A program made the translations under genes and the position numbers. From NCBI RefSeq assembly GCF_012271785.1, contig NZ_JAAWVT010000016.1, positions 1 to 60,169 of the forward strand: 60,169 nucleotides of DNA, in the 5' to 3' direction. This DNA comes from Paeniglutamicibacter terrestris. Lineage in GTDB: Bacteria; Actinomycetota; Actinomycetes; Actinomycetales; Micrococcaceae. Below, piece after piece: positions 1 through 60,169 of the stretch; position 1 is the stretch's first letter, and each line of letters begins with the position of its first letter. The notes under the pieces were generated by a model. That model saw only the letters and a program-made list of their open reading frames with translations, had not been told where the DNA came from and searched no databases.

Positions 1-35
1 GCAATGTCGAGGCAGGGATCCCAGATAGGGATTGG

Positions 36-74
36 GACCGATTCGCAGCAGCCCCCTAGGGGAATCGGTCTTTT
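36..74 (+). terminator. Hairpin with T-run, probable terminator
   Basis: A 9-bp perfect stem (GACCGATTC at 36-44 with GAATCGGTC at 62-70) closes a 17-nt loop and is followed directly by TTTT. This is the shape of a rho-independent terminator reading rightward. It probably ends a transcript entering from outside the window, although attenuation of the downstream terC gene is possible. Confidence 0.6.
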
Positions 75-395
75 GGCCTCCAGCATCCGCGGAGACTATC
101 GATCGTGGGGTACTAAGGAAGGAGGGAACGATCGAGAGTGCTTCCATATGGTTCGTTTTACTGACGGAGCGCCGCTGCGAAGGCCCGCCCTGTCGCGGAG
201 AGTGAGCCATTTGCCTCGACCAGGGGGCTATCAAAGCGCCAAGCGAGGTGCTAGTTTCGTCAAAAGAACCGCGTCTGAATCCTGATCTTTGACGGCACGA
301 AGGGCACGACGTGAGCACGAGCTGCTAACGTGCACGGAGATGAGGGTGAACAAGCTTTGCGCGGGACCGGCAGCAACGTCCGAAAGTAGGGACTC
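75..395 (+). other. Non-coding leader upstream of terC
   Basis: About 320 bases without a convincing gene; short open frames here lack ribosome sites and recognisable domains. I looked for the manganese (yybP-ykoY) riboswitch often found before terC genes and did not see its conserved core. The segment presumably holds the terC promoter and 5' UTR. Confidence 0.4.
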
Positions 396-1583
396 ATGAA
401 CGTCTCACCACTGATCTGGGTCATCACGATCGTTGCGATTTTGGCGTTACTCGCCTTTGACTACTTCTTCCATATCCGCAAGGCGCACGTGCCCGCGCTG
501 AAGGAAGCAGGAATCTGGTCCTCAATCTATGTCGGCATTGCCGTGATCTTCGGAGTCTTGGTGTTCATCTTCGGTGGCGTCACGATGGGCTCCGAGTATT
601 TTGCCGGATACATCACCGAAAAGGCGCTGTCGGTTGATAACCTCTTTGTCTTCCTCATCATCATCGCCAGTTTTAAGGTGCCCCGGGAGGACCAACAGAA
701 GGTATTGCTCTTCGGCATCGTCTTCTCACTGCTCGCGAGAACCGGCTTCATCTTCCTCGGTGCGGCGCTGATCAACAGCTACGCGTGGGTGTTCTACATT
801 TTTGGCCTGATCCTGCTGATCACCGCCGGCAATCTCCTCAAGCCGGGTGACCATGAGGCCGATCAGTCCAATAACTTCATCATGCGTCTGGCCAAGCGGT
901 TTATGCATACCACCGATCATTTTGACGGCGACAAACTATTCACCGTTCACAATGGAAAACGTGCGCTCACCCCGATGCTGCTGGTGATGGTGTCCATCGG
1001 TGGGACAGACATCCTGTTCGCTTTGGACTCCATTCCCGCCATCTTCGGACTAACGCAGAACGTCTACATCGTTTTCACTGCCACGGCGTTTTCCCTGATG
1101 GGACTGCGGCAGCTCTACTTCCTGCTGGACGGATTGTTGGACCGTCTGATCTACCTCTCCTATGGATTGGCCGCCATCTTGGCCTTCATTGGCGTGAAAC
1201 TGGTGCTCCACGCCCTGCACGAAAATAATCTGCCCTTCATCAATGACGGAGAACCGATTCCGGTGATCGAGATCAGCACCGGGTTATCTCTCAGTGTGAT
1301 CATCGGCGTACTGCTGCTGACCGTCATCGCCTCTCTGCTGAGCAAGGCAGGGAAAGCTCAAACAGCCATCAACAGTGCCAGACGGCATGCCGTGAGCTAC
1401 ATCGATCTGGGCTATACCGCCGATCCCATGGAGCGCGAACGCATCTACCGATTGCTCACGGCCGAGGAATCCCAGATCCTGGCAATGGACCCGAAGTACC
1501 GCAACAAGGCCAAAGATGTTGCCACGATTCGTCAGCAGGTGGCAGAGGCGCATCGCCTGCACGCGGAGTACGACAAGAAATAA
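396..1583 (+). CDS. TerC/Alx family integral membrane protein
   Basis: A 395-residue polytopic membrane protein with about nine hydrophobic segments. It carries the family signature in which an acidic residue lies within the membrane (EKALSVDNLFVFLIII near residue 75 and a second GGTDILFALDSIPA stretch near residue 205). TerC/Alx proteins are linked to tellurite resistance, manganese export and metalation of exported proteins. The C-terminal 60 residues after the last membrane span are a hydrophilic, charged extension. The start has a purine-rich AGGGA upstream. The next gene, a stress protein, follows after 52 bases and may be co-transcribed. Family assignment is firm, but the substrate is unknown; Mn(II) export is an inference. 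Confidence 0.9.
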   Translation: MNVSPLIWVITIVAILALLAFDYFFHIRKAHVPALKEAGIWSSIYVGIAVIFGVLVFIFGGVTMGSEYFAGYITEKALSVDNLFVFLIIIASFKVPREDQQKVLLFGIVFSLLARTGFIFLGAALINSYAWVFYIFGLILLITAGNLLKPGDHEADQSNNFIMRLAKRFMHTTDHFDGDKLFTVHNGKRALTPMLLVMVSIGGTDILFALDSIPAIFGLTQNVYIVFTATAFSLMGLRQLYFLLDGLLDRLIYLSYGLAAILAFIGVKLVLHALHENNLPFINDGEPIPVIEISTGLSLSVIIGVLLLTVIASLLSKAGKAQTAINSARRHAVSYIDLGYTADPMERERIYRLLTAEESQILAMDPKYRNKAKDVATIRQQVAEAHRLHAEYDKK

Positions 1584-1635
1584 CCGCTGCCGTCCACCAT
1601 GCACACCACTCACCACAACGAAGGAGTACAGGATC

Positions 1636-2124
1636 ATGAGCACCGAATCAGCATCTGCCTTCCCACACCACGAACCAGAACCCGCACCAGCCGGCAGCAT
1701 CGTGGTGGGTCATGACGGATCCAAGGGGGCCGAGGATGCGCTGTCCATGGCGTTAGAACTGGCCGACGAACTCAAACTACCCGTGGTGGTGGCGCGTGCC
1801 TGGTCCATCTCCACGGCGCCACGGCCAGCGGAATGGACGTTCGGTTACGTGCCGGCCTGGGAGGAATTCACCGCGGCAGTGCAGCACGAATTGGAAAACA
1901 AGGTGCGTCCGTTCGCCGAAAAACACCCCACCGTAGTCATCAGCTACGAACCGGTCCACGCGCCACCGGTCAAGAGCCTGATTACCATCTCGCGCGACGC
2001 GCGCATGCTGGTGCTGGGTACCCGCGGACGCGGCGGTTTGGCAGGAATGTTGTTGGGTTCGGTGAGCGAGCAGTGTGTCCGCCACGCGTTATGCCCGGTG
2101 CTGGTGGTGCGCTCCAAGCCCTGA
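1636..2124 (+). CDS. Universal stress protein (UspA family)
   Basis: A 162-residue single Usp domain. The start is set by AAGGAG nine bases upstream of ATG; a longer in-frame opening has no ribosome site. The N-terminal strand IVVGHDGS and the C-terminal nucleotide-binding signature GTRGRGGLAGMLLGS mark the ATP-binding subclass of UspA proteins. These are cytoplasmic dimers induced by growth arrest and various stresses. It follows terC by 52 bases on the same strand and is closed by a strong hairpin. Confidence 0.92.
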   Translation: MSTESASAFPHHEPEPAPAGSIVVGHDGSKGAEDALSMALELADELKLPVVVARAWSISTAPRPAEWTFGYVPAWEEFTAAVQHELENKVRPFAEKHPTVVISYEPVHAPPVKSLITISRDARMLVLGTRGRGGLAGMLLGSVSEQCVRHALCPVLVVRSKP

Positions 2125-2129
2125 GCAAA

Positions 2130-2160
2130 AGGTAGCTGGCATCTGTGATGCCAGCTACCT
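2130..2160. terminator. Bidirectional terminator between convergent genes
   Basis: A perfect 13-bp stem (AGGTAGCTGGCAT with ATGCCAGCTACCT) and 5-nt loop sits between the stress protein stop and the stop of the convergent decarboxylase gene. Reading leftward the stem is followed by a short T-run (CTTTTGC), so it best serves the minus-strand operon, but its symmetry allows both directions. Confidence 0.75.
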
Positions 2161-2165
2161 CGGAC

Positions 2166-4895
2166 TTAGTGAGCCTCGTCTGGGGATTGTTCCGGATCAT
2201 TGAGGATCCGATAGCCAAGCTCCGGATCAAAGCCGTGAATTTCGCGCGTATCAAGGACATCCATGAAGGAGAGGATCTCCTTGGTGAAGACCTGGCCCGG
2301 AACCAGTACCGGGAAACCCGGTGGGTAGGGTGTCACGAATCCTGCGGATACCACTTCCTCGCCGGTCAAAACCCGCTCGGTGATTTCTTTCGGCATCAGG
2401 TAGCTGCAGGTGCCGTCCTTGTAGGTGGTGAAGTAGGCGGTGCGCAGGTCGCCGTCGATCGTATCCCCGCCACGGCGGAAACGATCCGCGAACCGGCTGA
2501 AGTCCGGCAGCGGGGGCGGCGTACTGCTCAGTGCCGCTACCGTGCGGGCCCGCGCCTTGAGCGCGGACGGTCCCAGATCTGCCTGCTGGGCATCAAAGTG
2601 CTCCGCCAGCTTGACCAGAACGTCGAGCAGATAAGCGACGGCACTGCGTGAGGTCCCGATGTTAGTCATGAATAGCACGGTGTTTCGGGAGGTCTTATTA
2701 ACCTGAATCCCGTGCAGGTCCATCAGGTACTTGTGTTTAAACGTGTCACCGTCAACCCCCGTGCGCCCGATATGCAGTGTCAAGCGACTCGGGTCTACCA
2801 CGAATTCGTCGGTCCGCCAGGCCTCGTCCATGGCGGCGATGCCGTCACGCAGCGGCATGGGACGGGTGGTTTCTCGGTACTCCGCGGGGATCAAATCGTG
2901 GGTGGTCAGGACCCTGAAATACTTTTTGAGCAAGGGGTGACGAGCTACAGCTTGGGCCACCGACTGCGCCAGGTAGGCCTGACGTTGAACCAGCTCGTAA
3001 CCCTCCAGCACGGCCTGGCGACGGCCGATGTCCAGGGACGCGAGGATCTGGTAGTTCGGCGAGGTCGAGGTGTGAGTCATGTACGCAGCGCTGAACGTTT
3101 CCTGATTCTGGCTGCTGAAGTCCTGATCATAAACGTGGATCATCGAACCCTGGCGCAGCGCGGTGAGGGTCTTATGCGTGGACTGCGTCGCGTACACGCG
3201 CAACCTGGCCACCTTGGGGTCCGGCAGCAACCGGGTGGAGAGCCACAGCTCGTCATCGAGAGGCTCACCCGTGGACTGATCAAAGAGCGTGGCACGCTGG
3301 GCTTCGGCCCGGGCGATGTAGGCCGGGTCCTGGAAGTTCTCCTCGAGCGTTGCCGCCGCGGACATGGCGGTGCGCCGCCGGTAGATGGGGTGGAAGGTGG
3401 CGAAAGCGAACCATGCCTCGTCCCAGAGGAAGACCAAGTCTGGCTTGATGGCCAGGCATTCCTCCATCACGCGTTGGACGTCATAAACGACGCCGTCGAA
3501 GGTGCAGTTGGTCAGCGTGATCATCTTGACCTCGTCCAGGCGACCGGCCCGACGGTAATCAAGCAGCATGCCCTTGAGCGTCTTCAACGGCACGGCTCCG
3601 TAGAAGGAGAACTCGTCCAACGGATAGGCATCCACGTACGCAACCTGCGCGCCAGCGAGCATGAGGGCGTAGTGGTGAGACTTGTGACAGTTGCGGTCGG
3701 CAATGACCACATCTCCCGGTGCCAGGATGGATTGGTGCACGATCTTATTGGCCGTGGACGTGCCATTGGTGACGAAGTAGGACCGGCGGGCACCAAAGGC
3801 CCGAGCAGCGAGAACCTGAGCGTCGCGAATGGTGCTGCGCGGGTCAAGCAAGGAATCAAGTCCGCCGGAGGTGGCGGAGGTTTCGGCATGGAGCAGGTTC
3901 AGTCCGTAGAACTCGCCCATGTCCTTGATCCACCGGGAATTCACCACCGAGCCGCCACGAGAGATGGGCAGGGCGTGGAAGACGGCAGCGGGCCGGCGGC
4001 TGTGCTGCTGAACGGCGTCGAAGAACGGAGTTCGGAAGCGATCTTCTACACCCTTGACGAGGGAGAGATGCAATTCCATTGACTCTTCGCGGCGGAAGAG
4101 CCGAACAAACCGGCGATTTATGGAACCCGCCAACTCCTCGATGGAAACGTCCGCCACCAGGTACAGATCAAGTTCCGGGCGCAGCTCCTTGAGCTTGTCG
4201 GCCAGGGCCAGGATGCGCGCCTTGGGGGCGTAGGTGGAGATATCCGGGCTGATGAACCCGTCCAAGAACTTGCGAAGGTCTTCACCCGGGGTGTGCCTAG
4301 CGGTCACGGTAAAGCCTGGGCGCAAAATGCAGGCCTGGATGGTGGGGTTCAGCAGGACGGCAATCAGCGCGTCCTCGAGGCTGGGAACCACATTGATTTG
4401 GTAGATGAACCGGTCGGATTCCCGACGCTGACTATCCATCTCGGCAATGAGTTCCTCACGCACCGTGGCCGAAACATCGTCAACGACGAGGACCTCGAAG
4501 CGCGGTCGTCGATCGGCAATGGCGAGAGCCCCCGGCTCGGCAGCTTCAATCTGCGGATCGGACGATATGGTTTTACCCTCAAGTTCATGACGGAACCGGG
4601 TAAAACCACGGGTTACCGTCTCAATGAGCTTAAGCGCGGAAACGAAGTCACCCTCTTGGATCAGGGCGCGAAGTTCGAGCACATGCGCCTTGCCCGGCAC
4701 GGCCCAGTACGTTTCCACCGCCTCCAAAACGCGCAGCTGGCGCATGACTTCGGCCAGCAGTCCGCGTTCTGAATTTCCTGGGTCACTGGTTCCCGGCAGC
4801 GCCTTTGCTGCATAGCCCAGGTATTCCCACGCGTCGGTGCGCAGGCGCCAAACGCTGGAAGGTGTTGCATATTCGTCGGTATCGGATTTGGCCAT
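2166..4895 (-). CDS. Orn/Lys/Arg decarboxylase-type PLP enzyme
   Basis: A 909-residue fold-type I PLP enzyme of the Orn/Lys/Arg decarboxylase major group. Seen: an N-terminal receiver-like wing domain (about residues 134-260, FEVLVVDD), the PLP domain with FVTNGTSTANK (375-384), DRNCHKSHH (400-408), WDEAW (491-495) and the Schiff-base lysine in STHK (K575), then a C-terminal domain. The N-terminal 130 residues are an extra helical segment compared with the roughly 750-residue enteric enzymes. The start chosen is the Met opening MAKSDTDEY; upstream in-frame sequence is antisense to the neighbour's repeats and is not protein-like. Expected reaction: decarboxylation of a basic amino acid to a di- or polyamine; the exact substrate cannot be read. 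It is the last gene of a three-gene minus-strand cluster with a NylB-like hydrolase and an ATP-grasp ligase. Confidence 0.88.
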   Translation of the reverse strand: MAKSDTDEYATPSSVWRLRTDAWEYLGYAAKALPGTSDPGNSERGLLAEVMRQLRVLEAVETYWAVPGKAHVLELRALIQEGDFVSALKLIETVTRGFTRFRHELEGKTISSDPQIEAAEPGALAIADRRPRFEVLVVDDVSATVREELIAEMDSQRRESDRFIYQINVVPSLEDALIAVLLNPTIQACILRPGFTVTARHTPGEDLRKFLDGFISPDISTYAPKARILALADKLKELRPELDLYLVADVSIEELAGSINRRFVRLFRREESMELHLSLVKGVEDRFRTPFFDAVQQHSRRPAAVFHALPISRGGSVVNSRWIKDMGEFYGLNLLHAETSATSGGLDSLLDPRSTIRDAQVLAARAFGARRSYFVTNGTSTANKIVHQSILAPGDVVIADRNCHKSHHYALMLAGAQVAYVDAYPLDEFSFYGAVPLKTLKGMLLDYRRAGRLDEVKMITLTNCTFDGVVYDVQRVMEECLAIKPDLVFLWDEAWFAFATFHPIYRRRTAMSAAATLEENFQDPAYIARAEAQRATLFDQSTGEPLDDELWLSTRLLPDPKVARLRVYATQSTHKTLTALRQGSMIHVYDQDFSSQNQETFSAAYMTHTSTSPNYQILASLDIGRRQAVLEGYELVQRQAYLAQSVAQAVARHPLLKKYFRVLTTHDLIPAEYRETTRPMPLRDGIAAMDEAWRTDEFVVDPSRLTLHIGRTGVDGDTFKHKYLMDLHGIQVNKTSRNTVLFMTNIGTSRSAVAYLLDVLVKLAEHFDAQQADLGPSALKARARTVAALSSTPPPLPDFSRFADRFRRGGDTIDGDLRTAYFTTYKDGTCSYLMPKEITERVLTGEEVVSAGFVTPYPPGFPVLVPGQVFTKEILSFMDVLDTREIHGFDPELGYRILNDPEQSPDEAH

Positions 4896-4965
4896 TGGTA
4901 CTTTCACTTCTGTTCTATTCCTAGGGCGGGCCAGCAAGGGAGCGTCGTGGGTCCAACGCGTTATT

Positions 4966-6867
4966 TCAGGACCCTGAGTACGGATTTGGGTGTACTCGAG
5001 GGACTGAGAATAAGGGCAGGTACGACGGGTGATCGGGGTCCACGGGCAAGGGTGCTTCGCCCGGTTGCTCAGAATCGGGAGCGACGTTGCTCTCGACCTG
5101 TTGCGCGGTGGTGGGGTCGAAGGGTTGCTCGACCGGTTTTTCGGCGGGTTCCACGGTGGTGGTGCCGAAGGGTTGCATGATTGGTGATTCGAGAGGTAAT
5201 GCGACCGGGAGGTCGAAGGATTGCGCAGCGGCTGCTGGTTCGAAAGGCTGTGCAACGGCTGGTTCCACTGGTTGCGCGGCGGTATCGATGGCTTGTTCGG
5301 CAGGCTGAATGGCTACTGGTTCCAGGGGCTGCTCAACAACTGGTTCGACGGGCAGCGCGACCGGTGGTTCGGCAGGTTGCATGGCTGCTGGTTCCAGGGG
5401 CTGCTCAACAACTGGTTCCACGGGTTGCGCGGCGGTATCGATGGCTTGTTCGACAGGCTGCATGGCTGCTGGTTCCAGGGGCTGCTCAACAACTGGTTCG
5501 ACGGGCAGTGCGACCGGTGGTTCGGCAGGTTGCATGGCTGCCGGTTCGACGGGCAGCTCGACGGCGGAATCCACGGGTTGGTCGGCTACCGGTTCAGCAG
5601 GCTGCGCAGCGGTGGCGGCGAAGGGCTGCTCAACTGCCGCTTCGGCAGATTGCCCTGCGGTGGAATCGGCTGTCTGCTCGCTCAAGAGTGTCTTTGAGAT
5701 CGCGTCGAACGCGCGCAGGGTAGAGAAAAGTTTGAAGGCATCCTGTGGGTAATGCCAGCTGGACAGCTTAACTGCGACGACCTGGGCAGGACGATTGATA
5801 TAGATCATCTGTCCATGGATGCCCAGACAGACCACGACGTCGTTTCCCTCATACGGGAACCACATCTGATTTCGATACATTCCGCCGGGCATACGGTTAT
5901 CACCAGGACTGTCGGCGAATGCAGTGCGAGAATCCGAGGCTCCGGCTAGGGTCTGCTCGATCCATGATTCGGAGAGTACTTGCTCGCCGGTCAGCGACGT
6001 GCCGTCTCCGACAAAGAGGGAACCAAAGCGGGCCAAGTCGCGCATCGACGCGTTGATCCCACCATCAAACATGCCCGTGCCGAATTGGTCGATGCCGATT
6101 GATGCATCAAATTCGGCCCCCAGCTTTCCCCACAACAGGTGCGAGAGCAGCATAGGCATCGGAGCGCCTCCGGCCACCTCGCAAATCCAGCCCAGCATGT
6201 CCGTTTCGCAGGAACGGTATTCGAAAACTCCACCGTGCTCCCACTTTTTCGGGAGCGTTTTCAGGTAGGTGTACATGCCGATGATGCCGGGATCGGTCGA
6301 TGGTGCCCAACCAATGGCTTCTTCCAACATGCGCACTTCGGCCTGCGGGTCGAGGTAGTCCTCGGAAAAGGTGATGCCCGAACGCATATCCAGCAAGTTG
6401 CGGACCGTTGCCCCGTCGTATCCTTTGCCGACCAACGACGGCAGGTAACTGGTCAACGTGGCATCGGGATCAAGCAGTCCGGCATCGCACAAGGCACCGG
6501 CGACCGTACCGACCAAGGATTTGCTCACCGACATCAAAAGATGCGGTGTTTCCGGTGCCATTTCACCAAAGTAGGACTCGGTGAGTACCTGGCCCTTGTG
6601 GAGCAGCATCCAGCCGTCGGTGTCCGTTGCACACATGACGGAATCTACGGTCATGGGCGGTTCCTCGGCGTAAGCCGAGGGCAAGGAGATGCAGCCGAGT
6701 TCGCGTGGTGATGCTGGCAATGCCGAGGCCGGCCCCTGCCCCCGCGAAATTAGCGCGGTGGGCAGGAACTCGGCAATATTTTGGAAGGACCATCGCAGGT
6801 TCTCGGGCAGCTGCCAGTTTGTCATGTCCACCACTGTTGGGGCGGAATCTGAATTGGTGCTCTCCAC
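4966..6867 (-). CDS. NylB-like serine hydrolase with acidic repeat tail
   Basis: A 633-residue protein. Residues 14-395 match the beta-lactamase-fold 6-aminohexanoate-dimer hydrolase (NylB/EstB-like) family: catalytic SxxK as HLLMSVSKSLVG (S113, K116), a conserved Tyr in EDYLDP (Y171), the catalytic Tyr in FEYRSCETD (Y217), and GIHGQ (350-353). These enzymes cleave linear amides or esters by an acyl-serine route. Residues 395-633 are low complexity, rich in Pro, Glu, Gln and Ala, with a 51-residue tandem repeat and no known fold. A GTG start is preferred because GGAAGGA lies 7 bases upstream; an ATG 27 bases further upstream has no ribosome site. No signal peptide is visible. It lies 70 bases before the decarboxylase gene and 120 bases after the ATP-grasp gene, all on one strand. 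The natural substrate is unknown; an amide made by the neighbouring ligase is an inference. Confidence 0.85.
   Translation of the reverse strand: MESTNSDSAPTVVDMTNWQLPENLRWSFQNIAEFLPTALISRGQGPASALPASPRELGCISLPSAYAEEPPMTVDSVMCATDTDGWMLLHKGQVLTESYFGEMAPETPHLLMSVSKSLVGTVAGALCDAGLLDPDATLTSYLPSLVGKGYDGATVRNLLDMRSGITFSEDYLDPQAEVRMLEEAIGWAPSTDPGIIGMYTYLKTLPKKWEHGGVFEYRSCETDMLGWICEVAGGAPMPMLLSHLLWGKLGAEFDASIGIDQFGTGMFDGGINASMRDLARFGSLFVGDGTSLTGEQVLSESWIEQTLAGASDSRTAFADSPGDNRMPGGMYRNQMWFPYEGNDVVVCLGIHGQMIYINRPAQVVAVKLSSWHYPQDAFKLFSTLRAFDAISKTLLSEQTADSTAGQSAEAAVEQPFAATAAQPAEPVADQPVDSAVELPVEPAAMQPAEPPVALPVEPVVEQPLEPAAMQPVEQAIDTAAQPVEPVVEQPLEPAAMQPAEPPVALPVEPVVEQPLEPVAIQPAEQAIDTAAQPVEPAVAQPFEPAAAAQSFDLPVALPLESPIMQPFGTTTVEPAEKPVEQPFDPTTAQQVESNVAPDSEQPGEAPLPVDPDHPSYLPLFSVPRVHPNPYSGS
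5255..5570 (-). repeat. In-frame 153-bp tandem repeat in the hydrolase tail
   Basis: About two copies of a 153-bp unit (51 codons); equivalent points are near 5281 and 5434. Within the unit shorter Pro/Glu motifs recur (VEQPLEPAAMQPAEP and variants). The repeat stays in frame and is nearly identical between copies, suggesting recent slippage or unequal crossing over. Confidence 0.85.
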
Positions 6868-6987
6868 TGACGTATCCTTCCAATGCCGCACCATTGCGGC
6901 CGATGACGGCCACCTGATGCGGTTTTCAATTTCTGCAATGATGCAGCTTCTCAGTGCTGCTCCGAGGCAGCGGCGATTATGTGGACC

Positions 6988-9876
6988 TTACCACTGGGTT
7001 TTTACTCCGATCCCCGCGGTGGCCTCAACCGGCTCCGTGGCGCTCAACGGCAATCCGGTGAATCCGGCACGAACACTGTCGATGAAGTGCTTAGCCCTGA
7101 TGCTCAGCTGCGTGGAGCCATTGCGTTCGACCTGAAGACGACCCTTGGTGACCAAGATGCCGAGGTCCGCACCCTTCCAGCGGTAGTCACCGGGACCGTA
7201 GATGCGCAGGAAGAACGCTTCGGATTCGTTCTGCAGCATGTGCCAGTCCATGGCGGGACGGCTGAAGACCAACGCGCCGTTGCTGTCCAGCTGATACTGG
7301 CCGGTGGCGGGCGTGGCGGTGAGCAATTCGACCGTTTCGGAGGTTTCCTTGATGATCATTTGGCTCCACACATCGGCACCCGAAAGCGCTTCCCAGCGTG
7401 CATTGATTTCGTCGATGTCCAGATCGAATTCCACGTCCATGTATTCGAGCAGGTGGAAGAGGAACAACGGCACGTCCGCATAGGCTCCGGCCGTCACGTT
7501 GGTGATGGCCGATGCTCCGGAAATGCGCGGGTTCAGCTCGCCGAGGTAAACCTCGTCGGTGTCGGTGTCCACCAGAACGTCGACCTCGAAGAAGCCGCGG
7601 TAGCCTTCCTTCGACAAGCGATCGCCCATGCGCTGGACGAGGTCCGTGGCCCGGGTGCGCTGGGTGGCGGTGAGGACATCCGGGTGCATCTCATTGCCGC
7701 ACCATCCACCCTGGTACGGGGTCAGGTCGCTGTGACCGGCAAGCTCGGTGAGGAAGGGCCCCACCAGCGTTCCGGAGCGTGTCAGCACGGCTTCGACGGC
7801 CACCGGTAGGTTGTTAATCCGGCGCATCACCTTGATCTGTTCACCGATGATCTCGGAGCTGTACTTATCCCAGTCCGCCTCGTTGGCGATGAAGAAGGTG
7901 GTCTTGCCGGAGTCACCGTACGGCGTCTGGACTACCAATTCTTTACCAAGCCCGGACTCATCTGCCACCTTGCGAAGGGTGGTCCAATCCGTTCCGGTGG
8001 TCAATACGTTGGGTACCGACGGAACGCCGGCCTCGTTGCCCAGCTGCGTGGTCACGATCTTGGAATCGAGTCGCGAGCGCAGTTCGGCCGGCGGCAGGAT
8101 CAGATCGTAACCGAGTTCCTCACAGATGTGCTCGGTTTCTGCATCGAAGAAGACCATGGCCACCTTCGGGCGCACTCCGGGACGCAGGTCCTTCGTCATG
8201 CGGGACCTGACCTCTGGGTTGAGCAGTAGCCAGTTGTTGATTTCTTCGCCCGACCCGAATTCCTTGTAAGGCTTGTTCACCGGGGTGAAGACCCGAGCGT
8301 GCGCACCATCCCAAGCATCGTAGTAGCTGATGTAGGTAAAGTTGCGCACCCATCGGTCAAGACCCAGCAGGTTGAACGGCGTGGCACCGATAAAGAAGAC
8401 TGGTACATCGTTGGTGCGGAAGAAGTGGCGGACCTCGGAGATGTTTCGCACCGTGTGCAGGGCCGTTTCGGCTGGAACCGTTGGGGCGAAGGCGGCGTCG
8501 GTTCCGACGGTGGCCTCCGGGGCCTCTGGGCCGCTTGGTGTTGCCCGAGGCATTGGATCGGATTCCGTGATGCTAATCGGCGCGTCAGCCTCTTTTGCCT
8601 TCGATGCGGGCGCAGTGATGACTTTTGCTGCGGGGGCCTTGCTGTCCGACGCAATCTTTGACGTGGGCTCGGCTGCTGATTTCAGCGTGGCGAGTTTTTC
8701 AGACACCACGGTGGCTGCCTTAGTGACCGATGGGGTAGCAACTGTCTGCTTGGTTGCGGAGGTCTTGGCCGTGGTGCCAGCAGCTACGGTCGGGGCCTTA
8801 GCCGCAGCGGGCTTGGTGACTGCGGACTTCGGTGCCGTTGTGGTCTTTTCTGCAATTGGCTTTGTGGCGGCCGAAGTTGTGGCTGCCGACTTCGTCGCTG
8901 TCGCGGCGGTCTTGGTCGCTGCTGGTTTGGATTCGGCGATAGACGTGGTCTTGGCTGCGGGAGCCTCTGTGGCCGATGCTGCTGTCGAGGTGGCGGCTGC
9001 CGGCTTTGTAGCTGCGGTGGTGCTCTTGGAAGCTGGCGCAGCTGGGGTGCTGACCTTGGTTGCGGCAGTAGTTACAGTTTTGGCGGCTGTCGTCTTCGAC
9101 GCCGTTGGTGCTGTCACCGTTGCCGGCTTTGTCGCGGTAGCAGCAGCGGTTGCGGTTTTGGTGGCAGTCGTCTTTGGTGCCGTTGATGCTGTCGCGGTAG
9201 CCGTTGCCGGCTTTGTCGCGGCGGCAGTAGCGGTGGTCGCAGTTTTGGTGGCTGTCGTCTTTGGTGCCGTTGCTGCCGTAGCAGTGGTTGCTGCTGGCTT
9301 TGTCGCGGCGGCAGCAGAGGCGGTCGCAGTTTTGGTGGCTGTCGTCTTTCGAGCCGCTGTCGCTGTCGCGGTGGTTACCGCAGGCTTTGCTGCAGTGGAG
9401 GCAGCCGTGGTTGAGCTCTTAGCCGCAGTGCCCACGGTCTTGGTTGCAGACGGTTTGGTAGCGGATGCCGTCGTGGCTGCAACCGTCGCTGGCTTTACCT
9501 CGGTGTCGCTTGGCTTGTTGCTCGAAGGCGTTGCCGCTTCTGCTTTTTTCATTGTGGTCGGCTTTTCGGTTGCTGACTTTGGTGAAACTTTCGCAGCTTG
9601 GTTTAGCGAACTCGCCAGGGTAGTTAATCCAACCGCCTTCGAAGACGTCGTGTTTGGTACCTTTTCGGCGTTGATGCTGGAAGTCAACGTCGACTTTGTA
9701 CTTGTGGCTTGGGAAGGAGTAACAGTTTCTGCCGTAGCAGGGACGGACTTTGAACTCGTCGCAGGGCCAACACTGCCGGCCGCCGGGGTTTCTACGGTCG
9801 TTGGCTTAGCCTCGACCTTTTTGAGCTGGGTCGACTGGCCAATCTTTTTGCCATTCTTGTTCGCGCGTGCGGTCAT
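6988..9876 (-). CDS. ATP-grasp (biotin-carboxylase-like) protein with basic repeat head
   Basis: A 962-residue protein starting at an ATG with AGGAG 8 bases upstream; a longer open frame of 45 codons upstream is not supported. Residues about 20-465 are low complexity, almost only Ala, Thr, Lys, Ser and Val (units such as TKTATAAATKPA), strongly basic, histone-H1-like. Residues about 470-960 form a pre-ATP-grasp plus ATP-grasp module: LILPPAELRSRLDSK, a glycine-rich YGDSGKTTFF lid, and the Mg-binding GELNPRISGAS. No biotin-attachment (MKM) motif or carboxyltransferase domain is present, so a carboxylate-amine or peptide ligase role fits better than biotin carboxylation. It is the first gene of the three-gene cluster. 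The partner substrate is unknown. Confidence 0.8.
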   Translation of the reverse strand: MTARANKNGKKIGQSTQLKKVEAKPTTVETPAAGSVGPATSSKSVPATAETVTPSQATSTKSTLTSSINAEKVPNTTSSKAVGLTTLASSLNQAAKVSPKSATEKPTTMKKAEAATPSSNKPSDTEVKPATVAATTASATKPSATKTVGTAAKSSTTAASTAAKPAVTTATATAARKTTATKTATASAAAATKPAATTATAATAPKTTATKTATTATAAATKPATATATASTAPKTTATKTATAAATATKPATVTAPTASKTTAAKTVTTAATKVSTPAAPASKSTTAATKPAAATSTAASATEAPAAKTTSIAESKPAATKTAATATKSAATTSAATKPIAEKTTTAPKSAVTKPAAAKAPTVAAGTTAKTSATKQTVATPSVTKAATVVSEKLATLKSAAEPTSKIASDSKAPAAKVITAPASKAKEADAPISITESDPMPRATPSGPEAPEATVGTDAAFAPTVPAETALHTVRNISEVRHFFRTNDVPVFFIGATPFNLLGLDRWVRNFTYISYYDAWDGAHARVFTPVNKPYKEFGSGEEINNWLLLNPEVRSRMTKDLRPGVRPKVAMVFFDAETEHICEELGYDLILPPAELRSRLDSKIVTTQLGNEAGVPSVPNVLTTGTDWTTLRKVADESGLGKELVVQTPYGDSGKTTFFIANEADWDKYSSEIIGEQIKVMRRINNLPVAVEAVLTRSGTLVGPFLTELAGHSDLTPYQGGWCGNEMHPDVLTATQRTRATDLVQRMGDRLSKEGYRGFFEVDVLVDTDTDEVYLGELNPRISGASAITNVTAGAYADVPLFLFHLLEYMDVEFDLDIDEINARWEALSGADVWSQMIIKETSETVELLTATPATGQYQLDSNGALVFSRPAMDWHMLQNESEAFFLRIYGPGDYRWKGADLGILVTKGRLQVERNGSTQLSIRAKHFIDSVRAGFTGLPLSATEPVEATAGIGVKTQW
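9075..9390 (-). repeat. In-frame 87-bp tandem repeat in the ATP-grasp head
   Basis: At least three copies of an 87-bp unit (29 codons), with equivalent points at 9161, 9248 and 9335. Each codes for an Ala/Thr/Lys-rich segment. Degenerate copies extend to both sides across the low-complexity region. Confidence 0.85.
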
Positions 9877-10943
9877 TGTCCTACTCCTGTTCCTAGAGAA
9901 ATTGTTGAATCTTGTAGTAAATGGCGGAAATCGCGTTGATCGTCGATTCAAACGTTTTTCGTATGTATGCGAAGTGCATTGAATCCGAAAAATATGACAA
10001 TCACCATCCACTTAAGTCTTTTCGCGAGAGGGCATCGCAAATTGACTGATTAGGATTCACTAACTCCTTCATCACGTGTCGCTAGCCTATTTGAATCCCG
10101 TGAACACAAAATGTACGCAAGGAGACTGTCAAGGTGTGCAGTGGTCGCGAAGAATTGGGAATTGGGTCACCGCGTAGTCTCTGGTGAGCTGGAAAGCGCC
10201 CAGGTCTCGAGCTGTCTAGCTCGCGATCGAAAGGAATTGAATATCGAATCTGACGTGGGATAACTCGCCCTGCTGTTGGGGTGGAGGGGGCGTCGAGCGT
10301 ACTCAAGTGACCGCCAGTCACAGGCCATCGAGCAAAGGGGGGGTGGCGGCGATCACGAAACGGGACAGTTTTGAAAAAAGTCAGTATGTGACTAAGTTTT
10401 GACGCTTTGCGAAATGAGAAGACTCTGTACTTGCAAGTAATTGCTGACTTGTTATTACGTTTCATTGTTCTGTTTTGAGCGTGACGAGAATTTTGGGTTG
10501 AAGTCTTGAAGCGACAGTTTCGTTTCGGCCGCCATGCTGGCTCATTTCTGCGATTTCTCTGGAACTAAAACACCAGATGAACAATCGTCCTGAACCGTAG
10601 ATTGTCTGACTCAAGAACCTGGGAAGGTAAGCAATTCTGTGTGCCACCCATGTGTCTGGGTTATGCGGTGTACGGACTTTTGTGAATTAGTGATGGCCGA
10701 GTCTGAGGTGTCTTAGGATTTATTGCGGTAGAAATGCTGGTTAATATTTAAATTAGTTCAAAAACCAAATTTATCGATATTTGTCGTCGATGTTCCGTTT
10801 AGCGTAGTTCGGCATTTTCTCTTGGACTAATGGAGTTGTCTAAGCGCTACATAACCGGAAAGATAGTCGATGCGCTACCCGCCCTCCTGAAGGCATGCCC
10901 AGCGAACAGAACGTCGAACTAGCGGCATGCGTCCCCCGCGTCC
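9877..10943. other. Long gene-free segment upstream of the cluster
   Basis: Roughly 1.07 kb with no supportable gene on either strand. It is more AT-rich than its surroundings, especially 10680-10800, and open frames are short and without ribosome sites or domains. The part next to 9876 must hold the promoter for the ATP-grasp gene; no clear -35/-10 pair stands out. Together with the transposase remnant that follows it looks like decayed or insertion-scarred DNA. Confidence 0.5.
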
Positions 10944-11249
10944 TTGCTTTCTGTTCCCAGTCAGCCATGGGACGTGCGGCAGACCGCGAACTTTGGGGGG
11001 CTCTACCGGCAAGCGCTGCTGTTTCTGCTATGGCTGAGGCAGAATGTGATCCAGTCGATGGTCGCGGACCTCTTTGGCCTAAGGCAGCCCAGCGTTTCGC
11101 GGTTCTACCGCAGACTGGTGCAGATCATCGGTGAAGTCCTAGCCCACCATTGACCTGAAGAGCTAGGTGACTTGGCCGGGAAATGCACGCTACTGGTGAA
11201 CGGAAACGGCCTAATCAAACGGCGTTGCCGCGCCGGAATAATAGAGTAG
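10944..11249 (+). pseudogene. Broken DDE transposase fragment (IS5-type)
   Basis: One frame reads a helix-turn-helix segment typical of the N-terminal part of DDE_Tnp_4/IS5-group transposases (LRQNVIQSMVADLFGLRQPS, then VSRFYRRLVQIIGEVL). After an in-frame stop at about 11153 the same frame continues with LGDLAGKCTLLVNGNGLIKR, which resembles the expected next block (LAGxxxLVDGTL) but has lost the catalytic Asp context. The catalytic core and C-terminus are missing. No terminal inverted repeats were identified. This is an inactive insertion-sequence relic. Confidence 0.65.
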
Positions 11250-11716
11250 TACTCTGGCAAAAAACGCCGCCACAGTTGATGAGGGAAGGCTCACGTCTCG
11301 GTGCTGGCAGTGGTGCTCGTACGATGAGACCATCGCCCGCAGCGCGGTAGGGTCAAGCGGTGGGGTCGGCGCCAAGGCGGCACTGTGAGTGACACCGCCT
11401 TGGCTGACAGATGACGCCCCCATGAAGCCTTCTGTCGATGCGTCACCTTTGACCATTCGGAACCGTTCAGCGTTCGGATTGGTCTGGGCAGCCAAGGGTT
11501 TCGGTCCTCTGGAAAAGTTCGGGGCACGCTGGGACGGGACCGTCTTTCCTTCGCTTGACTAATGCATCGGGGTTTCATGATTAGTCGGTGTTGTTTGAAT
11601 CACCCTTTCGATGGTGGTGTTTCGAATCCGCAGTCTCTCATCAGCCGGTAAGATCTTCCGAGTGCATCGCTATCCTGATGCTGAACGACGTCACTTCATC
11701 CGAACGGAGAAAAGTC
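11250..11716. other. Gene-free segment after the transposase relic
   Basis: About 470 bases with no convincing gene. A 94-codon minus-strand frame runs into the transposase relic, starts with TTG and has no recognisable domain, so it is not called. The last 100 bases carry the promoter and ribosome site of the following small membrane protein. Confidence 0.4.
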
Positions 11717-11977
11717 ATGGGATTCATTAGTTGGATTGTTCTAGGCCTGATTGCCGGTGCGATTGCGAAAGCGATTAAGCCAGGTGAGCAAGGTGGCGGA
11801 TGGATCGCTACTTTGGTGCTCGGCGTAGTTGGCGCCATTCTTGGCGGCTGGATCGGCTCGGCATTATTCAATGTCGGAGTCAACTCGTTCTGGTCACTGT
11901 CGACATGGTTGCTCGCTATTGGCGGGTCGTTGATTGTCCTCGTTCTTTGGGGATTGTTTACGCGCAAGCGGGCATAG
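11717..11977 (+). CDS. GlsB/YeaQ/YmgE family stress membrane protein
   Basis: An 86-residue protein with three hydrophobic helices and the family pattern WIVLGLIAGAIAKAIKPGEQ followed by GGWIATLVLGVVGAILGGWIG. Members are small inner-membrane proteins induced by general stress, of unknown mechanism. The start is the ATG after GGAGAAAAG; the open frame extends 43 codons further upstream but that part is not membrane-like and lacks a ribosome site. A strong terminator follows immediately, so it is monocistronic. Confidence 0.9.
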   Translation: MGFISWIVLGLIAGAIAKAIKPGEQGGGWIATLVLGVVGAILGGWIGSALFNVGVNSFWSLSTWLLAIGGSLIVLVLWGLFTRKRA

Positions 11978-11989
11978 TAAGTGCATTTG

Positions 11990-12025
11990 AAAGAGGCTCC
12001 AACCTTTTGAGGTTGGGGCCTCTTT
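11990..12025 (+). terminator. Terminator after the GlsB-type gene
   Basis: A 15-bp stem with one G-U pair (11990-12004 with 12011-12025) around a 6-nt loop. The 3' arm itself ends in a T-rich stretch. It lies 12 bases after the stop codon. Confidence 0.8.
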
Positions 12026-12416
12026 CGCCTTCTTGTTACGTGCACCCTTTGACTGTCTACGCGGGGGTATAGCAAGGGATATAGGCGAACGCAAAGGCCC
12101 ACTGCGCACATCAACCTTTTTGTACTCGGTGCGATCAGTGACAGTCTTCCCGCACCCCTGACACGCTTACGTAATGCTCATTCCGAACCTGGCGACTATC
12201 TGGAACAGGCGCTGTCTGCGGAGAAAGTGCAGCGAGAAAGCCTGCGCATAAATGGCATGTCTATTCGACGGGAACGAAGCGGCAGGGCACGAGTCAGCCT
12301 GTCGACTAGACGGAAATTGGACTCGCTGTGCTCCGAGCTCACGAAGTACAGCCGAACTCCGAAAACGGAGGATCCCATACGTCACCATGGGGACGTGGAC
12401 GGCAGATTCGGAGCGA
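12026..12416. other. Gene-free segment
   Basis: About 390 bases without a supportable gene. Overlapping short frames on both strands have no recognisable domain. A small hairpin (CTCCG-AAAA-CGGAG near 12357-12370) lies close to the stop of the convergent lipoprotein gene but has no T-run in either direction. Confidence 0.4.
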
Positions 12417-13250
12417 TTACTTTGACGTCGTAGCTCGAACAGGTTCTGTTTTCGCTTCAGAATTCAGCACAGTGACCTTGGCAGCCTTCTGTTTCGGGCA
12501 CGTTCGAAGAACCTTTGACATCGCGTCTTTCTCTGCCTGCGTCACAGAAAGCGAGTATCTGCGTTTTACGCTGATCTGCGTGGCCACGTACTGGCAACGA
12601 AAAGACTTATGCGGTGGCAACCACTCAGCGGCGTTTTTGTATCCCTTAGAGCGGTTGGCAGACGCCTCTGATGCCATGAGATTGAGTGGATCATTGGCCA
12701 GCAGGACGCGTTGGTCTTGGGGGAGTTTCTGCGCACCGGATATCCAAGCATTTTTCAAGGCCACCGCGTGGTCGATATCAACACTGCCGGAATTAACCTT
12801 CCAATTAATCGTTTTTCCGGTGTATTGGTCCGCTAGACGTCCACTGGCCACCGTGCATTTCTTGGCGTCCTTGTAGCTCAGGCGGGTCATATCGCGGGAC
12901 AAGATGTCCTGGCGGGCATCGCATTTATTGCCGTCCGGATCTTTCCAGCCGTTTCCGAACTTGTCGTTGCGGTCATAGCCGGTGGCTGCGGCCTTGCCCT
13001 TAACTGTGAGCTTGGCCAAGACTCCAGAGGCCAGCGGGCCATCCAATGATGGTCCTACCCCGTTGGAGGACCGATCTGTGCTGCTGGTAGTGGTGGTGGC
13101 AGAAGCGGAAGGCGAAACATTTCCCGCGTGCGATGCGTATTCGGCGCATCCGCTCAGGGCTGCCACCGTAACGGCCAATAGGGCTAGGGTCTTCGTGATG
13201 CTTTTGTGCTTCATGCGTATTGAGGGTGCTGACCGACCACGGTCTTGCAC
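12417..13250 (-). CDS. Secreted lipoprotein with HNH/DUF1524-type nuclease domain
   Basis: A 277-residue protein. A lipoprotein signal peptide (KHKSITKTLALLAVTVAALSGC) ends in a lipobox LSGC, followed by a Ser/Thr linker. The mature part holds the HNH-like DUF1524 signature: NKCDARQDILSRD, VDIDHAVALKNAW with the catalytic Asp-His, and NLMASEASANRSKG. Such domains are metal-dependent nucleases, here placed outside the membrane, perhaps for DNA scavenging. The GTG start has GGAG upstream; an internal ATG at 13214 would give a more typical signal length but has no clear ribosome site. It is alone on its strand apart from a small membrane protein gene 138 bases upstream. Nuclease activity is inferred. 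Confidence 0.82.
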   Translation of the reverse strand: MQDRGRSAPSIRMKHKSITKTLALLAVTVAALSGCAEYASHAGNVSPSASATTTTSSTDRSSNGVGPSLDGPLASGVLAKLTVKGKAAATGYDRNDKFGNGWKDPDGNKCDARQDILSRDMTRLSYKDAKKCTVASGRLADQYTGKTINWKVNSGSVDIDHAVALKNAWISGAQKLPQDQRVLLANDPLNLMASEASANRSKGYKNAAEWLPPHKSFRCQYVATQISVKRRYSLSVTQAEKDAMSKVLRTCPKQKAAKVTVLNSEAKTEPVRATTSK

Positions 13251-13388
13251 CTATCGCTCCAAACGGGTCTCGCGTTCGACAAGAATCTGCCGGCTATCAG
13301 CTCAAAAGATTACTCGCTCGGGACCACGATTCTCGGATTCAACATGGGGACTCACGCGATGGCCGCGTCCAAGGTAATTTCGCCCACC

Positions 13389-13766
13389 TCAGTCGTTAAG
13401 GGCTGCAGTATCGGCCACGCGGTTAGCCTTCCAGCTCAGTGCCTTAGTTACGCCGAAAACGATCAAGGTTGCTCCCACGCCGAGGGTTGCTCCGACCCAT
13501 GAGCCGAGAACTAATAGCATTCCGCGTAAATCTAGCCCACGGCCGCCAGCAAAGTATGGATCATAAGGAGGTGGAACAAATGCCATGGCGACACTTGGTG
13601 CAATGAAAGCGTAGAGAAGTGATGCCATGATGCCGATGAGGGTATACCTCCCAAGTGCACCGGCCGATGCTCGCTTGTGCACCACGAGGCCGATCAGCAC
13701 GAGCATTCCCGCAGGGATCACCGCCAAGACACAAGAAGCCAGTAGCTCGATGTCGTCGTATTCCAT
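13389..13766 (-). CDS. Hypothetical small membrane protein
   Basis: A 125-residue protein with three predicted membrane spans (about residues 5-28, 40-64 and 83-107). Between spans two and three is an extracytoplasmic loop with PPPYDPYFAGG. I do not recognise the family. The start ATG has a weak AAAGG 11 bases upstream. It shares its strand with the downstream HNH lipoprotein gene, but the 138-base gap makes an operon uncertain. Confidence 0.6.
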   Translation of the reverse strand: MEYDDIELLASCVLAVIPAGMLVLIGLVVHKRASAGALGRYTLIGIMASLLYAFIAPSVAMAFVPPPYDPYFAGGRGLDLRGMLLVLGSWVGATLGVGATLIVFGVTKALSWKANRVADTAALND

Positions 13767-13934
13767 GGCTTGGAAACCTTTCAGCCCTCACAGAACAAAA
13801 ATCGAAGTCTACTAGTCCATCCTTGGAAGAACTCGGGATCTCATGGTTTTGGCCTCACCCGAAGAGATCGGATTTCGAAGGCGCCCAGGGGCAGTTCCAC
13901 TGCGTGCGTGTTGTGCCCAGCTTCTTTTTTCGAT

Positions 13935-14530
13935 CTAGGAAGCATCGGGCAACGGGTCCTCAAGAAGCGAGACGGTCATAATCTTCGCAACCTCTGCGTT
14001 GATGCGCACAACACTGGATGCCTGGCGGCCCAGTGCCTCGTAGATTCGAATGACCACATCTCCGCTGCGATCAATGGCTAACTTCACGCTGGAGAGCAGC
14101 ACGCCCGCACCGCAGAGTTCCACCAATGGATCGAAACCATGCTCACCGGCAACCGTGCGTTGAGCGATGTTCATGGCGATCCCAGCTTCGGTAGCCGAGA
14201 CAATATCGGTACCAATCAGCAACCCATAACGGTGCAGCTGTGGACCTTGAACGGTGTGCGGGTCAGGGAAGCGTGGGGCGCGGAGTAGAGAAAATCTCAT
14301 GGTGGTGGTGACGCGTGAGTCGGAGGCCTCGCGGGTGACATCGTAGCCGTAGCTCGAATCGTTGATCAGCGCTGTGCCGAATCCCGGCTCTTCGATGAGA
14401 ACAAGTCTGTGCATGGACGTTTCAAATTTGGCGGATTCCCAGCTGGTGTTCACGTGAGTGGGCCGGTGCAGGTAACCGAATTGGGTTTCGGCCGTCGAAT
14501 GCTCGGCACGAGTGTTACAGGTCCACCACC
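13935..14530 (-). pseudogene. 3' remnant of a GH38 alpha-mannosidase gene
   Basis: About 195 codons matching only the extreme C-terminal beta domain of bacterial GH38 alpha-mannosidases: FGYLHRPTHVNTSWESAKFE, GFGTALINDSSYGYDVTRE, and LLRAPRFPDPHTVQGPQLHR. The normal protein is about 1000 residues, so over three quarters, including the whole catalytic domain, is missing. The frame upstream of about 14530 is unrelated sequence. The 3' end looks intact and in frame. This is a 5'-truncated relic, probably from a deletion. Confidence 0.8.
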
Positions 14531-14893
14531 GAAACGATAGCTGACAACACATCTTTCGTGTCTCATGCGGGTGACACAGCGTCGTCCTTCTCACCTATTG
14601 TCGCCCTAGCCGGTGGACGAATTCCGAGCGGGGCTCTGGGTCAGCGAGTTGCCAGCCGAGCCGCTGCAGGCGGCCGAGAAATTCTCTAGACGGTTACCGA
14701 GCCCACAAGGCTGTGCCCCCTGTCCTTGAATCGTTGGCTGTGGATGCTCAGAGCCGGAGCAAGGGCTAAGCATTTCTGGTCCCCGCGCGCTGCTGACCGT
14801 GGCCCTCGAGTCGCCGGTGATGTAATGGTGGCTGGACGACAGTCGGCAAAGACCACACCGTAGAACCGTGAATAGCCACGAGTAAAGGAAGCC
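14531..14893. other. Gene-free segment between the mannosidase relic and the kinase
   Basis: No gene is supported. A minus-strand frame of about 100 codons spans much of it but has no recognisable domain or ribosome site. It likely covers a deletion junction plus the kinase promoter. Confidence 0.4.
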
Positions 14894-15796
14894 ATGAATC
14901 CTGCAGATACCCCGCACCATGCCTTGGTGGGGCTAGACATCGGTGGAACTAAGACTCATGGTGTGCGCTGGCTGAACGGCGAAGTCATTGCCGAGGCTAA
15001 AAGCGGCAGTGCCAACACGCAAAACGTCAGCCTCGATACCGCCCGCGAAAACCTCGCCGAGGTGTTTGAATCCCTCGGTTCTGAAGCCATCGACATGGTG
15101 ATCGCCGGGGCTGGGGGCATCGACACACAGCAGGACGCAGAACGACTCCGAGAACTGATCGCCACCCATGCCCCCACGGCACTGATACGCGTCGTCCACG
15201 ATTCGCGACTGATCCTTGCCGCGGGACAAACAGCTGAAGGGATGGCGGTCATCCTGGGTACGGGCTCTGCCTTCTGGGGAATCAACGCCGAGGGCAAGGA
15301 AGCGCGATCCGGTGGATGGGGCTACCTCTTGGGGGATGAGGCCAGCGGCTATTGGATGGGCCGGGAAGCGGTGCGGTTCATCTTGCGCGAAGCAAACCGC
15401 GAGCAACCCCCTTCACTACTTTCGCGACTAGTCCTCGAAGCCAACCAGGTGACCCGTGCCGAGGAGCTGATCGGGCGCTTTCACTCGGATGCCGACAGAC
15501 GCCACTGGGCTCAACAGTCACCCTTGGTCTTCACGGCCAACGATGGCGCAGATCCCGGCGCCTCAACAATCATCGACGCGGCGGTAGCCCACGTGGTTGC
15601 CTCGCTGGGAGATCTAGCAATGATTCTTGGGATCCACGGTCCGGTAATCATCGGGGGAGGACTAGGCATGTACCAACCGGTGTATCAGCAGCGGCTTCGA
15701 GCTGCGCTGAGCTCACAGGGGTTCGAGAACATCCGCTTCCTCGAGGTGGATCCGGTTTTCGGGGTCCCCTTCCTCGCCGCGGAATCCTCGCCGTAG
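14894..15796 (+). CDS. BadF/BadG/NagK-type ATPase, probable N-acetylglucosamine kinase
   Basis: A 300-residue protein of the actin-fold BadF/BadG/BcrA/BcrD ATPase family. Phosphate-1 motif GLDIGGTKTHG lies at residues 13-23, the second phosphate site is ILGTGSAFWGI near 115, and the adenosine motif is VIIGGGLGMYQP near 255. In this family short single-domain members such as N-acetylglucosamine kinase phosphorylate amino sugars with ATP. ATG follows AAAGGAAGCC. No sugar transporter lies next to it, though a truncated glycosidase lies upstream. The amino-sugar substrate is inferred. Confidence 0.78.
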   Translation: MNPADTPHHALVGLDIGGTKTHGVRWLNGEVIAEAKSGSANTQNVSLDTARENLAEVFESLGSEAIDMVIAGAGGIDTQQDAERLRELIATHAPTALIRVVHDSRLILAAGQTAEGMAVILGTGSAFWGINAEGKEARSGGWGYLLGDEASGYWMGREAVRFILREANREQPPSLLSRLVLEANQVTRAEELIGRFHSDADRRHWAQQSPLVFTANDGADPGASTIIDAAVAHVVASLGDLAMILGIHGPVIIGGGLGMYQPVYQQRLRAALSSQGFENIRFLEVDPVFGVPFLAAESSP

Positions 15797-15924
15797 AACA
15801 TCACCGGTCCTGAGCCGGGGGACGGCAGAGGGAGAGAAATACCTCTTCATCTGGTGGCGAGCGGAGGAATCCTGAATTCATGGTGAAGACTAGGGGAATA
15901 CTCGTTCACGAAAGAAGGCACCAC

Positions 15925-16191
15925 ATGATCAACCTCAAGCAGGACACCGACGGAAACGTCCGAATGAGCCGCATCTTCCCCTCGAAGACGGCCATTACCA
16001 TCACGTTCACCGATGGCAGCCAGGAAGAAACCACCGGGGGCAAGATGAACGAGCTCTACAACGCTGCGCTCGCCGATTTCCGTCTGCGCAACGGCATGGA
16101 TGCCAAGGGTTTCTCGCATAATCCGGTCCCGAGCATTCACCGCAAGAACGCCGTCGGCTTCGTCCCGGTTAAGCCCGGCCTCGGCAAGTAG
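15925..16191 (+). CDS. Hypothetical small protein
   Basis: An 88-residue soluble protein starting at MINLKQDTDGNV, with AGAAGG 6 bases before the ATG; the open frame continues 15 codons upstream without support. It has an N-terminal beta-rich part (SKTAITITFTDGSQEE) and a basic C-terminus. I do not recognise a family. It stands alone between the kinase and the convergent hutD gene. Confidence 0.6.
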   Translation: MINLKQDTDGNVRMSRIFPSKTAITITFTDGSQEETTGGKMNELYNAALADFRLRNGMDAKGFSHNPVPSIHRKNAVGFVPVKPGLGK

Positions 16192-16223
16192 TCCACAGCA
16201 ATTGGAGCCCCTCGGCCCCGGCG

Positions 16224-16829
16224 TTATGGCAGGTCGAGGGACACCACGGCAAGGAAACCCCGGCCGGAAACGCGCGGAGAATCGTCTTCTCCGCCAATGA
16301 CGGTGTCACGTACCTCAAGGGCACGTTCCGAATCTTCTTGCAGCACGACGGCCTTGCCCTGAATCAGCACACCAAACTGTGCCCCGAAGAGATGCTGTTC
16401 GCGTTTTTTGGACAGCTCCACGATGCGGACGTTTCCGCGGACCGCGCTACTGCGCGTGATGACGTTTAGCGCCAGTACATCCCCGGTGGGCAGTGCGGCG
16501 GTGACGGCGCTGTTCCCGGAGAACTTCAGTGGTCGCATGGCCTCCACCGCTTGGGTGGTTCCGTCGATGCCCAATTCGAGTAGTTCCCCGGCGATGACTG
16601 TGAGTGTGCGATCGAAGCCCTCGTACGGGGTGAATTCCCCGGCTTGCTCGATCGAGGCGACGCTGAGTCGCCAGTCCCAGTGAGCGTCCGTGGATGGGTG
16701 CAACATCATCTCGGCGTCCAACGTCCCGGCAGCGATCTCACGGATCTCACCGTGCGCCCATTTCCTTTTTTCGGAATCGGCCAGATGCAGAATGGTTCCG
16801 GTGGTCAGGGAGCCGTTAGTCGTTGTCAT
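16224..16829 (-). CDS. hutD: HutD/Ves family cupin protein
   Basis: A 201-residue RmlC-like cupin of the HutD (DUF886) family, with WDWRLSVASIEQAGEFTPYEG, RTLTVIAGELLEL, and an ALPTGDVLALNVITR strand typical of the family. HutD is a small protein often found with histidine-utilisation genes and thought to limit over-induction of the pathway; its biochemical role is not established. It lies about 1.7 kb from hutH. No Shine-Dalgarno is visible; instead TAGACT ends 7 bases before the ATG, which fits a leaderless mRNA. A LysE-type gene is 57 bases upstream on the same strand. Confidence 0.82.
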   Translation of the reverse strand: MTTTNGSLTTGTILHLADSEKRKWAHGEIREIAAGTLDAEMMLHPSTDAHWDWRLSVASIEQAGEFTPYEGFDRTLTVIAGELLELGIDGTTQAVEAMRPLKFSGNSAVTAALPTGDVLALNVITRSSAVRGNVRIVELSKKREQHLFGAQFGVLIQGKAVVLQEDSERALEVRDTVIGGEDDSPRVSGRGFLAVVSLDLP

Positions 16830-16886
16830 GAAGTGAAGTCTAGTAGCAGTGAGATCCGCTTCCCGGTTCTAGGCACGGACGAGGAA

Positions 16887-17543
16887 CTAGATGAAGGCAC
16901 CGATAAGCACCACGGCACCCATGATGGCCAAGGCTCCGGAAGAAACACGTTCGAGCCAAATCCCCACCGATGGACTCTTGAACCAGGCCATGGCTCTGGC
17001 AGCGATGGCCACCAGGATCATCATGTAACTAAATCCCATGGCGGCAAAGATGCCGCCGAGGATGAGCGCCGAGGCGAGCATGGGGGATCCGGCCGGGATG
17101 AACGGCGGCATCAACGCCAGAAACAACAAGCCGAGTTTAGGGTTCAGCGCCGACGATAATACTCCGGCGCGCAAGGACTGACCGAGGGTAAAGATTTCAT
17201 CGGTGAGCGCGATGTTTCGGGTGGTGGTGCGCGCGGTTGCGGCCGTGGAGCGAGCCAAAAATTGTGCCTTGATCAACGAGCCGAGGCCCAGATACAGCAG
17301 GTAGGCTCCGCCGACAATGGCAATGCCTTGATGGATGGCCGGGTACTTCAGTAGCAGTGCTGCCACGCCAACCCCCGCCAGGATGGCCCAGCCCATGATG
17401 GACACCATCATGCCCAGCGCCGCAACAACACCATTGCGTGGTCTATTCAGGGCGTAGCGCAGCGCCAAGAAGGTATCGGGTCCCGGGGCGAGCACCACTA
17501 CGAGGGCAACGCCAGCGAAACCGAGCAATGAAGAAAGAGGCAT
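16887..17543 (-). CDS. LysE/RhtB family amino-acid exporter
   Basis: A 218-residue inner-membrane protein with six hydrophobic segments and the LysE/RhtB hallmark VLAPGPDTFLALRYALNRPR near residues 15-35, plus LNPKLGLLFLALMPPF near 125. These proteins export amino acids or their analogues by a proton-coupled route. The Met at MPLSSLLGF is chosen; 19 more codons are open upstream but are not membrane-like. Ribosome site weak. Substrate not inferable from sequence. Confidence 0.85.
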   Translation of the reverse strand: MPLSSLLGFAGVALVVVLAPGPDTFLALRYALNRPRNGVVAALGMMVSIMGWAILAGVGVAALLLKYPAIHQGIAIVGGAYLLYLGLGSLIKAQFLARSTAATARTTTRNIALTDEIFTLGQSLRAGVLSSALNPKLGLLFLALMPPFIPAGSPMLASALILGGIFAAMGFSYMMILVAIAARAMAWFKSPSVGIWLERVSSGALAIMGAVVLIGAFI

Positions 17544-17672
17544 TAGTCCATTATCTGCGGCGCCCGGCTTGGTACCGAATCCACTTACGAGTATGTGCAC
17601 GAATCCAGATGCTGTCTACCGGACTCAACAGGCATCCGCCCCGGGTGCTCCGGCTCGACGAGTAAACTTCGC

Positions 17673-18413
17673 ATGATGAGAGATGTGCAAAAAGCCTTCA
17701 TCGGGAGCAGACCCATTTCGTCCCCCTTGGATGCGCAATTGACCGCCGCGCACCAGAGGTTTCTGACCGAGCGCCCGGTGGGCGCCGACGAAGACGTACA
17801 CATGCTCCCAGCCATCGTGGATCACGTCATTACGCGCTGCAGCAAACCTGGTGATGTGGTCTTTGATCCCTTCGCGGGTTTTGGGACCACCCTCGAGCGG
17901 GCCATTGCACTGGGGCGCGAAGCGATCGGTATTGAGCTGTTGCCCGAGCGTGCTCAATACCTGCAAGAGCACGTGCCCAAGGCGCGGATCATCGAAGGTG
18001 ATGCGCGGGAATTGCTGAAGATTATCCGCCGGATGCAACCGCCCCAGAATAATGGGAGCATCAACCTGATTCTCACGTCGCCGCCGTACATGACAGCGGA
18101 GAATCACGAGGCCGATCCGCTCACCGCCTATGAGCAAGACAACGGAGACTACGACCGCTACCTGGCGGAGCTTGGCCTCGTTGCCGCCCAATGTGCGCTC
18201 GCGGTGGTTCCCGGTGGGTTCGTGGTGTGGAATCTAGCGGACATCCACCACATGGGGCTCACCACCCACCTGATCCGCGATTGCACCCGCGTGCTCGAGC
18301 AATATCTCACGTTCGTAGGAGTCACCGAGATTGTGTGGGACAGCTACCCTCACGATCTGGTGGCCGATGCGTTGCTCGTGTTTCAACGGCCAGCGCTCGG
18401 CCGGGGCAAATAA
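17673..18413 (+). CDS. Orphan SAM-dependent DNA methyltransferase (N4/N6 type)
   Basis: A 246-residue methyltransferase. The SAM-binding motif DPFAGFGTT is at 65-73, followed by GIELLPER, and the catalytic TSPPY is at 135-139, then a C-terminal part ending QRPALGRGK. TSPPY marks amino-methylation of adenine-N6 or cytosine-N4 in DNA. No restriction endonuclease, specificity subunit or phage gene is adjacent, so it looks like a solitary methylase. TAAACT lies 7 bases before the second of two consecutive ATG codons (17676), consistent with leaderless expression. An RNA methyltransferase role is a less likely alternative. Confidence 0.75.
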   Translation: MMRDVQKAFIGSRPISSPLDAQLTAAHQRFLTERPVGADEDVHMLPAIVDHVITRCSKPGDVVFDPFAGFGTTLERAIALGREAIGIELLPERAQYLQEHVPKARIIEGDARELLKIIRRMQPPQNNGSINLILTSPPYMTAENHEADPLTAYEQDNGDYDRYLAELGLVAAQCALAVVPGGFVVWNLADIHHMGLTTHLIRDCTRVLEQYLTFVGVTEIVWDSYPHDLVADALLVFQRPALGRGK

Positions 18414-18500
18414 TCCAGGCGCGCTAACAGCTCCGACGATGCTCACCTCGGGCTAAGTCCTTGGCCCGGCCCGAGGCCGGGCCATCCGTGGGCTGGGCGC

Positions 18501-20063
18501 TTAGGCCAGCGGGGTAGCTGCCGCGTGATTGGCAGCGGCCAGCAGTGAACCGTCGGACACCATCTGGAACACGGACTCAATCTCCGGGGAGAGGAACCTA
18601 TCGGTGCCCGGGCCCTCGACGCGGGTGCGGATCTGCCGGCGCACCGCGGTGATGATGGGGGAGGACTTCGAAGATTCCAGACCGCCATCGCGCATATCCA
18701 GGGCGCGCGCGCTGGTGAGTAGCTCGATGGCCAGCACCCGAGCCAACCCGTCGATGCTCTTACGTAACTTCAGCCCGGCATGCCAACCCATCGAGACGTG
18801 GTCTTCCTGCATGGCCGAGGAAGGAATGGAGTCCACCGAGGCCGGGACGGCCAAACGCTTCAACTCTGAAACGATGCCCGCGGCGGTGTACTGGGCGATC
18901 ATGTGCCCCGAATCCACTCCCGGGTCATCTGCCAGGAAGGCATTAAGTCCGTGGTTGCGGGATTTATCCAGGAACCTGTCGGTGCGTCGCTCCGAGATCG
19001 AGGCCAGATCTGCCACGGCAATGGCCAGGAAGTCGAGCACGTAGCCGATCGGGGCTCCGTGGAAGTTGCCGTTGGATTCGACCCGCCCGTCGATAGTGAC
19101 CACCGGGTTATCGATGGCCGAGGCCAGTTCGATGGCGGCGACGGATTCGGCGTGGGCCAGGGTGGAGCGCACGGCCCCGTGAACCTGCGGGGCACAACGC
19201 AGCGAGTAGGCGTCCTGCACCCGGGTGAAGGTATGGGCGCCGGACTTTTGCTCGCTTATGAGCGTGGAATCGGCGAGCACCCGGCGCATATTGGAGGCCG
19301 AATCGCGTTGCCCGGGATGCGGGCGCAGGGCATGTAAGTCCTCCGCGAAGACCGCGTCGGTGCCCAGCAGCCCCTCGACACTCATGGCTGCCGACAGATC
19401 GGCGATGGACAGAAGCGCGTGGAGGTCGGCGGAGGCTATCAGCAGCATCCCGAGCATGCCGTCGGTGCCATTGACCAGGGCGAGGCCCTCTTTCTCGGCC
19501 AGGACCACCGGGGTGATGCCGGCCGCGGCCAGTGCCTCGGAGGCGTCCATGGCGGTACCGGTGGCGTCGCGGACTGGGCCCTCGCCCATCAAGGCCAAAG
19601 CCGCGTGGGAGAGCGGGGCCAGATCGCCCGAGCAACCCAGCGAACCATATTCACCGATGACCGGGGTGATGCCCGCGTTGAGGATGGCCGCATAGGTCGT
19701 TGCCACGATGGGCCGTACGCCGGTGCGGCCGGTGGCCAGGGTGGAGAGCCGGTTGAGCATCAGTGCGCGGACCACTTCACGCGGAACCTCGGTCCCGGAG
19801 GACGCAGCATGGGAGCGGATCAGTGAGCGCTGCAATTGTGCGCGCAATTCGATCGGGATCTGTTTGGTGGCCAGCGCGCCGAAGCCGGTGGAGACGCCGT
19901 AGTGCGGGACGGTGTCGTTGACCAATGCGTCGATCACGGTGCGGGAGGACTCGATGGCGGCCAGGGCATCGGTGCCCAATTCCACCTGCGCACCGTGGCG
20001 TGCAACGGCTACGACGTCCTCGGGCTTCAGCGCGCCGGTGGTCATGGTGATGCTGGCATTCAT
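18501..20063 (-). CDS. hutH: Histidine ammonia-lyase
   Basis: A 520-residue enzyme converting L-histidine to trans-urocanate and ammonia, the first step of histidine breakdown. The MIO electrophile site is GSLGCSGDLAPLSH with Cys144-Ser145-Gly146 in place of the usual Ala-Ser-Gly; Tyr55 in HYGVSTGFG matches the catalytic Tyr. The start is the ATG with GAAGGA 7 bases upstream. It is divergent from the IclR regulator and a 21-bp palindrome lies between them. The rest of the hut genes lie on the opposite strand beyond the regulator. Confidence 0.95.
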   Translation of the reverse strand: MNASITMTTGALKPEDVVAVARHGAQVELGTDALAAIESSRTVIDALVNDTVPHYGVSTGFGALATKQIPIELRAQLQRSLIRSHAASSGTEVPREVVRALMLNRLSTLATGRTGVRPIVATTYAAILNAGITPVIGEYGSLGCSGDLAPLSHAALALMGEGPVRDATGTAMDASEALAAAGITPVVLAEKEGLALVNGTDGMLGMLLIASADLHALLSIADLSAAMSVEGLLGTDAVFAEDLHALRPHPGQRDSASNMRRVLADSTLISEQKSGAHTFTRVQDAYSLRCAPQVHGAVRSTLAHAESVAAIELASAIDNPVVTIDGRVESNGNFHGAPIGYVLDFLAIAVADLASISERRTDRFLDKSRNHGLNAFLADDPGVDSGHMIAQYTAAGIVSELKRLAVPASVDSIPSSAMQEDHVSMGWHAGLKLRKSIDGLARVLAIELLTSARALDMRDGGLESSKSSPIITAVRRQIRTRVEGPGTDRFLSPEIESVFQMVSDGSLLAAANHAAATPLA

Positions 20064-20144
20064 GAGTTTTTCCTTCTGGAAGGGGGAATTTCCGAGGTTT
20101 TGTGTGAGCCGGATCTCGCAAACACTTGCCAAGGGGTGAAATTA

Positions 20145-20165
20145 GCGTTTCAATAAGTGAAACGC
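20145..20165. promoter_or_regulatory. Palindromic operator between hutH and the IclR regulator
   Basis: A perfect 8-bp inverted repeat, GCGTTTCA and TGAAACGC, with a 5-bp spacer ATAAG, in the 211-bp divergent region. Length and symmetry fit the binding site of an IclR dimer. A further GTTTCA half-site lies near 20239. The regulator presumably acts here on both directions. Confidence 0.65.
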
Positions 20166-20274
20166 ATCACCGGCTCCGGGGCAAGCCCCCAGGGTTGTGA
20201 ATTTCGTCCGAAGGCACCAAAGGTACCCAAAGGCGAGTGTTTCAGAGACCGAATCACCGACATGGAGGAACACC

Positions 20275-20961
20275 GTGGCAGAACCGGCAACCCGAACCGT
20301 GGAACGAGCCCTGCAGCTGCTGGGTGCAGTCTGCGATGCCGGGGCAGTATCGCTGGCCGAAGTGTCACGCGAGACCGAACTATCGGCCTCCACGGCACTA
20401 CGTCTGCTGCGAACCCTAGAGAACAGCGGCTTCGTACGCAAGGACACCGACGGCGAATATCGCCCCGGTCTGCGCCTGGTGCAGCTCGGTGCCCAAGCGC
20501 TGAGCCACGAGTCACTGATCCACCTGGCCGCACCGGCGCTTCAGCGTTTGGTCGAGGCGACCGGCGAATCTGCCTACCTTTCGGTGCGGGGCCACCAGGG
20601 CACGGGAAGTGACCATGCCGTGTACCTGGCCATCGCCGAGGGAACACACTCGGTGCGCCACGCTTCCTGGGTGGGCCGCAGTGTTCCCCTCAAGGGCTCA
20701 AGCCTAGGAATCGTGTTCGCCGGAAAGACCCCCGAGACCGGGTACGTGGTTTCCGATAAAGGTGTTGAGGTAGATGTCACCGCCATTGCCGCGCCACTGC
20801 GGCAGCTCGGAGCGGCTGTCACCGCAGGGGACAGCGCACCGCTGGCCGCCATATCGGTGGTGGCCCCGAGCTACCGGATGAACCCGGCGGAAATTGAGCG
20901 GATCGGCCAACTGGTCGCCACCGAAGCCCGCGCGCTGTTGGGCGCCGGCCTGCAGAACTAG
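20275..20961 (+). CDS. IclR family transcriptional regulator of histidine use
   Basis: A 228-residue IclR protein: N-terminal winged helix (residues 8-70, [18 protein letters not shown] and [19 protein letters not shown]) and a C-terminal ligand-binding domain. A GTG start with GAGGAA 5 bases upstream is preferred; the open frame runs 26 codons further up without a ribosome site. It sits between divergent hutH and the hutU operon, 67 bases before hutU, so it most likely controls both. The inducer, probably histidine or urocanate, is inferred. Confidence 0.88.
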
Positions 20962-21028
20962 TCCAAACTCCCACGCCAAACCCAGGGCACCACAAGTATT
21001 GAGCATGACCGACAAGGAGAACCATTCC

Positions 21029-22708
21029 ATGAGCTTCACCCAGCACGATCCCTCCCGCGTTATTCGCGCTCCGCGCGGCACCACACTGACCGCAAAGTCC
21101 TGGGCCACCGAAGCCCCACTGCGCATGCTGATGAATAACCTCGACCCGGAGGTCGCCGAGCGCCCCGAGGACCTCGTCGTTTACGGCGGCACCGGTCGTG
21201 CGGCGCGTTCCTGGGAGGCCTACGACGCCATCATCAAGACGCTGACGGATCTGGAAGAAGACGAGACGCTGCTGATTCAGTCAGGCAAGCCGGTGGGTGT
21301 CTTTCGCACCAACAAATGGGCCCCGCGCGTGCTGATCGCGAACTCCAACCTCGTGGGGGACTGGGCCACCTGGCCCGAGTTCCGCAAGCTGGAGGCCGAG
21401 GGCCTGATGATGTACGGGCAGATGACCGCCGGTTCCTGGATCTACATCGGCACCCAGGGCATCCTGCAGGGCACCTACGAGACCTTCGCCGCGATCGGCG
21501 CCAAGCGCTTCGGCGGCACGCTGGCCAATACCCTGACGCTGACCGGCGGCTGCGGCGGCATGGGTGGGGCCCAGCCGCTGGCCGTCACGCTCAACGGCGG
21601 CGCTTGCCTGATCGTTGACGTTTCCGAGGAACGCCTGCGTCGCCGCGAATCCAAGCGCTACCTCGACGAGGTGGAGCTGGACCTCGACGCGGCCCTGGCC
21701 AAAGTCACCGCCGCCAAGAACGAGGGTCGGTCCCTTTCGGTGGGTTACGTCGGCAACGCGGCTGAGGTCTTCCCCGAGCTGCTGCGCCGCCAAAAGGCCG
21801 GGACCGTGGCCTTTGACATCATCACCGATCAGACCAGTGCCCACGATCCGCTGAGCTACCTGCCGGTGGAGTACACCCTGGAGCAGTGGGACGCCGAGGC
21901 GAAGGCCGATGAAGCAGGCTTTACCAAAAAGGCTCAGGCCTCGATGGCCCGCCACGTCGAGGCGATGGTCGGCTTCCAGGGCATCGGCGCCGAGGTCTTT
22001 GACTACGGCAACTCCATTCGTGATGAGGCCCGGAAGGGCGGCTACAACCGCGCCTTCGAATTCCCCGGCTTTGTTCCGGCCTACATCCGCCCGCTCTTCT
22101 GCGAGGGCCTTGGCCCCTTCCGCTGGGTGGCGCTCAGTGGGGACCCGGAGGACATCCGCGTAACCGACGAAGCATTGAAGGACCTCTTCCCCGAGAACGA
22201 GCACCTGCACCGCTGGCTCAATGCGGCATCCGAACACGTCGAATTTGAGGGACTGCCGGCCCGCATCTGCTGGCTGGGCTACGGAGACCGCGCCAAGGCC
22301 GGTCTGCTATTCAACCAGTTGGTCGCCGAGGGCAAAGTTTCGGCCCCCATCGTGATCGGCCGCGATCACCTGGACTCCGGTTCCGTGGCCTCGCCCTACC
22401 GTGAGACCGAGGCCATGAAGGACGGTTCGGACGCGATCGCCGACTGGCCGCTGCTCAACGCCCTGACCGCCACGGCCTCCGGTGCCACCTGGGTCTCCAT
22501 CCACCACGGTGGCGGCGTTGGCATCGGCCGCTCCATCCACGCAGGTCAGGTTTCGGTGGCAGATGGCACCGAGTTAGCCGCCGCCAAGCTTGAGGCGCTG
22601 CTGACCAATGACCCGGGCATGGGCGTGATCCGCCACGTTGATGCCGGCTACGAACGGGCCATTGAGGTCGCCACCGAACGCGGCGTGCGCATCCCGATGG
22701 CTCGATAA
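21029..22708 (+). CDS. hutU: Urocanate hydratase
   Basis: A 559-residue NAD-dependent urocanase, adding water to urocanate to give imidazolonepropionate. Typical family blocks are [24 protein letters not shown] (NAD binding), the conserved [10 protein letters not shown] with the active-site-region Cys, and [20 protein letters not shown]. The chosen ATG has AAGGAG 9 bases upstream; the open frame begins 45 codons earlier in the end of the regulator gene. First gene of the hutU-yjiH-M20-hutF-hutI run. Confidence 0.96.
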
Positions 22709-22740
22709 ACTCCTCAACCGATCGAAGAAGGAGAACTCCC

Positions 22741-24084
22741 ATCTCTGAAACGAACAGTACCGAGCTCGACGTCCAAAGTACCTCCACCAAACCTCGGGGC
22801 ACCTGGCGATTCTTCGTCTACAGCCTCATTGGCGTCTTCATGTTTTTCATCCCCATCAATATCGGCGGCAAGGAAACGATCCCGCTTGACCATCTGGTCG
22901 GCGCGATCACCACCGGGCTCGGCGAGGTGGTGCGCTACGTGGTGTTGGCACTGATCATTGCCGGGACCATTTACCCCTTCGCCTCCGGGCGCTGGCGCGA
23001 GTCGGGCCTTAAAAGGTTGTTTGCGTTCCTGAACATTCTGGGCCTTCTGGTCGGCGCCATGCTGGTCTTCAAGGTGGGCCCGGCACTGCTCTTTGATCCG
23101 GATCTGGGGCCGTTCCTCTTCGGCAAACTCGTGATCCCCGTGGGCATGATCGTTCCGGTCGGTGCCATCTTCCTGTCCCTACTGGTGGGCTACGGGTTGA
23201 TGGAATTTGTTGGTGTGCTGGTCCAACGCGTGATGCGCCCGATCTGGCGCACCCCGGGCCGCTCAGCGGTTGACGCCGTAGCCTCCTTTGTTGGCAGCTA
23301 CTCGCTGGGTTTGCTGATCACCGATCGGATGTACCAGTCCGGGCGTTACACCGCGCGGGAATCGGCGATCATCGCCACCGGATTCTCCACCGTCTCGGTC
23401 ACCTTCATGGTGATCGTGGCCAAAACGCTGGACATCATGCACCTGTGGTTGCCCTACTTCTTCCTCTCCTTCGGCGTCACCTTCTTGGTCACGGCCATCT
23501 GCGTGCGGCTTCCCCCGCTGAGCCGGATCAAGGACGACTACTACCCGCAGGCCGTGGCATCACCGGAGGAAACCGTCACGACCCGCCGGCTCGCCACCGC
23601 CTGGAAGGAGGCCAAAACGACCCTGGAAGCGGCACCCTCGCTGGGGCGCAACGTGTGGGAGAACTTCCGCGACGGGCTGCTAATGGCCATGGCGATCCTG
23701 CCCTCGATCCTCTCGGTGGGGCTGATCGGGTTGCTGCTGGCCCGCTTCACCCCGATCTTCGACTGGCTGGGCTACATCTTTGTGCCGATCACCTGGGCCG
23801 TGGGCCTGCCCGATCCGGTGCTGGCAGCCAAGGCCTCGGCCGTGGGCATCGCCGAGATGTTCCTCCCTGCAACCGTCATCGCCGGTCACCCCTCCGAACA
23901 CCTGCGCCTGGTCATCGGGGTAGTGTGTGTCTCTGCCATCATCTTCTTCTCAGCCGTGGTGCCCTGCATCCTGGCCACGCGCATCCCGCTGAAACTCTGG
24001 CAGCTGGTGGTCATCTGGGCCCAGCGTGTTGCCTTGACCTTGCTCATCGCCAGCCCCATTGCCTTCCTCATGGTCGGCAGATAG
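22741..24084 (+). CDS. YjiH-type membrane protein with apparent ATC start
   Basis: A polytopic membrane protein of the YjiH / nucleoside-recognition (Gate) domain family, often found in histidine-utilisation clusters and presumed to transport the substrate. Its first canonical start would be ATG 22840, but this cuts into the first membrane span (WRFFVYSLIGVFMFFIPINI) and has no ribosome site. An excellent AAGAAGGAG at 22725-22733 lies 7 bases before an in-frame ATC at 22741; between 22741 and 22840 there is no ATG, GTG or TTG. From ATC the protein is 447 residues and begins like a normal hydrophilic N-terminus. So either ATC is the start codon or an ATG has been changed. It lies 32 bases after hutU and 5 before the M20 gene. 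Confidence 0.8.
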   Translation: MSETNSTELDVQSTSTKPRGTWRFFVYSLIGVFMFFIPINIGGKETIPLDHLVGAITTGLGEVVRYVVLALIIAGTIYPFASGRWRESGLKRLFAFLNILGLLVGAMLVFKVGPALLFDPDLGPFLFGKLVIPVGMIVPVGAIFLSLLVGYGLMEFVGVLVQRVMRPIWRTPGRSAVDAVASFVGSYSLGLLITDRMYQSGRYTARESAIIATGFSTVSVTFMVIVAKTLDIMHLWLPYFFLSFGVTFLVTAICVRLPPLSRIKDDYYPQAVASPEETVTTRRLATAWKEAKTTLEAAPSLGRNVWENFRDGLLMAMAILPSILSVGLIGLLLARFTPIFDWLGYIFVPITWAVGLPDPVLAAKASAVGIAEMFLPATVIAGHPSEHLRLVIGVVCVSAIIFFSAVVPCILATRIPLKLWQLVVIWAQRVALTLLIASPIAFLMVGR

Positions 24085-24089
24085 GAACC

Positions 24090-25373
24090 ATGACCGTGCC
24101 TAGAAGCACCGTAAACTCCCTGATTGCCGCCATCCATGACGTCGGCCAAGATTCGGTGCGCGGAGGTTATTCGCGCCCGGTGTACTCCTCGGCTGAAATC
24201 ACACTGCGCGAATGGTTTATCGCGGAGGCCGAATCCCGGTCCCTTCAGGTCACCACCGATGCCAATGGCATCATCTGGGCCTGGTGGGACACCCCGGGCT
24301 CGCTTCGCGATGCCGCCTCGCGCCGCGGGGCGTTGGTCACCGGTTCGCACCTGGACTCGGTACCCGGAGGTGGGGCCTTTGATGGTCCGCTCGGGGTGGC
24401 CAGCGCGCTGTCGGCCTTCGATGTGCTAGCGGCACGCGAGGCCTCCGGAGCCCTGGTGCGCAACCGGGCCCTCGCGCTGAGCGTCTTCCCCGAGGAGGAA
24501 GGCTCGCGCTTTGGTGTTGCCTGCTTGGGCTCACGGCTGCTCACCGGCGCAATCGATACGTCCAGGGCGCTGAACCTGCGTGATGCCAACGGAAACACCT
24601 TTGCCGATGTCGCAGCGGCCAATGGTCTGGATCCGGCGCGTATGGGGCGCGACGATGCTGCGCTGGCACAGATCGGGGACTTCATCGAGCTACACGTGGA
24701 GCAGGGCCGCGGGTTGAACACCGAGGAATATACCGATGCTGCGGGCCGCGGACCCGCCGTGGCCATCGGCAGCTCCATCCTGGGGCACGGGCGCTGGCGG
24801 CTGAGTTTTTCCGGCCAGGGCAACCATGCCGGCACCACGCTGATGATCGACCGTGCCGATCCCATGATTGCCGCGGCCCAGCTGGTGCTGAAGGTCCGGG
24901 AGTTGGCCACGGCAACGCCGGATGCCCGGGCCACCGTGGGGCGGATTGAACCCGTTCCCGGCGGCACCAACGTGATCGCCTCACGGGTTGATCTCTGGCT
25001 TGATGCCCGCCACCCCGATGATGCCACCACCGCCCTGCTGGTTCAAAAGATTCACGGTCAGGCTCAACGGATCGCCGCCTTTGAGGGCTGCACCGTGAAA
25101 CTCACCGAGGAATCCCTCTCCGGGACGGTGAGCTTTGATGCCTCGCTGACCCGGACGCTGAGTCAATCTATCCACCGCTTAATCCCCACCGCTCCCTTGC
25201 TGCCCACCGGGGCCGGGCACGACGCGGGAGTTCTTGCCGCCCACGTGCCCTCCGGCATGATCTACGTGCGCAACCCCTCGGGCATCAGCCACTCACCGGA
25301 GGAATACGTGGAAGATGACGACGTAGATGCCGGCGTTCTGGCACTGGCCGATGCCTTGGAGGACCTGCTGTGA
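24090..25373 (+). CDS. M20 amidohydrolase, candidate N-formylglutamate hydrolase
   Basis: A 427-residue metal-dependent M20 peptidase-family amidohydrolase of the allantoate amidohydrolase / N-carbamoyl-amino-acid hydrolase branch. Metal ligands lie in GSHLDSVPGGGAFDG, FPEEEGSRF, ELHVEQG and near the C-terminus GISHSPEEYV; the dimer-domain motif GQGNHAGTT is present. The ATG overlaps AGGA from the stop of the gene before. Position between the YjiH gene and hutF, with a 4-base overlap into hutF, ties it to histidine breakdown. HutF yields N-formylglutamate, and no HutG deformylase gene is present in the window, so this enzyme probably removes the formyl group. That role is inferred from context. 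Confidence 0.85.
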   Translation: MTVPRSTVNSLIAAIHDVGQDSVRGGYSRPVYSSAEITLREWFIAEAESRSLQVTTDANGIIWAWWDTPGSLRDAASRRGALVTGSHLDSVPGGGAFDGPLGVASALSAFDVLAAREASGALVRNRALALSVFPEEEGSRFGVACLGSRLLTGAIDTSRALNLRDANGNTFADVAAANGLDPARMGRDDAALAQIGDFIELHVEQGRGLNTEEYTDAAGRGPAVAIGSSILGHGRWRLSFSGQGNHAGTTLMIDRADPMIAAAQLVLKVRELATATPDARATVGRIEPVPGGTNVIASRVDLWLDARHPDDATTALLVQKIHGQAQRIAAFEGCTVKLTEESLSGTVSFDASLTRTLSQSIHRLIPTAPLLPTGAGHDAGVLAAHVPSGMIYVRNPSGISHSPEEYVEDDDVDAGVLALADALEDLL

Positions 25374-26638
25374 GCCAGCAGCCGAGCACCCAGTTGAGCA
25401 CACCTCAGAACCGCGTGCGGGTCCCGGCACCGGTGAACGCCCATTCCCATGCCTTCCACCGGATCCTGCGTGGGCGGACCCATGAGGGCGCCGATGGTGC
25501 GGCCGGAGACTTTTGGACGTGGCGTGAGCACATGTATGCCGCCGCCGCGTCGCTCACCCCGGCGGCGTACCAGCAGCTGGCCACCGCCGTTTTCGCGGAG
25601 ATGGTTGTCGCTGGCTATAGCGCCGTGGGGGAGTTCCACTACCTGCACCACCAACCCGGTGGGCAACCCTATGGCAGCGGTGGTCACGGGGAGTCGCACG
25701 CCATGGAGCTCGCCCTGGGCCGCGCCGCCGTAGCAGCTGGTATCCGCCTAGTGCTCCTTGATACCTGTTATCTCCAAGGCGGGCTCACTTTGCAGGGAGA
25801 GATGTTGGAACTTGATGACACGCAGCAGCGTTTCAGCGATCGCTCCGTCGAGGGCTGGCTACTGCGCCATGAGAGCTTAGCTGCCGCGCTGGCGGAGCTT
25901 GATGCCGGGGCCGGGTTGCTGAGCCTCGGTGCCGCGGTGCACTCGGTGCGTGCCGTGGCACCGAGTGACCTCGCCACCATCGCGGCACGGCTGGACCCCG
26001 CGCTGCCGCTGCACGTGCATCTTTCGGAGCAACCGGCGGAGAACCACGCCTGCGCCGCCGCCTATGGCACGAGCCCCACGGGGTTGCTCGAGCAGGCGGG
26101 ACTGCTTGGCGCGCGGCTCTCGGCGGTACACGCCACCCACCTGGATGAAACAGATATCCGAGCCTTGGGCGCTGCCCGAGCCGGGATCGTGATGTGCCCA
26201 ACCACCGAGGCTGACCTGGGTGATGGGATTGGCCCGGCCCGGGAACTTGCCGACGCCGGTGCGCACCTTTCCCTGGGCAGTGATCAGCATGCGGTGCTTG
26301 ACCCGTACCTGGAGCAGCGCGCCCTGGAACATGCAGAGCGCCTGCGCAGCGGCAAACGTGGACGGTTCTCGCCCACGGAGATCTCCACCGCCGCACGTGC
26401 CGGTGGGCTGCGCTCCCTGGGGCTGGCGGAAAATGACGACTTCCTGATGGTGCGCACCGATTCGGTACGCACCGCGGGCTCACGTCCCGCCCAGCTCCCG
26501 CTCACCGCCACCGCCGCGGACATCATCGAGGTGCACATCAACGGGGAGCTAGTCGCCAGTCATGGGATCCACACTCGCTTGGGTGACCCGGCCGCCCTAT
26601 ATGCAGCCTTCTTTAACAACAACCCGGAGTTTTCATGA
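25370..26638 (+). CDS. hutF: Formimidoylglutamate deiminase
   Basis: A 422-residue amidohydrolase-fold enzyme converting N-formimidoyl-L-glutamate to N-formyl-L-glutamate and ammonia. Seen: the metal-binding VNAHSHAFHRILRG, then DFWTWREHMY typical of HutF, LHVHLSEQPAENHAC, VHATHLDE, and LGSDQHAV with the catalytic Asp. The GTG start overlaps the stop of the M20 gene (GTGA) and has GGAGGA 6 bases upstream. It overlaps hutI by 4 bases. Confidence 0.92.
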   Translation: MSQQPSTQLSTPQNRVRVPAPVNAHSHAFHRILRGRTHEGADGAAGDFWTWREHMYAAAASLTPAAYQQLATAVFAEMVVAGYSAVGEFHYLHHQPGGQPYGSGGHGESHAMELALGRAAVAAGIRLVLLDTCYLQGGLTLQGEMLELDDTQQRFSDRSVEGWLLRHESLAAALAELDAGAGLLSLGAAVHSVRAVAPSDLATIAARLDPALPLHVHLSEQPAENHACAAAYGTSPTGLLEQAGLLGARLSAVHATHLDETDIRALGAARAGIVMCPTTEADLGDGIGPARELADAGAHLSLGSDQHAVLDPYLEQRALEHAERLRSGKRGRFSPTEISTAARAGGLRSLGLAENDDFLMVRTDSVRTAGSRPAQLPLTATAADIIEVHINGELVASHGIHTRLGDPAALYAAFFNNNPEFS

Positions 26639-27834
26639 GCACCACGCTGATTACCAACCTGGCCGAAGTCTTCACCGCCGACGCACAACACACGCGGATC
26701 AATAACGCTGCCATCCTCATCGAGGACGAAATTATCAGTTGGATCGGTGCGGCTGCAGATGCACCGGCCGCGGATCACGTCATTGATGCCCAACGCCGTG
26801 CCGCGTTGCCGGGTTGGGTCGATTCGCATACCCACCTGGTTTTTGCCGGGGATCGCAGTGCCGAATTTGTGGCCCGGATGGCAGGGCAGGAGTATGCAGC
26901 AGGTGGCATCGCGGTGACCACCGCGGCCACTCGATCGGCCAGCGACTACGATCTCACCCGATTGTTGCTGGGACGGGCAGCCGAAGCATTGGCCGGTGGC
27001 ACCACCTTCTTGGAAACCAAGACCGGTTACGGGTTGGGAGTCGAAGAGGAAGCACGCCATGCCCGCATCGCGTCTACAGTCGTGGATCGGGTGACGTTCT
27101 TGGGGGCGCATCTGGTCCCCGCTGGGACCGACGCGCAGGAGTATACGGATCTGGTCTGCGGGGAGATGCTTCAGCGAGTGGCACCCTATGTGCATTTCGC
27201 CGATGTCTTCTGCGAGCGGGGCGCCTTCAACGAGGCCCAGTCCCGGCAGGTGCTCACCGCATCACGGAAGGCCGGTTTGGGGCTTCGTGTCCACGGAAAC
27301 CAGCTCGGCTCGGGCCCCGGGGTGCAACTGGCCGTGGAATTCGGTGCCATGAGCGTTGACCACGTGAATTACCTTGATGACGCCGACGTGAGCGCGCTCG
27401 CCGGCTCGTGGCAGCAGTGGGATCCTGCCACCCGCAGCGGGGCTGCGGGAACCGTGGCCACCTGCCTGCCGGCTTGTGACCTTTCTACCCGCCAGCCATT
27501 CGCGCCGGGACGGGAGTTGCTTGATGCGGGGGTGCAGATCGCACTGGCCTCAAATTGCAATCCCGGAACCTCCTATACCTCGTCCATGTCGTTCTGTGTG
27601 GCCACCGCCGTCTTGCAGATGCGATTGAGCATCGAGGAAGCCATTGTGGCCGCCACCTATGGGGGAGCGCTCGCATTGGGCGTCCACGATCTGGTGGGTT
27701 CACTACAAGTGGGCAAGCGGGCGGATATTCAGTTGCTCAACGCTCCAGCGGTGGCGCATCTTGCTTACCGGCCGGGGATGAACCTCACGGGCCCGGTTTT
27801 CCGTGCCGGTGTCTTGGTGGCTGGACGCCTCTAG
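26635..27834 (+). CDS. hutI: Imidazolonepropionase
   Basis: A 399-residue amidohydrolase opening the imidazolone ring to give formimidoylglutamate. Metal ligands are in DSHTHLVFAGDRSAEF near residue 62; further blocks are TTFLETKTGYGL, RVHGNQLG and ALASNCNPGTSY. Starts at ATG overlapping the hutF stop (ATGA). Last gene of the hut operon; no obvious terminator before tpx, which starts 45 bases later. Confidence 0.95.
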   Translation: MSTTLITNLAEVFTADAQHTRINNAAILIEDEIISWIGAAADAPAADHVIDAQRRAALPGWVDSHTHLVFAGDRSAEFVARMAGQEYAAGGIAVTTAATRSASDYDLTRLLLGRAAEALAGGTTFLETKTGYGLGVEEEARHARIASTVVDRVTFLGAHLVPAGTDAQEYTDLVCGEMLQRVAPYVHFADVFCERGAFNEAQSRQVLTASRKAGLGLRVHGNQLGSGPGVQLAVEFGAMSVDHVNYLDDADVSALAGSWQQWDPATRSGAAGTVATCLPACDLSTRQPFAPGRELLDAGVQIALASNCNPGTSYTSSMSFCVATAVLQMRLSIEEAIVAATYGGALALGVHDLVGSLQVGKRADIQLLNAPAVAHLAYRPGMNLTGPVFRAGVLVAGRL

Positions 27835-27879
27835 CGAACCGCTTGGTGCTGGAGGGAACGTTCGTGGTAAACAAGAAGT

Positions 27880-28380
27880 ATGGCTATTACTGCACTCAAA
27901 GGTTCCCCCGTCCAGGTCATTGGCGAACTTCCCGCCGTTGGCGCGACCGCTCCTGACTTCACGCTCACCGGTGCCGACCTCGGCGAGGTGTCCAGCACCG
28001 AATTGCGCGGCAAGCGCGTGGTCTTGAACATCTTCCCGTCCATCGATACCGGCGTCTGCGCCTCTTCGGTCCGCCGCTTCAACGAGCTGGCCGCAGGACT
28101 CGAAAACACCGCCGTGGTTTGCGCCTCGGCCGACCTGCCGTTCGCACTGGGTCGCTTCTGCGGTTCCGAGGGCATCGAGAACGTCGTTCCGACCTCGTCT
28201 TTCCGCTCCGACTTCGGCGCCGACTTCGGTCTGACGCTGGGCGATGGCCCGATGCAGGGCCTGCTGGCTCGCGCGATTGTTGTTTTGGATGAAAATGGTG
28301 CAGTCCTGCACACCGAGCTGGTTCCGGAAATCACCACGGAGCCGAACTACGACGCAGCTGTCGCGGCACTCTCCAACTAA
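27880..28380 (+). CDS. tpx: Thiol peroxidase (Tpx, atypical 2-Cys peroxiredoxin)
   Basis: A 166-residue peroxiredoxin reducing hydroperoxides with thioredoxin. The peroxidatic cysteine is Cys60 in SIDTGVCASSVRRFN and the resolving cysteine Cys94 in SADLPFALGRFCGSEG; Cys81 is an extra. Length and motif spacing match Tpx. The ribosome site is weak. It follows hutI by 45 bases, but its function is unrelated and it probably has its own promoter. A very strong terminator follows. Confidence 0.94.
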   Translation: MAITALKGSPVQVIGELPAVGATAPDFTLTGADLGEVSSTELRGKRVVLNIFPSIDTGVCASSVRRFNELAAGLENTAVVCASADLPFALGRFCGSEGIENVVPTSSFRSDFGADFGLTLGDGPMQGLLARAIVVLDENGAVLHTELVPEITTEPNYDAAVAALSN

Positions 28381-28389
28381 GGCTTTCCC

Positions 28390-28448
28390 GGGGGCCGGGA
28401 TCGAGACGTAAGAAACCTTCTTGCGTCTCGGTCCCGGCCCCCTTTTTT
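28390..28448 (+). terminator. Strong terminator after tpx
   Basis: A long stem (GGGGGCCGGGA at 28390-28400 with TCCCGGCCCCC at 28432-28442, continued inward by a second pairing block) is followed by TTTTTT at 28443-28448. Classic rho-independent terminator. Confidence 0.92.
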
Positions 28449-28501
28449 ATGCCCCAGCGACCTTGGCAGGGTAGAAAGTAAGATTAAACCCTTAAGATTT
28501 T

Positions 28502-28533
28502 TTATGATCGGTAGACAAGGTAAACGATCATAA
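28502..28533. promoter_or_regulatory. Inverted-repeat operator before the sugar operon
   Basis: A 9-bp perfect inverted repeat, TTATGATCG and CGATCATAA, with a 14-bp spacer, followed by another AATCATA half-site. It lies about 75 bases before the SIS gene. The ATGATCG core recurs before the ABC binding-protein gene, so the DeoR regulator at the end of the operon is the likely binder. Confidence 0.6.
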
Positions 28534-28605
28534 GCAATCATAGTAGGGAAGAGCTTGCCATTCCGAGACACCTTCAGTGGTGCCGGGTTATTAAAGGAGA
28601 CCGTC

Positions 28606-29514
28606 GTGAGCGACACTAGCCAGCTTGGCCACCACATGGACGCCGAACTGCGTTCGCAGCCCGAAATGTGGGAGCGCGCCATCCTCCAGGCACGGAGCGA
28701 AAACCTGCTTCCGGCCGATGGCCTACGCGTAGCCGTCGTTGGCTGCGGAACATCCTGGTTCATGGCGCAGTCCTACGCCGCAGCGCGCGAGTCTGCAGGC
28801 AAGGGGATTACCGATGCATTTGCTGCCTCCGAAGCTTTTATCACTACCCGTGATTACGACGTGCTGGTGGCCATCACCCGTTCGGGCACCACCTCCGAGG
28901 TGCTGACCCTGCTGGATCAACTCAACGGTTCTCTGCCCACCGTTGCGCTCATCGGGGATCTCACCTCCCCGATCGTGAACAAGGTTGATGCCGTGATCGA
29001 GCTGCCCTACGCCGATGAAGAATCTGTGGTGCAGACCCGTTTTGCCACCACGGCGTTGGCCTACCTGCTCACCAGCGTCGGTGTAGACCTGAACGCTGCC
29101 ATCGACGAAGCCAAGGTTGCTGTCACCGCACAAACTCCGGCTGAACTCATTGATGCAGAGCAGTTCACCTTCCTGGGCCGTGGTTGGACCGTTGGTCTGG
29201 CCAATGAAGCAGCCCTGAAGATGCGAGAAGCCGTTCAGGGGTGGACCGAGGCCTACCCGGCCATGGACTACCGGCATGGCCCAATCTCCATCGCCGCACC
29301 GAACCGCGTGACCTGGATGCTCGGCGAGGAACCCGAGGGTCTGGCCCAAGATATGGTCCGCACCGGAGCCCTGTACATCAACAACAACGCGCACCCGCTG
29401 GCCGAACTGGCCCGGATTCACCGCGTCACGCTGGACCGCGCCCGCGCTCGTAAGATGAATCCGGATGCACCACGCAACCTGACCCGTTCGGTCATCCTCG
29501 ACGAAGACGCCTAA
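28606..29514 (+). CDS. SIS-domain sugar-phosphate isomerase/deaminase
   Basis: A 302-residue protein with two SIS domains, as in the isomerase half of GlmS and in AgaS-type enzymes: VGCGTSWFMAQSYAA near 45, AITRSGTTSEVLTLL near 90, FLGRGWTVGLANEAALKMRE near 187. There is no N-terminal glutaminase domain. The GTG start has AGGAG 6 bases upstream. First gene of the operon with two kinases and an aldolase. The probable job is conversion of a hexosamine 6-phosphate to a ketose 6-phosphate, releasing ammonia (AgaS-like). A fructosamine deglycase role (FrlB-like) is an alternative. Confidence 0.82.
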   Translation: MSDTSQLGHHMDAELRSQPEMWERAILQARSENLLPADGLRVAVVGCGTSWFMAQSYAAARESAGKGITDAFAASEAFITTRDYDVLVAITRSGTTSEVLTLLDQLNGSLPTVALIGDLTSPIVNKVDAVIELPYADEESVVQTRFATTALAYLLTSVGVDLNAAIDEAKVAVTAQTPAELIDAEQFTFLGRGWTVGLANEAALKMREAVQGWTEAYPAMDYRHGPISIAAPNRVTWMLGEEPEGLAQDMVRTGALYINNNAHPLAELARIHRVTLDRARARKMNPDAPRNLTRSVILDEDA

Positions 29515-29535
29515 GTCCATAACGACCAGGATGCC

Positions 29536-30474
29536 GTGGACACCATGAACCCCCAATACCTGCTCTTTGACGTCGGCGGTACCGACATTAAGGCGGCGTT
29601 TTCCGACGCCGCGGGAACGCTGCACGGCATTCGTAGGATTCGGACCCAACGCGTAGCCAGCGATCCCGCCCATACATTAGTCGAACAGCTCAAAACCCTG
29701 GGTGCCGAGCTCATGGCCGAATTCCCCGAGAGCAATCCCATTGCCGTGGGTTTGCTCGTGTGCGGAATCGTCGATGAAGCCAACGGAACCGGAGTGTTCT
29801 CAGCGAACCTTGGCTGGCGCGATGCCCCGCTGCGTCAGCTGGTGGCCGACGCTTTTGACCTGCCTGTGGGCTTTGGCCATGACGTGTTGGGCGCCGGTGT
29901 GGCGGAACTGCGCTTCGGCGCCGGCAAGGAACTTGGCACCGCGGTGGATAACGCGGCGGTCCTCATCATCGGCACCGGCATTGCTGCAGCACTCTTTGTT
30001 GACGGACGCCCGCTGTCCGCAGGTGGCTACGCCGGTGAACTGGGCCACGGCGCAGTTCCCGGCGGCCTGTCCTGCCCGTGTGGTGCGCACGGCTGCTTGG
30101 AAACCATCGGTTCGGCGGGAGCCATTGCCAAGCGCTATGAACAGGAAACCGGCGTACACGTTGCTGGCGCCCGCGAGGTTCTGAACGCCAGGGAGGCGGG
30201 AGATAAGATCGCGGTGCGGATTTGGGACGAGGCGATTGCGGCATTGACCTTCTCCATCGCCCAACTCTGCTGCTCCATCGCACCGCAGGTCGTCATCATC
30301 GGCGGAGGATTGGCACAAGCAGGCGAGGCACTACTGCAACCGCTGCGCGAAGCGCTGGGAGAGAAACTGACCTACCAACGGCTGCCGCAGATTGTGGCAG
30401 CCCAACTGGGTCAGGATGCGGGTCTACGCGGCGCGCACCTCAAGGCCGTTGCGGCGGGTGCCCAGAGCACATGA
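29536..30474 (+). CDS. ROK family sugar kinase
   Basis: A 312-residue ROK kinase: ATP-binding LFDVGGTDIKAAF at the N-terminus, the catalytic Asp in GFGHDV, and the zinc-binding signature GHGAVPGGLSCPCGAHGCLE. No helix-turn-helix is present, so it is a kinase and not a ROK repressor. The GTG start is used; an ATG three codons later is possible. It overlaps the next kinase by 4 bases. In this operon it would phosphorylate the imported sugar or amino sugar at C6. Confidence 0.85.
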   Translation: MDTMNPQYLLFDVGGTDIKAAFSDAAGTLHGIRRIRTQRVASDPAHTLVEQLKTLGAELMAEFPESNPIAVGLLVCGIVDEANGTGVFSANLGWRDAPLRQLVADAFDLPVGFGHDVLGAGVAELRFGAGKELGTAVDNAAVLIIGTGIAAALFVDGRPLSAGGYAGELGHGAVPGGLSCPCGAHGCLETIGSAGAIAKRYEQETGVHVAGAREVLNAREAGDKIAVRIWDEAIAALTFSIAQLCCSIAPQVVIIGGGLAQAGEALLQPLREALGEKLTYQRLPQIVAAQLGQDAGLRGAHLKAVAAGAQST

Positions 30475-31406
30475 TTCTGAGTATCACTCCCAACCCCGCG
30501 CTGGATGAAACCTACGGACTTGAGCTCCTCGATGTCGGGGGTAGCAACCGTGTTGCTGCCCCGTTGCGCCGGGCAGGCGGCAAGGGCATCAACGTGGCGC
30601 GGGTGCTGCATTCTCAGGGGGTCCCCGTGCTGGCGCTGGCACCCGTGGGTGGCTCAAATGGTCAGCTCTTCGCATTGGATCTGGCGGCATCCGGGGTGGA
30701 TCATGAGCTCCTGAACGTTGCTGCCCCGATGCGTCGAAGCCTCGCCGTCGTCGAACATGGAACCGGGCGAACCACTGTCATTAATGAACGTGGGGATGCG
30801 CTCAGCCACAGCGAGTGGGAGAGCCTCCGCTCCCGAATCAGCCTGCTTCTCGATCGCGGGGTGAGTGTATTGGTCGCCTCGGGTTCACTGCCGCCCGGCG
30901 CGGATGAAGATTTCTACCCGTGGTGCGTGCGTGAAGCCACGCGGCGCGGGATCCCCAGCATCATTGATACCTCCGGACCCGCTTTGTTGGCTGCGGCTCG
31001 CGCCGGCGCCACGGTGCTCAAACCCAACCACCACGAACTGGCCGATGTCACCGGGGAAAAAACACTGGGCGGGGGAGCAGCCAAGCTCCTAGCCGCCGGG
31101 GCCCGCCACATTTACGCCAGCGCCGGGGAAGACGGACTTTTTCACTTCTCCGCGGCCGGTCCCGGCCACTGGGAATCGGCGCGTTTAGCTGCACCGCTGG
31201 TGGGTAATCCCACCGGGGCCGGGGATAGCGCCGTGGCTGCTATCGCCATGGGGCTACACGCCGGAGAGGACCACGGATCGGTGATTCTTCCCCGTGCCGC
31301 CGCTTGGTCGGCCTCCTCGGTATTGATGCCCACCGCGGGCCAGCTGCACCCCTCACATCTCGAAATCCTGACGAACTTGATTCATTCCTCCGCAACGTCG
31401 CTCTAA
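30471..31406 (+). CDS. PfkB family hexose-phosphate kinase (LacC/1-PFK-like)
   Basis: A 311-residue PfkB kinase of the 1-phosphofructokinase / tagatose-6-phosphate kinase branch: TPNPALDETYGL at the start, GGKGINVARVLHSQG, ASGSLPPGADEDFY, KPNHHELADVTG, and the anion-hole NPTGAGDSAVAAI with catalytic Asp. ATGA overlap with the ROK gene. With an aldolase directly downstream, it most likely makes a ketose 1,6-bisphosphate (tagatose or fructose). Confidence 0.86.
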   Translation: MILSITPNPALDETYGLELLDVGGSNRVAAPLRRAGGKGINVARVLHSQGVPVLALAPVGGSNGQLFALDLAASGVDHELLNVAAPMRRSLAVVEHGTGRTTVINERGDALSHSEWESLRSRISLLLDRGVSVLVASGSLPPGADEDFYPWCVREATRRGIPSIIDTSGPALLAAARAGATVLKPNHHELADVTGEKTLGGGAAKLLAAGARHIYASAGEDGLFHFSAAGPGHWESARLAAPLVGNPTGAGDSAVAAIAMGLHAGEDHGSVILPRAAAWSASSVLMPTAGQLHPSHLEILTNLIHSSATSL

Positions 31407-31434
31407 GTCTCATCCCCGAAAGGATGCTTTTCCC

Positions 31435-32277
31435 ATGCCCTTGGTTAATACAGCAGAGATCATGAAGGCGGCACGCACTTCCCAGCGGGGGCAGGGTGCC
31501 TTCAATGTCATCCACCTAGAGAGCGCCGAGGCACTGATCCAGGGTGCCGAGCTCGCCGGGACTCCGTTGATCTTGCAGATCTCGGAAAACTGCGTCGGTT
31601 ACCACCGAAGCTTGGAACCCATTGCCCTCGCCTCGCTGGCAGCTGCCCGCGCGGCGAGCGTCCCGGTGGCGCTACACCTGGACCATGCAGAATCAGAAGA
31701 CCTGGCAAAGGCCGCCGTCGATCTGGGGTTTGGGTCAGTCATGTTTGATGGCGCGCATCTGGACTACGCCCAAAATATTGCTGTCACCGCTCGAGTCACC
31801 GAGTATGCCCACGCGGCAGGCGTCTACGTTGAGGCCGAGCTGGGAAAAATTGGCGGCAAAGATGGCGCCCACGCCCCGGGCGTGCGAACCGATCCGGCTG
31901 AGGCGCGTCAGTTTGTGCGAGAAACAGGAGTCGACGCACTGGCCGTTGCCGTGGGTTCTTCGCACGCCATGCTTGATCGGTCAGCTGCCCTTGATCTTGA
32001 GCTGATCGCCCAGCTTCGCGGCGCACTGGATGTTCCGCTGGTGCTCCACGGATCCTCCGGGGTGAGCGATTCAAACATCATTGCCGCAATTAATGCGGGG
32101 ATGACCAAGATCAATGTTTCCACCCATCTCAATGGGTTCTTCACGCGCGCCATTCGTCAGTACCTCGAGGAGAACCCCGCGGTCGTGGATTCGCGCAAGT
32201 ACGTGGCGCGTGGCCGCGACGAGATGGCCGTGGAGAGCGCTCGATTGCTGCGCCTCTTCGCAGGAATTTCGGACTAA
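31435..32277 (+). CDS. Class II ketose-bisphosphate aldolase (tagatose/fructose type)
   Basis: A 280-residue zinc-dependent TIM-barrel aldolase. Zinc ligands and catalytic residues are in LHLDHAES near residue 82 and VYVEAELGKIGGKDG near 132; phosphate-binding VLHGSSGVSDSN and the NVSTHLNG segment follow. The length fits the GatY/KbaY/Fba class II group. The ATG follows GAAAGGATG. It would cleave the bisphosphate made by the PfkB kinase into DHAP and glyceraldehyde 3-phosphate. Confidence 0.88.
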   Translation: MPLVNTAEIMKAARTSQRGQGAFNVIHLESAEALIQGAELAGTPLILQISENCVGYHRSLEPIALASLAAARAASVPVALHLDHAESEDLAKAAVDLGFGSVMFDGAHLDYAQNIAVTARVTEYAHAAGVYVEAELGKIGGKDGAHAPGVRTDPAEARQFVRETGVDALAVAVGSSHAMLDRSAALDLELIAQLRGALDVPLVLHGSSGVSDSNIIAAINAGMTKINVSTHLNGFFTRAIRQYLEENPAVVDSRKYVARGRDEMAVESARLLRLFAGISD

Positions 32278-32430
32278 CCTCACGCCGGTTTCTCGGATAT
32301 ACCTTCCGAGGAGGGCCGACGCTCTTCGGCGAACCCGCGGCTGTGCCAAACGCGATCTGCGGTTGTCTTCAGCTCAACAGCTTGTCATCCGGAATTAACA
32401 ATTCATATCTCACACTCCCCTTGACCGCGC

Positions 32431-32490
32431 GATCTAGATCACAGCATAATCAATGGAACGTGTACTTTATTGATCGTTCTTTATTGATAT
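32431..32490 (+). promoter_or_regulatory. Operator cluster before the ABC transporter genes
   Basis: In the 284-bp gap there are a GATCTAGATC palindrome (32431-32440), an ATCAAT half-site (32449-32454) and two direct TTTATTGAT repeats 14 bp apart (starting 32466 and 32480). The first of these reads TTATTGATCG, close to the TTATGATCG arms of the operator upstream of the SIS gene. This suggests a second regulated promoter inside the locus. Confidence 0.5.
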
Positions 32491-32561
32491 AAAGCACATA
32501 ACATCACTCCTGTCGGTGCGAAGCGCTCATTGTTCGCCCCGACCATCTGGAACGAGGATCT

Positions 32562-33827
32562 ATGAAGAAGCTCAATCTCCGCGGGGTAGCGGTTGCGGGT
32601 GTAGCTGCTGCGGCACTGTTGTTGACGTCGTGTGGTTTTGGTGGGGCAAGTAGCACCAGCAGTAGCGAGCCAGGTGCCTCGGGCACCGTCACCACACTGA
32701 CTATGCTGGCACCCACCTATTCCGACGGCACGAAAGCTCTATGGACGAAGGTCATCAAGGATTTTGAGGCTGCCAATCCGGATGTCAAGGTCAACCTTGA
32801 AACGCAGTCCTGGGAAAACGTCGAAGGCGTCCTGAAGACCAAGATCCAGGGCAACAAGGCACCTGACATCTACAACGGCGGTGCCTTTGCCGAATTTGCT
32901 GCCGAGGGCCTGCTGGCACCAACCTCTGATGTTGCCTCCGAGGCCACCATTGCCGATTTTCAGGAATCCTTCGCCGAAAACGAAAAGGTTGATGGAACTC
33001 AGTACGGTCTTCCGCTGATCGCCTCGGCCCGAGCACTGTTCTATAACAAGAGCCTCATGGAAGAGGCCGGTGTCGCTTCGGTTCCCACCACGTGGGACGA
33101 GCTCTACTCGGCAGCCAAGGCCGTGAGTGAAAAGACCAAGGCAGACGGCTATGGCATGCCGCTGGGCAATGAAGAAGCGCAGGGCGAGTCCCTCATCTGG
33201 TTCGCCGGCAATGGAGGCAACTTCGGTGATGGGAGCAACATCGCTGTGGATACCCCGGCAAACGTCGAGGCTGCCGAATTCATGAAGAAGATGATCGACG
33301 ACGGTGTGACGCAGAAGGATGCCGGCGCCACGCAGCGCACCCCAATGCTTAACACCTTCATTCAAGGCAAGCTCGGATTCGCCTACGCGCTTCCGCAGAC
33401 CGTGGGACAAATCAAGAAGGAAAACCCGAAGCTCAAATACGGTATCGCACCGGTACCGACCAAGACCGGAACTCCGGCAACTCTGGGTGTCGCGGATCGC
33501 TTGATGTCCTTCAAGAACGATGGTTCCAAGACCGCAGCGGTGAAGAAATTCATGGACTACTTCTTCTCTGCTGATGTCTACACCAACTGGGTTTCCACCG
33601 AGGGCTTCTTGCCGACCACCAAGTCGGGTTCCGAGAAGTTGGCCTCCGATGAGACCCTCAAGCCGTTCCTGGACATGCTTCCCAACGCGGTGTTCTACCC
33701 GACCACCAACGCGGCGTGGAACGCCACCGATGGTGCCTTCAAGTCCCTCATGGGTCAGATCGCCACCGGCAAGAGCGCAGCGGACGTGCTCAAGGAAATT
33801 CAGGCCAAGGCAGACGCAGCCAAGTAG
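32562..33827 (+). CDS. ABC sugar transporter, substrate-binding lipoprotein
   Basis: A 421-residue extracellular solute-binding protein family 1 member. A signal peptide MKKLNLRGVAVAGVAAAALL ends in lipobox LTSC, then a short Ser-rich linker and the bilobal domain (WTKVIKDFEAANPDVKVNLE, GGAFAEFAAEGLLAP, PTTWDELYSAAK, LGVADRLMSFK). It is anchored to the outer membrane face and delivers sugar to the two permeases that follow. The ATG has GAGG upstream. Its operator-like upstream region suggests separate regulation from the enzyme genes. Confidence 0.92.
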   Translation: MKKLNLRGVAVAGVAAAALLLTSCGFGGASSTSSSEPGASGTVTTLTMLAPTYSDGTKALWTKVIKDFEAANPDVKVNLETQSWENVEGVLKTKIQGNKAPDIYNGGAFAEFAAEGLLAPTSDVASEATIADFQESFAENEKVDGTQYGLPLIASARALFYNKSLMEEAGVASVPTTWDELYSAAKAVSEKTKADGYGMPLGNEEAQGESLIWFAGNGGNFGDGSNIAVDTPANVEAAEFMKKMIDDGVTQKDAGATQRTPMLNTFIQGKLGFAYALPQTVGQIKKENPKLKYGIAPVPTKTGTPATLGVADRLMSFKNDGSKTAAVKKFMDYFFSADVYTNWVSTEGFLPTTKSGSEKLASDETLKPFLDMLPNAVFYPTTNAAWNATDGAFKSLMGQIATGKSAADVLKEIQAKADAAK

Positions 33828-33936
33828 CAACACCTGTATGACGGACGGGGCTCTCATCAACTTCAGGAGAGCCCCATCCGACCTTAAAACGCCTCGCGGC
33901 ACCCCGCACCCTCTCATCCTGTAGGAGCAACAGATC

Positions 33937-34860
33937 ATGAGCGTCACCCTCGTCCCGAAACGTGTTTCACGGCGGAAATCCGCTCAGGAAGGTGGCTCAT
34001 TCCTTGCGGCACTGCCCTGGGTTGGTCCGGCGCTCTTGCTGATCCTCGCCATCGTGGTGTTCCCTGCCGGATACATGATCTACAACTCCACACGAAAGAT
34101 CTCGCAGGTCGGCACCGACCTGAAGGGGGTGGGGTTCGATAACTTCGCCAAGGTTTTCAGCGATCCCAATCTGCCCCGGATCTTGCTGAACACGGTGGTG
34201 TGGGTGGTTGTGGTTGTCACCGTCACCGTGGTGCTCTCCCTGGTTTTGGCCCAGTTCCTGAACAAGCCATTCCCCGGGCGCACCCTGGTCCGCATGGCAG
34301 TCATCGTGCCGTGGGCCGCATCGGTCGTCATGACCACCACCGTCTTCTATTACGCAGCAGAACCAAACTACGGAATCCTCAACAAATTCCTGACCGACGT
34401 TGGTGTGCTCGATGAAGGCTTCGGATTCACCAAAAATGCCGTGCCCGCCATGTCGATGGCCATCGTCATTGCTATTTTTGTCTCCATCCCGTTCACTACC
34501 TATACGATTCTTGCCGGCCTGCAGGCTATCCCGAACGAGACGCTTGAAGCGGCGAAAATGGATGGTGCCAACCGCTGGGGTACGTACTTCTTGGTGATCC
34601 TTCCGCAACTTCGCGGTTCGCTGGCAGTTGCCGTGTTGATCAACATCATCAATGTGTTTAACAACCTGCCCATTCTGAAGATCATCACCGGCTCGATCCC
34701 CGGTTACAGCGCCGACACCCTTATGACCTACATCTTCAAGGTCCTGCAATTCGACCGCCGATTGGATATCTCCTCGGCGCTCTCGGTGGTGAATTTCGCG
34801 ATTGTTCTGGTGATCGTCGCGATCTATGTCAAGACCGTCAAGCCCATGAAAGAGGTCTAG
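33937..34860 (+). CDS. ABC sugar transporter permease (MalF/UgpA type)
   Basis: A 307-residue permease with six membrane spans after a basic N-terminus, and the cytoplasmic EAA loop NETLEAAKMDGANRWGTYFL near residue 203 that docks the ATPase. The ATG is preceded by AGGAG. It is followed after six bases by the second permease. No ATPase gene is in the locus; actinobacterial sugar importers of this type commonly share one ATPase (MsiK-like) encoded elsewhere. Confidence 0.9.
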   Translation: MSVTLVPKRVSRRKSAQEGGSFLAALPWVGPALLLILAIVVFPAGYMIYNSTRKISQVGTDLKGVGFDNFAKVFSDPNLPRILLNTVVWVVVVVTVTVVLSLVLAQFLNKPFPGRTLVRMAVIVPWAASVVMTTTVFYYAAEPNYGILNKFLTDVGVLDEGFGFTKNAVPAMSMAIVIAIFVSIPFTTYTILAGLQAIPNETLEAAKMDGANRWGTYFLVILPQLRGSLAVAVLINIINVFNNLPILKIITGSIPGYSADTLMTYIFKVLQFDRRLDISSALSVVNFAIVLVIVAIYVKTVKPMKEV

Positions 34861-34866
34861 GCCGCC

Positions 34867-35724
34867 ATGTCGTTCCTGATTACCGAAGATCGAGCCTCCC
34901 GCCGGACAGTGATCGGGCGCATGGTGGCCGGCCTCCTTGTTGCGGCAGTATTCCTGATTCCCTACGCCGTGATGTTCGGTGGATCACTCAAAACCCGATC
35001 CGAAATCCTCGCAATTCCGCCCAGCTATCTGCCCAGGGAAGGTGCCCAATGGTCAAACTATCTGACCATGTGGGACACCCCAGAAACACCGGTGGCCTTC
35101 AACCTCATCTCAACCATTGTCATTTCCCTCTGCGCCACCCTGCTGGTGTTGCTGGTGGCCACACCCGCCGCGTACTACACCGCACGTTTCAAATTCCCGG
35201 GCAAGACGATGTTCATGTTCTTGGTGATTGTCACGCAAATGCTGCAACCGGCGGTACTGACCGCAGGGCTGTTTAAGCAAATGTTGGCCATGAATCTCTA
35301 TGACACGTGGCTGGCTATGATCCTGATCAATGCGGCGTTCAATCTAGCCTTTGCGGTGTGGATCATGCATTCGTTCTTTGCCTCGGTACCCAAGGAAATT
35401 GATGAGGCAGCCCAGATCGACGGAGCTGGAAAGCTCCGCGTGCTTTTCCGCATCAACCTTCCCTTGGTCTGGCCGGGCATTGTTACGGCGGTGATCTTTA
35501 CGTTTGTCGCCTGTTGGAACGAATTTGCCGCATCCTTGGTGATCCTATCCACCGCGGAAAACCAGCCGCTCTCGGTGGCCCTGACCAAGTTTGTTGGGCA
35601 GTACTCCACGGCGTGGCAATACGTCTTTGGTGTCTCGATCGTGGCCATCATTCCGGTTATCCTCCTTTTCATGCTTATCGAGAAACGCCTCATCGGCGGG
35701 CTTGCCGCCGGAGCCGTGAAGTAG
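34867..35724 (+). CDS. ABC sugar transporter permease (MalG/UgpE type)
   Basis: A 285-residue permease with six spans and the EAA loop KEIDEAAQIDGAGKLRVLFR near residue 177. It pairs with the preceding permease as a heterodimer. The start has GGCCGCC only, a weak ribosome site, so translational coupling to the previous gene is likely. The next gene begins at or just after its stop. Confidence 0.9.
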   Translation: MSFLITEDRASRRTVIGRMVAGLLVAAVFLIPYAVMFGGSLKTRSEILAIPPSYLPREGAQWSNYLTMWDTPETPVAFNLISTIVISLCATLLVLLVATPAAYYTARFKFPGKTMFMFLVIVTQMLQPAVLTAGLFKQMLAMNLYDTWLAMILINAAFNLAFAVWIMHSFFASVPKEIDEAAQIDGAGKLRVLFRINLPLVWPGIVTAVIFTFVACWNEFAASLVILSTAENQPLSVALTKFVGQYSTAWQYVFGVSIVAIIPVILLFMLIEKRLIGGLAAGAVK

Positions 35725-35735
35725 TGGAAGATCAG

Positions 35736-36491
35736 ATGCCTCAAAAGCGGCCGCTAGAAATTGTTGTGACGTCCGCACGTGGTGCTGCCACCGCGGTAAG
35801 CGCCGGCGCCGACCGACTCGAGCTCTGTGAGGCCCTGGAAATAGGTGGCATCACCGCAAACCCGGAGCTGGTTGCAGCGGTGTTGATGGAAGCCGCCGGG
35901 GTAGGCGTCCATGCCCTGATTCGTCCACGCGGTGGAAACTTCGTGTATTCGACCCAGGAGGTGGAACTGATGTTGGCCCAAGCTCGACGCACCGCGTCAT
36001 CTGGGGTGGCCGGATTGGTGGTGGGAGCCCTTGACGATGCGGGACATGTTGAGGTCGAAAGCATGCGGAAACTAATCGATGAAGTCCGAACGATCAACCC
36101 GAACCTTGAGCTGACATTCCACCGAGCCATCGATGACTCGGCTGACCCAGTGCGTGCGGTGAGCGACTTGATAGAGCTCGGATTTACCCGCGTTCTAACA
36201 AGTGGGGGAGCGGTTGCCGCACCCGACGGGTTCTCCGTCCTCGTTCGTATGGTTCAGGCCAGCGGCGGGAAAATTCAGGTCATGGCGGGTGGCGGGATGC
36301 GTGTCGATTCCATCGAGAAGATGCTCGCTGCCGGGATCGATGCTGTGCATTTTTCCGCGAAAGCTCCGTCCCCGGACGCCAGCTACCTGGTGACGGATGG
36401 AAATATCGTGGCGGCGCTTCGTGACACCATAGATTCGTTGGCCTTCACGGCACGCATCCCCATGATTTTCGATAATGAGGCAGGGCACTAA
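35736..36491 (+). CDS. cutC: CutC family TIM-barrel protein
   Basis: A 251-residue CutC-family protein with the typical EIVVTSARGAATAVSAGADR opening, LIRPRGGNFVYS, LTFHRAIDDSADP, VLTSGG and MAGGGMR blocks. The family was named for copper homeostasis, but a direct copper role is not well supported. Here it is embedded between sugar permeases and the DeoR regulator, which points to a sugar- or glycoside-related task. The ATG at 35736 is used, with GGAAG upstream; a GTG overlapping the permease stop (35724) would add four residues. Confidence 0.88.
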   Translation: MPQKRPLEIVVTSARGAATAVSAGADRLELCEALEIGGITANPELVAAVLMEAAGVGVHALIRPRGGNFVYSTQEVELMLAQARRTASSGVAGLVVGALDDAGHVEVESMRKLIDEVRTINPNLELTFHRAIDDSADPVRAVSDLIELGFTRVLTSGGAVAAPDGFSVLVRMVQASGGKIQVMAGGGMRVDSIEKMLAAGIDAVHFSAKAPSPDASYLVTDGNIVAALRDTIDSLAFTARIPMIFDNEAGH

Positions 36492-37295
36492 TTGAAACGC
36501 GAAGAGCGACTCAGCACCATCTTGGAGTTGCTGGCTGAATCAGGACAGATTGAGGTCGAAGATATTGTGCGCCGGTTGGCCGTTTCCCCTGCCACCGCGC
36601 GCCGAGACCTCGACTCGTTGGCGGCTGCCTCGCTGTTATCACGAACCCACGGCGGAGCCGTCAGCCATGCTGTGGCCTATGACCTGCCGGTGAGATACCA
36701 AAAGGAAGACGCGACGGGGCAGAAACACGCCATTGCCGTGCACGCTGCCTCGTTGGTGTCCCAGGACATGATTGTCGGACTCTCCGGAGGCACCACCGCG
36801 AGTGCAATCGCCACACAGCTAGGAATGCGCCGAGACTTGGTCAACGATTCGGGGCGCCCCACGTTCACGGTCGTGACCAATGCCGTGAATATCGCCTCGT
36901 TGCTGGCGGTCCGCACGCACGTGAAAGTCATGGTGACCGGAGGGATGCTCAATCCCCGATCCTATGAACTTGTGGGCCCCTTTGCCGAGCAAACACTGGA
37001 GAAGGTCACCCTGGATGTAGCGTTTGTCGGTATCAATGGCCTTGAGGCCAGTGTTGGTCCCACCGTTTCCGATGACATGGAAGCAGCCATCAACAACCTG
37101 ATGATCCGGAGGGCTCGGCAAAGCTATCTCGTGTGTGATTCCTCCAAGATTGGGCATAGCGCCTTTGTCTCCCTCGAGCAGTCGACCTTCACCGCGCTGA
37201 TCACCGACAGTGGGATCACCGACGAACAAAAAAGGGTACTCATCGAGGCAGGCATTCCCGTCATCGTTGCTGACCCGGAGATCAAAAGCCGTTAG
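36492..37295 (+). CDS. DeoR/GlpR family repressor of the sugar operon
   Basis: A 267-residue DeoR-family regulator. The N-terminal helix-turn-helix is QIEVEDIVRRLAVSPATARR with SRTHGGAVS after it; the C-terminal DeoRC sensor domain (LSGGTTASAIATQL, VTGGMLNPRSYELVGP, FVGINGLEA) binds a phosphorylated sugar. It starts with TTG immediately after the CutC stop, so it is translated as the last operon gene. Likely effector: a sugar phosphate made by the operon's own kinases. Candidate operators lie at 28502-28533 and 32431-32490. Confidence 0.9.
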   Translation: MKREERLSTILELLAESGQIEVEDIVRRLAVSPATARRDLDSLAAASLLSRTHGGAVSHAVAYDLPVRYQKEDATGQKHAIAVHAASLVSQDMIVGLSGGTTASAIATQLGMRRDLVNDSGRPTFTVVTNAVNIASLLAVRTHVKVMVTGGMLNPRSYELVGPFAEQTLEKVTLDVAFVGINGLEASVGPTVSDDMEAAINNLMIRRARQSYLVCDSSKIGHSAFVSLEQSTFTALITDSGITDEQKRVLIEAGIPVIVADPEIKSR

Positions 37296-38134
37296 CCGCG
37301 TGCTGCCGTGGCCGCAGCAAGCAGACGAGGCTGAATCTTCTCCAGCAGTGTTGTGAGATCTCGCCGGGGGCTCAGCGAGGCGTCGTGGAGGCTTTCCAGT
37401 CCCATGGCACCCAGCCACACACGCGCCCGCCATGCCTCATCTGGGGTCGGAGCCAACTGCTCGATGAGCTCCGAACCGTGCCACATACTCAGGTAGGCGG
37501 TATTGAGGGCGGGGTCCCAGGCCGCTGCTAAATCCCAATCTAGGATCCCGATCAAGGCTCCATCATCCCAATGAAGATTGTGTCCCGCGAGATCACCATG
37601 GACAAGAGACGGAGTGACATCGGCAAAGGTGGCGACGGCCTGCAAGATCCGGTGTGCCCCGTTGGCGAGTTCGGGAGGCAGTAGCCGGAGGGTTGCTTGG
37701 GTTTTTTCCTCGTTCCAGGGCCCGCCGAACGCGAACGGCTCGGCGAGGAGCCCGGTGATTTTTGCCAGATTTACCGCAGCGAGTTCCTCGATAATCCCGC
37801 GCAGTGTTGAAGCCTCGCCGCTGTGTGGTGGGTGGGCCCGGCCCGGGATATAGCGTTGGACAACGGCCGAAAAATCGTTGCCATGGAACACCTCACTCAG
37901 CGCGGTGGGTAGTGCAAAAGTGAAACTGTTTTCCAGCGCTTGAACAAGATCGACCCTGCGCTGCATGTCCTTCGCCGCTTCGGGCGTCCGACTGATGCGC
38001 AGAACAGCCTCACCGGGAGCGATCAGGACGAGGTGAAATTGTCCGCCTTCTTCCACACGTGCAGACTTCCAATCCGGTCCGGGCAACAGGGACGCGGCCA
38101 GTTCATATTCGCTCGGGTGGGCAGCACGTGTCAT
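37292..38134 (-). CDS. APH-like phosphotransferase
   Basis: A 280-residue aminoglycoside phosphotransferase / choline-kinase fold protein: the catalytic loop VHGDLAGHNLHWDD near residue 187 and the metal-binding ILDWDLAAAWDP that follows. These enzymes phosphorylate small hydroxyl compounds with ATP; the substrate cannot be read, and antibiotic resistance should not be assumed. The Met at MTRAAHPSEYE is chosen. No Shine-Dalgarno is seen, and a GAAAAT 6 bases upstream fits leaderless transcription. Its stop overlaps the convergent regulator stop. Confidence 0.82.
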   Translation of the reverse strand: MTRAAHPSEYELAASLLPGPDWKSARVEEGGQFHLVLIAPGEAVLRISRTPEAAKDMQRRVDLVQALENSFTFALPTALSEVFHGNDFSAVVQRYIPGRAHPPHSGEASTLRGIIEELAAVNLAKITGLLAEPFAFGGPWNEEKTQATLRLLPPELANGAHRILQAVATFADVTPSLVHGDLAGHNLHWDDGALIGILDWDLAAAWDPALNTAYLSMWHGSELIEQLAPTPDEAWRARVWLGAMGLESLHDASLSPRRDLTTLLEKIQPRLLAAATAARG

Positions 38135-38197
38135 GGCTCTATTTTCACAGGTCAACGCGCAGGGGTGAGGAGTGCCACGCAACGTAGGATCAAAGAC

Positions 38198-39010
38198 ATG
38201 AGCTCAAACGTTCCCAAGGAGACCCAGATCAGCGAGCCATCGGAGCGATCCGAGGCGGAAAGGGTGCAACGCCGCGGACTCATTATTGAACTATTGATCG
38301 TGCTGGGCCTGTCACTGGGAAAATCGGGCATCTATTCCATCGCGAACCTCGTTGACAAGATGACGAGAGCGCCCCTTGGATCGCAAACCACATCGCTGAA
38401 CAACTCGCTTAATCAGCGCCAGTATTTTGATCTGACATATCAGCTGCTAGATATCTTCTTCACCTTGGTTCCGGTGATGTTGGTGCTGTATCTGCTCTTC
38501 AGAATTCCCGGGTGTAACCCTTTTGACCGGCTCGGCTTCAATATGAAGAAGCCGCTGTTGGACTTGGGGTGGGGTGCCGGCCTGTTCCTCGCAATGGGTA
38601 TCGGAACGCTGGGTGTCTACGCCCTGGGCCGGCTACTCGGACTGACTACGATCATCGTGCCGGCGGCATTGGATGACTATTGGTGGACGGTCCCGGTTCT
38701 CATTTTCTCCGCAATCCGCCACGGAATCCTTGAAGAAGTCATAGTCGTCGGTTACCTCTTTGAACGCCTGGCCCGCCTGGGCTGGGGAAAATGGCAAATC
38801 ATCCTCATGAGCGCGGTGCTGCGCGGCAGCTACCACCTCTATCAAGGCATTGGACCGTTCGTCGGTAATGTCGCCATGGGGATGATCTTTGGGTACGTGT
38901 ACTCCAAGAAGGGCAGGGTCATGCCGCTGGTCATCGCCCACGCTTTCTTAGATATCGCCGGATTTGTTGGTTATGCGCTGCTGGGTTCCGCGATTGGCTT
39001 GGGTACCTAA
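38198..39010 (+). CDS. CPBP (CAAX-type) intramembrane protease
   Basis: A 270-residue membrane protein with about seven spans and the three CPBP motifs: EEVIVVGYLFERL (Glu-Glu and Arg), the RGSYHLYQGIG segment with the second-motif His, and HAFLDIAGF. These are membrane-embedded metalloproteases; bacterial members act in protein maturation or peptide immunity. The first 25 residues are charged and cytoplasmic. TAGGAT ends 7 bases before the ATG and there is no ribosome site, so the mRNA is probably leaderless. Divergent from the APH gene with only 63 bases between. Confidence 0.87.
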   Translation: MSSNVPKETQISEPSERSEAERVQRRGLIIELLIVLGLSLGKSGIYSIANLVDKMTRAPLGSQTTSLNNSLNQRQYFDLTYQLLDIFFTLVPVMLVLYLLFRIPGCNPFDRLGFNMKKPLLDLGWGAGLFLAMGIGTLGVYALGRLLGLTTIIVPAALDDYWWTVPVLIFSAIRHGILEEVIVVGYLFERLARLGWGKWQIILMSAVLRGSYHLYQGIGPFVGNVAMGMIFGYVYSKKGRVMPLVIAHAFLDIAGFVGYALLGSAIGLGT

Positions 39011-39296
39011 AAAACAGCTTGATCATCGTTTTGAACAGCCGTGCACTACGTAGCATTCGAATGCTGGGCTGAGCCTCATGCCTCGGTTGATGAAATCAGA
39101 ACAGGGTCACCGCAATGGAATTTCAATATCCTCAGCGGGAGCGCTGTTTGAGCCGATTGGAGGCTCGACATCGCTGTCATTCGCCGAACGCCGTTGTGAG
39201 TCTGGTCTTCAAAACTAGCCAGTCGTAGTTTGTCCGGCGCATAGTTTCGGCCTCGTGGCTTGCTGCCCACGAAAGACCATGAGGCGTTAACGCCGA
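39011..39296. other. Gene-free segment between CPBP and VOC genes
   Basis: About 285 bases without a supportable gene. It contains a stem-loop at 39202-39218 that resembles a tRNA anticodon arm, but the rest of a tRNA is not present. Confidence 0.4.
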
Positions 39297-39339
39297 AGGA
39301 GGTGTGGTTGAACCGGATTCCGGTTCAACCACACCTCCT
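39297..39339. terminator. 43-bp perfect hairpin downstream of the VOC gene
   Basis: A perfect 21-bp inverted repeat with a single central base (arms 39297-39317 and 39319-39339). It lies 28 bases after the stop of the minus-strand VOC gene. No T-run follows in either direction, so it could be a non-canonical terminator or an mRNA-protecting 3' structure; a protein-binding palindrome is also possible. Confidence 0.55.
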
Positions 39340-39367
39340 GATATTCGGTGGCCGGTTTGTCGCGCTG

Positions 39368-40012
39368 TTAGAGCGTGACCGATCCTGATGGCGTTTCAAA
39401 GGTCACCGAGAGGATTCCCGGCGTCCCATTGGGGGCCTGCCAATCAACAGCAACGTCTCCAACGGGCAACTGTTCGGGCTGTCCGAGCCAGTCGGCAACG
39501 CGTTCGCTGGAGCCAGCAATGCTGATCGAAGAGATCTTGCCAACCGGTTCAAGCGCCTTTGAAGGATGCAGGTTTTCGGTGCCGTCATCCCAACGAAGCA
39601 TGTAGGGAACCTGAGGATCAGCAATCAAACCGTTGATGCCAATCTGGCGCCACGTCAGTTCCTGTCCGTCCGGGAACTTCCGGTTTCCAGGCACCGAGCC
39701 GCGACCGAGGCGTTCTTCGATGGGTGCCAAATCGTCAACTGCAACGCACCAACCCATCCAACCTCCACCAAGTTCGGAACGGGCACGAACGGCCTGTCCG
39801 AACGGCGCCTTGTCAGAAGACGGGTGGTTCAGAACCTCAACAACTTCTAGGTACTGGCCGTTCTTCAGCGGGAAGATGACATTGCGTGTCCCAAAACGTG
39901 GGTGTACACCGCCCTTTACAGATTCGAGTCCAAGGGCCTCGCCGATCCGAGCGGCAGTTGCCGCGAGGCCGTCGGGTCCACAAGCATAAGTTACATGGTC
40001 CAACCTCATCAT
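39368..40012 (-). CDS. VOC family (glyoxalase-like) protein
   Basis: A 214-residue protein of the Glyoxalase_3/VOC group: LDHVTYACGPDGLAATAARI opening, GVHPRFGTRNVIFPL and YLEVVEVL in the first beta-alpha-beta-beta-beta module, and a second, more divergent module after residue 110. Members bind a metal and act as lyases, dioxygenases or resistance proteins; the activity here is unknown. Two consecutive ATG codons open the frame. An iron-box-like palindrome is 36 bases upstream, suggesting iron control. Confidence 0.8.
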   Translation of the reverse strand: MMRLDHVTYACGPDGLAATAARIGEALGLESVKGGVHPRFGTRNVIFPLKNGQYLEVVEVLNHPSSDKAPFGQAVRARSELGGGWMGWCVAVDDLAPIEERLGRGSVPGNRKFPDGQELTWRQIGINGLIADPQVPYMLRWDDGTENLHPSKALEPVGKISSISIAGSSERVADWLGQPEQLPVGDVAVDWQAPNGTPGILSVTFETPSGSVTL

Positions 40013-40043
40013 GTGCCTATCATGGCACTTTGTGATCTGCCTC

Positions 40044-40063
40044 TCGAGTTAGGCTTACCTAAC
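40044..40063. promoter_or_regulatory. Candidate iron box (DtxR/IdeR site)
   Basis: The sequence contains GTTAGGCTTACCTAAC, a 6-bp inverted repeat with 4-bp spacer. Over 19 positions (40044-40062) it matches the recalled IdeR/DtxR consensus TTAGGTTAGCCTAACCTAA at 14. It lies just upstream of the VOC gene start and about 115 bases before the riboswitch on the other strand. No siderophore gene is adjacent. Confidence 0.6.
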
Positions 40064-40176
40064 TTGCTTTAGCTTGTCTCCTGCTGTTGTCGCTCGCAGT
40101 AGTAGATAGTGACCAGATTCGTCATATTGCGAGACGTGGTTGCCAAGATATGAAGCGTTACGCCAAACTTGTTTCC

Positions 40177-40285
40177 AAGGTCATGAGTTTCAGCAGATAG
40201 CCCCGGCTTGCTGAACGGCAACCCTCCACCGCGGTGGGGTGCCCCGGGTGAAGACCAGGCCCCACATCAAAAAGATGTGGGACAA
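40177..40285 (+). promoter_or_regulatory. SAM-IV-type riboswitch upstream of metY-metX
   Basis: The segment shows the conserved SAM-I/SAM-IV core: AAGGTCATGAG, then GCCCCGGCTTGCTG, CGGCAACCCTCC, CGCGGTGGGGTGCC, CCGGGTGAAGACC. GGTC at the 5' end pairs with GACC at the 3' end (P1). A further hairpin (CCCACATC-AAAAA-GATGTGGG at 40261-40281) follows, as in the extended SAM-IV architecture known mainly from Actinomycetales. It lies about 85 bases before metY. S-adenosylmethionine binding would reduce metY-metX expression; a variant SAM-I/IV class is possible. Confidence 0.85.
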
Positions 40286-40366
40286 GCGCGGGAATGCCCC
40301 CAGCATTGACACGGCCCCCACTCGGGCCGGCTTTGGGCATACCCCAGAAACATTGAAGGGTACGTC

Positions 40367-41713
40367 ATGTCCGAGAATTGGTCCTTTGAAACCCGTCAGA
40401 TCCACGTAGGACAGGAACCTGACGCAGCAACCGGTGCGCGCGCACTGCCGATTTACCAAACCAGCTCCTTTGTCTTCCCGAGCGCGGAAAGTGCAGCCGC
40501 ACGCTTCGCCCTCGCCGAGCTTGCACCGATCTACAGTCGCATTGGCAACCCAACGCAGGAAGCCGTAGAAACCCGCATCGCCAACCTCGAAGGCGGCGTT
40601 GGGGCCTTGCTCTTGGCCTCGGGTCAAGCGGCAACCACGCTCGCGATCCTGAACATTGCCGAGGCCGGAGACCATATCGTCGCCAGCCCGAGTCTTTATG
40701 GTGGAACGCAGAACCTGCTGAAGCACACGCTGCGCAAGCTCGGTATCGAAGTTACCTTTGTTGCCGACCCGGATGATCTTGCCCTCTGGCGCGCGGCGGT
40801 AAAGCCCAACACTAAGGCGTTCTTCGGAGAGGTTGTTTCCAACCCGCGCCAGGATGTTTTGGACATCGAAGGTGTCTCTGCCATCGCCCACGAGGTCGGT
40901 GTGCCACTGCTGGTTGATAACACCTTGGCTACCCCATACCTCATCCGTCCGATCGAATGGGGAGCGGACATCGTGATTCACTCCGCCACCAAGTACCTCG
41001 GCGGACACGGCACGGCCATCGCGGGTGTCATCGTGGATTCGGGCAATTTCGACTTCGCCGCAGATCCGGAAAAGTTCCCGGGCTTTAACACTCCCGATGA
41101 GTCTTACAACGGTCTAGTGTTTGCGCGTGATCTTGGCGTCAACGGTGCCTTGGGCGCCAACCTGGCCTACATCCTCAAGGCTCGCGTGCAATTGCTGCGT
41201 GACCTCGGAGCATCGGTTGCACCGTTCAATGCCTTCCTGATAGCGCAGGGTCTTGAAACCCTCTCATTGCGTATTGAACGTCACGTGGCCAACGCGGTTG
41301 AAGTTGCGTCATGGCTGGAAGCGCAGCCGCAGGTACAAGGCGTGCGTTACGCGGGTATCCCATCCAGCCCGTGGTTTGAGCGCGGTCGCAAATATGGTCC
41401 GCGCGGTACCGGTGCCGTGGTCGCCTTCGAAATTGCCGGAGGTAGCAAGGCTGGCCAGGCCTTTGTTGACGGGCTGACGCTTCACTCGCACGTAGCGAAT
41501 CTCGGCGACGTGCGCTCGTTGGTCATTCACCCGGCCTCGACCACACACGCCCAGCTGACGGAGGTCGAGCAGCTGGCTGCCGGTGTCTCACCTGGACTCG
41601 TGCGCTTGAGCGTGGGCATTGAGAATATCGCTGACATCATTGCAGACCTGAAGTCCGGATTCGATGCTGTGGCACTGCTCGTTGATGATGTTGAGCTGCA
41701 AGAAACCCTATGA
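40367..41713 (+). CDS. metY: O-acetylhomoserine sulfhydrylase (MetY)
   Basis: A 448-residue PLP enzyme of the Cys/Met metabolism family: NWSFETRQIHVGQEPD opening, PIYQTSSFVF, YSRIGNPTQEAVE, ASGQAATTLA, VDNTLATPYLIRP and the PLP lysine in HSATKYLGGHG. It makes homocysteine from O-acetylhomoserine and sulfide. The length (about 430-450) and the long insertion after the lysine favour MetY over MetB/MetZ. It is overlapped 4 bases by metX, which makes its substrate, and is preceded by a SAM riboswitch. Confidence 0.93.
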   Translation: MSENWSFETRQIHVGQEPDAATGARALPIYQTSSFVFPSAESAAARFALAELAPIYSRIGNPTQEAVETRIANLEGGVGALLLASGQAATTLAILNIAEAGDHIVASPSLYGGTQNLLKHTLRKLGIEVTFVADPDDLALWRAAVKPNTKAFFGEVVSNPRQDVLDIEGVSAIAHEVGVPLLVDNTLATPYLIRPIEWGADIVIHSATKYLGGHGTAIAGVIVDSGNFDFAADPEKFPGFNTPDESYNGLVFARDLGVNGALGANLAYILKARVQLLRDLGASVAPFNAFLIAQGLETLSLRIERHVANAVEVASWLEAQPQVQGVRYAGIPSSPWFERGRKYGPRGTGAVVAFEIAGGSKAGQAFVDGLTLHSHVANLGDVRSLVIHPASTTHAQLTEVEQLAAGVSPGLVRLSVGIENIADIIADLKSGFDAVALLVDDVELQETL

Positions 41714-42858
41714 CCCTGGAGACAAAAGTGGTGCTTTACGATGCAGAAACTGCGGCGGCCTTGGACTTTGCGCCCGACGGTATCCTGAGGCACCTACCCA
41801 CCGGCGCGTACACCTTTGAAACGGGTGGGACGCTTCCAAGTGTTGTCCTGGGTTATGAAACGTGGGGCACGCTCAACGAGGACGCTTCGAACGCTGTGTT
41901 TATCGCCCACGCGCTCACGGGCGACAGCCACGTGGCGCGTGGGGCGTCAACCGAAGCTGGCTGGTGGGATGGCTTTATCGGCCCCGGTAAGACGGTGGAC
42001 ACGGATCGGTTCTTCGTGGTGGCCGCCAATATGATTGGTGGCTGCTCCGGGACTACCGGACCGGCCAGCCTAGATCCTGAGGGAAAGCCGTGGGGGTCAC
42101 GTTTTCCCTTCACGACCATCAAGGATTCGGTGCGGCTTGAAGCGCGTCTGGCAGATGCCCTGGGGATCCAAACATGGCATACCGTGTTGGGGGGCTCCAT
42201 GGGTGGAGCCCGCGCTCTGGAATGGGCGGTGGAATTCCCCGAGCGCGTCAGAAATTGTGTGGTGGTGGCCTGCACCGCCGAGTCCTCAGCGGATCAGATC
42301 GCCTTTGCCCAGGTGCAAAGCGCTGCCATCCGACTTGACCCCGATTTCGCGGGCGGTGACTACTATGCAAACGACTCGGTCCCATCGGCAGGATTGGGCG
42401 TTGCTCGGCGCCTGGCCCATGTCACATATCGCACCGCTGCCGAACTGGATCTGAGATTCGGGCGCAACGCTCAGGGTGAGGAACTGCCCGTGGGCAGTCC
42501 AAGTCTGGAACGTGGGCGGTATCAGGTAGAAAGCTACCTGGATCACCAGGCAAGCAAATTGGCGAACCGCTTTGACGCCAATAGTTATCTGGTGCTGACC
42601 GAGGCACTCATGAGCCACGACGTTGCCCGTGGGCATGGATCGCTTGAGGATGCCTTGGGACGTGTGGAGGACGTGAACTTCTTGGTCGCGGCGGTGGATT
42701 CGGATCGACTGTATTGGCCCGAGCAGTCCGAGCGTCTGGCAAAGTCACTGCCAAATCCGTGCACGGTTCAATACATCACCTCACCGATCGGCCATGATGG
42801 TTTCCTAACTGACATTGAGCAGCTCAGCGACTCGTTGAGTGAGAGTATTTTCAGCTAG
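41710..42858 (+). CDS. metX: Homoserine O-acetyltransferase (MetX)
   Basis: A 382-residue alpha/beta-hydrolase-fold enzyme acetylating homoserine with acetyl-CoA. The nucleophile is in LGGSMGGARALEWAV near residue 160; other family blocks are LTGDSHVARG, WWDGFIGPGKTVDTDRFFV, NMIGGCSGTTGPAS and the C-terminal SPIGHDGFL with the catalytic His. ATGA overlap with metY gives coupled translation under the same riboswitch. Confidence 0.93.
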   Translation: MTLETKVVLYDAETAAALDFAPDGILRHLPTGAYTFETGGTLPSVVLGYETWGTLNEDASNAVFIAHALTGDSHVARGASTEAGWWDGFIGPGKTVDTDRFFVVAANMIGGCSGTTGPASLDPEGKPWGSRFPFTTIKDSVRLEARLADALGIQTWHTVLGGSMGGARALEWAVEFPERVRNCVVVACTAESSADQIAFAQVQSAAIRLDPDFAGGDYYANDSVPSAGLGVARRLAHVTYRTAAELDLRFGRNAQGEELPVGSPSLERGRYQVESYLDHQASKLANRFDANSYLVLTEALMSHDVARGHGSLEDALGRVEDVNFLVAAVDSDRLYWPEQSERLAKSLPNPCTVQYITSPIGHDGFLTDIEQLSDSLSESIFS

Positions 42859-42888
42859 AGTTCCACATTTGGCAGGAAGCTTTCACGG

Positions 42889-42937
42889 CAGAAGGGTGGG
42901 TAGGACGAAGAAAATACTCGTCCTACCCACCCTTCTG
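42889..42937. terminator. Bidirectional hairpin between metX and the SGNH gene
   Basis: A perfect 20-bp stem (42889-42908 with 42918-42937) and 9-nt loop 30 bases after the metX stop. The convergent SGNH gene ends 86 bases further right, so one structure can serve both transcripts. T-runs are weak. Confidence 0.75.
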
Positions 42938-43022
42938 TCATGTCCCGAGGCGTGGAGCCTGCTTGTCCGCACCGTCGCCTCATGAGGTGAATTGACCCGT
43001 GGGGCGGCCACCCTGATCGGGT

Positions 43023-43883
43023 TTAGATAGCCGGACCGTGGCCCAACGAGGTGTTGATCGGCTTTTCGGTAAATGGGGTAGCCAACGGTCGCTTTGCGGT
43101 GATGCCATCACCGGAGGACTGGTGGCGAAGCCGTCGCAAAACCCAAGGGGCAAGGTGAGTGCGAGCCCAAATGAGATCATCGCGCCTAGCCTCACGCCAG
43201 TTCTTGGCATCAAACTCGCTAGCTGGAACATGTTTCAGGTTGTGCGGCACATTCAACGAGTCAAGTGCCATGGCAGCAATGGTGTGGTGTCCCAAGGGAG
43301 AAAAATGCAGGCGATCATCTGCCCACATTTGTGGTTGGTGCAGTTCCTGAAGCGACCACATGTCTGCCACTACTGCGTCATAACGCGCGGCGATGGTCCG
43401 AATGTTTTCGTTGTAGATGGCTACCTTGCCACGAATGCCGCCTAGTACGGGTGTATCTCGAATATCTGGCCCATTAAAGAGCAGGATCGTGGCACCAGAG
43501 GTGGCCAAAACCCGCACGAGCGCATCGAGTTTGTCAGCAATGGCATCTGGATCCCCGCTTGGGCGGATGACGTCGTTTCCGCCTGCGCATAGGCTAATCA
43601 AATCGGGTTTGAGTTCGAGAGCCGGCGCTGCCTGCTCGTCAAAGATTTGGTTAATGAGTCGGCCACGGACGGCCAGATTCGCATAGGCAAAGCCCTCGAC
43701 GTTTTGGCTTAGCTGCTCAGCGAGGCGATCTGCCCAGCCGCGATTTCCACCGGGGCTGTTCGGATCAGCATCGCCGATGCCCTCCGTGAATGAATCGCCG
43801 ATGGCGACGAAGCGGCGCCAGGGGTGTAGTGCTTCGGTGGGGGAGGCGGATTCTTCGGCGGTAGGGTCTATGGCGTTGTTCAC
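43023..43883 (-). CDS. SGNH/GDSL family hydrolase
   Basis: A 286-residue SGNH esterase: block I AIGDSFTEGIGD with the catalytic Ser, block III GGNDVIRPSGD, and block V DRLHFSPLGHHTIA with Asp and His. No signal peptide, so likely cytoplasmic esterase or deacetylase; substrate unknown. A GTG start is chosen because it follows GGTAGGA and begins just before the domain; the open frame continues 74 codons upstream through the divergent gene. The C-terminus is basic. Confidence 0.85.
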   Translation of the reverse strand: MNNAIDPTAEESASPTEALHPWRRFVAIGDSFTEGIGDADPNSPGGNRGWADRLAEQLSQNVEGFAYANLAVRGRLINQIFDEQAAPALELKPDLISLCAGGNDVIRPSGDPDAIADKLDALVRVLATSGATILLFNGPDIRDTPVLGGIRGKVAIYNENIRTIAARYDAVVADMWSLQELHQPQMWADDRLHFSPLGHHTIAAMALDSLNVPHNLKHVPASEFDAKNWREARRDDLIWARTHLAPWVLRRLRHQSSGDGITAKRPLATPFTEKPINTSLGHGPAI

Positions 43884-43974
43884 AGATACATTCCTACCAA
43901 AGAATACGTGCGAACCCCAAGCTAATGCTCTTTGGCATTTGAGCGGTGTCCTAGATTTCTGCTTCACTGGGTGG

Positions 43975-44631
43975 GTGAGCGAAACAAGTTGGAATCCCAC
44001 TGTCATTTGGTCCCGCCCCGAAGCCGAACGTGCAGGAACGCCACTTTTGGTGCTTCTGCATGGATACCTCTCTAATGAAGAGGACCTGATGGGGTTGGCC
44101 CCCATGCTGCCCGAAGAGATGACGATTGTCTCCGTCCGGGCGCCCCAAGCCTTGGGGCCCGGCTACACCTGGTTCCCACTGATGCAGGACTTGGATTACT
44201 CGTTTGATGCCGTCAAGGCATCCATCGAGGATCTGTGGTCATGGCTGGAGCCGATTGCCAAGCAGCATTCCTCGGTGAGCCTGCTCGGATTCTCCATGGG
44301 GATGGCGGTGGCAACCTCCCTGCTACGTCACCAGCCCGAAGCGATTACCACCGTCATTGGTCTCTCGGGGTTTGCCGTTCCAGAAGAAGGTGAGGGCTTC
44401 TTCGACGACAAAAAGCTCAAAGAATTGAGCAAGCCAGTGTTCTGGGGTCGAGATCAGGCGGATCCAGTGATCACGCAGGACAAGATCGAATACACCCATG
44501 CCTGGGCCACCCAAGACGTGCACGTGACCAAGGTGCTTTACACAAATATGTTCCACTCGGTCAACGCGCAGGAGATGTCTCACGTGCACGAGTTCCTGAC
44601 TCATGTTGTGCTGAAGGATGCCTCGGTCTAA
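43975..44631 (+). CDS. Phospholipase/carboxylesterase family alpha/beta hydrolase
   Basis: A 218-residue alpha/beta hydrolase of the YpfH-like carboxylesterase group: oxyanion segment VLLHGYLSNEEDL, SVRAPQALGPGYTWFPL, nucleophile elbow LLGFSMGMAVA, acid region VFWGRDQADPV and a C-terminal His in NMFHSVNAQEM. The GTG start at 43975 is the first in-frame start next to the domain; the ribosome site is poor. Divergent from the SGNH hydrolase over 91 bases. The substrate is probably a short acyl ester; not inferable further. Confidence 0.8.
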   Translation: MSETSWNPTVIWSRPEAERAGTPLLVLLHGYLSNEEDLMGLAPMLPEEMTIVSVRAPQALGPGYTWFPLMQDLDYSFDAVKASIEDLWSWLEPIAKQHSSVSLLGFSMGMAVATSLLRHQPEAITTVIGLSGFAVPEEGEGFFDDKKLKELSKPVFWGRDQADPVITQDKIEYTHAWATQDVHVTKVLYTNMFHSVNAQEMSHVHEFLTHVVLKDASV

Positions 44632-44650
44632 AGAGGCTTGTACCTTTCTA

Positions 44651-44697
44651 TTGACACAAGGGGCGGCTCCTTGCTTGTATTGGTTTATTGATACAAG
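44651..44697 (+). promoter_or_regulatory. Promoter with overlapping GntR operator
   Basis: TTGACA at 44651-44656 (-35) and TTGTAT at 44675-44680 (-10, 18-bp spacing). The -10 is inside an inverted repeat CTTGTAT / ATACAAG (44674-44680 and 44691-44697, 10-bp spacer). This fits autorepression by the YtrA-type GntR regulator encoded as the second gene. Confidence 0.65.
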
Positions 44698-44738
44698 AGG
44701 GGTCGCTTCGGCATCACCCTCCAAGCAAAGGGACGCTC

Positions 44739-45800
44739 ATGATCAATGGAATTGCTCTGCTGGTATTTCTCGGCTTTGCCGTTGGACTGCTCGTGTTGGT
44801 TCGGCGGACCATCTTCACCCAACATCGCTCCGATCTACGCATGCTTGGCGCCGTAGCTGATCGGCTAGAGCGGTCCCATGCCCAGAAAGTTTTGCGTGTG
44901 CTCCGCGCACGAAACATCGCTGCGCTGATTGCCGCGATGGTTGGGGGAGTCGTGGCCTGGAACCTTCACACGCAGTTCCCCTCGGCAGCCGGATTGCCGT
45001 TGGCCATGGCACCTGCGGGTATGTGGGTCCTCGCCTCGGCTGTCCTTGCCTGGTGGCCACTACCGCATGAATTTGCGGATTCGGCCAGTGAGGCTTCCTC
45101 GGTGGCGAGCGCTGATCTAACACCACGGTCCACGTCAACCTTTGGTCCTCGGTGGGGAATCATTGTGCCGGCAGTTTTGTTAGCGGCCACCACGCTCGGG
45201 CTGCTCGTTGCCGGAATCCTCTCCGGGACCGACGAAAAAGGTCGCTTCCGGAACTTGCCCTACATTTCGGCCAACGGTGCCGAGCTGGACAACAACATGG
45301 TGGTTACGCACATTCAACTGGGTCACGGGTCGGTCGGTCCCTTCCCCGGGTGGTACTACGGGCTCCCGGTGCTGGGCCTGTTGCTGGTGGGCGCCGGGTT
45401 GAGCCTATGGGCTTTGTATAGCAACGCGCGCCGGCCCCGCCTGCGAGCGACTAAACTTCTGGCCTTCGACGACGCGGTGCGAACCAATGTTGGATTCGTC
45501 GTCAGTACGGGGTTCAGCGCGATGCTTTGTCTCCAAGCCGCACCGTTAATGTTGTTCGCAGCCTCAGCACTATTTAGCTCGGGGCAAAGTACTGCTTATG
45601 TGGTGGGGCAGGTCGTCGAGGGTGACACTATTCCGGACACGGTCCTGGACCCCGTGCTCGGAATACTTGCGGTAGTCATTGCCGTGGTGGCACTGATGCT
45701 GTTGGTGATCGGCACGATCTTGTTGGTGCGCTGGCTGGGCTGGATGGCAACAACTCTGCGTCCGTTGAAGGAACACTCCACGACCACGGTGATTGCATGA
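44739..45800 (+). CDS. Multi-span membrane protein paired with a GntR regulator
   Basis: A 353-residue protein with about seven membrane spans and a poorly conserved extracellular part (GRFRNLPYISANGAELDNNM). I do not recognise a family with certainty. The ATG follows AAAGGGA. Its gene overlaps by 4 bases that of a short GntR regulator of the YtrA kind, which usually controls membrane transport or stress genes, often ABC exporters; here no ATPase is present. The inverted repeat over the promoter supports regulation by the downstream protein. Confidence 0.75.
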   Translation: MINGIALLVFLGFAVGLLVLVRRTIFTQHRSDLRMLGAVADRLERSHAQKVLRVLRARNIAALIAAMVGGVVAWNLHTQFPSAAGLPLAMAPAGMWVLASAVLAWWPLPHEFADSASEASSVASADLTPRSTSTFGPRWGIIVPAVLLAATTLGLLVAGILSGTDEKGRFRNLPYISANGAELDNNMVVTHIQLGHGSVGPFPGWYYGLPVLGLLLVGAGLSLWALYSNARRPRLRATKLLAFDDAVRTNVGFVVSTGFSAMLCLQAAPLMLFAASALFSSGQSTAYVVGQVVEGDTIPDTVLDPVLGILAVVIAVVALMLLVIGTILLVRWLGWMATTLRPLKEHSTTTVIA

Positions 45801-46147
45801 TCATTCTTGATGCAGCTCATCCCAGCGGCCCCGCTGAACAGATCCGCGCCCAGATCACGGCCCTGATTCAGTCCGGCGAATTAGCCGCTGACGCCAGGCT
45901 ACCGCCGGTGCGACAGCTGGCCGGGGACCTTCGGGTAGCCGCCGGCACGGTAGCCAAGGCCTATAAAGAACTTGAATCAACCGGATTGGTGCGCACCGGA
46001 CGCGCCAACGGAACCCGGGTCAACCCCGGTCTCGTGTTAGATACGCTGGCGCTCAAGGACGTCCAGCGAGTGGTCACTGCTGCGCGCAAGGCAGGACTGA
46101 GCCTAGAGGACGTCCAAGGCATCATCGCGGTCAGCTGGAACGCCTAA
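45797..46147 (+). CDS. GntR family regulator, YtrA subfamily
   Basis: A 116-residue regulator: winged helix GPAEQIRAQITALIQSGELA with LPPVRQLAGDLRVAAGTVAK and KELESTGLVRTGRANGTRV, followed by only a 40-residue helical dimerisation tail. That short tail defines the YtrA subfamily, which lacks a large effector domain. ATGA overlap with the membrane protein gene. The likely target is the palindrome at 44674-44697. Confidence 0.88.
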   Translation: MIILDAAHPSGPAEQIRAQITALIQSGELAADARLPPVRQLAGDLRVAAGTVAKAYKELESTGLVRTGRANGTRVNPGLVLDTLALKDVQRVVTAARKAGLSLEDVQGIIAVSWNA

Positions 46148-46177
46148 AACCAACCGCGGATACAACCTGGTGAAGAA

Positions 46178-46405
46178 TTAAGCGGTTTCTACGGTGATGC
46201 TGTCGCCACCGAGGCTGACGGTATCGCCCTTGCGGATCTGTGCACCACGACGAGTTTCGATCGCTCCGTTGACCTTCACCAGACCGTCTTCGATTAACTG
46301 CTTAGCGTGGAACCCGTCATCTGCAAACGATGCAAGTTTGAGCAGCTGACCGAGTCGAATTGATTCGTCGCGGATTTGGATGGGGAAAGTCTCGGAATTT
46401 GCCAT
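46178..46405 (-). CDS. S4 RNA-binding domain protein (YaaA-like)
   Basis: A 75-residue protein that is essentially one S4 domain: IRLGQLLKLASFADDGFHAK, LIEDGLVKVNGAIETRRGAQ and IRKGDTVSL. These small proteins bind structured RNA, possibly stalled ribosome or tRNA species. The Met at MANSETFPIQIRD is used; the longer open frame upstream is not conserved-looking. It converges with the GntR gene, 30 bases apart. Confidence 0.85.
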   Translation of the reverse strand: MANSETFPIQIRDESIRLGQLLKLASFADDGFHAKQLIEDGLVKVNGAIETRRGAQIRKGDTVSLGGDSITVETA

Positions 46406-46551
46406 GTATCCATCATCGCGCATCCGATGCCACAGGGAAGCACTCGGATGCTCCACAGTGCTCGTTTGTGGTGCGTTAGACACAAAATGTCCAGTCGAGG
46501 CGTTGCGCGGCGTAGGTTGAGATGGAAAATAGTTGCCCCTGAAGGAGTCAC

Positions 46552-47532
46552 GTGGCCAGCCCTGACACACGTTCTAACGCAGTACCGCTGGCCATGGCCG
46601 GTGCAGCAGGCATCTTGATGCCCCTGCAGGCGCTGATCACCTCTAACGCAGCACTTTACTTGGGTGGGTACCTTGCCGCAGCACTATTTAGTTCCATCAC
46701 GTCGCTGGCCTGCCTCCTGGTGGCTAGCCTAGCGATTCCTGCCGCCCGGGCCGGATGGAAACGTTTCGGAGCCGTGTGGCGAGAACGAACAATTCCACGC
46801 TGGTACATCTTGGCGGGGGTGATCGGTGCCTATTACATGCTCGCTCAGGCGCTAAGCGTCGGGAACATCGGATTAGCACTCTTCGCCGTGGCAGTGGTGG
46901 GAGCCAGAACAATTTCGAGCATCCTCATCGACGTGATCGGCTTCAGCCCGGCAGGCAAACAACCGATCACCCGCCGCCGGATTATTGGCGCCGCAATTCT
47001 GGTCATCGGAGCCGTCATCGCAGCGTGGGACCCCATCACCCATAGCGGCCAGTCACCTGCCGCTGTTATTTCCTTGGCCATAGCCGTTGTCGCTGGTCTT
47101 TTGGTCAGTTTTCAACAATCAATGAACGGCCGGGCCGGGCAAGCGTACGGTTCGACCACCACAGCAACCGGGCTCAACTATCTCGCCTCATCGGCCGGAC
47201 TCATCGTGGCCATGAGTATCGCCGGATTACTGCACATTGAACCGTTCGGCTATTCGGCGATTCCCGCATGGTGGATGTATTTTGCCGGTCCGCTCGGGAT
47301 CCTCTTTGTGGTCACCGGTGTCACCCTGGTCCCCAAGCTCGGATCCTTGGTCTTGGGCATTGGCCTCGTGACGGGGCAACTGCTCGGATCCCTGATCTTG
47401 GACCTGATACTCTCACCCGAAAAAGTGAGCGGCAATGAAATTGCTGGAACACTGGTAACGCTGCTTGCCGTCTTCATCGCTTCCTGGCAGCCCAATGGAC
47501 GACCACGCTGGAAGGCACAAAAAGCATCATGA
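46552..47532 (+). CDS. DMT superfamily transporter, YdcZ (DUF606) type
   Basis: A 326-residue ten-span membrane protein made of two DUF606 repeats (first half begins AGAAGILMPLQALITSNAAL, second at about residue 175 with VAGLLVSFQQSMNGRAGQAY). A GTG start with AAGGAG 5 bases upstream. It is overlapped 4 bases by a second transporter of the same family, so both are probably translated together and may form a heterodimer. Substrate unknown. Confidence 0.85.
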   Translation: MASPDTRSNAVPLAMAGAAGILMPLQALITSNAALYLGGYLAAALFSSITSLACLLVASLAIPAARAGWKRFGAVWRERTIPRWYILAGVIGAYYMLAQALSVGNIGLALFAVAVVGARTISSILIDVIGFSPAGKQPITRRRIIGAAILVIGAVIAAWDPITHSGQSPAAVISLAIAVVAGLLVSFQQSMNGRAGQAYGSTTTATGLNYLASSAGLIVAMSIAGLLHIEPFGYSAIPAWWMYFAGPLGILFVVTGVTLVPKLGSLVLGIGLVTGQLLGSLILDLILSPEKVSGNEIAGTLVTLLAVFIASWQPNGRPRWKAQKAS

Positions 47533-48518
47533 GCCAAAGTAGCACCGCAACGGAAACGGCCCCACGGTCCAGGGCGCCGATCTATCTTGCTATTGCCGTG
47601 CTGGCCGGACTGGCCATGCCCATCCAGAGCCGAATCAACGGTGCCCTCGGACTTCACCTCGGAGATCCAATTGCGGCATCCTTGGTCAGTTTTTGCACCG
47701 GGCTGATCCTGCTGATCATCATCTCCCTGCTCGTGCCCTGGGCTAGGGCCGGAGCCCGCGAAATCCCGCGGGCGCTACGGGAAAAACGATTCCCATGGTG
47801 GTACCTGGCTGCCGGCTGCGTGGGGGCCTCGGTGGTCATTTCGCAGACTTACACCGTGCCACTGCTGGGAGTCGCGCTCTTTACCGTTTCTATCGTCACC
47901 GGACAGACTCTTGGGTCAATGCTCGTGGACAGCATCGGGTTTGGCCCCGGCGGACGCCGCCGCATCAGCCCCTTACGCGCCATCGGAGCGCTGCTCACGA
48001 TCGTGGGCGTCATCTGGGCCGTTAGCCCGAGACTCGCCACCACCGGGTCCATCAGTGCTTTGTTGCTACCAACCATCATTCCGCTGGTGGTTGGCTTCTT
48101 GATGGGATTTCAATCGGCGGCGAACGGTGTCCAAGCCCGAGCATATGGAACACCCGTGGCAGCAACGTTGATGAACTTTGGTGTCGGTGCGATCATGCTG
48201 GTCATCATCTTGTTGGTTCGGATGCCCTCCGTGGGGCTCCCACATGCCCTGCCGACACAATGGTGGTACTACCTAGGTGGGCCACTGGGCTGCATTTTTA
48301 TCGGCCTTGCGGCGTTTCTGGTGAGGCACTTGGGTGTGCTGCTGACCGGACTTGGCATGATTTGCGGGCAGCTGGTGGGATCGCTGCTGATCGACATGGT
48401 GGTCCCCGCACCCGGTGCCGTGGTGAACGGGGCAACAGTCGCCGGAACAATATTAACGCTGGCTGCTGTCGCTCTCACCTCGGTGGCAGGCGGGCGAACG
48501 CGCACAAGGCGTAACTAA
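47529..48518 (+). CDS. DMT superfamily transporter, YdcZ (DUF606) type, second copy
   Basis: A 329-residue ten-span protein of the same family as the preceding one (LAGLAMPIQSRINGALGLHL near residue 25, LMGFQSAANGVQARAYGTPV near 190). It aligns with its neighbour along most of its length, so the pair arose by tandem duplication. ATGA overlap. The C-terminus is basic (GGRTRTRRN). Confidence 0.85.
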   Translation: MSQSSTATETAPRSRAPIYLAIAVLAGLAMPIQSRINGALGLHLGDPIAASLVSFCTGLILLIIISLLVPWARAGAREIPRALREKRFPWWYLAAGCVGASVVISQTYTVPLLGVALFTVSIVTGQTLGSMLVDSIGFGPGGRRRISPLRAIGALLTIVGVIWAVSPRLATTGSISALLLPTIIPLVVGFLMGFQSAANGVQARAYGTPVAATLMNFGVGAIMLVIILLVRMPSVGLPHALPTQWWYYLGGPLGCIFIGLAAFLVRHLGVLLTGLGMICGQLVGSLLIDMVVPAPGAVVNGATVAGTILTLAAVALTSVAGGRTRTRRN

Positions 48519-48588
48519 CTATCGTTCTTCCTCTTCACCTCCGGAGCTGGCACCGTGGTGATGCTTCGTAGCGCAGAACCGGTCCAAG

Positions 48589-48606
48589 ATGGGGCAGCTG
48601 CCCCAT
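48589..48606. repeat. 18-bp perfect palindrome
   Basis: ATGGGGCAGCTGCCCCAT lies 70 bases after the second DMT gene stop. It has no T-run and could be a terminator hairpin or a regulatory binding site for the CMD gene 170 bases downstream. The rest of the 261-base gap shows nothing. Confidence 0.4.
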
Positions 48607-48779
48607 GAGAGCAACTGATGCCGCGTTCTACATTGCAACCATCACGGGAAGAAGTGGTGGCCCGCGCGCAGAACGGCAGCTGGTCGCAACCCGAGGAAAC
48701 ACGTGGGTGCGGCACCGGCAATCGCCTTGTGCGCGGCCAGGGCGACTGCTGAGATCCCTCGGGACCGAGGAGCAGGACC

Positions 48780-49367
48780 ATGAGCATTCTTAAGACTACG
48801 AGCGAATCCAACACCGTCGGGGCCACGGCCGCGTTGTATGCGGCGGACCGGAGCGCACTGGGTTACGTACCAAGCCACACCAAGGTTCTGGCCCTGCACC
48901 CGGAGGCCTTCCAAGCGTGGAAGGCCCTACAATCGACGATTGTTGCATCGTTGGGGCCGCGCCGCTATGAACTGGTCACTCTGGCTGCGGCCCAAGGTAT
49001 CGGCTCCGCGCATTGCCTGCTGGCCCACGGCTACAAGGCGCTAAATTTCCTTGCTGAAGACCAACTGCTGCGGATATCCAAGGACTACCGCAACGCGGAC
49101 CTGAATGAGGCTGAGGTGGCGATGATGGACTTCGCACTCAAGCTAAGCACCAACTCGGACGCCATGGACGAGTCAGACAGTCTGCGCCTGCGAAGTCTAG
49201 GATTTAGGGACCGGGAGATCGTTGACATTGCTCTGGCCGCGGCGGCCAGAAACTATTTGAGCCGAATTCTTCAGGCCCTGGCCGTGGATGTCGATGTTCC
49301 GCCGCAACTTGAGGAGAACCTGCGTCGGGCATTGCTTGAGCCGCTGCGGCAGCCAGCCGTGGGCTGA
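48780..49367 (+). CDS. Carboxymuconolactone decarboxylase / AhpD-like protein
   Basis: A 195-residue all-helical protein of the CMD family, peroxidase-related branch: LGYVPSHTKVLALHPEAFQA, LGPRRYELVTLAAAQ, and the active-site region IGSAHCLLAHGYKAL. The AhpD redox motif normally reads CxxC before the His; here the first Cys is Ser (S-A-H-C), leaving one reactive cysteine. The ATG follows GAGGAG. It converges with a decayed LuxR-type gene. The activity is unknown. Confidence 0.82.
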   Translation: MSILKTTSESNTVGATAALYAADRSALGYVPSHTKVLALHPEAFQAWKALQSTIVASLGPRRYELVTLAAAQGIGSAHCLLAHGYKALNFLAEDQLLRISKDYRNADLNEAEVAMMDFALKLSTNSDAMDESDSLRLRSLGFRDREIVDIALAAAARNYLSRILQALAVDVDVPPQLEENLRRALLEPLRQPAVG

Positions 49368-49387
49368 GTCGCACTAGGGATGATGAA

Positions 49388-49830
49388 TCATCGCCTGACC
49401 TCAGCGACCGAATGACGAGAGGCCGGGCGGGTGGCCAACCGCGCGAGATCTAAACGATTCTGGGTCCCGGTCTTACGCAGCATGTTTGAGATGTGTGCGT
49501 TCACGGTTTTGTCGCTGATCACCAGAGTCTCGGCAATCTCCGCCTAGGTGCGCCCGGCGACGACGTGTGAAAGGATCTCGTTCTCGCGCCGCGTGAGCTC
49601 AGGCACCCCGGTTAGGTGAGCTGCCGGCGTCCCGGTGGCGGGTAGGTCAACGCTGATCCGTGCCCGAACCGCAATTTCCAGCAGTGACTCGCTGATCGGC
49701 CGTGCCTGAAGATCCTCAGAGGGCGGATTCGGCCATCGTCGTTTTCAAAGAGTTCTGGATTTGCTCCAACTCCGTCGTACGCTCGCCGAGTTCGGCAGCC
49801 GTCCCCCCCTAGTTCGAGTGCCACGCTATA
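49388..49830 (-). pseudogene. Decayed LuxR-type response regulator gene
   Basis: Reading the minus strand, one frame gives a full LuxR/NarL helix-turn-helix: GVPELTRRENEILSHVVAGRT, then a TAG stop, then AEIAETLVISDKTVNAHISN and MLRKTGTQNRLDLAR. The stop replaces the residue between Thr and Ala in the usual GRTNAEIA. Upstream, the matching text continues in frame (ISESLLEIAVRARISVDLPA) and then needs a frameshift near 49725 to link with a helical segment (LGERTTELEQIQNSLKTTMA). Most of the N-terminal sensor part is missing. Confidence 0.75.
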
Positions 49831-50001
49831 AACTCCCCACCGCCCGGCGGCAACGGCGAAATTTCAGCAAACGTTCACCTCGGCAGGGGATGAAGGAGCG
49901 CCCGAAGCTCGAAGTGCACGAGGCAAACACGATAGGCTGGACGAGTATGTTTTTCGCCCAACGGACCGCAACCAGCGGCCTCGTGAACCATTGGAGTTGT
50001 T

Positions 50002-51387
50002 ATGGCGCCTCAGTCCAAGCTCGATCAAGTCATCTCCCTCGCCAAACGGCGTGGCTTCGTTTTCCAGGCGGGTGAAATCTACGGCGGCTCTCGCTCCGCG
50101 TGGGACTACGGACCACTGGGAACCGAGCTGAAGGAAAACATCAAGCGCGAGTGGTGGCAGAGCTTCGTCCGCGGGCGCGAGGACATGGTGGGACTTGATT
50201 CCTCCATCATCCTGCCCAAGGCCGTCTGGGAAGCCTCCGGCCACGTCGCCACCTTCACCGACCCGCTGGTCGAGTGCGTCTCCTGCCACAAGCGTCACCG
50301 CCAGGATCACCTCATTGAAGCCTTCGTCAACAAGAAGAAGCGCCAGCCGGCCGACGGCATGAGCGAAATCGCTTGCCCCGACTGCGGCACCAAGGGTCAG
50401 TTCACCGAACCGCAGATGTTCTCCGGCTTGATGAAGACCTTCCTGGGCCCGGTAGACACCGCCGCAGGCATGGCGTACATGCGTCCGGAGACCGCGCAGG
50501 GCATCTTCGTGAACTTCAACAACGTGCTCACCGCGAGCCGCAAGAAGCCACCGTTTGGCATTGGCCAGATCGGCAAGGCGTTCCGTAACGAGATCACGCC
50601 GGGCAACTTCATCTTCCGCACCCGTGAGTTCGAGCAGATGGAAATCGAGTTCTTCACCGCTCCGGAGGACGCCCCGGCGTTCTTCGATCAGTGGGTCGAG
50701 GACTGCTGGGCCTGGTACCTGGATCTTGGCATTAGCGAAGAGAACCTGCGTCGTTTTGATGTCCCCGAGGAAGACCGCGCTCACTACTCGGCCGGCACCA
50801 TCGACTTTGAGTACCGCTTCGGCTTCCAGGGTTCGGAATGGGGCGAGCTCATGGGCGTCGCCAACCGTACCGATTACGATCTGAGTAGCCACTCCAAGGG
50901 TTCGGGCACCGAGTTGAGCTACTTCAACCAGGCAACCGGCGAACGCTTCACCCCGTACGTGATTGAGCCGTCCTTCGGTTTGACCCGTTCGATGATGGCC
51001 TTCCTGGTTGATGCCTACGTTGAGGACGAAGCCCCGAACGCCAAGGGCGGCGTGGACAAGCGCACCGTACTGAAGCTTGACCCGCGCTTGGCACCGGTCA
51101 AGGCCGCTGTGCTGCCGCTCTCGCGCAACGAGGAGCTGTCCCCGAAGGCCAAGGCGCTGGCCGCCGAGCTGCGCAAGACCTGGAACATCGACTTCGATGA
51201 TGCCGGTGCCATTGGCCGGCGTTACCGCCGTCAGGATGAGATCGGTACCCCGTTCTGCATCACCGTGGACTTCGATACCCTCGAAGACCAGGCAGTGACC
51301 ATCCGTGACCGCGACACCATGACCCAGGAACGTGTGGCACTGGATCAGGTGCGCACCTACCTGTCCGAGCGCCTCAACGGAGCCTAA
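50002..51387 (+). CDS. glyS: Glycine--tRNA ligase
   Basis: A 461-residue single-chain (alpha2) class II glycyl-tRNA synthetase. Seen: [20 protein letters not shown] at the start, a zinc-binding Cys pair set (ECVSCHKRH and [10 protein letters not shown]), [13 protein letters not shown] (motif 2 region), and [13 protein letters not shown], then [11 protein letters not shown] (motif 3) and a C-terminal anticodon-binding domain. ATG follows GGAG by 6 bases. A GNAT gene follows after 4 bases with overlapping ribosome site. Confidence 0.97.
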
Positions 51388-51391
51388 AGCC

Positions 51392-52309
51392 ATGTCGACA
51401 CTGGAATTCCGGCCCTGGCGGGACGGGGATGATTTGGAATTGCTGGAACTCTTCGGCGATCCGGCGTCCCCGCATGCCCACCAAGACCGAACCATGTTCC
51501 GTAAGGATTCGGACGCGCCATTTAGCCGTGCGCTGGTGGCCACGGATCAGGGCATCGCCGTGGCAGCTGGCGTGGTGTTTGCCTCCACGCTGCACCCGAC
51601 GCGCCTGTGGCTCTACGTCGAGGTGGCTCGCGAACACCGCCGCACCGGTGTGGGCACCGAGTTGGTGCAGCAGCTTCGCGCCCTGGTCCCTCCAACACAG
51701 AGCAGTGAGCTGAAGGCCCACTACACTGTGACCGCCGGAACCGATGCCGCGGCCGCGGCAGGCTTCTGCTCTGCGCTGGGGATGAGCACCATCCAGCGCA
51801 CCCGCGATGTGATCATCGAGCCGGGCGGCCTCGCCCTGCCGATCTTCGCCGAGGATGGCTTGACCATCGATGAGATTGCTACCGGCAGTGTCGAGCTGAC
51901 CAAGCTGGTCATCGAGTTCTACAACTCGACCCACGCCTGGGATCCGGCCAACATGACCCTGGGCAGTGCTCAGAAGATGCTGCTGGATGACGCGACCGGA
52001 GCTCAGGGCGTGATCGTGTTCCGCGACAAGCCCAAATCTCGTGGCGGAAAGATCCTGTCCTTTGCCATCAGCTACACCCCGGCGCGCGCCGATGCGCCGG
52101 CGGATGTGCTCTTGGGTTGGAACCCGGAACTGAGCGAAGAGGAATCGGCCGAGCCGATCCGCGGAATGCTGGCCATGTTGGTTCACCAGTACCCGGTGAA
52201 GCTTGAGGTTGATGAATCAATGGTGGTGCTTTCCTCATTGGTTGATGTTTTGGCCACGAAGAATCACGCAACCGTCATTGCCACCACTCATATTGTGGCA
52301 ACGGCCTAG
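51392..52309 (+). CDS. GNAT family acetyltransferase
   Basis: A 305-residue protein with an N-terminal GNAT domain (LYVEVAREHRRTGVGTELVQ, the acetyl-CoA-binding motif) and a second, degenerate GNAT-like half (residues 155-305). The ATG uses GGAG that lies over the end of glyS, so the pair is co-translated. The acceptor is unknown. A terminator hairpin follows. Confidence 0.85.
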   Translation: MSTLEFRPWRDGDDLELLELFGDPASPHAHQDRTMFRKDSDAPFSRALVATDQGIAVAAGVVFASTLHPTRLWLYVEVAREHRRTGVGTELVQQLRALVPPTQSSELKAHYTVTAGTDAAAAAGFCSALGMSTIQRTRDVIIEPGGLALPIFAEDGLTIDEIATGSVELTKLVIEFYNSTHAWDPANMTLGSAQKMLLDDATGAQGVIVFRDKPKSRGGKILSFAISYTPARADAPADVLLGWNPELSEEESAEPIRGMLAMLVHQYPVKLEVDESMVVLSSLVDVLATKNHATVIATTHIVATA

Positions 52310-52328
52310 AAATACAGCAGGTACGGAA

Positions 52329-52373
52329 GATGGCGTCGGATGATTCCCTTTGCGGGAAGCATCCGACGCCATC
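52329..52373. terminator. Terminator after the GNAT gene
   Basis: A 14-bp stem (GATGGCGTCGGATG with CATCCGACGCCATC) containing an inner TTCCC/GGGAA pairing. It lies between the GNAT stop and the stop of the convergent LLM gene and can serve both. Confidence 0.75.
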
Positions 52374-52390
52374 GGCGTATGCGAGTGGTG

Positions 52391-53407
52391 TTACTTTTTC
52401 CAGCCCAGTTCTCGGGCGATGTTCGCGATCTCCGTCATTACGTGGGTGTTGTAGTCCACGCCTAGTTGATTCGGCAGCGCGAAGAGCACATAGTCGGCCT
52501 CGGTGATGGCTTCATCGTTGATGAATTGCTGCGCGACGTCCTCGGGGGATCCGGCGTAGGTAGGACCCGAGCGCGCCACCGACCCGTCAAGCACACCCAC
52601 GGAGTCGCCGTGCTCGCGGCGCCCGAAGTAGATCTCATCGGTGTTGGTGGTGATCGGGAACGCGCTGCGGGTCACCGCCGTCATGCCTCCGGTGCTGTGA
52701 CCACTGGCGGCATACGCGTCCTTATATTGGCGTAGCTGGTCCGCCTGCAGCACATGGAAGGGGCGTCCATCGTCCTCTAACAGCAGCGTGGAGGACAGTA
52801 GATTCATGCCCACCGATCCTGTCCACACCCCCGATCCGATGGTGGCCGCGCCCCACCAGATCCGGTTTTCCAGGCCAGGGGAGAGGGGATTGATGGGCAG
52901 TAACGAATCCTGATCGTGATGGCGATCCGGCATTGGATGGGCCATTCCGGCCCCGGAGATCGCGGTCCGGAAGCGGGCGGTACGCGCCCGGGTTTCAGTG
53001 GCCCAGTCTTGGTCAGGTTCCAGGTCGTAGCCAAACTGATGTTGCCCATCGCGGGCGGATTCGGGTGAGCCGCGGCTGATGCCCAGCTGCAGTCGCCCGT
53101 TGCTGATGGCGTCGGTCGCTCCGGCCATTTCTGCCATGTAGAGGGGATTCTCATAACGCATGTCAATGACCCCGGTTCCCACTTCCAACGTAGTGGTCTT
53201 CGCAGCCATGGCCGCGAGCAGCGGGAACGGGGTGGAAAGCGAATTGCCAAAGTGATGCACCCGCATCCATGCCCCGTCAAAACCCGATTCCTCGGCGGCC
53301 ACCGCTAGGTCCAGCATTTGGCGCACGGCATCGGCTCCGGTGGGCACCGGCGATTTACTGGAGCCGCCCGAATGGCCAAAGGTCAGGAAACCAATCTTCT
53401 TTGTCAT
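52391..53407 (-). CDS. LLM class flavin-dependent oxidoreductase
   Basis: A 338-residue luciferase-like monooxygenase fold enzyme: MLDLAVAAEESGFDGAWMRV, LEVGTGVIDMRYENPLYMAE, SNGRLQLGISRGSP and QFINDEAITEADYVLFALP. It uses reduced FMN (or F420) to oxidise an unknown substrate. The ATG has GGAG 5 bases upstream. The gene is alone, with the reverse transcriptase 150 bases upstream on the same strand. Confidence 0.88.
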   Translation of the reverse strand: MTKKIGFLTFGHSGGSSKSPVPTGADAVRQMLDLAVAAEESGFDGAWMRVHHFGNSLSTPFPLLAAMAAKTTTLEVGTGVIDMRYENPLYMAEMAGATDAISNGRLQLGISRGSPESARDGQHQFGYDLEPDQDWATETRARTARFRTAISGAGMAHPMPDRHHDQDSLLPINPLSPGLENRIWWGAATIGSGVWTGSVGMNLLSSTLLLEDDGRPFHVLQADQLRQYKDAYAASGHSTGGMTAVTRSAFPITTNTDEIYFGRREHGDSVGVLDGSVARSGPTYAGSPEDVAQQFINDEAITEADYVLFALPNQLGVDYNTHVMTEIANIARELGWKK

Positions 53408-53529
53408 GCGTGCTCCGATCGATGGCTGCGCCTAGAAACTCCTGCTTCAAGGTACAAGCGGCTCAAGCGAGAAAACATTCCATTAAGAAATGACGGTTAT
53501 CTCTCCAATGGGCTCAAGACAGTCAGATG

Positions 53530-53545
53530 CCCCGCACGTGCGGGG
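53530..53545. repeat. 16-bp palindrome resembling a CRISPR type I-E repeat core
   Basis: CCCCGCACGTGCGGGG, set in a 27-base context resembling actinobacterial type I-E CRISPR repeats (which carry CCCCGC-N4-GCGGGG and end in CC). Only one copy is present and there are no cas genes. It lies 14 bases after the reverse transcriptase stop, so it may simply be that gene's terminator hairpin. Confidence 0.5.
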
Positions 53546-53558
53546 AATACCTCGAGGG

Positions 53559-54944
53559 CTACCACTGGATTCGATGAAAATCGTGCAGCAGCTTGGCGCC
53601 CCGGTCAGGATTGAGTGCAGCTACCCACGAGACATGCCCCAGAAGATAGCCGCGGAAATCAGCATGGGCCTCCCTGTTTTGCGATTCCGGCCCGAAGGAA
53701 AGGCAGTTGTGGAGGATCGCTTTGAGCCGGTCAAAGTCCGAACGAGTGACATTGGTGTGCTTGTTGACCACCACTGATGTCACCAGTTGCCGAACACTGG
53801 CAGGGCGCACACGTGTTTTGAGCCGGTTGGCTTCGTGGCCCTCGGCTTCAATGATGCTGATGGCAGTACGAATGAAGGCAGAGGTTCGCCGCGCTAATTC
53901 GTTGCCGCCGCTAAAGGCGAGGTCATCGGCGTAGCGGGTGTAGCGGGCGTCGAACTTCTCCGCGAGCCCCGAGAGACGGGAATCCAGCCTCCGCAAGGAC
54001 AAATTTGCCACCATGGGTGAAGTTGGCGCACCTTGAGGAAGATGCGGACGTGCCAGCGCCTGCCGCAGCGCAAAACGTTCCGTGAGATTGCCGCCGGGAG
54101 GCATCAGGGACAAGACCCTCGGTGGGACTGAGTGGGTGCAAATGCCGGTGAGTCGATGCGCTACAGATTCAGTAAATCCGGCTTGCCGGAGCGTACCAAA
54201 TACTCGCCCGGCGGGGACCTTGGCGAAAAATGTCACCAAATCGAGGTTGATCACCACCTCCTGACCGGTGTGCTGTGCCGCGCCGGTGCCGGCACTTCGG
54301 CCTGGAACAAATCCGTGCGCGGCGTCATGGAGCTCAATGGGGTACAACAGCTCCCGCAGCACAGTTCTTTGAATATTCCGCAAACGTGGGGCAGGAATCT
54401 CCAGCAAACGCGGAAGTCTGCCCGGGCGCTGCCGCCACTCGTAGCGGTAATGCTGAAGCTTCCGTTCGGCCTTCCGGTTCCAATGTTGCGGATCGGAAAA
54501 CCATTCCAACTCCCCATAGCTGAGCTCAAGCAGTCCCGCGAGGCTGGCTAGGGTGTCAAGGCGGGGAATCTTGGGCTGCCTGTTCTCACGGGCTGTTGCG
54601 GGGAGAAGTGCATAGTTGGCCACGCGCAATGGTTTGCGTTGATGAGCTGCCTTGGCTACAGCCTCGGTGAAGGGATCACTCAGGAAGATCGTTGCGGCCA
54701 GTTCGCGCGGAGCGTCGATGGGTGGCCGCGGATACATTTGCAGAATCTGGGTTATCAGGGGACCCAGCCAACGCCGTCTTGCGCCTAAAACGTGCGCGCC
54801 GGCGCTGATGAGTTCGGCCCTTGCCCATCGTGGAGAACCGAGGAAAGCTTGCGTCAGTATCGCTGCAATGGCTGGCGCTGTGGGGTGGGGCGTGCGCCTC
54901 AGCGTTGCCGAAGCGGGGGTCACCGGGGCGGGGTCAGTTGTCAT
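53559..54944 (-). CDS. Retron-type reverse transcriptase
   Basis: A 461-residue reverse transcriptase. An N-terminal helical region (1-120) precedes the RT domain: LQHYRYEW and RLPRLLEIPAPRLRNIQRTV (fingers), HDAAHGFVPGRSAGTGAAQH (203-225, retron-like motif 3a), VINLDLVTFF (catalytic Asp235), LPQGAPTSP (302-310), RYTRYADDLAFSGG (catalytic Asp340-Asp341), LVTSVVVN (retron VTG position reads VTS) and LKAILHNC. There is no intron maturase or integrase domain, and the architecture resembles myxobacterial retron RTs. The retron hallmark NAxxH reads GAAQH here. Met at MTTDPAPVTP is chosen because it begins four bases after the putative msr-msd RNA; 27 further codons open upstream lie inside that RNA. 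It probably makes multicopy single-stranded DNA and could serve anti-phage defence, but no effector gene is adjacent. Confidence 0.85.
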   Translation of the reverse strand: MTTDPAPVTPASATLRRTPHPTAPAIAAILTQAFLGSPRWARAELISAGAHVLGARRRWLGPLITQILQMYPRPPIDAPRELAATIFLSDPFTEAVAKAAHQRKPLRVANYALLPATARENRQPKIPRLDTLASLAGLLELSYGELEWFSDPQHWNRKAERKLQHYRYEWRQRPGRLPRLLEIPAPRLRNIQRTVLRELLYPIELHDAAHGFVPGRSAGTGAAQHTGQEVVINLDLVTFFAKVPAGRVFGTLRQAGFTESVAHRLTGICTHSVPPRVLSLMPPGGNLTERFALRQALARPHLPQGAPTSPMVANLSLRRLDSRLSGLAEKFDARYTRYADDLAFSGGNELARRTSAFIRTAISIIEAEGHEANRLKTRVRPASVRQLVTSVVVNKHTNVTRSDFDRLKAILHNCLSFGPESQNREAHADFRGYLLGHVSWVAALNPDRGAKLLHDFHRIQW

Positions 54945-54948
54945 GGGT

Positions 54949-55113
54949 GCGATGGTTCTCCGATGACCTAGCTGTCTGTGCGGGTGCCGAGCTGCGCGAA
55001 GCGCAGAGACGCACCTGCGGTGCATGGATCAGGCAATACTGCGTACCCCGGGGTATCCCCGGAGAGGAACGCGTGCTAAAAGACGCTTCCCACCTCATCG
55101 AAGAAACCATCGC
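54949..55113 (-). ncRNA. Candidate retron msr-msd RNA
   Basis: On the RT-coding strand, GCGATGGTTTCTTCGATGA (55113 to 55095) is complementary to TCATCGGAGAACCATCGC (54966 to 54949). They form an 18-bp helix with one bulged base and one G-U pair, in the place expected for retron a1 and a2. The enclosed 128 bases hold further hairpins: CCGGGG-TAT-CCCCGG (55048-55062) and a nested stem with GGTGC/GCACC outside CTGCGC-GAA-GCGCAG (54983-55015). AGC trinucleotides soon after a1 could provide the branching guanosine. The RNA ends four bases before the RT start codon. Sizes and boundaries are inferred from pairing only. Confidence 0.7.
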
Positions 55114-55501
55114 ATAGTGCCATGCTAACCGAAGGCCGTGGCACGGTCAGTGAAATCTCCACGGACGAGCACTCGAGGCAATTCCACACTGACCAGCGCT
55201 ACCAACCACGGCTGATGCCCTTTGCAGCAGTTACTAGATCTCTGCGCTGTCGAGTCCTCGAGCCTTGTTCCGTTGAACCCAGGCAGACACGATTCCGCTG
55301 TGACGTCGATCAACCGGCCGAACTTGGGCTGGTTCATCCGCGTCGTTGCCACATGTCCAAAACGAAAGGCTCACGTGTTCTCATTTACCGGCAAACGTCA
55401 GTGGCACACTCCAATGCTGGCAGTCCACGCAATATTCGCGTGTGATGCACAAGTCTGCCCTTCGGTGGCACGGATTTGGATCTATTTGAGAGAATGGGTT
55501 A
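55114..55501. other. Intergenic region between the retron and dus
   Basis: Nearly 390 bases with no supportable gene. It holds two inverted repeats, GTGCCA/TGGCAC (55117-55144) directly before the retron RNA and GGTCAGTG/CACTGACC (55145-55194). They could belong to the retron promoter or extend its RNA. The right end must hold the dus promoter. Confidence 0.4.
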
Positions 55502-56698
55502 GTGACTGCAATTTCCGACATATCTCAAACAGACGCGCCCACGCCGGCGAAACTCGAGCTGCCTCCGCTGCAGTTGGGTAAGCACACCGTTAATACGCCA
55601 GTGATCCTGGCGCCGATGGCTGGCATCACCAACAAGGCGTTCCGACGCCTATGCCGTGAATACGGTGGCGGCGTCTATGTCACCGAGATGGTCACCTCGC
55701 GTGCCCTAGTTGAACGTAATCCCGAATCGCTGCGGATCATTTCCCACGATGCGGATGAATCACTGCGCTCCATCCAGCTTTATGGTGTGGACCCCAAAAC
55801 CGTGGGCGCCGCCGTGCGCTTGGTTGTTGAGGAAGGTCGCGCCGACCACATTGACTTGAACTTCGGCTGCCCCGTTCCTAAGGTCACCCGCAAGGGTGGT
55901 GGAGCAGCACTGCCATGGAAGACCGATCTTTTCACTTCCATCATCAAGGCAGCCACCACCGAGGCAGCTCGTGGAGATATCCCGCTGACCATCAAGATGC
56001 GCAAGGGCATTAACCAGGATCACCTCACCTACATCGAGTCCGGCAAGATCGCCCGTGACCACGGTGTAGCAGCGGTGGCACTGCACGGCCGCACCGCCAG
56101 CCAGTACTACTCCGGCAAGGCCGACTGGGATTCGATCGCACGACTGCGCGAATCCCTGCCCGATGTCCCGGTGTTGGGCAACGGAGATATTTGGAGTGCC
56201 GAGGATGCTGTAGCCATGGTGCAGCAGACCGGTGTTGATGGCATCGTTGTAGGCCGTGGTTGCATGGGCCGCCCGTGGCTGTTCGGTGACTTGCAGGCTG
56301 CCTTCGAAGGCACCGACAAGCGATTCACTCCGGGTCTGGCCAAAGTCGCCGAGACCGTGTACCGCCACGCCGAACTGCTCACCGAGTACTTCGAGGACGA
56401 GTTCAAGGCGCTGCGCGATATTCGTAAGCACATGGCCTGGTACTTCAAGGGCTACCCGGTGGGAGGGGACATTCGTTCCGCCCTCGCCCAGGTCCCCACC
56501 CTGGAAGTCCTGAGTGAACTGTTGGCACAGCTGGATCTCTCCATGCCCTACCCGGGCAAGGATGCCGAAGGTCAGCGTGGACGCGCCGGTTCGCCGAAGA
56601 AGACGCACCTGCCCGATGGCTGGCTGGCCACGCGCGAAATGGACGAAAAGCACAAGGCCATGATTTCCGCGGCCGAACTTGACGTCTCGGGCGGCTAG
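55502..56698 (+). CDS. dusB: tRNA-dihydrouridine synthase (DusB-like)
   Basis: A 398-residue flavoenzyme reducing uridines in tRNA. FMN-binding TIM barrel with VILAPMAGITNKAFRRLCRE, the catalytic Cys123 in LNFGCPVPKVTRKGGGAALP, ALHGRTASQYYSGKADWD and VLGNGDIWSAEDA; a helical RNA-binding C-terminus follows. GTG start, with GAGAAT 6 bases upstream and no good Shine-Dalgarno. Followed after 7 bases by dgt, an arrangement common in actinobacteria. Confidence 0.92.
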   Translation: MTAISDISQTDAPTPAKLELPPLQLGKHTVNTPVILAPMAGITNKAFRRLCREYGGGVYVTEMVTSRALVERNPESLRIISHDADESLRSIQLYGVDPKTVGAAVRLVVEEGRADHIDLNFGCPVPKVTRKGGGAALPWKTDLFTSIIKAATTEAARGDIPLTIKMRKGINQDHLTYIESGKIARDHGVAAVALHGRTASQYYSGKADWDSIARLRESLPDVPVLGNGDIWSAEDAVAMVQQTGVDGIVVGRGCMGRPWLFGDLQAAFEGTDKRFTPGLAKVAETVYRHAELLTEYFEDEFKALRDIRKHMAWYFKGYPVGGDIRSALAQVPTLEVLSELLAQLDLSMPYPGKDAEGQRGRAGSPKKTHLPDGWLATREMDEKHKAMISAAELDVSGG

Positions 56699-56705
56699 GA
56701 AAACC

Positions 56706-57989
56706 ATGGTGCAGATCCCCGGATACAGCGAAGCCGACGAAGAACGTTGGGCACCCGAACCGCCGAAGAAGGCGTACCGGACGGCCTTCGAGCGTGATCG
56801 TGCCCGCGTGCTGCATTCCTCGGCGTTGCGCCGCCTCGGGGCTAAAACACAGGTGGTGGCCCCCAGCTCGAGTGACTTTGTCCGCACCCGGTTGACCCAC
56901 TCCCTCGAGGTTGCCCAGGTGGGTCGCGAACTCGGTGCCACGCTGGGGTGCGACCCGGACGTGGTTGACACCGCATGTCTGGCTCACGATCTGGGCCATC
57001 CGCCCTTTGGCCATAACGGTGAAACCGCGCTTAACGAACTGGCGTCGGAGATTGGTGGGTTTGAGGGCAACGCCCAAACGCTGCGCCTACTTACCCGCAT
57101 CGAAACCAAGACGTTCCGGCACACCGGTGCCTCCGCGGGATTAAACCTCACGCGCGCCTCGCTGGATGCCGCCTGCAAGTACCCGTGGTTACGCGAGGAT
57201 GCGCCGCAAAAGAACGGCAAAACGACCTCCAAGTTTGGGGTGTACGTTGATGACGCCCCGGTTTTCAACTGGTTGCGAGCCGGTTCCGGTGCTCAAGCGG
57301 GGCAGACCTGCATCGAGGCTCAGGTCATGGATTTGGCTGATGACATCTCGTACTCGGTCCACGATGTGGAGGACGCCATTAACGCCGGGCGCTTCCAGTT
57401 ACGGTGGATTCTGGATCCGGTGCACCGGGCCACTGCCATCAAATTCACCAAGCAGTGGTACCTGCCTCAGGTTGAAGATGCCGTCATCGAGGCCGCCTTC
57501 TCCCGGCTGGAGGCGACAGCGGAATGGGTACCGCACGCCGATGGCTCACGCCGTTCCATGGCTGCGCTGAAGGACATGACGAGTCAGTTTATTGGCCGCT
57601 TCTGCCAGTCGGCGATTGACGCCACTCGGGAGCAGTACGGACCCGGTGAGCTGACCCGCTTTAACGCTTCGTTGATCGTGCCCGAATCCACCGAGCATGA
57701 GATTGCCGCGATGAAGGGCCTGGCGACCACCTACGTGATGGCCACCGAAGAGCGGAAACCCATCTATGCGCGCCAGGGCGAAATTCTCACCGAGCTGGTG
57801 AATCTGCTTAATGAGAACGGGGACAGGTACCTCGAACCGCTCTTTGCCGCCGATTGGCGTGACTCCGCCGATGACGCTGCCCGACTGCGCACGGTCATCG
57901 ATCAGGTGGCCTCGCTCACCGATGCCTCGGCCATCGAATGGCACTCCACCTTGGTGCTGGGCAAGAGCTTTAACGACTCGCTCTTCTAA
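56706..57989 (+). CDS. dgt: dGTP triphosphohydrolase (dGTPase-like HD protein)
   Basis: A 427-residue HD-domain enzyme splitting dNTPs to nucleoside and triphosphate. Seen: RTAFERDRARVLHSSALRRL, RTRLTHSLEVAQV (first His), CLAHDLGHPPFGHNGE (HD pair), EAQVMDLADDISYSVHDVED. ATG with AGGA upstream in the dus stop region. Genes dus-dgt-dnaG are consecutive. It could limit dNTP pools; any link to the nearby reverse transcriptase is speculative. Confidence 0.93.
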   Translation: MVQIPGYSEADEERWAPEPPKKAYRTAFERDRARVLHSSALRRLGAKTQVVAPSSSDFVRTRLTHSLEVAQVGRELGATLGCDPDVVDTACLAHDLGHPPFGHNGETALNELASEIGGFEGNAQTLRLLTRIETKTFRHTGASAGLNLTRASLDAACKYPWLREDAPQKNGKTTSKFGVYVDDAPVFNWLRAGSGAQAGQTCIEAQVMDLADDISYSVHDVEDAINAGRFQLRWILDPVHRATAIKFTKQWYLPQVEDAVIEAAFSRLEATAEWVPHADGSRRSMAALKDMTSQFIGRFCQSAIDATREQYGPGELTRFNASLIVPESTEHEIAAMKGLATTYVMATEERKPIYARQGEILTELVNLLNENGDRYLEPLFAADWRDSADDAARLRTVIDQVASLTDASAIEWHSTLVLGKSFNDSLF

Positions 57990-58063
57990 TCGCTACCGGT
58001 TGTGATCCACAGCCCGTAGCGATGCGGAACATCTAGCGGCCCGGGGTCACTAGAATGGAGAGC

Positions 58064-59947
58064 ATGGCTGGTCTGATTAAGCGCGAAGATATCGATGAAG
58101 TCCGCAACCGCACGGATATCAAGGAAGTCATTGACGGGTATGTGACGCTGAAATCCGCCGGTGTCGGCTCGTGGAAGGGTCTGTGTCCCTTCCACGACGA
58201 ACGCTCACCGTCCTTCCACGTGCGCCCGCAGGTCGGCTCATTCCACTGCTTTGGCTGCGGGGAATCGGGCGACGTGATCGCCTTCTTGCAGAAGATCAAC
58301 CATGGCACCTTCTCCGAAACCGTTGAGCAGCTGGCCGCGCGCTCCGGTATCGAACTGCACTACGAAGACGGCGGTACGGGTCCGCGTCGCGAAGAGACCG
58401 GACGCCGCCAGCGACTACTGGACGCGCACAAGATTGCGGAGGAATTCTTCCGCGAACAGCTCACCACCCCCGGTGCCGGCGCTGGCCAGAAGTTCCTTGC
58501 CGAACGCAACTTTGATGCCGAGGCTGCGGCGCACTTCGGTGTTGGATACGCACCCCAGGGCTGGGACGCGGCGCTGAAGCATCTGCGCGGTCGCGGTTTC
58601 CAGGAAGAAGAACTCAAACTCACCGGCATCTTCTCCGAGGGCAACCGTGGCATTTATGACAGGTTTCGCGGCAGATTGATCTGGCCCATCCGTGACATCA
58701 CCGGGGCGACCATCGGATTCGGTGCACGCAAGCTTTACGAGGACGACCAAGGTCCCAAATACCTCAACACCCCGGAGACACAGCTCTACAAGAAGTCGCA
58801 GGTTCTTTACGGCGTGGATCTGGCCAAGAAAGAAATCACCAAGACGCGCCAGATTGTGGTTGTTGAGGGTTATACCGACGTGATGGCCTGCCATCTCTCG
58901 GGCATCGGAACGGCCGTAGCCACCTGCGGAACCGCGTTTGGCACCGACCACATCAAGATTGCCCGTCGGTTGTTGCGCGACGACGGATCCGGCGGCGAGG
59001 TGGTCTTCACCTTCGACGGTGATGCCGCCGGCCAGAAGGCAGCACTACGCGCCTTCGAAGAAGACCAGAAATTCATCGCCCAGACCTACGTCGCTGTGGA
59101 ACCCACCGGTGCTGACCCGTGCGACCTGCGCCAGACGCGTGGGCCAGAGGCCGTGCGCGAACTCATTGACAACAAACGACCGCTCTTTGAATTCGCCATC
59201 AAGGCCGGGCTGAAGAACTTTAATCTCAATACCGTTGAAGGGCGCGTGCAGGCGCTGCGCGTGAGCTCACCGATTGTTGCCGGGATCAAGGACTCGGCCA
59301 TCCGCCCCGCCTATGCCCGTGAACTTGCCGGCTGGTTGGGCATGGACGTCGAAGACGTGAATCGGGCCGTGGGTGCCGCGGTACGTCGGAACCGGATGCC
59401 CAAGACCGAAACACAGACAGCGCACCAGTCGCACGCTGCGCAGCCGAACGACGAGGCCCCGGCGGTCCCGGTCTTCAGTCGTCCGGACCCGCGCGACCCG
59501 GTCTCCCGCATGGAGCGCGAGGCCTTGGAAGTTGTCCTGCAACAGCCCGCTCAGCTGACTCCCGAGCAATGGCAAGCATTTTATGACGCCAGGTTCATGG
59601 CTCCGGCACATGCCGCAGTCCACGATGCCGTGCGTGCAGCCGGACAGTCAGGTGCCACACCGGCGCAATGGGTGGAAGCCATTCGACAGGAAGTGCCAGA
59701 CCCATTGCGCTCCTTCGTCTCCGAGTTGGCGGTCACCCCACTGCCAGCCAGCAGCACCGAGGCGTTGCTGCGCTACTGCAACGACATCATCAACCGACTC
59801 TTTGAGCTGCAAATCACACACATGAAAGCAGAAAAGATGGGTGAGCTTCAGCGCATGGATCCGGCCGGGGATCCAGAGGGTTTCCAACGCATCAATCGCG
59901 AGCTGCTTGAGCTTGAATTGCGACGCCGGGCACTGCGTCAGGACTAG
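58064..59947 (+). CDS. dnaG: DNA primase
   Basis: A 627-residue primase making RNA primers for replication. The CHC2 zinc finger is GLCPFHDERSPSFH with SFHCFGCGESGD (Cys41, His44, Cys62, Cys65); the catalytic TOPRIM domain shows VVVEGYTDVMACH and VFTFDGDAAGQKA; the C-terminal part is the DnaB-interaction domain. The ATG at 58064 begins MAGLIKREDIDEVR, as actinobacterial homologues do; TAGAAT ends 7 bases before it, which suggests leaderless expression. An ATG at 58055 would add three residues. Confidence 0.96.
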   Translation: MAGLIKREDIDEVRNRTDIKEVIDGYVTLKSAGVGSWKGLCPFHDERSPSFHVRPQVGSFHCFGCGESGDVIAFLQKINHGTFSETVEQLAARSGIELHYEDGGTGPRREETGRRQRLLDAHKIAEEFFREQLTTPGAGAGQKFLAERNFDAEAAAHFGVGYAPQGWDAALKHLRGRGFQEEELKLTGIFSEGNRGIYDRFRGRLIWPIRDITGATIGFGARKLYEDDQGPKYLNTPETQLYKKSQVLYGVDLAKKEITKTRQIVVVEGYTDVMACHLSGIGTAVATCGTAFGTDHIKIARRLLRDDGSGGEVVFTFDGDAAGQKAALRAFEEDQKFIAQTYVAVEPTGADPCDLRQTRGPEAVRELIDNKRPLFEFAIKAGLKNFNLNTVEGRVQALRVSSPIVAGIKDSAIRPAYARELAGWLGMDVEDVNRAVGAAVRRNRMPKTETQTAHQSHAAQPNDEAPAVPVFSRPDPRDPVSRMEREALEVVLQQPAQLTPEQWQAFYDARFMAPAHAAVHDAVRAAGQSGATPAQWVEAIRQEVPDPLRSFVSELAVTPLPASSTEALLRYCNDIINRLFELQITHMKAEKMGELQRMDPAGDPEGFQRINRELLELELRRRALRQD

Positions 59948-60013
59948 CTGTCAGTGGGGGAGGGGACGATTTTTGTTTTCCCCCAACCTTGTGTAGAGTA
60001 TTTCTCGTTGCAT

Positions 60014-60086
60014 TCCTCCGTAGCTCAATTGGCAGAGCATTCGACTGTTAATCGAAGGGTTACTGGTTCAAGTCCAGTCGGAGGAG
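60014..60086 (+). tRNA. tRNA-Asn (anticodon GTT)
   Basis: A full cloverleaf: acceptor TCCTCCG/CGGAGGA, D arm TAGCTCAATTGGCAGAGCA, anticodon arm TTCGACTGTTAATCGAA with anticodon GTT, and T arm ACTGG-TTCAAGT-CCAGT. A discriminator G and an encoded CCA (60087-60089) follow. TAGAGT 14 bases upstream is a plausible -10 box. Confidence 0.97.
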
Positions 60087-60093
60087 CCAAAAC

Positions 60094-60133
60094 AAAGAAT
60101 TCGTATTTTCTTTATTGAAAATACGAATTCTTT
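60094..60133 (+). terminator. Terminator after tRNA-Asn
   Basis: A perfect 17-bp AT-rich stem (60094-60110 with 60117-60133) and 6-nt loop directly after the tRNA. The 3' arm runs into a T-rich stretch. Confidence 0.85.
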
Positions 60134-60169
60134 TGTTTAACCAAGACCTGTCTCGGGCCGATAATTTGG

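What the first reader, a model, noticed from the sequence alone, without database searches (positions are those of the whole stretch)
53559..55113. Putative retron (RT plus msr-msd RNA) in an actinobacterium
The reverse transcriptase carries YADD, LPQG and retron-like motif 3a/7 regions. Immediately before its start codon lies a 165-nt region bounded by an 18-bp imperfect inverted repeat, exactly where retron a1/a2 repeats are found, with internal hairpins. Experimentally known retrons come mostly from proteobacteria, so an actinobacterial one with an identifiable RNA would be new ground.
Basis: partly seen in the sequence, partly recalled or inferred. Interest (0 to 1): 0.9.

Follow-up and report, generated by a model that had tools for sequence, protein, structure and literature searches.

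The report
Actinobacterial retron with conserved RNA
This actinobacterium carries what looks like a real retron, a reverse transcriptase with its own folded RNA template, of a family found across actinobacteria for which no separate effector gene was found, which leaves open what its DNA product does.

Summary
The RT (window 53559-54944, minus) scores highest against PADLOC's untyped retron models RT_other (573 bits) and RT_outgroup (542). The 165-nt region before it is a structured RNA: a covariance model finds it in 60 of 61 loci of this RT clade, including 25 of 26 not used to build the model, one of them Paraburkholderia. None of 80 more distant retron-like RT loci has it. The a1/a2 stem shows two-sided changes at 15 of 18 pairs. 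A guanosine directly after a1 is invariant (35 of 35 and 29 of 29 rows). No effector gene was found: in three of 11 sister genomes the site has 51-61 nt where the window has about 2.0 kb holding promoter, RNA and RT, and no neighbour is shared clade-wide. The RT has a roughly 100-residue N-terminal helical domain without Pfam or PDB match, the best candidate for a built-in output part. The RT clade is already modelled in PADLOC; retrons without an adjacent effector are already noted in print; the RNA has no Rfam match. msDNA and phage defence are untested.

The parts
55122..55127 (-). Promoter -10-like hexamer TAGCAT, 7 nt before a1; no clear -35
   Evidence: position; TAGNNT/TACNNT-like hexamers stand at a similar place before the RNA in many homologues (read by eye from the listing, not counted)
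54948..55114 (-). Predicted msr-msd RNA (whole, a1 to a2)
   Evidence: CM match 54946-55119, 169.9 bits (a training sequence); z -5.2; covariation
55095..55114 (-). a1 strand of the closing stem
55094..55094 (-). Predicted priming guanosine, directly 3' of a1 (context GAGG)
   Evidence: G in 35 of 35 rows of A1 and 29 of 29 rows of A4; rule from PMC6868368
55066..55091 (-). msr hairpin 1 (variable sequence, stem base with two-sided changes at 2 of 4 pairs)
55046..55064 (-). msr hairpin 2, CUCCGGGG-AUA-CCCCGGGG; 6 of 8 pairs never vary in Micrococcaceae
54967..55045 (-). Largest plausible msd template (79 nt); the true 3' end of the DNA is not known
   Evidence: inference from anatomy
54980..55018 (-). 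msd hairpin; outer stem has two-sided changes at 7 of 7 pairs, inner CUGCGC-UUC-GCGCAG nearly invariant
54948..54966 (-). a2 strand of the closing stem; 3 nt separate it from the RT start codon
53559..54944 (-). Retron reverse transcriptase, 461 aa, YADD
54630..54884 (-). N-terminal helical domain of the RT, residues about 21-105, no known fold matched
   Evidence: conservation
53402..55421 (.). Approximate extent not matched in sister genomes without the retron (ends not resolved to the base)

Best explanation
The locus is a retron. A promoter just before a1 makes one transcript of the msr-msd RNA followed by the RT (inferred). The RNA closes by its a1/a2 stem and presents two msr hairpins and an msd hairpin (structure supported by covariation; hairpin 2 and the inner msd stem hardly vary in Micrococcaceae). 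The RT starts DNA synthesis from the 2'-OH of the invariant G at 55094 and copies the RNA backwards from 54967 through the msd hairpin, giving a branched msDNA of roughly 56-79 nt (inferred from the known retron rule). RT, RNA and msDNA stay together as one particle (inferred). No separate effector gene was found with the unit, so the output step most likely runs through the conserved N-terminal helical domain fused to the RT, either as effector or by docking a host protein (inferred, about 0.35-0.4). The most likely role is phage defence, by analogy only. The confidence below is for 'a retron with this msr-msd RNA', not for the output step.
For: RT: PADLOC RT_other 572.8 bits, RT_outgroup 542.3, RT_XIII 282.9; Ec86 RT is the best PDB sequence and fold match (7v9x, E 3.4e-18). 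RNA: CM hit in 60 of 61 sources, 25 of 26 outside the training set at E 3.7e-18 to 3.6e-5, plus 3 of 3 plasmid RT loci looked at out of 17 records; 58 of 58 hits checked by script lie on the RT strand (the other two, window and L117, by reading). Covariation: A1 96.9% of cells paired, 187 two-sided cells against a mean of 52 in shuffles and 9-31 in slid versions; A4 95.8% paired, 36 of 43 pairs with two-sided change (this alignment is fitted to the structure). Priming G 35/35 and 29/29. Purifying selection: dN/dS 0.11-0.18 in the RT part and 0.16-0.42 in the N-terminal part, 8 pairs. Negative control: 0 of 80 distant RT loci. Site comparison.
Against: No msDNA has been seen; none of this shows reverse transcription. 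Region X has G in 39 and N in 3 of 52 rows where 14 of 16 validated retrons have NAXXH, and the window has VTS for VTG. The base after the priming G is mostly G or A in actinobacteria (C in L108), not the usual C. One locus of 61 (L091) has no RNA hit. The effector role of the N-terminal domain rests only on its conservation, which is lower than that of the RT part, and on the lack of another candidate; an effector elsewhere in the genome was not tested, and my ORF finder missed the RT itself in 5 of 60 loci, so a small shared gene could be missed. Defence function is analogy.
Confidence: 0.9

Rival explanations
1. The RNA is a cis-regulatory leader of the RT gene (a fold that hides the ribosome site lying in a2) and not a template for reverse transcription.
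For: The a2 strand ends 3 nt before the RT start and holds a GGAGAA stretch, so the closed stem could block translation (sequence).
Against: The distance from the RNA to the start of the RT match (not to a proven start codon) varies from overlap to 176 nt in 54 of 58 loci and is 300-602 nt in four, where the RT match is partial, which fits a start-site switch badly; the priming G is invariant; in the genus the strong RNA hits are found only in genomes with this RT, and 80 distant RT loci lack it.
Confidence: 0.05
2. A non-retron RT with an associated RNA: a group II intron RT, a DRT/UG RT or a diversity-generating RT.
For: RT fold shared by all; weak hits to group II maturase (45 bits) and Drt2 (35.5 bits).
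Against: Those scores are far under the curated cut-offs of 300 and 390 (the three NCBIfam retron models, 136-148 bits, are also under theirs); the 25 of 50 PADLOC hits shown are retron RT models at 103-573 bits; no Rfam match to an intron RNA; the RNA has a1/a2 and the priming G.
Confidence: 0.02
3. A decayed retron, inactive in this host because of the VTS and GAAQH changes.
For: VTS occurs in 8 of 52 rows, the window among them.
Against: Open frame, low dN/dS, intact RNA fold; validated retrons Ec48 and Mx65 also depart from NAXXH, and Vc81 and Ec48 from VTG; G in place of the N of region X is the commonest state in the clade (39 of 52 rows).
Confidence: 0.05

Closest known systems
PADLOC RT_other (PDLC02949) and RT_outgroup (PDLC03740) retron RTs
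   Same: Nearly the whole protein, N-terminal domain included, matches these models; L003, L103, L111 and L117 do too.
   Different: These are names for untyped RTs; no RNA or effector is attached to them in the output seen here. Whether PADLOC's own msr-msd covariance models (mentioned in PMC9252829) cover this RNA could not be checked.
Myxobacterial retrons Mxa1 (Mx162), Mxa2 (Mx65), Sau1 (Sa163), Nex2 (Ne144)
   Same: RT with an extended N-terminus (all four); vertical inheritance stated for Mx162 and Sa163 (PMC6868368, passages).
   Different: Predicted msd here about 56-79 nt against 162 nt in Mx162; priming context GAGG/GAGA against CAGC (Mx162, Sa163) or GAGC (Mx65).
Retron Eco1 (Ec86)
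   Same: Best solved relative of the RT and best fold match; a1/a2 plan with the priming G at the inner end of a1 (general rule).
   Different: 23% identity in the fold alignment; Ec86 was solved in complex with an effector (title of 7v9x), none was found here; the Ec86 chain is only 320-349 residues long.
PADLOC RT_XIII
   Same: Best match among numbered types (283 bits).
   Different: Match is limited to residues 147-487 of the 488-aa frame; the N-terminal part does not match.
Retrons without an obvious effector (Retron-Bth1; others)
   Same: No obvious effector and an RT unclassified among retron RTs (Bth1, passage of PMC12548924); a review says that other retrons seem to lack a clear nearby effector (passage of PMC8867640).
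   Different: [quoted passage not shown] no sequence comparison made.

Membership tests
Retron | RT of the retron class with YADD core | tested here: met
   Retron RT HMMs best by far in PADLOC, under cut-off in NCBIfam; YADD; Ec86 RT best in PDB
Retron | Region X NAXXH (usual, not strict: 14 of 16 validated retrons) | tested here: not met
   Window GAAQH; first residue N in 3 of 52, G in 39 of 52 rows; A in 50 of 52 and H in 52 of 52. Two validated retrons also lack the N, so this lowers the claim without excluding it
Retron | Region Y starting with VTG (usual, not strict: two validated exceptions) | tested here: not met
   VTS in the window; VTG in 33 of 52, VTS in 8 of 52 rows of the clade
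Retron | Structured RNA next to the RT with a1/a2 closing stem | tested here: met
   60 of 61 loci
Retron | Priming guanosine at the inner end of a1, usually in AGC | tested here: met
   G invariant 35/35 and 29/29; next base mostly G or A in actinobacteria, C in the two Burkholderia-group RNAs and in L108
Retron | msDNA with a 2'-5' branch | not testable with these tools
   Needs DNA extraction and debranching
Retron as tripartite defence system | Effector gene beside, or known effector domain fused to, the RT | tested here: inconclusive
   No neighbour shared across the clade; site comparison shows promoter, RNA and RT, with short untested ORFs up to 119 aa in 55122-55581; N-terminal domain without Pfam or PDB match
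Retron type XIII (as modelled by PADLOC) | RT matches the type XIII model over its length | tested here: not met
   283 bits over the RT part only; RT_other scores 573

The most novel reading that the evidence does not exclude
An actinobacterial retron clade that is complete with two parts only: the msr-msd RNA and an RT whose N-terminal helical domain, for which no known fold was matched, is itself the effector or the sensor, so that one protein and one RNA-DNA molecule make the whole system.
Probability: 0.35. Interest if true: 0.75.

Novelty: new variant of a known kind. Interest (0 to 1): 0.5.

Why it matters
The best-studied retrons act with a separate or fused effector (recalled, and titles). 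A clade spread over many actinobacterial families whose unit, as far as seen, is RNA plus RT alone makes a direct test possible: what does msDNA do when no effector gene travels with it? That such retrons exist is already noted in print; what is added is an identified RNA with a predicted start base for this clade, useful for finding msDNA in actinobacteria and as a source of ssDNA-making parts in GC-rich hosts.

Full report
Observation. The reverse transcriptase is encoded on the minus strand at 53559-54944 (461 aa from ATG 54944; the frame itself is open from 55025). The close homologues L002, L058, L059 and L062 begin with Met at the same place. It is the only match in its genome at E 0.001. 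Upstream, arms at 55095-55114 and 54948-54966 are complementary, and the 174-nt stretch folds with z -5.2, no shuffle of 200 reaching it.

Host. The closest named relative is Paeniglutamicibacter gangotriensis Lz1y (RT 85% identical). Its contig has the same length and match position as contig G003:C3 of the window's own genus, so the window very likely comes from Paeniglutamicibacter.

The RT. Pfam gives RVT_1. PADLOC gives RT_other at 572.8 bits over nearly the whole protein, RT_outgroup at 542.3, and RT_XIII at 282.9 over the RT part only. Three NCBIfam retron models match at 136-148 bits, below their cut-offs; group II and Drt2 models match at 45 and 35.5 bits against cut-offs of 300 and 390. 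In the PDB the best sequence is retron Ec86 RT. An AlphaFold model (mean pLDDT 81.1) is closest to Ec86 RT. The YADD and LPQG motifs are present; region X is GAAQH and motif 7 is VTS in the window. In the 52-row alignment the H of region X is present in 52 of 52, but the N in only 3 of 52, and VTG in 33 of 52. The 2019 review (PMC6868368, passages) reports NAXXH in 14 of 16 validated retrons and VTG in fourteen, so these are usual but not strict marks.

Distribution. Relatives at E 1e-40 or better, own genome included: 37 of 395 genomes of the family, 14 of 396 of the order (3 of these in the family), 14 of 394 of the class (2 in the family). In the genus 5 of 15 match at E 1e-20, one of them at only 29% identity. 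A search with the PADLOC model over 296 genomes of the phylum rang in 3, own genome included, and among 14 control genomes in Methanosarcina acetivorans, an archaeon for which the review also names a putative retron. Paraburkholderia and Burkholderia carry relatives at 46-50%. A FastTree tree of 52 RTs, support values not examined, groups mostly by family, with the window's genus nested inside another genus of the same family, which suggests descent within families with some transfer between genera.

The RNA. In 35 Micrococcaceae sequences (33 distinct) a 43-pair structure has 96.9% of cells paired, 24 pairs with change on both sides and 187 such cells; shuffles give means of 14.9 and 52.2, slid partners 6-11 and 9-31. 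The a1/a2 helix alone has two-sided changes at 15 of 18 pairs; hairpin 2 and the inner msd stem have none, since they hardly vary. Relatedness inflates the shuffle control, but the slid control keeps it. A covariance model from these 35 found the RNA in 60 of 61 sources; of the 26 outside the training set 25 were hit at E 3.7e-18 to 3.6e-5, the miss being L091, whose RT match is partial. Of 17 plasmid records with a related RT I looked at three (Tsukamurella, Dietzia, Burkholderia), and all three were hit. The 58 hits checked by script lie on the RT strand, 54 of them ending within 176 nt of the RT match start (eight of these overlap it), four at 300-602 nt, where the RT match is partial. Of 80 more distant RT loci from viral contigs none was hit at E 1. 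In the genus the RNA is strong in 4 of 15 genomes, the same four that hold the close RT. In the 29-row alignment of the window and 28 sequences outside the training set 95.8% of cells pair and 36 of 43 pairs change on both sides, with the caution that this alignment was fitted to the structure.

Anatomy of the RNA. a1, then at once an invariant G (35 of 35; 29 of 29), two hairpins, a linker, a hairpin with a nearly invariant CUGCGC-UUC-GCGCAG-like core, a short tail and a2. The known rule is that the inner end of a1 contains or stops directly before the priming G, most often in TAGC, with variants CAGA, CAGC, GAGC and ACGC. Here the context is mostly GAGG or GAGA in actinobacteria (GAGC in L108, CAGGA in L109) and AAGC in the two Burkholderia-group RNAs. 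By that rule DNA synthesis would start opposite 54967 and give 56 nt if it stops four bases past the hairpin and up to 79 nt if it stops at hairpin 2 (inference). A TAGCAT hexamer stands 7 nt before a1, and similar hexamers can be seen before many homologues (not counted).

No effector gene found. In the window the retron lies between a luciferase-like gene and dusB. I fetched this site from 11 of the 12 genus members without a retron there (G013 was left out). Three (L226, L228, L230) have 51, 60 and 61 nt between the matching flanks, where the window has about 2.0 kb. Four (L229, L231, L233, L235) have 0.84-1.03 kb of other DNA there; in three of these it is homologous DNA (74-83% identical), with a reading frame of 187-195 aa in L231 and L233 that resembles YceI (a recalled name), and in no case does it resemble the window's 2.0 kb. 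In the other four the luciferase-like gene was not matched in the stretch fetched. So the site is variable and the direction of change is not proved, but the window's own content there is promoter, RNA, RT and short untested ORFs of up to 119 aa. In genus member G001, whose retron sits at another place, the match to the window covers just 53559-55133, that is promoter, RNA and RT. Across 60 loci the two largest shared neighbour clusters have 13 loci each, 9 and 8 of these from one genus with conserved gene order, while the RT itself was recovered in 55. The RT's N-terminal part, residues about 21-105, is predicted as a bundle of helices. It is conserved across the clade, though less than the RT part (median identity to the window 0.47 for residues 21-75 and 0.38 for 76-125, against 0.62-0.64 in the RT core), evolves under constraint, and has no Pfam or PDB match. 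It is the best candidate for the output step, but this is inference.

Verdict. A retron, with high confidence, of an RT clade already known to PADLOC but untyped. The RNA has no Rfam match. The clade differs from the types with known complexes by lacking a recognisable effector; retrons without a nearby effector have been noted before, for which I lowered the interest score from 0.55 to 0.5. The nearest parallel in print is the group of myxobacterial retrons with extended N-termini, a kinship not tested here.

Noticed in passing
window 40179-40294 (+): SAM-IV riboswitch, 113.8 bits.
   Followed up: no
window 60014-60089 (+): tRNA-Asn (gtt) at the window end.
   Followed up: no
window 53530-53545: Perfect G+C palindrome (CCCCGCACGTGCGGGG) 13 nt after the RT stop, possibly a terminator, without a run of T.
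   Followed up: no
window 54948-54966 (-): A GGAGAA stretch that could be the RT's ribosome site lies inside a2 of the RNA, so folding of the RNA and translation of the RT may compete in this subclade.
   Followed up: no
window 53402-55421: The stretch between the luciferase-like gene and dusB is a variable site in the genus: retron, a YceI-like gene (recalled name), other DNA, or almost nothing.
   Followed up: partly
L007 189-1037: A different RT (29% identity to the window RT) on a small contig of genome G007 of the same genus, without this RNA.
   Followed up: no
L130 3033-4298: A relative of this RT with the RNA beside it sits near a mercury reductase gene and a transposase on a Dietzia plasmid.
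   Followed up: partly
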